This document shows positions 1-26,710 of a stretch of 26,710 bases of DNA, piece after piece. Source of the DNA: a virus. Numbering within the stretch: the stretch's first letter is position 1; each line of letters begins with the position of its first letter. The stretch covers positions 1 through 26,710 of the IMG/VR virus record IMGVR_UViG_3300035034_001643; one strand, 5' to 3'. Made by a program: the position numbers and the translations under genes. The notes beneath the pieces are model-generated. The model did no database searches. It was not told the origin of the DNA and worked only from the letters and a program-made list of their open reading frames with translations.

Positions 1-626
1 CCCGTACACACCAACCATTGACCTGAAGGGTCGAGCATTTTAGCGGAAGAATCAAAATCAGCCGGGGCGGCTTGCTGTCTTGCATGAACAAAGTCTGAGT
101 GTGCGTCTAGGTTACTTCTCCAATCCAGTGCTTGATTAGCTCCACCTTCTCCGGCACAACCACCAACAAATAGAGGATACTGGTAAATTGTAGGGGGTGA
201 GTACGGGAGGAAGAGACCGCCGTACGCTGTCTGATATACTGTGTTTACCTTTACGATAACGATGAACCTACGCCCGTTCGCTATAAACCAGTATTGCATA
301 GGCTCGTTTGCAAGAAAGAACCGGCAAGCCTTGGGTGTAGGATTAACATGGCCGTCATAGGTTGTGGAACTAGGGAGTATGCCAGTAAGACCTTTTAGGG
401 AAACGCTGAAACGGTCAAGAGCTATGTCTGCGTTTAGTCTCATACCTACAAGCACCTTATCAACACCTGTCACTCCGGGACCTTCTACCACCACCTGATT
501 GCCGTTTTGCCACGGGATAGTCCACTGCTCTGAAGCAGAAACCAAAGAGGCATTGGTCGTTAGGAATGTGAGGAGCTTAGTGAATAAGTCCTGGTGATTA
601 GTTGCTGTACCTGTTACGAAAGCCAT
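1..626 (-). CDS. Virion protein downstream of tape measure, partial (runs off left edge)
   Basis: An open frame runs from ATG at 626 to the window edge with no stop, giving 208 complete codons. The protein begins MAFVTGTATNHQDLFTKLL. An SD (AGGAG) lies 8 bases upstream, and the start is one base beyond the tape measure stop, so the two genes are co-translated. This N-terminus resembles proteins that sit just after the tape measure gene in many siphoviruses; I infer a tail-tip or other tail-associated structural role from position. No enzymatic motif, signal peptide or membrane segment is visible. Aromatic- and glycine-rich stretches around residues 130-165 fit a beta-rich structural protein. 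It is not a recognisable lambda M, L, K, I or J protein, so lambda gene order ends here. The C-terminus is unseen. Confidence 0.8.
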   Translation of the reverse strand, partial: MAFVTGTATNHQDLFTKLLTFLTTNASLVSASEQWTIPWQNGNQVVVEGPGVTGVDKVLVGMRLNADIALDRFSVSLKGLTGILPSSTTYDGHVNPTPKACRFFLANEPMQYWFIANGRRFIVIVKVNTVYQTAYGGLFLPYSPPTIYQYPLFVGGCAGEGGANQALDWRSNLDAHSDFVHARQQAAPADFDSSAKMLDPSGQWLVCT

Positions 627-627
627 A

Positions 628-3600
628 CTATACTCCTAGAGCCCCTTTTACTGCGCTGCTGTTTGAACGCATGAAATTAAGAACAGACTGCTCTCCTTGT
701 GTGGAAGATAATCCTTCGCTGATAAAGCTTCCCGGGTCTATCGCATTTATCACTTTAACACTCATGCCGCCGCCTCCGTTGTTTACATGTCTAGGGTCCG
801 AGGCTGTAAGAACCTCTTCATTTCTCTCAAGGATAGCAGGAACTTCGTTTGGTTTCAAGCCTGCAATTCCGCCTGAGTGGTATCTGCGAGCTTTATTAAA
901 GTATGAGGATGGCACTGCTCTGGCTGGTGCTGAACCTCCAACAACCCCTCCTTCGTGGAGTATGCCAGCGATAACACTACTTATAAAGCCGCCGACACCT
1001 CCTCCTCCAGCTCTTCCTGGACTACCTCCTGCTTGAAGGGCATTAAGAATGACTTGCTCTGCAATAGCCTTAGCAATCTCTCTCAAGAATCCAGAAACAA
1101 AGGAGCGAGTAGCCTGTGCTAAGCTGGCTAGAGCATCTTCACCGTTAGCGATAGATTGAGCAAAAGTCTCTAACACCTGAACCCCACCTTTCGCCAATGA
1201 GTCATTTATCTGCTCGCCGGTTATTGCTGTTTGCTTCTTAACTTCTACAAGAGACAAGGATATGTTTTCCAGTTTAAGAGCTAAGTTTTCATCTCCGAAA
1301 GCGCGAGCTAACTTAACAGCCTCTTCTACGGCAGCTCGGGTTTGCGTCTCAATTCCAGAAACTCTTTGTTCCAATACTCCTGCGGCTTCTATTGAAGCTG
1401 AGTCGCCTTGTTCACGTAAAAAACGAATTCTTTCTTGCAGTATTGTGCGTGTGGCTATGAGTTCGTTTACCCGAGCTTCTGCGGCTTCAAGCGGTTTTCG
1501 TGCGTTCTCTGCGTCATAGAGGGCTGCTGTCTGTTGCTGTATTACAGACAACTGCTCCTTACTAATTTCCAGACCACCTCGTTTTGCCGTAGCTATTGCT
1601 TTCTCTACTTCGGCATTTATGGTTCTTTGTCTTTCATCTGCTACAGCCAACTGCGTGAGTTCGAACTGACGTTTCTCGGACTCTTCCAACAACTGATTGT
1701 TGAAACGTAGTTGGTCTTCGACTTTCTTACGTGCTGCACGCTCTTCGTCTGTTATTTTTACAGCAGTTCGGGTCTTTCTCTCTTTTGGTTTACTGGACTC
1801 ATCGAACTCTCTAAGAGCGGCAGATTCTGCTGCATTAACAGCATTTAACTTATCGCGGTCAAAACCACCTAAGCCATTTTCAACTAAGGCTCGCCGGGCT
1901 TCATCAGCTTGACTCAGTATTTCTTCGCGTGCAAGTCTCTGACGACCCTCTTTAGTCGCGTTAATAAGCTTATCTAAGTTTTTCTCGTACTTCTCTACGT
2001 TTATCCCTACGTCTGAAAGACTCTCAGATACCTTGTCTGTCGCTGCCGCCAGGCCGAGGGACACCGCTTGCGCTTCTGTCATAGTGCCGTTCGAGAACGC
2101 TAATGACGCATCCGCCTGTTCGATAGTCCCTGTTAGCTTGACCTTCTCTCTAATCAAATCCCGAGTACGCGAAGCAAAGTCTGTCATGGTGGGGTTTATA
2201 CTTTCCACCTCAATCAACAACTCAAGCACTTTTGCCTGTAGTTCTCCTGAAGATATTGCCCCAGATTCGAATTCTTTTATCAATCTTTGTATTGAGTCTT
2301 GAGCTGGCTGGAGAGCTGCATCCAGTGAACCGAAGTTGCTTGTCACGTTAAGCTCGGTATTCACTGCTTCAAGTCTTTCTTTAAACGACTCCAGATTATC
2401 CTTTATCTCTACTTCTGAAATATCCTTGATGTTGCGTGCAGCCTTCTCGAAATCCCCTCTGGCAAGGGAAACAGCGTCTGCTATCTTCTGAAGAGATGCC
2501 TCAAAAGCTAAATTAGCTTCTGTAGCCTTATCAACTTCGGTGAAGTAGCTTATAATGAACCCTGGAGCCATCACAACAGCGACAGAGAGGAGGATGGGCA
2601 GCAGCCCTGCAAGCACCCCAGACAAGCCCCCAAGGCTAGTTATAGCTCCTTTTGCTGCTACTGCCAGACCACCCAAACCACGTCTTATGTTCCCCAGACT
2701 GCTGAAGAGAGAAAGAAGAGAACCTCCGAAAGCTTGAATTTTTGCTACACTAAGACTCGCTAGGAAAAAAGCTATACGATTAGCGGTGGTAGTGGCAGCT
2801 ATCCCTGTTAGTCTAAGAGACGAAGCTAGCTGGGCTTGACCGCCTACTATTTCCAGAATTCTTCCACGTAGTCGAAGAACAATAAAAGCTTGGAACGCAG
2901 TAACGAGCAGACCCACATTCTGAGCTGCGACTACTGTAAAGCGCACAAGACCACCTAGTGCAGCACCTAACTCTTGGAAAAATATTCTGCCTTGGTCTGA
3001 ATCCAGTTGCTCATTTAGTTTACTCAAAGCTTCTGTAAAAGCGTCGATAAAACCACCTTTGCCGATATTCTGTCTCGCAATAGTTATCAAAGCATCGAAA
3101 CGCCCTACTTGCGTTATGCTAGACTTCAGTGCCTCGGCGAGCTGCCCACCGAAGCGTGTATTAAGGGCATCAGCAAAAGCCTCTAAGTTTTCCTGACTTG
3201 CTTCTATCGACCCACTACGGAAACGGTCAAATATTTCTGATACGCTTACGACACGACCTTCTACTTGAGTAAGGGCTTGTGACAGAATGTTTGTAGCACC
3301 TGGAAGTCTATCCCCGAGCTGACGAGTTAGTTCCTCAGCAGTAATCTTACCTTTAGAGATAATCTGCGTCAGTGCTAAGAATATGCCTGAAAGATTTTCC
3401 TGGCTAAGTTTGTTTACCCGTCCTGCCTCTGCTACAGAGAGGAAAATATCACGAGTCGCTTGGGATTCAAAGTTAGCGGCTTTCGCGGCAATAGCGAATT
3501 TAGAATATTCATCAGATAAGCTACTAAACTCGATACCAAGGCGTTTCGCCTCCGCTGTAAGAAAGCGTAACTCGTTTCCTATCTTCTGCTGGTCCTGGTC

Positions 3601-5151
3601 AAACACAGCACCTAATCTGTTCTGTGCAGCTTCTAGTTGCTGGTATGCACCAATTACTTCCTGTATCTGTCTAAACGCTGCGAAGAAACCAAGGTATGCT
3701 GCTGTCAGACCTAAGACTTGACCTCGGATGGACCGAAGAGCATTCCCTGCGGCGTTAGTGCTTGAGGATAAAGATAGAAGTGCTGCACCTGCTCCAAGGG
3801 CTACGTTCCGAAGAGAGGACATAGAACCTACTAGGCTTAGCAAAGACACACGTAATCTACGAGTACCTCCTTCAGCTTTCGTGGCGTTGTTCCCAAGACT
3901 AATCAGACTACCGCCTGTTTGAGATACAGCCGTAGCGTACTGAGAGAACGAGGAAAAGCTTCCCTGAACAACACCTTTAAGTTTATTCAGCGATGAGGCT
4001 TGTCTTTCGTACGAGGTTTGCGCTTGTACAGAAGCCTCTTTTGCTAGGAGAAAAGACGTTCTTAGTTGTTGTGTAGGATTTGCTGTCTGTGCAAACTGTT
4101 GGCCTAGTCGCGAGGCTTCTTGTCTCGCTTCCGCAAAAGCTCTTTTGGCTTCCTGCACTGCTTGAGTCTGCAATCTATATTGTTGTGTCGCTGCCGCAGC
4201 AGGACCTGTTGGTTGTGTTAGGTTAGTAGCGGAGCCAGAACTACGGGAGGCATCCTGTGCTTGGGCTTGCCGGTTGAAGGCGGCTGTAAGGCGGTTTACG
4301 TCATTGACTGCGGAAGCCGAAGCTTGGGCTATGGCGTTTTGGCCTGCGGCTATGTTGCCAAGACTAGAGCGCAGCGTGTTGGCTGTATTGTTGAGCTGTG
4401 AATATGCTTCTCTCGTTTGGCGAACCCCTTGGTTCTGTTTCTCTATAGAAGCGGTGTTCTTAGAAACTTCTGCTGAAAGCTTTTTCTGGACGCCTTGCAG
4501 AGAACGAAGAGAAGTGTTCTCAATCTTGCGTGTTTGTTGTAGTGCTTTTAAGACCGCTTCTTGTTCTCTAAGAGGGCCGTTTAGAGCCTGAACCTCTGCT
4601 TGAAGACGCTTTACTACATTCCCTTGCTGCTGGAGGCTGGCAACAGAAGAGGCAGAAACATCCCGTGTTCCTGCGATACTCTGCTCTAGTGTCTTGTATT
4701 TGTCTGAGGCTGTGCTTAATTGGCGTTCCAGCTTTCTAAATTCTGCACGGGGTCTTTTCAGCGCATCTTGCTGTGATTTTATGGCTGTATTACTTCTCTC
4801 TATATCCTGGGACAAGACCTTAATAGAATTAGAGGCTCTGCCATACTGTTCAATGGACCGAGATATATCCGCACGCGACTCCCGTATAGCCTGAGAGGAA
4901 GAACGCAGACTAGCATCTAAACCCGTCAAATCTTTCGATACACGAGCTAGTTCGTCTAGTCCACGTAAATCAGCTTTTAGTTTAGTAAACTCAGAACCCA
5001 ACTGACCCAGCAAAGAGCCAGAGTTGGCCGAACGCTTAGCTACGTCTTCCTGAGAAGCGGCAAGCTCCTTAAGAGCTTTACCAACGTCGTTTATCGCTTT
5101 GGAAGCTGTTTCCTTAGCACGTATCCTTAGCTCAACATCTCTACTTGGCAT
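628..5151 (-). CDS. Tail tape measure protein (lambda H position)
   Basis: This protein of about 1507 residues sets tail length and fills the tail tube before DNA ejection. The N-terminal 400 residues are Gln/Ser/Ala-rich predicted coiled coil. Residues about 505-690 match the classic tape-measure N-terminal domain, including the segment around KITAEELTRQLGDRLPGA. A hydrophobic membrane-like segment spans about 836-870, followed by more coiled coil and a Gly-rich C-terminus. At the usual ~0.15 nm per residue the tail would be near 225 nm (inference). I chose ATG at 5151, with AAGGA 10 bases upstream, over an in-frame TTG at 5157 that lies too close to that SD. The start overlaps the end of the upstream frameshift ORF by 11 bases, as expected where GT precedes H. 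It is the longest gene in the window. Confidence 0.95.
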   Translation of the reverse strand: MPSRDVELRIRAKETASKAINDVGKALKELAASQEDVAKRSANSGSLLGQLGSEFTKLKADLRGLDELARVSKDLTGLDASLRSSSQAIRESRADISRSIEQYGRASNSIKVLSQDIERSNTAIKSQQDALKRPRAEFRKLERQLSTASDKYKTLEQSIAGTRDVSASSVASLQQQGNVVKRLQAEVQALNGPLREQEAVLKALQQTRKIENTSLRSLQGVQKKLSAEVSKNTASIEKQNQGVRQTREAYSQLNNTANTLRSSLGNIAAGQNAIAQASASAVNDVNRLTAAFNRQAQAQDASRSSGSATNLTQPTGPAAAATQQYRLQTQAVQEAKRAFAEARQEASRLGQQFAQTANPTQQLRTSFLLAKEASVQAQTSYERQASSLNKLKGVVQGSFSSFSQYATAVSQTGGSLISLGNNATKAEGGTRRLRVSLLSLVGSMSSLRNVALGAGAALLSLSSSTNAAGNALRSIRGQVLGLTAAYLGFFAAFRQIQEVIGAYQQLEAAQNRLGAVFDQDQQKIGNELRFLTAEAKRLGIEFSSLSDEYSKFAIAAKAANFESQATRDIFLSVAEAGRVNKLSQENLSGIFLALTQIISKGKITAEELTRQLGDRLPGATNILSQALTQVEGRVVSVSEIFDRFRSGSIEASQENLEAFADALNTRFGGQLAEALKSSITQVGRFDALITIARQNIGKGGFIDAFTEALSKLNEQLDSDQGRIFFQELGAALGGLVRFTVVAAQNVGLLVTAFQAFIVLRLRGRILEIVGGQAQLASSLRLTGIAATTTANRIAFFLASLSVAKIQAFGGSLLSLFSSLGNIRRGLGGLAVAAKGAITSLGGLSGVLAGLLPILLSVAVVMAPGFIISYFTEVDKATEANLAFEASLQKIADAVSLARGDFEKAARNIKDISEVEIKDNLESFKERLEAVNTELNVTSNFGSLDAALQPAQDSIQRLIKEFESGAISSGELQAKVLELLIEVESINPTMTDFASRTRDLIREKVKLTGTIEQADASLAFSNGTMTEAQAVSLGLAAATDKVSESLSDVGINVEKYEKNLDKLINATKEGRQRLAREEILSQADEARRALVENGLGGFDRDKLNAVNAAESAALREFDESSKPKERKTRTAVKITDEERAARKKVEDQLRFNNQLLEESEKRQFELTQLAVADERQRTINAEVEKAIATAKRGGLEISKEQLSVIQQQTAALYDAENARKPLEAAEARVNELIATRTILQERIRFLREQGDSASIEAAGVLEQRVSGIETQTRAAVEEAVKLARAFGDENLALKLENISLSLVEVKKQTAITGEQINDSLAKGGVQVLETFAQSIANGEDALASLAQATRSFVSGFLREIAKAIAEQVILNALQAGGSPGRAGGGGVGGFISSVIAGILHEGGVVGGSAPARAVPSSYFNKARRYHSGGIAGLKPNEVPAILERNEEVLTASDPRHVNNGGGGMSVKVINAIDPGSFISEGLSSTQGEQSVLNFMRSNSSAVKGALGV

Positions 5152-5808
5152 TCTCAATCATTCCTTTTATTGTGCTGGAAAACTGCTTTGCAGCTTTTTT
5201 ATCCATAACAGAAGCTATAGCTGATTGTATCAGAGTTACCTCCGAAACGGAAGAAAGATTTAAATGTTTCTGAACCATAAGAACCTCATCCCACATATAG
5301 CCTACCGGGAATTGGTGTACGTCTTGCATGGAATACCCATGCACTATGAGAAAACTAATCTGTCTTCTTAGTCCTAAGAGGAAATCGCTAAAGCCGAAGT
5401 CACTTTTGTCATGTGAGACGACATTCCCTCGGCCATCGTGATTACCGTCTCTATGCACTTTTCCAGCGCGTCCTCCGTGAAGAATGTCAGACTTCCTGCC
5501 AGGTGGAGTATCTCTAGCTGCAATGTGAACGGCAGTTTAGAGACTATCCAAGTATTCTCTTTAGTAGTCGGTTCACCTATTGCAAGACAGATGGTTTCGC
5601 TTAGGAGTTGTGGGAAGCTATCCACTGCAAACTTTAGTGCTTGCTGTGGGCCTTTCTCTTGATAGACTTGGAAAGTCTTCTCTATCGCTACATAGTTATT
5701 TGCTGTTAGTGTGGAAATATCTTTTATACTAAGAGCGTTCACTTTTAGGATTTTTCCATCGGGGAGGGAAACTTCCCCCCCGAGATTCTTTAGTAATTCT
5801 ATAGTCAT
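5141..5808 (-). CDS. Tail assembly chaperone, long form by -1 frameshift (GT-like)
   Basis: The T-like frame (5141-5458) lies directly before the tape measure gene and overlaps the G-like frame in the -1 register. Its only upstream initiator is a GTG at 5458 inside G with no good SD, so expression by ribosomal slippage is more likely. Slippage at the A-run 5404-5407 would join G residues 1-135 to 87 T-frame residues, giving about 222 aa. The T part begins SDFGFSDFLLGLRRQ and contains a conserved-looking MWDEVLMVQKHLN segment. In lambda the equivalent gpGT holds tape measure and tube subunits together during tail assembly. The coordinates span both frames; the join is at about 5404. The frame arrangement is directly seen; that slippage occurs is inferred. 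Confidence 0.75.
5374..5808 (-). CDS. Tail assembly chaperone, short form (G-like)
   Basis: A 144-residue protein between the tail tube and tape measure genes, the position of lambda G. It should act as a chaperone that coats the tape measure during tail assembly and is absent from the virion. The sequence begins MTIELLKNLGGEVSLPDGK and has a helix-rich middle, similar to phage tail chaperones. ATG 5808 is preferred to the upstream in-frame TTG at 5826, because the TTG overlaps the only SD-like sequence (TTGAGG). The SD-to-ATG gap of 12 bases is rather long, so expression may be modest or coupled. The reading frame ends at TAG (5374-5376), about 30 bases past the proposed slip site. The last nine residues are therefore unique to the short form. 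Confidence 0.8.
   Translation of the reverse strand: MTIELLKNLGGEVSLPDGKILKVNALSIKDISTLTANNYVAIEKTFQVYQEKGPQQALKFAVDSFPQLLSETICLAIGEPTTKENTWIVSKLPFTLQLEILHLAGSLTFFTEDALEKCIETVITMAEGMSSHMTKVTSALAISS
5402..5408 (-). other. Candidate -1 ribosomal slippage site (C-AAA-AGT)
   Basis: On the minus strand the G frame reads ATG ACA AAA GTG here, with four consecutive A. A tRNA-Lys on AAA (5404-5406) can slip back one base to AAA (5405-5407), and the next codon is then AGT in the T frame. It lies inside the region where both frames are open (5374-5458). It is not the lambda GGGAAAG heptamer. An alternative weaker site is the GGA reading as GGG about 20 bases upstream. Downstream lies a short inverted repeat (TCTTAG-GA-CTAAGA) just past the slip site, but no strong pseudoknot is obvious by eye. 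Confidence 0.55.
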
Positions 5809-5834
5809 AATATTTTCGCGCCTCAAATTTTATG

Positions 5835-6623
5835 TTAGATTATTACAGGAACACCATCAATGTAAATGGCTTGTTGGTTACGTGGCTTTAGTGCCTCGAT
5901 AGCAAGGGTTAGAGTTTGGAACTCTGTTCCGATAAAAGCAAAATCCCCCTCAGCACGTACGTTGACCGACGGCAGGAGAACCACTTTATCAGAACCGCCA
6001 GCGTTATTAGAAACAAACATCAACTGTACAAGAATTTGCTGCCCTCCTGAAATTACCCGAGTGCGGGTAGACCCAAGAATATCATAATCTACTGTTATGT
6101 CTGTCCCCGCGACAAGGGTTCCACCTTCAAGAATTTCAAGAAGACCGTTTGATTCAACTACCCGGTAATCTACTCCTTGAACGAAAGTATTTGTTCCGTC
6201 TGACACTACAACAGTAGAGGCAACGACATTGCGGTTTCCCATGATGTTGGCCTCTGTCTGGCCTAGAATATATGCACGGTTTAACTGCACCCCGTTTATC
6301 ACTTCCCCTGTTATGGAAGCTGCTGTTTGTGCGACAGTCAGTTTATCTCCAAGAAAGAACAAGGCCAAATTGTCTTCGTCAATATTGTCTGTAGTAACTG
6401 TTCCAGTGCGAGAAATGTTTGTGACAATTTCTGCATCTTTCTCACGCAATCCAGATGCCGAGCTGAAGTGTTCTTGAGTCTCTGGCTCAATAGTGAGAGA
6501 GAATTCTGGGGTGTTCCCAATATACCGGAAACCCTCAAAGGCCTGGCCTACACAGCGAGCCATGTAGATGTCTCCGCCACCAATCGTTAGGTTACTAGAA
6601 CCACCTGTATTACATGACACCAT
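5835..6623 (-). CDS. Major tail tube protein (lambda V position)
   Basis: A 262-residue protein placed between the tail completion gene and the G/GT chaperone, where siphovirus tail tube proteins lie. It is rich in Val, Thr, Gly and Asn with alternating hydrophobic residues and few helices, as expected for the beta-sandwich tube subunit that stacks in hexameric rings around the tape measure. It has no membrane segment. It has a strong SD (AGGAGA) 6-8 bases before ATG 6623. The leader carries a run of ten A (6642-6651) and a 20-bp element at 6659-6678 shared with the regulatory region at 22.3 kb. This suggests its own promoter for a highly expressed structural protein. Assignment rests on position, composition and length rather than a diagnostic motif. 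Confidence 0.85.
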   Translation of the reverse strand: MVSCNTGGSSNLTIGGGDIYMARCVGQAFEGFRYIGNTPEFSLTIEPETQEHFSSASGLREKDAEIVTNISRTGTVTTDNIDEDNLALFFLGDKLTVAQTAASITGEVINGVQLNRAYILGQTEANIMGNRNVVASTVVVSDGTNTFVQGVDYRVVESNGLLEILEGGTLVAGTDITVDYDILGSTRTRVISGGQQILVQLMFVSNNAGGSDKVVLLPSVNVRAEGDFAFIGTEFQTLTLAIEALKPRNQQAIYIDGVPVII

Positions 6624-6658
6624 TTGTCTTCTCCTGAGTTATTTTTTTTTTGGTTATC

Positions 6659-6678
6659 TATTCTATACAATACACTCT
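6659..6678 (-). promoter_or_regulatory. Candidate promoter/control element ahead of tail tube gene
   Basis: In the only sizeable gap of the tail module, the minus strand reads AGAGTGTATTGTATAGAATA. It contains a good -10-like TAGAAT (6660-6665) but no -35 hexamer at 16-18 bases. The same 20-mer, 17 of 20 positions identical, occurs on the plus strand at 22307-22326. The element ends 35 bases before the tail tube ATG. It could be a phage-specific or activator-dependent promoter, or a protein-binding site. Confidence 0.45.
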
Positions 6679-6705
6679 ACACTTATGTGTAAAGTAATGC
6701 AACAA

Positions 6706-7209
6706 TTAATTATATGGGTCACACGCATTGTCCAAATATTCTATGCTAAGGTCCAGCCAAAAGAAAGCCCGGTAAGATATTTCATCAGCAGGTCGAACAA
6801 CCCCCGCAGACATTTTAATCTCTGAAACTACTTTTATGACTCCAAAGAAATCACGTGGGTTGCGCCTTCTCTGGTCTTCCATTTCTTGAGCTATTCTTCT
6901 TCTAACATCCGCCATAAGCCTGTAGGCAGGCGCGGTATTGTTACCTTTACCTTTCTCGTCTAGGACAAAACCCTGTAGCACCATGTTCAAGCTTACCTTT
7001 TGTATCGGGTTATTGAAGCTTTCTGCTATCACGCCGGGCTGTATGGCTTGCTCTAGGATACTTACCATAGGTATGGGGTCTTTATCTCCGAAAAGCCCTC
7101 GACCTATGAATACAGCACCTTCCAGGTCATGTTCGTACCCGTTCGCTATGGTTATCTCTTCTAGTAGACTTTTCAGCCCTTGTAGTATGCGTAGTCTTAG
7201 TGGTTCCAT
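6706..7209 (-). CDS. Tail terminator/completion protein (lambda U position)
   Basis: A 167-residue protein between the Z-like gene and the tail tube gene, matching the place of lambda gpU, which caps the finished tube and allows joining to the head. The N-terminus is helical (MEPLRLRILQGLKSLLEEI). A beta-rich middle and a basic stretch around EDQRRRNPRD follow. Several siphovirus minor tail proteins share this pattern. ATG 7209 lies two bases after the upstream stop and has only a weak SD (GGA), so translation is probably coupled to the Z-like gene. The family is assigned by synteny and general pattern; a different tail-completion fold is possible. Confidence 0.7.
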   Translation of the reverse strand: MEPLRLRILQGLKSLLEEITIANGYEHDLEGAVFIGRGLFGDKDPIPMVSILEQAIQPGVIAESFNNPIQKVSLNMVLQGFVLDEKGKGNNTAPAYRLMADVRRRIAQEMEDQRRRNPRDFFGVIKVVSEIKMSAGVVRPADEISYRAFFWLDLSIEYLDNACDPYN

Positions 7210-7211
7210 GT

Positions 7212-7826
7212 TTATAAATCCAGTAATCTTAAAAACTCTTGTTCTAGGAAATCTGCAATCCCCGGACCCACCTTTTGAGCCACACCTCTTTCTCTACCAA
7301 ACACCTGGTCTACAGATGGCCCGTAAAGCAAATACAATCCTTCCTCTATCTTGACAGGTTTGTATGCTGTCGGTGGAGGTCTTCCATTTCTTGTACGAAC
7401 GGCCAAACCTAGGTTGTTCCGAGTATCTATCGTAGAAGTTCCAGACCTAAGCTTTAAGAGGAAAGCTCCTGGTAGGAAGGATACACTTCCCGGCTTTACT
7501 TGTACTCTAACACCTCTTTGTTTTGCTGAGGTCCCTGGTGTACCTAGGGCGAACCTTGCTAAGGAGGTAGGTCTTGCTCGGCCTGTTACTATGCCTTCAA
7601 GGTCATCTCCCCGCGCTAGTTGAGTTACACTAAGCCTGCCGGTTCTCCCGTCAAGGTATCTTGCAGGGAAATTAACCTGCCTATTTATTTCTTTGGCTGA
7701 CTGTGCTCTGGCTCTCTGAGTTGCTTTGTTTACAGCTCTACGGGCAGCTACGACAATCTCTTTAGGTATGTCCTCTATGGAAAGAGCTTCCTGGAGTCCT
7801 TGTACTACGAAAACAAAACCTTCCAC
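7212..7826 (-). CDS. Minor tail protein, gpZ family
   Basis: A 204-residue protein matching the prophage minor tail protein Z family. The N-terminal helix RAVNKATQRARAQSAKEINR is followed by QVNFPARYLDGRTGRLSV, a pattern typical of the family. Lambda gpZ acts late in tail maturation at the head-proximal end. The start is GTG at 7826, overlapping the stop of the preceding gene by one base (TAGTG), with a G-rich stretch (GGGGG) about 12 bases upstream. This supports translational coupling. Highly basic N-terminal and central segments are seen, and there is no membrane segment. Length and order (after the FII-like gene, before the U-position gene) agree with lambda. Confidence 0.85.
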   Translation of the reverse strand: MEGFVFVVQGLQEALSIEDIPKEIVVAARRAVNKATQRARAQSAKEINRQVNFPARYLDGRTGRLSVTQLARGDDLEGIVTGRARPTSLARFALGTPGTSAKQRGVRVQVKPGSVSFLPGAFLLKLRSGTSTIDTRNNLGLAVRTRNGRPPPTAYKPVKIEEGLYLLYGPSVDQVFGRERGVAQKVGPGIADFLEQEFLRLLDL

Positions 7827-8221
7827 TAGACTAAGCCCCCAGGGTATGGAACCACACCTCGGCTTTCTTGTATGTGCATTTTCGTTAGGTGTGCTTTAGT
7901 AGTCTCATCATCCGCCGGGTCAGTCATCTCTACCCGGTAAGCGTCACCTCTTTCCGTAGCTATAATGTCGCCGTTTTCCAAAGAAGGGTAGTCAGACGTG
8001 TAAAGTATAGCCACGGCATCGGACATCTCAGTGGCCTCAGCATACTGGAAATTAGTTCCTGGCTGATTGCCCACTAACCCGTAGTCATAGTGGAGTCGTA
8101 CACGAACACTAGTCCCAGAAGCATAAAAAGTGTCTTGGCACTTATATATAAAGGAATCTATGTGGAGGTGTTCGTGTACGAGACGACGAGCTTTTCTTTT
8201 TATCTCAAGGAAAGAAGACAT
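7826..8221 (-). CDS. Head-tail connector / head-completion protein (lambda FII position)
   Basis: A 131-residue protein beginning MSSFLEIKRKARRLVHEHLH. It continues with beta-rich segments typical of small head-tail joining proteins: an SVRVRLHYDY stretch, then a turn-rich acidic middle, then GDIIATERGDAYRVEM near residues 85-100. In lambda, gpFII is the last head protein and forms the surface to which the tail binds. The gene sits between the FI-position gene and gpZ, exactly as in lambda. It starts at ATG 8221, two bases after the upstream stop, and its own stop overlaps the GTG start of the Z-like gene. The fold assignment is inferred from synteny and pattern. Confidence 0.75.
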   Translation of the reverse strand: MSSFLEIKRKARRLVHEHLHIDSFIYKCQDTFYASGTSVRVRLHYDYGLVGNQPGTNFQYAEATEMSDAVAILYTSDYPSLENGDIIATERGDAYRVEMTDPADDETTKAHLTKMHIQESRGVVPYPGGLV

Positions 8222-8223
8222 TT

Positions 8224-8520
8224 TTAGATGAGGTCTCCTTCGTCTTCTACCACAACATCCTCTACTACAACTTCAGGTTCCTCTTTTTTATTTTTATTGG
8301 TTCTAGTAGCCTTCTTTATTTCTCTTTTCGCCAACTCAATACTTTTTTCCTGGTCTGTTAAACCACTTCCACCAACTACAACAGCAACACCTAAACGAAC
8401 CAGTTTAGCGGCCATTTCTTTGTCAGCACACCGGAATTCGTCACCGGGTTTGTGTATCTTAACTTCAGGGGTGTCGCCCTTTGTACCTATATTAATCTGT
8501 CCTAATGCTCTAAGAATCAT
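8224..8520 (-). CDS. Small head-region protein with acidic tail (lambda FI position)
   Basis: A 98-residue protein of two parts. Residues 1-50 (MILRALGQINIGTKGD onwards) contain a KPGDEF turn and an AAKLVRLGVAVVV segment. These recall small beta-domain phage proteins (DUF7210-like), though I am not certain. Residues 58-80 are Lys/Arg-rich, and the C-terminus is Glu/Asp/Val-rich. It stands between the major capsid gene and the FII-like connector, the place of lambda FI, which helps prohead-terminase interaction and also has a charged composition. Whether it shares the FI function cannot be told from sequence alone. The SD is GAGGA, 9 bases before ATG 8520. A hairpin terminator lies upstream (8567-8600), so this gene and those after it may be transcribed less than the capsid gene. 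Confidence 0.75.
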   Translation of the reverse strand: MILRALGQINIGTKGDTPEVKIHKPGDEFRCADKEMAAKLVRLGVAVVVGGSGLTDQEKSIELAKREIKKATRTNKNKKEEPEVVVEDVVVEDEGDLI

Positions 8521-8559
8521 TATGTTTATTCCTCATATGTACTAAAATATTGTTTATTT

Positions 8560-8600
8560 AAAGTAAACGACGAAGCCACTTTTTAAGAAGGCTTCGCCGC
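8560..8600 (-). terminator. Hairpin terminator/attenuator after major capsid gene
   Basis: Minus-strand arms 8600-8590 (GCGGCGAAGCC) and 8577-8567 (GGCTTCGTCGT) pair over 11 bp with two G-U pairs around a 12-base loop. The 3' flank is T-rich but interrupted (TTTACTTTAAA). It begins 12 bases past the capsid stop. It would cut or reduce transcription after the capsid gene, setting capsid mRNA above connector and tail mRNA, or protect the 3' end. Confidence 0.7.
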
Positions 8601-8611
8601 TTCTGGGTTAC

Positions 8612-9652
8612 CTATAGTACCCGGGCTAACAGCGTAGCATTCGGGTTCATTGGGATGAGTAACGGAGAACTCTCTGTGAGAATGTGAATTCCTGAAGGGT
8701 TATCCTGTTTAAACATTTTTGAGTGAGTAGGCATAGCTTGCATCACGTCTACGTCTAAGATAGCACCATATGCTTCTACGCCCTGTATAGCATCTTTAGA
8801 CCCAGTAAGCAATACTGTGTTAGGGTCCATGATGTCCACGATATTTTTATTTTCATCGTGGTAGTAGTCACGATAAACATAAACTTCCAACGCCCCAATT
8901 CTGCCTAAATAGTAGTGGTCTTCCCCATTGGTAACCCCAGTATTGAAATCTCCTTGAGAGCCCCGAATACGGTTATCTAATTGCTGGCGTACCGAAGTGT
9001 TGTTTTGGAAATGAGTTGCTACATTAGCTCCTAAAGTCAAACGTGTTGCTACACCGCCAAAATCGGCAACATGCATAGTTCTAACCCAGTCATTTAAATT
9101 TCCGACAATATCCGACGCAGGATTTGACCAAAGTTCCGTCCCTAAAAGCGTGATGTTGTGTGCTGGGTCCCTGAAAAAGTCCACAACAACATCCGGGTAG
9201 TGTTCCCCTCCGATGGTTACGCGACCCGTTAATATGGCTTCAGCAGCCATACGCTCAATCTGCCGGTCTATGGCCCGACGATGTTCTTGGGCAATATCTA
9301 TCGTTGCTGCAATCATACGCTGACCAGGTGTGAGGTTGGATACCGTAGCCAACTCACCTACTCTCTTCATGGTGTAGTCTTGAGGCACAACGGTCTCCAG
9401 AAGTTTGATGTAAGCAGGTTTTTGACTTTGAACAACCGACCCTTCTGAATATATAGGCACACCCAGAGAGGTAGGAACCACGAAAGGTGCAATCTTGCGT
9501 ACATCACTCATCTTCTCAAAATCAATTTTTTGATTTGTTGATAAGAGTACACGTCCGAAAGCTAAATCACGGAAGTATCGACTTACCGGGTCTGCGTCTC
9601 GCATGAACCCTAGCAGTGTGCGGGTGTCGTAAATTTTAAAATCTATAGCCAT
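8612..9652 (-). CDS. Major capsid protein (lambda gpE / Phage_cap_E family)
   Basis: A 346-residue HK97-fold major capsid protein of the lambda E family, forming the icosahedral shell. Supporting segments include IAPFVVPTSLGVPI near residue 55, the QEHRRAIDRQIERMAAEAILTG helix around 121-143, and the PSGIHILTESSPLLIPMNPN C-terminal segment that is typical of this family. Length is close to lambda gpE (341). The SD AAGGA lies 8 bases from ATG 9652, preceded by a run of eight A. The gene follows the decoration gene by 17 bases and is followed by a strong hairpin, consistent with high expression. There is no sign of an N-terminal delta domain; scaffolding is supplied by the nested protein at 10089-10496. 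Confidence 0.95.
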   Translation of the reverse strand: MAIDFKIYDTRTLLGFMRDADPVSRYFRDLAFGRVLLSTNQKIDFEKMSDVRKIAPFVVPTSLGVPIYSEGSVVQSQKPAYIKLLETVVPQDYTMKRVGELATVSNLTPGQRMIAATIDIAQEHRRAIDRQIERMAAEAILTGRVTIGGEHYPDVVVDFFRDPAHNITLLGTELWSNPASDIVGNLNDWVRTMHVADFGGVATRLTLGANVATHFQNNTSVRQQLDNRIRGSQGDFNTGVTNGEDHYYLGRIGALEVYVYRDYYHDENKNIVDIMDPNTVLLTGSKDAIQGVEAYGAILDVDVMQAMPTHSKMFKQDNPSGIHILTESSPLLIPMNPNATLLARVL

Positions 9653-9669
9653 GTTAATAGTCCTTTTTT

Positions 9670-10077
9670 TTAGTAAGCGTTTTCGTACAGTACACGTTTC
9701 AACAGAATCATTTCAATACCGTCGAAAGAAGCGTCTTTCTGGGTGTCCGTAATAAATGAAGGGTGGAAGTTAAGACGTGCTGGATTAAACATGCCGCCCC
9801 GGAATACCGGGATGCTGTCGTCATCCGTGCCTTGTGGTACTGGGCTGCAAGTAATCCCTACAGGAATATCCCCTAGCTCAGCCAAGCCGATTTTTCCATT
9901 TCCTAAGCGTTTTACCACACTATAGATTGGGAGGTCTGCTGTCGCAATCTCCGCAGCATCGACTACCATAGCCACAGTAGGTCTCTCCATGTTCCCTGTA
10001 ATAAGAGCAGTATGTCGAAAATCTTCAATCTCGCTTCCCGCCACTCCTGGGTTGTTGTCTTGAATTATTGTAACCAT
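9670..10077 (-). CDS. Head decoration protein (lambda gpD family)
   Basis: A 135-residue protein of the lambda head decoration family, which binds as trimers on the expanded capsid and stabilises it after DNA packaging. Seen in the sequence: DFRHTALITGNMERPTVAMVVDAA, then beta-rich segments with GNGKIGLAELGDIPVGI, an FRGGMFNPARL stretch, and the ending FDGIEMILLKRVLYENAY. It is somewhat longer than lambda gpD (110). It has a perfect SD (AAGGAGA) 6-8 bases upstream of ATG 10077. It lies between the protease/scaffold gene and the capsid gene, as in lambda. Confidence 0.92.
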   Translation of the reverse strand: MVTIIQDNNPGVAGSEIEDFRHTALITGNMERPTVAMVVDAAEIATADLPIYSVVKRLGNGKIGLAELGDIPVGITCSPVPQGTDDDSIPVFRGGMFNPARLNFHPSFITDTQKDASFDGIEMILLKRVLYENAY

Positions 10078-10088
10078 CTTAGGTCTCC

Positions 10089-10496
10089 TTAGTATGTGTT
10101 GCGTTTTTTAGGTTTGCGGCCAATAGAAGCCATTATGTTGTCTGCCTCATCTTCTGCCCCAGCGAGGCTTTCAGTGTCTAGTTGACCCAATTCAGGATTT
10201 GGTGTACCTTGCATAGCCGCCTGAAATGCCCGGGTAGCAGTATTCGCAGAAGGTTCTGGGGTAGCAACTTTAGGTGTCGCAGGAATGCTAGACAAGAGGT
10301 CTCTTGCCTGTTCTACGGTTAAGTCTGTGCCGAGAGCCATTTTTAATGCTGACTCACCCCGTTCAGAAGCTTCAGGTAAACTCATTATCGCGGATAAGCG
10401 AGTGCGTTCACTCTTAATTCCTTCTGCGACACCCTCAATCTTGGCATTAGCAACCAAGGACATAGTGTCTGGCCCTTTATTATCTTTGTCATCCAT
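10089..10496 (-). CDS. Nested capsid scaffolding protein (Nu3-like), internal in-frame start
   Basis: Inside the protease gene, codon 286 is an ATG (10494-10496) preceded by AAGGAG (10505-10510) with an 8-base spacer, one of the best SD sites in the window. Translation from it gives a 135-residue protein beginning MDDKDNKGPDTMSLV. It has charged helical segments (EGIKSERTRLSAIMSL), a Pro/Thr/Ala-rich linker and a basic C-terminus. Lambda Nu3, the scaffold, is made in exactly this way from within gene C and is of similar length. It would guide capsid assembly and then be degraded by the protease. The start and SD are seen; the scaffold role is inferred. Confidence 0.85.
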   Translation of the reverse strand: MDDKDNKGPDTMSLVANAKIEGVAEGIKSERTRLSAIMSLPEASERGESALKMALGTDLTVEQARDLLSSIPATPKVATPEPSANTATRAFQAAMQGTPNPELGQLDTESLAGAEDEADNIMASIGRKPKKRNTY

Positions 10497-11351
10497 CTCA
10501 TCTACTCCTTGTGTTAATTTGGATACTCTTTCTGAAAACTCTATCAATGCTTCGTCTAAAGACCCTACTGCATCTACTAACCCTAAGGACATTGCTTCTG
10601 CGGCAGAATAAGTTAAAGCTTCAGTGTTTTTTACTTCTTCTACAGTTATAGCACGATTAGTTGCAACATGCGAGGTAAAAATTTCATAAACACCATCTAC
10701 TGTGTTTTGGATTCTTAAAAGGGCTTCAGGCGTAAGGCTCTCTGTTGGCATTCCTTCTGCCTTAAATTTCCCTGCTCGGATATACGTTACCTCTATTCCC
10801 ATAGAATCGTATCTCTTTTTATGGTTCTGGTGTTGTGTTATAACTCCAATACTTCCAGCCCGAGCCATCTTCGATACAGTTATCTTATCCGCACTAGCTG
10901 CAATAGCATACGCCGCAGAATAACAAGAAGAACTCACGAATGCTTCTAGGGGTTTGCTGGTTTCGACTAACATCTCGCACAACTCGAAGCACTCGGATAC
11001 ATGCCCTCCGGGGGAATCTACAAGCAGAGCAATACCTTTCACTTCTTCGTCATCTTGAGCACGCAAAACCGCTTGCTTGATGTACTCATACCCGGTAAGC
11101 ATAGAACCTAGTTTGTAGGGAAACCCTTTAAGAAGACTACCTTCTACTCCAAGCTCCAGGATACCGTTTTTCACCTTGTAAGGCCGAAACTGAGGGTCTA
11201 CTTCGAGAAAGAAATTATCTTCTTTACCCACTAACCCCATCTGCAATGCACGAAGATTGTTGCTCTGCAAAGAATCGCAGTATTCTTCATGTATCGCTAG
11301 TAGTTGTTCTGAGCTAGTGCCAGACACCAAGTCAGGGTTTTCATTACTCAT
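10089..11351 (-). CDS. Prohead protease, S49 (SppA/ClpP-like) family, with C-terminal scaffold region (lambda C position)
   Basis: This 420-residue serine protease is expected to process head proteins during prohead maturation. Residues about 60-275 hold the S49 fold: an oxyanion-type segment DSPGG at 112-116, nucleophile Ser145 in CYSAAYA, and Lys197 in AGKFKAEG. The 52-residue Ser-Lys spacing agrees with the SppA Ser/Lys dyad. Residues 286-420 are a charged, helix-rich scaffold-like tail that is also made separately from an internal start (see the nested entry). The start at ATG 11351 has GAGGAG upstream and overlaps the portal stop by 8 bases (ATGAGTAA), so it is coupled to the portal gene. 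The C-terminus is basic (GRKPKKRNTY). The Ser-Lys dyad is seen; the substrate is inferred from lambda. Confidence 0.93.
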   Translation of the reverse strand: MSNENPDLVSGTSSEQLLAIHEEYCDSLQSNNLRALQMGLVGKEDNFFLEVDPQFRPYKVKNGILELGVEGSLLKGFPYKLGSMLTGYEYIKQAVLRAQDDEEVKGIALLVDSPGGHVSECFELCEMLVETSKPLEAFVSSSCYSAAYAIAASADKITVSKMARAGSIGVITQHQNHKKRYDSMGIEVTYIRAGKFKAEGMPTESLTPEALLRIQNTVDGVYEIFTSHVATNRAITVEEVKNTEALTYSAAEAMSLGLVDAVGSLDEALIEFSERVSKLTQGVDEMDDKDNKGPDTMSLVANAKIEGVAEGIKSERTRLSAIMSLPEASERGESALKMALGTDLTVEQARDLLSSIPATPKVATPEPSANTATRAFQAAMQGTPNPELGQLDTESLAGAEDEADNIMASIGRKPKKRNTY

Positions 11352-12966
11352 TGTTTACTCCTCGGGGCTCTATTTGCCCTCCTTTACCTTTCACTGAGTT
11401 CATCATATTACTTTCTATGTCTGTTGACAAGCCTCTTTCTTCCAATCTCTGCTTTTCGGTTGCCAGCTCTTCCAGGATGTCATCCCAATCCGTTCCAAGT
11501 TTAGCTGCTTCTCTTTCCCGTGTACTGAGCTGAGAGGATACTCTTAAAGCTGCTGCTTGGGTTTCTTTTAGTTCATCAATCTGACCTCTTCCAGCACCAA
11601 TCCACGAACAGCTTCCAAAAGACTCTTTTCCTAAGGGTGCGTAAAATAGTTCTGCATCATTAGGAGTAATGGTTTTGAACCTGCCAGACATCATAGCCTC
11701 TTCCAACCAAAGAAGGTAAATGTCTGTAGCAAGTTTATCCGCGATATTGGCTTTACGGGCTTGCATGTTCTTCCAAGTCTCGTTCATAGCTGCACGCGCT
11801 GAGGAATAATTTGACTGGCTAAAATCCTTAGATAGCTCTTCATAAGACACACCCAAACTGGCTGCAATATGTCTCAGCAGGGAGGACTCAAACTCGGTTC
11901 CTAGGGGGCCTCCTTGTCCTGGAGCCACCATTTTAAGTGTGCTGCCAGGGTAAAGGTGGACTAACTTAGTTCCATCAATATGCATATTTTTAGAGTTTTC
12001 TGCATAGGTTGCCAAGCCGCTCAAATGCTGGTTGACCATTTTAGAGTAGTTTCCTTGCCCAAGATTACCTGCTCCTATAGCCTGGTAAGCTGCTTCGGAA
12101 GGCATGTCTGATTCAATCACCGCAGCATATGTGGCCTGAACTACTGCGTTTTGTAATACAATCTTGCGGAATTTCTTACACATGTGTAAGTCTTCTAGGA
12201 CCGCTGTCAACTGAGATATTCCTCGTGTCTGTGATGCTCTGTCCTGTTCCAAGTAATGTAGTACCATCTTGCGACCCCAATACTTGTAAGCAGGTACTCT
12301 TTTGTATGTAAAGTTTGTGGTGTGTTGGTAGTCTAGCGGGTGGTGGTTTAGTATGTGATAGGCTACAGGAGCACCGTATTTATCTTTTTCTACACCGCCT
12401 CTTAATAGTTCTGTTGGCATTGAGGAGTATGGGTTCCGTAACCTGTCAGGGTCAATAATCTGAATGGCTGTTGCAAAAGGTCTGTCTTTCCTTTTTATCC
12501 ACTCAGCACTTGCCAGAACTTCGCCTGTCTGGCAATGAATGGCAACAGCTAACCGTATTAGGGATGTGAAGTTGTTAATGCGAGAGGCATCCACCCAGTT
12601 ATCACCACTTTCAGCATAGGCAGAAAAAGCTTGTTCCATCTCGTCTTTAAACTCTTTAGCCCATTCTTTAGTCTTCCCTAGTAACTTATATTTTGGGGTG
12701 ACTCGAATTTTAAACTGGTTTCCTACCACGCCATTCTTTGCCATCTGCAAAGCCCCAGCCATATACCCGTCATTGCGGATAGCGTCCTTAGACCTCGCGT
12801 CTAGTAGTTCCTTGTCTGGGAGTATTTCTAAATCCGCAGAAAATGATGGGGGGTTCCACGAAGCGAGAGTTCTTTCAAATCTCTCCGCCCCGTCAAAAGC
12901 TACACCTATGCCAGCAGTCATAGAGTCGTCGACCTTGGCAATTCCTTCTAAGTTATTTTCATCCAT
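11344..12966 (-). CDS. Portal protein (lambda gpB family)
   Basis: A 540-residue lambda-type portal, which forms the dodecameric ring at one capsid vertex for DNA entry and tail joining. Family features: DAIRNDGYMAGALQMAKNGVVGNQFKI near residues 60-87, EVLASAEW around 145, IQIIDPDRLRNP, VLHYLEQDRASQTRGISQL around 236-255, and SLGVSYEELSKDFSQSNYSSARAA around 365-392. The C-terminal 90 residues are charged and helical, resembling the part trimmed from lambda gpB. ATG 12966 follows the gpW stop closely and has no clear SD, so it is probably translated by coupling. The stop overlaps the protease gene by 8 bases. Confidence 0.95.
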   Translation of the reverse strand: MDENNLEGIAKVDDSMTAGIGVAFDGAERFERTLASWNPPSFSADLEILPDKELLDARSKDAIRNDGYMAGALQMAKNGVVGNQFKIRVTPKYKLLGKTKEWAKEFKDEMEQAFSAYAESGDNWVDASRINNFTSLIRLAVAIHCQTGEVLASAEWIKRKDRPFATAIQIIDPDRLRNPYSSMPTELLRGGVEKDKYGAPVAYHILNHHPLDYQHTTNFTYKRVPAYKYWGRKMVLHYLEQDRASQTRGISQLTAVLEDLHMCKKFRKIVLQNAVVQATYAAVIESDMPSEAAYQAIGAGNLGQGNYSKMVNQHLSGLATYAENSKNMHIDGTKLVHLYPGSTLKMVAPGQGGPLGTEFESSLLRHIAASLGVSYEELSKDFSQSNYSSARAAMNETWKNMQARKANIADKLATDIYLLWLEEAMMSGRFKTITPNDAELFYAPLGKESFGSCSWIGAGRGQIDELKETQAAALRVSSQLSTREREAAKLGTDWDDILEELATEKQRLEERGLSTDIESNMMNSVKGKGGQIEPRGVNNE

Positions 12967-12969
12967 AAT

Positions 12970-13185
12970 CTAAAATATAAACCCCATCGGTCCGCAAGGT
13001 CTTTGACCAAGCATTCTCTTTAAGTCGTTAATGTAATTCCGCAGGTCTGCCAGATTAACTTTATCGTAACGAAGCTTTTCTCCGTTCTGGTCAAAAACCT
13101 CAACAACTCTTGCCCCGGTCATTAAGGCATGGTAAGCATCTTCTGCTTGTTCCAGTCTCAGTGTTAGTTGTACTACGTTGACCAT
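12970..13185 (-). CDS. Head-tail joining protein, gpW family
   Basis: A 71-residue protein between the large terminase and portal genes, as lambda W (68 aa). The N-terminal helix LTLRLEQAEDAYHALMTGARVVEV is followed by a short beta hairpin (FDQNGEKLRYDKV) and a second helix (ADLRNYINDLKRML), the known alpha-beta-beta-alpha layout of gpW. In lambda it plugs the portal to hold packaged DNA and provides the FII binding surface. ATG 13185 follows the terminase stop by three bases. The C-terminus GPMGFIF is hydrophobic. Confidence 0.88.
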   Translation of the reverse strand: MVNVVQLTLRLEQAEDAYHALMTGARVVEVFDQNGEKLRYDKVNLADLRNYINDLKRMLGQRPCGPMGFIF

Positions 13186-13188
13186 ATC

Positions 13189-15282
13189 CTATCCCAGTAT
13201 CTTAGCAAGTTCTTCATCAGTGTACACTTTATCCGTTTCTTTATCAAATGGTTTATTCCCTTCTGCATCTACTATGAGAGGATTATCATCCCAACCCTGA
13301 GCCCAAGGTGGTGGAGCAGACCAGTCTATTAGCTCTAGTCCACCAAACCTGTGAGATATAGCTACAGCATAGGAGTAGACAATTAAATCCCAAGCTTCGT
13401 TCCTTTTACCTACTTGTATCCATTTAGCAGGAGTAAACCTTTCAGCCGTTAACTCTTGATAGAACCATGGCTCCAACCAATTAGGGAAGTTTATTCTGCC
13501 CCCGCCGGCTTCTTCTCTGTCCAACATCTGATTTACTCGGTTCTTGAGCTCAAACGTGTTTAGAATCAAAACAGGTATTTCTCCACCAGCCTCAGCTTTA
13601 CGGTCTTTGCGTTTTGAGTCCGGGAAGCTTATTGCTGTTCTAGGAACTGTTTTCAGCGACGAACCTTTAGTAAGGATGAACCGTTGATAAAGCTTAGGGT
13701 CTTCTGTGTGGTCATTCTTCAAATATCTGTAGAAGTCATAAGCCGTGGAGGTTACTCCTTTTTGTCCTCCAGAATCACAGCTTACCGCTTTTAGTTGCAT
13801 CTTACGGGATGAACCATCCGCGAGCTCATATGTCTGGTTGAGAACCTGAGGTATTATGAGTTTCCAGTCTTCTAAATAGGCCCCCGGCTTAACCCACAGA
13901 CGCTCCCCGTCGGCATCAAGCCTTTCTGATTTTACAATGTTAAAGCGGTCAATAACCCAAACATCTCCATGTTCTCCGAACCCATGCACCTGTACAACGA
14001 ACATGTTTTTTTGAACATCTATAGACGCAATCAAGAAACGAACACCTGGCGGAACTAATCTCTTACCAAAGTCTTTCGCTCTCGCTTGGATGTGCTCTGG
14101 CAACCTATCCACATTATCGGCCTTATACATGTAGGGAGCACCTACTGTAGTATTAAAGAAAGTCTTTAGTTTCTCTTCTGAGCCCGTTCTCTCGTAGTCA
14201 GACTCAGCGTTGAGAAACTCTTCCAACATTTCAGACCATTCAGAGAAACAAGCAGCCACTCCTGTCATCCAGTAACTATCAATGGTTCCTTGTGGTGGCT
14301 CCCCTTGGATGTTATCTTCTGCGTCGAAATAGCAGTAATCAGGAAGCCATTTCCCTTCTAAGTTTAATTTGTTTTTACTATTACGTCCTTTAGAGTCTCC
14401 TCCGTGTTTGTACCTTTTCGAGCACGAAGGGCATTCAAGATACACGGTACTTGCGGTAGTAGGTATGTCCTTTCCTTGCTTCCACTTAAGTAAGTTCCAA
14501 ACAGGCTCAAATCTCTTCTGACATCCTGTACATTTCCAGTACCATCTTTTACGGGTTCCCTCATTATAAAGAGACATTATTTTCTTGGCTGGAGGGGCTT
14601 CGTGCAGTGAGGAGGGATGCCAGCTAGGATTAGACACTTCTTCTCCCGGGGTCGACTCCACAACAGTCATCGCTCGCTTTTTAAAGGTGCGTGTACGTTT
14701 ACGAGCTAAGGTGAAGCAATCCCCTTCCCCCCCTATGTTCTCGTCTATCCTGTCATAGTCTGTTATAAACACCCTACGAACCGAACGTCCGGATAGCTCT
14801 GTTATCGTAGGCCAAGACATGTTCAGAAGAGTCCCAGACACGAATTTTTTCTTAAATATTCCCCTGTTGTGCTTGCCGGGTAACAAGCGGTCATCCAAGG
14901 CTTGTGTGTGTCTTAGTAGCTTATCTAAGTTATCCTCCGAAAAGTTCTTAGCTCTTGTTTGTGTTGTTTGGTAGATAATCATGCCACTGGGGTCACAAAC
15001 TTGCGTGTACAAAATCCAATTACACACCATATCTGTTTTACCTGCTTGGCTGGGACCCACGAACACCAAACCGGTGAAGTCTAGGCTCTCCATATTGTTG
15101 CCTGGCTCTATCATGTAGGGTGTCATACTGGACTTCCAAGGCCCAACGTAACTGCCAATATTCTTGATGTAGCGATACTTCTCAGCACACTCTGTCACCG
15201 TCATCTTGTCCTCAGGACGTAAAGACCGTGCTACTGCCGAAAATATTCGCTCTAAGCTACTATATCTGGGTGAATTACTCAA
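13189..15282 (-). CDS. Terminase large subunit (GpA family): packaging ATPase and nuclease
   Basis: A protein of about 697 residues that cuts concatemeric DNA and drives it into the prohead. Walker A GPSQAGKT is at about 76-83. The Walker B-like segment is FITDYD at 172-177, followed by GGEGD. A probable zinc site comprises Cys251, Cys254, Cys284 and Cys287. The RNase-H-like nuclease has Asp422 (SIDVQK), Asp503 (SCDSGG) and Asp632 (EAWDLIVYSYA). The Walker B carries DYD instead of the common DE pair, as I recall for part of this family. No ATG lies near the start. I chose TTG 15282 (GAGG 9 bases upstream, 8-base overlap with the small subunit, TTGAGTAA) over an in-frame TTG at 15309 that lacks an SD. 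GpA-type enzymes usually make cohesive ends (inference). Confidence 0.95.
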   Translation of the reverse strand: MSNSPRYSSLERIFSAVARSLRPEDKMTVTECAEKYRYIKNIGSYVGPWKSSMTPYMIEPGNNMESLDFTGLVFVGPSQAGKTDMVCNWILYTQVCDPSGMIIYQTTQTRAKNFSEDNLDKLLRHTQALDDRLLPGKHNRGIFKKKFVSGTLLNMSWPTITELSGRSVRRVFITDYDRIDENIGGEGDCFTLARKRTRTFKKRAMTVVESTPGEEVSNPSWHPSSLHEAPPAKKIMSLYNEGTRKRWYWKCTGCQKRFEPVWNLLKWKQGKDIPTTASTVYLECPSCSKRYKHGGDSKGRNSKNKLNLEGKWLPDYCYFDAEDNIQGEPPQGTIDSYWMTGVAACFSEWSEMLEEFLNAESDYERTGSEEKLKTFFNTTVGAPYMYKADNVDRLPEHIQARAKDFGKRLVPPGVRFLIASIDVQKNMFVVQVHGFGEHGDVWVIDRFNIVKSERLDADGERLWVKPGAYLEDWKLIIPQVLNQTYELADGSSRKMQLKAVSCDSGGQKGVTSTAYDFYRYLKNDHTEDPKLYQRFILTKGSSLKTVPRTAISFPDSKRKDRKAEAGGEIPVLILNTFELKNRVNQMLDREEAGGGRINFPNWLEPWFYQELTAERFTPAKWIQVGKRNEAWDLIVYSYAVAISHRFGGLELIDWSAPPPWAQGWDDNPLIVDAEGNKPFDKETDKVYTDEELAKILG

Positions 15283-15901
15283 TGGTTTCAGCCTCGTATT
15301 CTCTTTCAATTAAAGATGATTTAGTTACGCTTCGCCTAGCCAGTTCTTCCAACTTCTCTATCATAGCTATCTGCAAGTGATTTATCTGCTCGGAAAGCAG
15401 CTCGTTTTGTTCTTTCGACAGGAAACTTTTTTCTTCTATATTCATAGCCCACAAAGATGTGACTTCTTTTATAGTAGATAATCCTTCAGAAAAAACCTCT
15501 ACAACGTCGTCCGTGTGCCACAGTTCTCCTGCATTCTTCAGATAGAACTGTTTCTTGTTCATCGCCTCCCAGTAATCTTTCTGGAGACCTACCGGTAAAT
15601 CTTTACTGTTCATCCCTTTTATGTGTTCCTCTATATCGAATAAGGGCTCAATAAGAAAAGCACAAGCATCTTTAAAATTATATAAATCAGATTTACCTGG
15701 GCCTGTGGTAGATGGTAGGTTTCTGAGTTTTTTTCTCACAGTGCGTCTGTCCATGGAAAAAGCACTGCACAACCAACTTGTAGTCACGCCGTCAAGGAGG
15801 GTGTAGTCAAAAACAGCTAAGCCAGGAGTCTTTGTCACGACTTCTTTTTTTACGGGAGAGCTCTCCTGCGCATCAAACCCTAGAATGTCTTCATCTTCCA
15901 T
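15275..15901 (-). CDS. Terminase small subunit (Nu1/DUF1441-like)
   Basis: A 208-residue DNA-recognition subunit that marks phage DNA for packaging and recruits the large subunit. A winged or helix-turn-helix segment lies at about residues 38-62 (TTSWLCSAFSMDRRTVRKKL), a pattern characteristic of DUF1441/Nu1 proteins. A YWEAMNKKQFYLKNAGELWH segment around 110-130 and a long helical C-terminus with coiled-coil potential follow. The gene immediately precedes gpA. ATG 15901 has only a weak SD, but a promoter-like pair lies just upstream (15908-15936). The gene marks the boundary between replication and virion blocks. Confidence 0.87.
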   Translation of the reverse strand: MEDEDILGFDAQESSPVKKEVVTKTPGLAVFDYTLLDGVTTSWLCSAFSMDRRTVRKKLRNLPSTTGPGKSDLYNFKDACAFLIEPLFDIEEHIKGMNSKDLPVGLQKDYWEAMNKKQFYLKNAGELWHTDDVVEVFSEGLSTIKEVTSLWAMNIEEKSFLSKEQNELLSEQINHLQIAMIEKLEELARRSVTKSSLIEREYEAETIE

Positions 15902-15907
15902 ATTACT

Positions 15908-15936
15908 ACTATACCATTAGTTTGGTCCTAAAACAA
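15908..15936 (-). promoter_or_regulatory. Possible promoter at replication/morphogenesis boundary
   Basis: On the minus strand TTGTTT (15936-15931) and TATAGT (15913-15908) are separated by 17 bases. The -10 is five of six to consensus; the -35 has only TTG. The likely start would fall at or next to the small-terminase ATG (15901), giving a leaderless or nearly leaderless message, which is unusual. It may be chance in an AT-rich helicase C-terminus. Confidence 0.25.
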
Positions 15937-17410
15937 GTTCTTTTGGTATCTCTATCGCTTTCAGAATCATATTTTCCTCGGCGTCTTTCATTGTGAGAAC
16001 AGGAAGTATTTTTTCGTCATAGGTGTCTTCGCAAATTATGTGGTATAGAAAAACTTTCTTTTCTTCCTGCCCCGGGCGAGCCAACCTTTTATTGAACTGT
16101 AGGTATAGTTCAAGACTATATGTGAGGCCGTACCATACAGCTAAGTTACCTCCTTTTTGTAGGTTAAGACCATGCCCAATAGACGCAGGATGTGCCACAA
16201 GCATTTTTATTTTTCCAGCATTCCAGAGATTCACAGCATCTGGTTCTTTTGAAAACAGGGTTGCTTCAGGGAACCTCTTCTTTATATTGTCTTGGTCGAA
16301 TTGGTACGAGCAAGCAACCAGCAAAGGTTTGCCTCCAGATTCGGCAACTATGGATTCAAGCTCTGCTAGCTTCTCATCGTGTATCTGAAGAGTTTCTCTT
16401 TTTTCTCGCATTTTGTCCGAATCATCGACATAAGGTGTGACTCTATATATGCTACCATTTGCAAGTTGCAGAAGCTTCTGGACTAGTCCTGCCCTATTAA
16501 CCACTTCAATATCAAACTCCTCAAGGACCAGCGTAGTCTCCAGTTCTTTGTATTTCTTGAACTGCGTAGGATTCATTTTTACTTTCCTTATTATAGAGAC
16601 TACCTGCGGCATCTCTACAAAATCCTCGGTGTTTAGCGAAACACAAATGTCAGAAATACTATCCATTATCTGCGCCACAGCACCTTCTTTAGCTTCTACG
16701 CCAAACCCGTCTCTTGCTACATTAAAAAACTTGGTTTTGAAAGCTGTTTTACTTCGACCTAGCCTTAGTCCTTCATCAAGAAGGCACAGAGGACCCCCTA
16801 AGTCGTATACTCCGTTAGGCGCAGGTGTTCCACTTAGGGCTATAACATGTTTAAAGAAGTTCTTGCGTGCCTTCATAAGAACACCGAATTCGGTAATATT
16901 GCCTCCTTTTTTAACATCTACAGAAACTATTTTTCCCGACTCATCTTTCTGCTTTAAAGTATCCGTCGAGCACTTAGTTCTCCTGGAGAACCCTTTTAAC
17001 CTGCTCGCCTCGTCGTATATAAGGGCATCGTAAGGCCAAGTCTTGCCTTCTTTAAAATGGACCCACAACCAAGGAAGGTTCTCTCTGTTTATGATATGTA
17101 TGGTTGAGGAACTGTTTGCGGCATATCTACGCTCCAGAGGCTTAAGCTCGCCGGTGATGACAGTGAAGGTTAGGTCTTTAGTGTGTTCCCAATCTTTAAT
17201 CTCTTGAGGCCAGGTGAAAGATGCTACTCTCTTAGGTGCTACAATAAGGACTTTTTTAACCTCTCGCATTTCTAAAAGCATTTTCATCACCGTTAGAGAC
17301 GTTATGGTTTTCCCCATACCCATGTCTACTGCAAACATACAATATGGGTTTTCAAGCGCGAACTCAATCAGGTGTTCTTGGTATCCTTTTAAATCTTTTA
17401 AAGATAGCAT
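15917..17410 (-). CDS. SNF2-type DEAD/DEAH-box helicase
   Basis: A 497-residue superfamily 2 ATPase of the SNF2 group, common in phage replication blocks. Motif I is DMGMGKT at 29-35, motif Ia is VLIVAPKRVA at 54-63, motif II is DEAS at 133-136, and motif III is SGTPAPNG at 193-200. Motif V/VI is in the C-terminal half, SIGHGLNLQ and QFNKRLARPGQ. All key catalytic residues are present. It probably remodels or translocates on double-stranded DNA during replication or recombination; strand separation is not assured for this family. ATG 17410 has AAGGAAG 6 bases upstream and overlaps the VRR-NUC gene by 47 bases. The close pairing with VRR-NUC suggests that the two act together on branched or unwound DNA (inference). 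Confidence 0.93.
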   Translation of the reverse strand: MLSLKDLKGYQEHLIEFALENPYCMFAVDMGMGKTITSLTVMKMLLEMREVKKVLIVAPKRVASFTWPQEIKDWEHTKDLTFTVITGELKPLERRYAANSSSTIHIINRENLPWLWVHFKEGKTWPYDALIYDEASRLKGFSRRTKCSTDTLKQKDESGKIVSVDVKKGGNITEFGVLMKARKNFFKHVIALSGTPAPNGVYDLGGPLCLLDEGLRLGRSKTAFKTKFFNVARDGFGVEAKEGAVAQIMDSISDICVSLNTEDFVEMPQVVSIIRKVKMNPTQFKKYKELETTLVLEEFDIEVVNRAGLVQKLLQLANGSIYRVTPYVDDSDKMREKRETLQIHDEKLAELESIVAESGGKPLLVACSYQFDQDNIKKRFPEATLFSKEPDAVNLWNAGKIKMLVAHPASIGHGLNLQKGGNLAVWYGLTYSLELYLQFNKRLARPGQEEKKVFLYHIICEDTYDEKILPVLTMKDAEENMILKAIEIPKELVLGPN

Positions 17411-17666
17411 CTATTTCTTCCTTTGTATCTATAACATAAACCTGAACCCCTGCGTCACGAAGTCTTTTTATTTCTCTTTTCTGCCCTACACTAAGTCCTG
17501 TTTCTTTTTCTCCGGGTCTCTTATACTCTACCAAAAAGATTACCCCGTTTCCTGCGTAGAATTTATCTGGTGCAGACCTTCGACCCACCCAACTAAGTTT
17601 CCTTACCAGGAAACCTCTGGAGAAAGCAATAGCATCGCCGTACTCTTCTAGTTCACATTCTAGCAT
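17364..17666 (-). CDS. VRR-NUC domain nuclease
   Basis: A 100-residue stand-alone VRR-NUC (PD-(D/E)XK) nuclease. The active site is visible as Asp34 (SAPDKFY), Glu47 and Lys49 (FLVEYKRPG), plus Gln62 in the following helix and the VYVID strand at 76-80. Phage homologues of this size resemble the FAN1 nuclease domain and cut branched DNA such as Holliday junctions. It is flanked by DNA polymerase one base upstream and by the SNF2 helicase, which it overlaps. ATG 17666 has AAGGA 5 bases upstream. In vivo substrate is not determinable from sequence. Confidence 0.92.
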   Translation of the reverse strand: MLECELEEYGDAIAFSRGFLVRKLSWVGRRSAPDKFYAGNGVIFLVEYKRPGEKETGLSVGQKREIKRLRDAGVQVYVIDTKEEIDAIFKRFKRIPRTPD

Positions 17667-17667
17667 A

Positions 17668-19737
17668 TCAATCCTTAATATAGCAATTACTAATCACGCC
17701 TGAAGCCTCTAAGGGTAGGCCTACCGCCCAATCAGGTATTCGTGTCATGCAATCTATTAGCGTCTCTAAATCCTGTTCAGCTCTGTGTGCTGGGCTAGAA
17801 ATAACTATCTCATCGTGAACATGCATGAATATGTCCAGACCTTCTTTTTGAGCCTCTGCCATGCCGTGAAGCAGAACGTCTCGTGCAACAGCCTGAACAG
17901 CGTTCTCCACTAATTTCCCGTAGTACGTTTGTAGGCGAGTCCACTGTCTTGTGTCGCCCATCCCTTCGTATGTTATCTGACGCTTCATATCACCCCATGG
18001 CGTCTTCTTCATTTCCAGTTTTGGCTTAAAGTATGATAGTTTACGGCCTGAGGGTAGAACCATGTGCAGAAAAGGGCCGTCGATTGTGAAGGTTATGAGG
18101 CCGCACCTTTGCGCAGTGCGTGTCAGTATGCAGCGTTTTGCAGCATCTTCTATTTGTCTCCAGTACCCCGTAACTCCTGTAAAAGTTTCCCGGAAAGTTT
18201 TTATCGAAAGAGAAGCTAAGTCTTCTGTCATATCTTCAATACCTAAAGCAAGAGCGCGGCCTAGAAGACCTGAGGCTCTAAGCTCCCCTGTCTTCTCATC
18301 TACCCAACTACGGCCTGCCCCTAAGCCGAACCCTGCACCGAGCACGCCAGGTTTTGCTACTGTTCTCTTATGAGAATCTCCTCGGGAACCGTCATTAGGT
18401 TTGTACTGCTCGTATAGTTCATCGTAAGTCTCTCCGAACATGTACGTGGCGAAGTATAGGTAAGGACATAAACCTTTCTGAAACACTTCTAGTATCTTTT
18501 GGTCGCCACAAACCCACCCAAGAACCCTATTCTCAATAGCATTCAAATCAGCCGCAACAACCTTCAAACCCCTGCCAGGTTGGATAACCGTCCGTACCGC
18601 TCCCGACAGAAGCTCTAAGGGGTTTCCGTATTTATCTTCCATCTTAGCGAGACTCATAGAACCCAAGTCCGTAGACATCTCTTCTTGTCTGTGTTCCCAA
18701 GCTTTACTTACCTTTGCTAGGTTATGGGGTTGAAAACCCCGACCCGAAAACCTGCCAGTGCGAGGAGCCCCATTAAACTGGAAAGAACCTTTGACGGTAT
18801 CGTCTTTAGCCATACTAGGTAACAAAGCTGCATATTTCTTTATAGAAGTTTTGCTTATCTGAGACTTCATATCCAGCACCTCAAAGAAACCCCCCGGCTG
18901 TGTGTTTCCCCCAGCCACGCAATCTTCTATTGCAGAATTTACATGCGCTGCCACTAAGTCATCATAGGGATACCCTTTTTCCTGTAGCCAAGGCAATAGC
19001 TGCGCACCTGAGTTAGGGTTGTCTAAACCTGTTATGTCTTCCATCCTCGACATACGGTCCTCGTACAACTCCTCGACGTTCTGTATGGCATTAATGACAG
19101 TGGCTCTGTTTACCGGTATGCCACGACCATTTATCTGTTGGTCTAGTGCATAATAGCTGTTCTCCGTATCAGACAAATCCCATTTTATTAACTTACGAAG
19201 TATGGCTTTCTCTGCCTCTACATCCTGTATGTTATAGTTCTTGAATTCTTCCCAATCTTCCGGGTCTGTGTGTTTGTTACATCTTGTGTGTTTGAGAGTC
19301 TTGGTGGGCTTGCGAGGAATACAAAATTTCCTAATCAAGGTCTTGCCTCGGGACATCTTCTTTTTGTCTTCTGCTATCCCAACAACATCTCCAAGCTTAT
19401 CGAGGCTTCCCGGGAGCGACAGGCTGAGGGCCAGCACCATGCTGCATCGCCAATGCTCTATAGGTATATCCAAACCAAGTACGTGTTTAAACACTAGTCG
19501 CTCGAACTGAGCATTGTGTGCTCTCTTGGTGACTTTAGGGTCTAATAGCATATCCTTTAAGTCTTCCGGAATAGGGCCATCTTCCCGGGGAAGCCACTGG
19601 TGTGTTTCTCCAAAATCTACTGAGTACGCCAACATTAAAGCTTCAGTGCTCTCGTGTTCTGTGTAGACATAGACCCCCGCTTTACGGAGGTCTATATCAC
19701 TGTACGTCTCAAAATCTAAATTTATGTTTCTAGCCAC
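17668..19737 (-). CDS. DNA polymerase, family A, with 3'-5' exonuclease domain; Leu762 type
   Basis: A 689-residue replicative polymerase. The proofreading domain has Exo I DFET (Asp8, Glu10), Exo II HNAQFE (Asn75, Glu79 where Asp is usual) and Exo III YNIQD (Tyr168, Asp172). The polymerase domain has GAPRTGRFSGRG near 324-335, motif A Asp397 and Glu402 (ADLNAIENRVL), motif B Arg458 and Lys462 (KRTVAKPGVLGAGFG), and motif C HDE at 641-643. Aligning motif B to E. coli Pol I puts Leu466 at position 762 and Phe470 at 766. Leu762 enzymes are common in marine virioplankton and are thought to copy more slowly but accurately (known of the family). There is no 5'-3' exonuclease domain. The start is GTG 19737, touching the upstream stop (TAG-GTG), so translation is coupled. 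Confidence 0.95.
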   Translation of the reverse strand: MARNINLDFETYSDIDLRKAGVYVYTEHESTEALMLAYSVDFGETHQWLPREDGPIPEDLKDMLLDPKVTKRAHNAQFERLVFKHVLGLDIPIEHWRCSMVLALSLSLPGSLDKLGDVVGIAEDKKKMSRGKTLIRKFCIPRKPTKTLKHTRCNKHTDPEDWEEFKNYNIQDVEAEKAILRKLIKWDLSDTENSYYALDQQINGRGIPVNRATVINAIQNVEELYEDRMSRMEDITGLDNPNSGAQLLPWLQEKGYPYDDLVAAHVNSAIEDCVAGGNTQPGGFFEVLDMKSQISKTSIKKYAALLPSMAKDDTVKGSFQFNGAPRTGRFSGRGFQPHNLAKVSKAWEHRQEEMSTDLGSMSLAKMEDKYGNPLELLSGAVRTVIQPGRGLKVVAADLNAIENRVLGWVCGDQKILEVFQKGLCPYLYFATYMFGETYDELYEQYKPNDGSRGDSHKRTVAKPGVLGAGFGLGAGRSWVDEKTGELRASGLLGRALALGIEDMTEDLASLSIKTFRETFTGVTGYWRQIEDAAKRCILTRTAQRCGLITFTIDGPFLHMVLPSGRKLSYFKPKLEMKKTPWGDMKRQITYEGMGDTRQWTRLQTYYGKLVENAVQAVARDVLLHGMAEAQKEGLDIFMHVHDEIVISSPAHRAEQDLETLIDCMTRIPDWAVGLPLEASGVISNCYIKD

Positions 19738-20319
19738 CTAAATAACCGAAGCCTCATCATCAGCAAAGTCTAAATCGTCTAAGGCATCTATGTCTACTCC
19801 CGAACCACCGAATCGCTCGCCGGTTTTGTAGTGTTTCAATAACTCTAAAGAAGCATAAATACCATTCTTAGTTTTGTCACTATCGTCTTTTACGGCATAT
19901 ATGCCTAGTATGGCATGTACATAGTCACCCCCTTTAAGGAAATCTTCATCTTCCGTTACGGGGTTCTTGTCAGGGTCTTGCAAGACAATGCGCTTAGTGT
20001 TATATGCGTTTATAAAGAGTTTATCTTTAAGCTCTTCTCCACGCTCTTCACCGTTATTATTCAACCCATTTCCGTCTTGAAGAACAGCCTTAGCTCCAGA
20101 AAACTTAGGTACATTTGTACCCCATTTTGCCTTACCCACTTCGTCGATAGCTTCTTGGATGTTCTTAATATTTAAAGCCCCCTGTTTAGTTGATGGGTCA
20201 ATAATAAGGGATGCTCCAAAGCGGCCTTCTTCACGGTATTTCGTATCCCGTACATGTAGTTTTGGGTACGACAGCCGAACATTGGCTACAACTACTTGTC
20301 CTAGTTTTTTATCACTCAT
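19738..20319 (-). CDS. Single-stranded-DNA-binding protein, DUF2815 family
   Basis: A 193-residue protein of the DUF2815 family, treated as a phage ssDNA-binding protein with an OB-like fold. Seen: VVVANVRLSYPKLH near the N-terminus, RFGASLIIDP around 33-42, WGTNVPKF at 66-73, and a GGDYVHAILGIYAV strand pair in the C-terminal third. The last 20 residues are strongly acidic (ALDDLDFADDEASVI), like the C-terminal tails of T7 gp2.5 and bacterial SSB that contact partner enzymes. The SD GAGGA lies before ATG 20319, two bases past the nuclease stop. The adjoining polymerase gene suggests a replisome partner. Confidence 0.9.
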   Translation of the reverse strand: MSDKKLGQVVVANVRLSYPKLHVRDTKYREEGRFGASLIIDPSTKQGALNIKNIQEAIDEVGKAKWGTNVPKFSGAKAVLQDGNGLNNNGEERGEELKDKLFINAYNTKRIVLQDPDKNPVTEDEDFLKGGDYVHAILGIYAVKDDSDKTKNGIYASLELLKHYKTGERFGGSGVDIDALDDLDFADDEASVI

Positions 20320-20321
20320 TT

Positions 20322-21494
20322 TTATTCCTCTATTAGTTCATTGTTTATTGTATCCAACATATCAAAAAGAGCTTTGATAGGTTTTCCTTTTGCGCTCGAA
20401 GGCACTAACTTCAGGGGTCCTGCATTTTGTATATACAAAGGCACTAGGTCCCCTTCGGCGTCTATCCCCAACAAGTTTAACAGTTGTGTGGGTGTTTTAA
20501 GAGATACTGAATAAAGCTCCTTTTCAGGTATGCTAGATGATTTACAGTATTCTGTAAGCTTTGTCTCTGCTGAAGAGTCATCTATCCATGTCTTACGGCC
20601 CATACGACCCTCGACAATCTTATATCCGGGTATGTCTACTCCTGCCTGCTTCTGTTGCAAGGCATAAGGGTATAGACCGTCGTAGAATTTCAATATCGTG
20701 GATTGAGCATCCAGGAATACTGAGACTTCTTCCGGGGTCAAGTTGTGGTATTCTATGCCTTGGTCCAACATCAGCAAAATCTCCTTAATCGTTTTTGTCA
20801 TGTATCCTTTAAAACTAGGGCATATTCCTTTGGCAGGGCAGTACAAGCACTGTTCTTTACCCGCTTGCAAAGAAAGTTCACCAGTAGCATTTTTAAGATA
20901 CGCTTGCCGGGGTGCTTCCACCACAGAAAGTATCGTTTCTAAGTCGCAGTCGAAAGTGTCTACTTCCCTAGAAACCCTAGGTTGTCCTATAGCCAGCGTG
21001 AAATTAGGTTCTGGTATATGGCTGTAAAAGTTAGTCCAGAAACCATAAGCGTAAAGGCAAAGCTGGGTGTTGAGGTTTGATGATACAGGAACTCTACCAA
21101 ACTTCCAATCAAATATTACGATTGTGTTCGTTTCTTCTATGTAGAATCCAGCATCTAGTGTTCCAGACTCCCCTTCCATCACATCACCTAGATGAACTCT
21201 TGTCTCCAATCTTAACCCTTTTCGACCTTCCATAAAATCAAGTCCTGGCAACATCATGCAAGCTACGTCATATTCCAGTTCCAGACTATATTGCCCTAAA
21301 GTTCTTTTTGTACCTACCATACTGCGGGGGTCTATTCCATATTTAGCACACTCGTAAGCAATATCATGTAACATCGTACCTTCTGCTGCTGCCTCTGACG
21401 TGGTGTCAGAAAAGTATTCAGAAAGCAAAACTTTACCCGGACACTTACTGTATGCGGAAGCCCCTGAGGGGCTATGCGGTGAATGATACCCCAT
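20322..21494 (-). CDS. DUF2800-family Fe-S nuclease (Cas4/RecB-like PD-(D/E)XK)
   Basis: A 390-residue nuclease of the RecB/Cas4 superfamily. Seen: Cys18 near the N-terminus, the GTMLH motif with His43, Glu97, GTLDAGF with Asp114, FDWKFGR with Asp129 and Lys131, and Q-x3-Y (Gln144, Tyr148). A C-terminal cysteine cluster comprises Cys216, Cys219 and Cys225 (CLYCPAKGICPSF). Cys18 with the three later cysteines would bind a 4Fe-4S cluster, as in Cas4 and AddB. It probably processes DNA ends for replication or recombination, though some family members are annotated only as DUF2800. ATG 21494 overlaps the upstream stop by one base (TAATG) with GGAG just before it. Confidence 0.9.
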   Translation of the reverse strand: MGYHSPHSPSGASAYSKCPGKVLLSEYFSDTTSEAAAEGTMLHDIAYECAKYGIDPRSMVGTKRTLGQYSLELEYDVACMMLPGLDFMEGRKGLRLETRVHLGDVMEGESGTLDAGFYIEETNTIVIFDWKFGRVPVSSNLNTQLCLYAYGFWTNFYSHIPEPNFTLAIGQPRVSREVDTFDCDLETILSVVEAPRQAYLKNATGELSLQAGKEQCLYCPAKGICPSFKGYMTKTIKEILLMLDQGIEYHNLTPEEVSVFLDAQSTILKFYDGLYPYALQQKQAGVDIPGYKIVEGRMGRKTWIDDSSAETKLTEYCKSSSIPEKELYSVSLKTPTQLLNLLGIDAEGDLVPLYIQNAGPLKLVPSSAKGKPIKALFDMLDTINNELIEE

Positions 21495-22204
21495 TACTCC
21501 GCAAAAGCCTCTACAGCAACACAGAAACTCTCTGCTTTATCTAAGGGTGTGTCCGTTGCCTTAGCTACGCCATATTCTTTATTGACTTTTGCTATGTGTG
21601 CTACTTTATCCTTGAACTCCTGAGTCCCTTTTGTTGCTGTCCCTAAAAACTTCTGAAGTCTTTTCTGAAATTCCCCTAAGGTCATAGTGTTCTCTAGCTC
21701 CACATCTGCATCTACTATTTCATCTTCGTCTTCAACATCTTCTTCCTCGGGCTCATCAGGGGCTTGCTCCTCTTCTTGCTCTAAATCTGCTTTAGTCTTA
21801 GCAGAAATATCTTGTAGGGCCTGCAAGAATGTAATCTTATCTTCTTCTTTATCTAAATCAGATACCTTAGATATGTTGTGGTCTGCAAACACCTTATCTA
21901 CTTGTGCTTCCACTTTCTCATAAATATCTTTTCTACCAGAAGGAACCTCGTAGACGTTTGAAACGGCTTTAGCTAACATAATAGCGGAAACTTTAGAGAC
22001 CTTTGTTTTTGTCTTAAGTTTTGTTTCTTCTTTATCTGCTTGCTTTTCCGGTAAAACAACCTCGACTGCTTTTTCCTTCTTAACAGCAACCGTGTCTTCT
22101 TTAACAAGGGTAGCTGTTCTTGGAGTGCTAGCAATGCCTTCCAGGGATACTGCAATCCTTTCTAAGCAAGATGTAATTTTTAGTAAGTTATCTTCTATAG
22201 TCAT
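21494..22204 (-). CDS. Unknown acidic early protein, first gene of the minus-strand convoy
   Basis: A 236-residue protein I do not recognise. The N-terminus is an amphipathic helix (MTIEDNLLKITSCLERIAVS) of a type seen at the start of several phage hypothetical proteins. Residues about 38-72 are Lys/Glu-rich, a middle helical part (KAVSNVYEVPSGRKDIYEKV) follows, and about 145-170 is almost wholly Glu/Asp. A final helical domain spans 175-236. It has no catalytic motif, cysteine cluster or membrane segment. It is the first gene behind the consensus-like promoter at 22234-22262, with GAGG 6 bases before ATG 22204, so it is probably expressed early and strongly. By position next to replication genes it may be a replication accessory, recombination partner or loader (inference only). 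Confidence 0.85.
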   Translation of the reverse strand: MTIEDNLLKITSCLERIAVSLEGIASTPRTATLVKEDTVAVKKEKAVEVVLPEKQADKEETKLKTKTKVSKVSAIMLAKAVSNVYEVPSGRKDIYEKVEAQVDKVFADHNISKVSDLDKEEDKITFLQALQDISAKTKADLEQEEEQAPDEPEEEDVEDEDEIVDADVELENTMTLGEFQKRLQKFLGTATKGTQEFKDKVAHIAKVNKEYGVAKATDTPLDKAESFCVAVEAFAE

Positions 22205-22233
22205 TTATCGCCTCACGTGTTTAGTATGTTCTC

Positions 22234-22262
22234 ATAATGACGATTATAGTTTAGTCTGTCAA
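22234..22262 (-). promoter_or_regulatory. Leftward promoter for the replication/virion convoy
   Basis: On the minus strand a perfect -35 TTGACA (22262-22257) is followed after 17 bases by CATTAT (22239-22234), four of six to the -10 consensus. A perfect TATAAT also occurs within the spacer, too close to this -35 to pair with it. It lies 30 bases before ATG 22204. It is the best sigma-70-type promoter in the window and the only strong one ahead of 22 kb of co-directed genes. Confidence 0.65.
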
Positions 22263-22289
22263 CTATTAATTGCATTGCTATCTTTTCTA

Positions 22290-22326
22290 TTGAAAGTATC
22301 TTGTAAAGAGTGTACTCTAAAGAATA
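22290..22326 (+). promoter_or_regulatory. Rightward control region with inverted repeat and shared 20-bp motif
   Basis: TTGAAA (22290-22295) lies 17 bases before a weak TACTCT (22313-22318). Overlapping it is AGAGTGTACTCT (22307-22318), an inverted repeat of AGAGT with a 2-base spacer and a candidate operator. The 20-mer 22307-22326 matches 17 of 20 bases of the element before the tail tube gene and ends 36 bases before ATG 22363. It may be the HTH gene promoter, an operator for that HTH protein, or both. Confidence 0.45.
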
Positions 22327-22377
22327 TTACGGTTGTCGATAACACTAACACGGTAGGATATTATGGTAGGAAGAAAT

Positions 22378-22614
22378 ATGGGGAAGCTAGCTTCTATGTT
22401 AAAGAAGACGTTTCCAAAACAATTAAACACAGAAGAAAGAATTGATGTTGAGTGGTTATCTAATCAGTTAGGCGTAACACAAACATGTATCTATAAATGG
22501 TTTAATAGTGACCGGTTGACTGGTGCACGAGTTACAGAGCTTGTAGAGCTTTCTAAGAAAGTTCCCGGCGCAATAGAACGCGAGAAAATAGATTTTTTAG
22601 AATTCTTAGTGTAG
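22378..22614 (+). CDS. Small helix-turn-helix (Cro-like) transcription regulator
   Basis: A protein of about 78 residues, transcribed opposite to the main convoy. The helix-turn-helix is VEWLSNQLGVTQTCIYKWFNSDRL, with hydrophobic and Gly positions as in Cro/CI-type regulators. The following TELVELSKKVPG resembles the helix after the HTH in phage Cro proteins. The N-terminus is basic (LKKTFPK). ATG 22378 has AGGA 6 bases upstream; an in-frame ATG at 22363 would add five residues but its AGGA is only 4 bases away. It probably controls the divergent region 22205-22362, which holds a strong leftward promoter and an inverted repeat. No larger CI-like repressor or integrase is present in the window, so lysogeny is neither shown nor excluded. 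Confidence 0.8.
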   Translation: MGKLASMLKKTFPKQLNTEERIDVEWLSNQLGVTQTCIYKWFNSDRLTGARVTELVELSKKVPGAIEREKIDFLEFLV

Positions 22615-22672
22615 ATAAAAATTAAATTCAAGGATAAGAAGATACAGGCGCAATTCTGTGTCCAGGAATTTT

Positions 22673-25333
22673 ATGTCAAAAAACCATAAACAAGATGTCC
22701 TGCTAACGGTATCTGATACCCAAGGCAGTCTGAAGTTTCTTAAAGAAAGGAAAGTCTCTTGGGCTTCTTTCCTTAAGGAACTTAGCAACCCAAAAAGAGA
22801 AAAGCATTTATCTTTAGCTCAGTATCTATCCCTAGACAGAGAAGACAAGCTAAAAGAAAAGAACAAGAGTGGTGGTTTTCTTGCGGGGTCGACTTCTGAT
22901 AACCGAAGAAGACGCATGTCTGTAAAAGGCCGCTCCATGTTAGTGTTAGACCTAGATGATGCCGAAGCACGTGATATATCTCAGATAACAAGAGGAGCCA
23001 GTCCTCTTTCAAAATATGAGTTCCTCCTACACACAACTAAGAGCCATAGTAAGGAAGACCCCAGATACCGTCTTATCATACCGCTAACCGGTGAAGTTGA
23101 AGCTCAAACCGAGTTTGTTCCTTTAGTGCGTATAGTGTCTTCTTATGTTCTGAACGACCCTGAGCGTTCTATGTTAGTGGTAGACCCGTGTTCCTTCAAC
23201 ATAGCTCAGATAATGTTCTACCCTTCTTTGTGTTCAGATAGTGTTTTTGAGCACATGCACAACGAAGGCGAACTCATGGACGGGAACAAAGTTCTCGAAG
23301 AATACCCTCTAGATTGGAAGGTTCAGAAAAACCTCCCTCGCAGGAAAAACGAATCCTTCTATGACAGCCTAGGAAAGAGTCTGACGGACCCTCGTGAGAG
23401 AGGCGGTGTCATAGGTGCTTTCTGTTCATTGTATTCGATAGAAGAGGTATTGGAAGAATTCATACCGGGTGTGTACGATATTGTAGACCCTGAATCCTTC
23501 CAACCCCGGGCGAGATTCAACGGAGGTTCCGGTTCCGCAGCAGCAGTTATTTACGACGATGGGTTATTCCTGTACTCAAACCACACAAATCATGACCCTG
23601 CGGCAGGTAAGTGTTGCAATGCTTTTGACCTAGTGCGTATCCACCTTTTCGGACACTTGGATGACGAACTAGAAGAAGAGTCTTTTAAGGAGATGACTAA
23701 ATTCGCTTTATCACTAGATGAGGTTACTTCGTTCTTACAGGGCGACCTGCTTGATATAGAATTTGAGGTTTTGGAAGAGCCAGAACAAGAGCCAGAAATA
23801 TCCTCTTCTGACGAAGGACAACCAGACCTTACTCTATACGACATAAATATAGACAACCCAGCCCCTGTGTTAGATACAAGCATATTCGGGGATTACTGGG
23901 AAAGAATAATACTGGACGGGGAGAAATCCTCATCCAGTCCAGTAGACTACGTGGCTTTTGCAATACTGACTTTCATAGGGGGAATCCTCTCTAACAGACG
24001 GTGGGCTCAAGGCAAGAAGGATAGCTGGTTCGAGCCTCCGATAATATGGACAGTGCTTGTAGGAGGCTCTTCGTCTACTAAAAGCCCCGCGATAGACCTG
24101 TGTCTGGATGCCATGGCTCCTGTGATGAGAGAGAAAAATAGAAACTATCCTGAGCGACTGGCGGATTGGAGAATAGAAGAAATAGTTGCTAAAAAAGAAC
24201 AGAAAGCTTACGACAGTTGCATGAACAAGAGATTAGAAGCTGGGGAAGATATACGGGAGGACTTAAAAGAAATGTCTCGACTGCACACTATACCTAAGAA
24301 GCCTATGAAATCTCAGTTCGTTGTGGACGACTTCACCATTGAATCACTGGCTACAGCTTATCTGAATAACCCAGAGGGGCTACTTATCGTTGCAGATGAG
24401 CTCCAGGCTTTTCTGAGCGAAATGGGGAAATACTCAAACGCAGCAGCGGCTGACCGGGCTAGATACCTGACAGCGTACAACGGAAAACACAAATCCATAA
24501 ACAGAGAGAAAAACGAAGGCGAGGTCATAGAGATTCCCCGATTCACCTTAGGCCTTTTGGGCGGAGCTCAACCTGACATTGTTCGTGGTGTTGCTAACTC
24601 ACAAAATGATGGTCTTTACCAGCGTTTAGTAACCATATGGCCTAAAGAAAGGAACAGTAAATTCTACCAGTATGAATCTAAAAGCCCAGGAAACAACCTA
24701 CAACAGGCTTTTAGTGTTTTAAGTGAATTAGAGATGTACCAAGACCCGATAGACGGTGTTAAGGAACCCGTTTTTGTAAAGATAACCGAAGAGGCTGCTA
24801 AAGGGCCTTTTAAGGATTGGCTCAACGTAGCACGTAATGAAGAGCGCGAGCTCTTCTGTGATACCAAGCTAGGGCAGACCTATGGTAAGGCAGATGGTCT
24901 CGTACTGCGCCTCGCCCTAATACTAGAGTATATGTGGTGGTCTGCGGATGTACTACAGAACGAAAAGAAAGATATGCCTGAAGGCCCATCAACGATAGGG
25001 TGCAAAGCCATAGAAAAAGCAATCTCTCTAAGAGACAACTACATAAAACCGATGCAAGTTCGCACTATGGGGGGTTTAGATTCGGACGCCTACAAAGCTC
25101 CTGTGCAGCGACTAGCGAAGTACATTGTAGATAATAAACTGGAGACCCTAACTCGCAAGGATATTCGGAACAGCAACCTGGTAGGACGAGATGCACGCAG
25201 CATAGACCAGTGCCTTGAATACTTAGAAGATAAGAACTGGATTAAGAAGAGTCTTGTATCCAGCGGCAAGAAGGGTGGACGACCTGTAGTGCGATATGGG
25301 GTACATCCAGACGTTAAAAAACTTGACAGGTAG
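22673..25333 (+). CDS. Primase-helicase fusion (AEP-type primase + DUF3987 helicase)
   Basis: An 886-residue two-module replication protein. Residues 80-200 look like an archaeo-eukaryotic-type primase: LVLDLDD (Asp92-Asp96 region), HTTKSHS with His125, RYRLIIPL, then VDPCSFNIAQIMFYPS with Asp171. Residues 245-350 hold a linker with SNHTNHDPAAG and CCNAFDLVRIHLFG, a pattern seen in phage primase proteins. After an acidic hinge (365-390), residues 400-690 form a DUF3987 helicase with Walker A-like VGGSSSTKS (463-471) and Walker B LLIVADELQ (570-578). The C-terminus, about 800-880, looks like a winged helix. It should prime and unwind DNA for the family A polymerase. ATG 22673 (AGGA 5 bases upstream) is preferred to GTG 22658. 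It is on the opposite strand from the other replication genes. Confidence 0.88.
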   Translation: MSKNHKQDVLLTVSDTQGSLKFLKERKVSWASFLKELSNPKREKHLSLAQYLSLDREDKLKEKNKSGGFLAGSTSDNRRRRMSVKGRSMLVLDLDDAEARDISQITRGASPLSKYEFLLHTTKSHSKEDPRYRLIIPLTGEVEAQTEFVPLVRIVSSYVLNDPERSMLVVDPCSFNIAQIMFYPSLCSDSVFEHMHNEGELMDGNKVLEEYPLDWKVQKNLPRRKNESFYDSLGKSLTDPRERGGVIGAFCSLYSIEEVLEEFIPGVYDIVDPESFQPRARFNGGSGSAAAVIYDDGLFLYSNHTNHDPAAGKCCNAFDLVRIHLFGHLDDELEEESFKEMTKFALSLDEVTSFLQGDLLDIEFEVLEEPEQEPEISSSDEGQPDLTLYDINIDNPAPVLDTSIFGDYWERIILDGEKSSSSPVDYVAFAILTFIGGILSNRRWAQGKKDSWFEPPIIWTVLVGGSSSTKSPAIDLCLDAMAPVMREKNRNYPERLADWRIEEIVAKKEQKAYDSCMNKRLEAGEDIREDLKEMSRLHTIPKKPMKSQFVVDDFTIESLATAYLNNPEGLLIVADELQAFLSEMGKYSNAAAADRARYLTAYNGKHKSINREKNEGEVIEIPRFTLGLLGGAQPDIVRGVANSQNDGLYQRLVTIWPKERNSKFYQYESKSPGNNLQQAFSVLSELEMYQDPIDGVKEPVFVKITEEAAKGPFKDWLNVARNEERELFCDTKLGQTYGKADGLVLRLALILEYMWWSADVLQNEKKDMPEGPSTIGCKAIEKAISLRDNYIKPMQVRTMGGLDSDAYKAPVQRLAKYIVDNKLETLTRKDIRNSNLVGRDARSIDQCLEYLEDKNWIKKSLVSSGKKGGRPVVRYGVHPDVKKLDR

Positions 25334-25371
25334 ATTACTTGTGAAGTAAGATAAACTGTACCTTTGAGTAC

Positions 25372-25410
25372 AAACACCCTTGGAACGCGCCTTCAAGGGT
25401 GTTTTCTTTT
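25372..25410 (+). terminator. Rho-independent terminator after primase-helicase
   Basis: AAACACCCTTG (25372-25382) pairs perfectly with CAAGGGTGTTT (25394-25404) around an 11-base loop, followed by a T-tract to 25410 (TTTTCTTTT). It stands 38 bases past the stop codon and should end the HTH/primase-helicase transcript. Confidence 0.9.
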
Positions 25411-25462
25411 GAGCTATTTTAGGAAAACTATAGAACTATTAGTTTAGTAATTCAATTTAAAG

Positions 25463-25492
25463 TTGACTTCTAAGGGATGTGCGTGTTACATT
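25463..25492 (+). promoter_or_regulatory. Promoter for the right-hand small-gene cluster
   Basis: TTGACT (25463-25468), five of six to consensus, and TACATT (25487-25492), four of six, are spaced by 18 bases, directly followed by TATAAAC. It lies between the terminator and an AGGAGA SD. It would start a separate transcript for the genes from 25516 onward. Confidence 0.6.
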
Positions 25493-25515
25493 ATATAAAC
25501 CCTTAGGAGATAAAT

Positions 25516-25773
25516 ATGGTTGATAAAAAATTAATACAATACTCAAAAGCTCTTTTCCATGCAGGAATCATATCTTTGGAAAACCACGTAGAAAACTTGA
25601 CTGAAGCGTGCTATACCGGGGATACAAGCTGTGAGCATAGTAGAGCCAATAAAAAGGCAGCAGACATCCTCGCAGGCATCCCTGCGTCTATTGGAGAGCC
25701 ACGACAGCTAGAGCTACGCCTTACAGAGGAAAAGGTTCTTGTGTGTCGTCGTGGACAAGGAGATTCGGAATGA
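25516..25773 (+). CDS. Unknown small protein
   Basis: An 85-residue protein of unknown function. It opens MVDKKLIQYSKALFHAGIIS and has a likely helical N-terminal half, then a short segment with two cysteines (ACYTGDTSCEHS, residues 32-43). The C-terminal half is basic and ends CRRGQGDSE. AGGAGA lies 5 bases before ATG 25516, behind its own promoter. Its stop overlaps the next start (ATGA). It may be an early host-takeover or accessory protein, by analogy with small-gene clusters in phage early regions; there is no direct evidence. I see no catalytic motif or membrane segment. Confidence 0.8.
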   Translation: MVDKKLIQYSKALFHAGIISLENHVENLTEACYTGDTSCEHSRANKKAADILAGIPASIGEPRQLELRLTEEKVLVCRRGQGDSE

Positions 25774-26138
25774 GCCAAGCAAAGAAGGACTTTGAGGCGT
25801 ACCTGGCACACAACGAATCCCTACTGACGCGCGGGTACGTGGGTGTTGATTGCCATAAAAGGAACTTCCTCAGAGCCAAAGCCACCTACGAAAGGGAAAT
25901 AGAGAATGAGCTTACCGGGTTTGCTTCTGGCCAAAGCCCTAAGATGAGTCTTATCGAAAGTGGTGTAAATGTGTTTATAGGGTATTGTGTGGCGGTAGCT
26001 ATGCAGTTAGCTGTATTCCCTTTTTTCGACATAGACCTGACGCTGGAGGATAACTTCCTTATGGCTGGTGTGTTTACGACTATTTCCATGATACGTAATT
26101 ATACTATACGAAGATTTTTCAATAAAATAGGAGAGTGA
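25770..26138 (+). CDS. Small membrane protein, DUF7220-like
   Basis: A 122-residue protein. The N-terminal 60 residues are charged and helical (MSQAKKDFEAYLAHNESLL). The C-terminal half matches a phage DUF7220-type pattern: KMSLIESGVNVFIGYCVAVAMQ, AVFPFFDIDLTLEDN and a FTTISMIRNYTIRRFFN end. Two membrane segments span about 74-92 and 98-112, with a basic cytoplasmic-type end. ATG 25770 has AGGAG 7 bases upstream and overlaps the previous stop by four bases (ATGA); the in-frame GTG at 25743 is not needed. The function of this family is unknown. It is a frequent small protein of phage early or lysis-distant regions. Confidence 0.85.
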   Translation: MSQAKKDFEAYLAHNESLLTRGYVGVDCHKRNFLRAKATYEREIENELTGFASGQSPKMSLIESGVNVFIGYCVAVAMQLAVFPFFDIDLTLEDNFLMAGVFTTISMIRNYTIRRFFNKIGE

Positions 26139-26140
26139 AA

Positions 26141-26644
26141 ATGGAATATAATATTAAGAAAGAATTAAAGAAATTGAAAGTAGGCGACACGGTTAGAGGT
26201 ATGCAAATCGACACTATAAACGGCAGGGTAGGGGAGCTTCCTTTTTGCGATGTTGTTGTGAGAGTTACTCGAAGAGAGATAACTTTAGGTATGTTGGGTA
26301 GATTTAACTATGACGGCCTACCTGTTAAGGGGTTCGCACACATGTTAGGCACTATAGAGAAGTACCAAACGGCGCAGGGTGAAGAGATAGAGCTTCTTAA
26401 GAAGAAACTGGTGGAGCAAGAGGTTCTAATGCGTGAGGCTACTGAAACGATAATTAATGATTTGAGAAGAACATCGAACACCCAAAGAGAAAGACTCAAG
26501 GTAGAGCGAGAAATCGTCAAAGACATGTTTATTTCAGCAGGTTTTGTGCCTGCCGGGATTGACTTCGAGACGCTCACGCCGCTGTATCGTAGACGCACTC
26601 TATTAGAGCGCATGGATGCACTATACGACAGGATAGTGTCATGA
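26141..26644 (+). CDS. Unknown protein with central coiled coil
   Basis: A 167-residue protein of unknown function. The N-terminal 75 residues may fold as a small beta domain: KKLKVGDTVRGMQIDT, then DVVVRVTRREITLGMLGRF. Residues about 80-135 are a Glu/Lys/Leu/Arg-rich coiled coil (EIELLKKKLVEQEVL, QRERLKVEREIVKDMF). A short C-terminal basic helical part ends RMDALYDRIVS. ATG 26141 with GGAG 7 bases upstream is preferred to the in-frame GTG at 26135. It starts two bases after the membrane protein stop and overlaps the next gene by four bases. The dimeric coiled coil and adjoining genes suggest a structural or regulatory accessory, but this is a guess. Confidence 0.8.
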   Translation: MEYNIKKELKKLKVGDTVRGMQIDTINGRVGELPFCDVVVRVTRREITLGMLGRFNYDGLPVKGFAHMLGTIEKYQTAQGEEIELLKKKLVEQEVLMREATETIINDLRRTSNTQRERLKVEREIVKDMFISAGFVPAGIDFETLTPLYRRRTLLERMDALYDRIVS

Positions 26645-26710
26645 GCCGTAAGATAACACGCATCTGTAAGTCCTGCGGCGGTAGAACGAAGGTGTACTGC
26701 ACAAGAGAGG
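26641..26710 (+). CDS. Partial small zinc-binding protein (runs off right edge)
   Basis: ATG 26641 overlaps the previous stop (ATGA) and has AGGA 7 bases upstream. The 23 visible residues are MSRKITRICKSCGGRTKVYC followed by TRE. The CKSCGG knuckle and a second Cys nine residues on look like the first half of a zinc ribbon. Small phage transcription regulators such as Ogr/Delta or Com have this shape, but the second half is outside the window, so function cannot be assigned. Confidence 0.6.
   Translation, partial: MSRKITRICKSCGGRTKVYCTRE

Follow-up and report, generated by a model that had tools for sequence, protein, structure and literature searches.

Do two similar 20-bp sequences, one in the leader of a phage tail tube gene and the other in the leader of an early regulator gene, form one shared regulatory site? 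The pair lies in a 26.7-kb virus record, the whole of which was analysed here (hereafter, the window). We consider a shared site possible, with a probability of roughly 0.4, and coincidence nearly as likely.

The window and its gene order

The window is a genome fragment, about half of the genome, of a chi-like siphophage of the Casjensviridae. It has the gpA-type terminase and the conserved order of replication and structural genes that define this family, and its TerL shares 48% identity with that of Synechococcus virus S-ESS1 and 62% with that of a short contig (L008). As in S-ESS1 and DSS3-P1, HTH and primase genes diverge from the order DUF2800-DUF2815-PolA-SNF2-TerS-TerL-portal-protease-decoration-MCP-tail. 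The leftward genes span 628-22204, replication first and head and tail after, and the rightward genes, encoding a Cro-like HTH protein and a primase/helicase, run from 22363. Four inner gaps exceed 60 nt (6624-6705, 8521-8611, 22205-22362 and 25334-25515), and the two copies of the motif occupy the first and third of these:

5835-6623, minus strand: major tail (tube) protein gene (phrog_807, E 1.8e-54)
6659-6678, minus strand: tail-leader copy of the 20-bp motif, AGAGTGTATTGTATAGAATA
6706-7209, minus strand: tail terminator gene (phrog_5078)
22307-22326, plus strand: early-leader copy of the motif, AGAGTGTACTCTAAAGAATA, with the near-palindrome AGAGT-GT-ACTCT inside
22363-22614, plus strand: Cro-like HTH gene (start at 22363, or at 22378 with a better SD), with homologues in at least 17 casjensvirus control regions

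The other two gaps hold elements of their own. A strong hairpin lies 3' of the capsid gene (8565-8602, minus strand; gap z -3.3), perhaps a partial terminator within the late operon. At 25372-25404 (plus strand) a terminator-like hairpin with a T-rich tail precedes the window's best sigma70-like promoter (TTGACT-18-TACATT, 25463-25492, plus strand).

Similarity of the two copies and its chance level

The sequences and coordinates given for both copies by the first-pass annotation are exact, as is its identity of 17/20. Its claim of equal distance to an ATG holds for one choice of start. For the tail copy, the distance to the tail-tube ATG at 6623 (good SD, AGGAG) is 35 nt; for the early copy, it is 36 nt to 22363. 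However, the ATG at 22378, which that annotation itself took as the HTH start, has a better SD than 22363 (AGGAAG, ~6-nt spacing) and gives 51 nt; the spacings agree with one start and differ with the other.

The pair is the best 20-mer match between the sizeable gaps of the window. Among its five larger gaps, 17/20 was reached by 6 of 400 shuffles. A shuffled tail gap reached it in 8/5000 trials against the control gap, in 31/5000 against any of the four other large gaps and in 29/150 (19%) against the whole window. The match is real, yet modestly better than chance, and the figure varies with the comparison chosen (0.002-0.015 at gap level).

No third copy with three or fewer mismatches occurs in the window; the tail copy matches just the early copy, and a union pattern finds these two alone. 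The search for further copies that the first-pass annotation had proposed thus returned nothing good within the window, and across ~180 related loci (2.5 Mb) neither 20-mer was present at 16/20 or better. An exact motif scan across viral contigs gave no match. The nearest approach to a third copy is doubtful:

13211-13230, minus strand: weak match to the early copy (15/20), containing AGTGTACACT, within the last ~40 nt of TerL

The TerL-end palindrome was rejected as a third site, as it is not kept in the closest relative (L008) and 10-bp palindromes are at chance level in the window (23 found versus ~26 expected). The tail leader showed no excess similarity to the TerL-end stretch of the same phage (percentile 0.45), nor was it significant when its 18-mers were compared with the whole window (20/30 shuffles equalled it). 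Dispersed operators are recognised by several near-identical sites in gaps across the genome; the window, about half a genome, has two at 17/20 and the doubtful one at 15/20.

These figures bear most directly on coincidence, in which two AT-rich leaders with separate, unrelated elements (the hairpin of the tail leader and the extension of the HTH leader) happen to agree at 17 of 20 bases. This explanation falls just short of a shared site in our estimation. The whole-window chance, the missing third copy and conservation, a spacing that hinges on the choice of start codon and the differing symmetry of the copies (see below) are all consistent with it. A gap-level chance below 0.02 in every test argues against it, as does the recurrence of repeated elements at the tail-tube leader of relatives.

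The early copy and its control region

Two overlapping promoters are predicted upstream of the early copy:

22256-22284, plus strand: rightward promoter, CTGTCA-17-TATCTT, counterpart of the TTGTCA-N17-TATAT of the family
22234-22262, minus strand: leftward promoter, TTGACA-17-CATTAT, which shares bases with the rightward -35

Divergent, mutually overlapping promoters with a TTGTCAA core were found upstream of the Cro-like HTH gene and primase in 17/17 relatives examined (L004, L005, L006, L029, L030, L035, L039, L040, L049, L055, L056, L058, L061, L070, L071, L079 and L093), most with TATAT-like -10 boxes 17 nt after TTGTCAA. This conservation shows that the predicted early promoters of the window lie upstream of the motif, which starts 22 nt downstream of the rightward -10 (TATCTT). 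From the promoter anchor at CTGTCA to the start codon the HTH-gene leader measures 107 nt, versus typically 54-65 nt in relatives. Because it lies downstream of the conserved promoter in an unusually long leader, the early copy is placed in a lineage-specific leader extension and not in the main early promoter. The conserved divergent pair therefore rules out the motif as the main promoter of the HTH gene, and the suggestion in the first-pass annotation of a phage-specific promoter at the early regulator was not borne out. Like the lambdoid pL/pR region, the arrangement has divergent promoters that overlap and a Cro-like HTH gene after them, but the motif sits past the rightward promoter rather than between the two or across them.

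Casjensvirus control regions encode a conserved Cro-like family to which the HTH protein belongs; its alignment-based model reached a pLDDT of 90. The best structural neighbours of the model were Cro proteins (3bd1), with E-values that were not significant, and a fold search with the single-sequence structure was uninformative. Single-protein scans for relatives of the tail-tube, HTH and primase proteins returned none. No CI-like gene was found in the window; the Cro-like HTH gene adjoins one of the two copies.

Weak local promoters of the sigma70 type might also account for the pair, if bases 7-12 of the motif (TATTGT in the tail copy, TACTCT in the early copy) were -10 hexamers and the common bases a promoter and start region. 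The early copy has a candidate ranked 32 of 53,360 positions (TTGAAA-17-TACTCT). At the tail copy, where the first-pass annotation saw no -35 at normal spacing, two candidates do exist, TTGCAT-17-TAGAGT and TTTACA-15-TATTGT, although both are weak (ranks 77 and 150 of the same 53,360). In three relatives (L147, L159 and L178), TTGACT-17-TGTA is part of the tail leader and recurs in the protease gene before the capsid genes. We nevertheless regard local promoters as improbable: strong conserved promoters sit upstream of the early copy, the -35 spacing of the tail copy is poor, and hexamers alone leave the identity over AGAGTGTA and AGAATA unexplained.

The tail copy and its hairpin

The tail copy overlaps a second element of the tail-tube leader:

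6673-6696, minus strand: 10-bp hairpin (inverted repeat), TACTTTACACATAAGTGTAGAGTG, with a 3' arm that takes in bases 1-6 of the tail copy

The hairpin has a folding z of -2.45 against shuffles. Its role as an intrinsic terminator was ruled out, as no T-run follows. It has no counterpart at the early copy, and the AGAGT-GT-ACTCT near-palindrome of the early copy is broken in the tail copy. An RNA-level leader element 35 nt before both start codons (a stabilising or processing hairpin, or a translational operator) would fit this fold, the position of both copies in probable transcribed leaders and the hairpins that S-ESS1 and DSS3-P1 also have after the tail-terminator stop, but it is the least probable of the explanations, as the early leader folds no better than shuffles (z +1.5), an Rfam search gave no match, and the repeats of relatives, which often take the form of DNA palindromes, are found at promoters too.

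Repeated elements in the tail-tube leaders of relatives

The tail leader is shorter in most relatives (median 35 nt), and in the closest relative with both regions (L021) it is 27 nt long and holds no element. In 8/61 relatives, versus ~2 expected, the tail leader had a second copy elsewhere (18-mers) that beat all 30 shuffles, a count that overstates independence since the loci are akin to one another. Near-identical elements were found in the tail and decoration leaders of L166 (GGTAAACAAAAAGTTRAC, positions 5676 and 9945) and L097 (AAGTTCAACTTWAAGGTGA, positions 11645 and 15307). In L147, L159 and L178, GTTGACTT-N14-GGCTGTA occurs in the tail leader and again inside the head-protease gene upstream of the capsid genes (5669/9907, 5792/9903 and 5778/9902, respectively); its variable bases match in L147. 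A 15-bp palindrome, TCAACTTTAAGTTGA, lies in the divergent control region of L095 and before an AlpA gene, and the tail leader has an imperfect version of it.

The most repeated element, TTGTCAGCTTA, has nine copies in the record of L162 (G004), versus 0 for a control (16812, 19789, 19810, 23582, 26610, 26699, 45190, and 52800 and 54785 on the minus strand). The tail leader has two of them, another precedes MCP, two more follow TerL and one stands 51 nt before an AlpA-like ORF. The copies often run on to an inverted TGACAA and are oriented with transcription as far as ORFs were callable, in a stoperator-like manner.

Across the loci, enrichment of 15-mers in common with the tail leader was seen at the end of TerL (7/55 in the top 2%) and the decoration/MCP boundary (7/41), whereas the ends of the portal, neck and TerS genes showed none; the kinship of the loci limits the independence of these counts as well. 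A PWM derived from the tail-leader sites of other phages, when applied to DSS3-P1-like phages, found the upstream regions of AlpA genes, the TerL end and regulator promoters. The second sites of these genome-specific elements were thus the TerL end, the capsid/decoration leader, the promoter of an AlpA-family regulator and, once, the divergent control region. They resemble dispersed operators of the stoperator kind.

A separate palindrome, TCAMC-N5-GKTGA, is dispersed in AchV4 (L003, L224, L225), L034, L081, L083, L007, L095 and L138, at the promoters of CI-like and AlpA regulators, TerL ends, DUF2815 gaps and tail-tube leaders. It occurs 12 times in AchV4 (control 0), nine times in the record of L138 and seven times in that of L095. 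Of the 12 in AchV4, seven fall largely between genes, in a region with 8.5% gap sequence. The density of the palindrome is only modestly higher in loci with lysogeny genes than in loci without (2.9 versus 1.6 per 50 kb). No copy occurs in the window, S-ESS1 or L021, and the integrase/CI-like/AlpA module found beside these operators is absent from the window as far as it extends.

A possible shared regulatory site

If the two copies are a shared regulatory site, both would be leader DNA sites (5' untranslated) recognised by a single regulator of the phage. The early copy would serve it in the extended leader of the HTH/primase operon, and the tail copy in the tail-tube leader inside the leftward late operon. 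The regulator bound there might slow or stop transcription begun upstream, or modulate a weak local promoter, and early regulation would be coupled to tail-tube output, in a mode akin to the dispersed operators (stoperators) of some temperate phages. That the two copies are bound, by whichever protein and with whatever effect, is what we infer.

This reading is reasonable because relatives repeat tail-leader elements, some of them common to a regulator promoter or divergent control region. L095, with one palindrome in its control region and tail leader, offers a precedent that makes it plausible for the pair. The activator or repressor site proposed in the first-pass annotation thus finds backing in kind from these repeats, but not from a third good copy or one in relatives. 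In its favour, the pair is also the best match between any two gaps of the window; the 19% whole-window chance, the unlike symmetry of the copies, the element-free tail leader of L021, the loss of the TerL-end match in L008 and the lack of TCAMC-N5-GKTGA and of the module beside it count against it.

Among known systems, the stoperators of Cluster A mycobacteriophages are immunity-repressor sites dispersed over the genome (PMC9283540). The elements described here are likewise short, in or near intergenic gaps and repeated between early and structural genes, and the nine asymmetric copies of L162 run in the sense of transcription, to the extent that ORFs were callable. They differ in that the 26.7-kb window has two copies and no such repressor gene was seen in it, and in that the sequences are unrelated and are candidate sites recognised from sequence alone. 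A second comparison is with AlpA/Cox/Apl-type excisionase-regulators and their tandem sites, such as 186 Apl (PMC7498355) and the AlpA-family protein of AchV4, which was described together with a CI-like protein (PMC7996906). Relatives have palindromes of this tail-leader type immediately before AlpA-family (PF05930) genes, whereas the window has neither an AlpA gene nor a TCAMC-N5-GKTGA site. Early, middle and late gene clusters were defined by RNA-seq in the related phage JS26 (PMC8754663), and a word search of that paper returned no phage promoter or motif analysis. In the open-access literature, we found no description of repeated sites in a tail-tube leader.

A broader proposal, which we hold to be doubtful, is that the tail-tube leader, the TerL end and the capsid/decoration leader of casjensviruses are fixed addresses for a family of operators peculiar to each genome. 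All sites of a phage would change sequence together, in step with its regulator, and the window would be the version of one lineage, with the Cro-like HTH protein as the regulator. Should this hold, a single regulator would control the early switch as well as the tail protein made in greatest amount, and casjensviruses, which infect Gram-negative hosts, would be added to the phages that have repressor sites dispersed among their structural genes. For culturable relatives such as AchV4 and DSS3-P1, the tail-tube leader marks out where such a test could be made.
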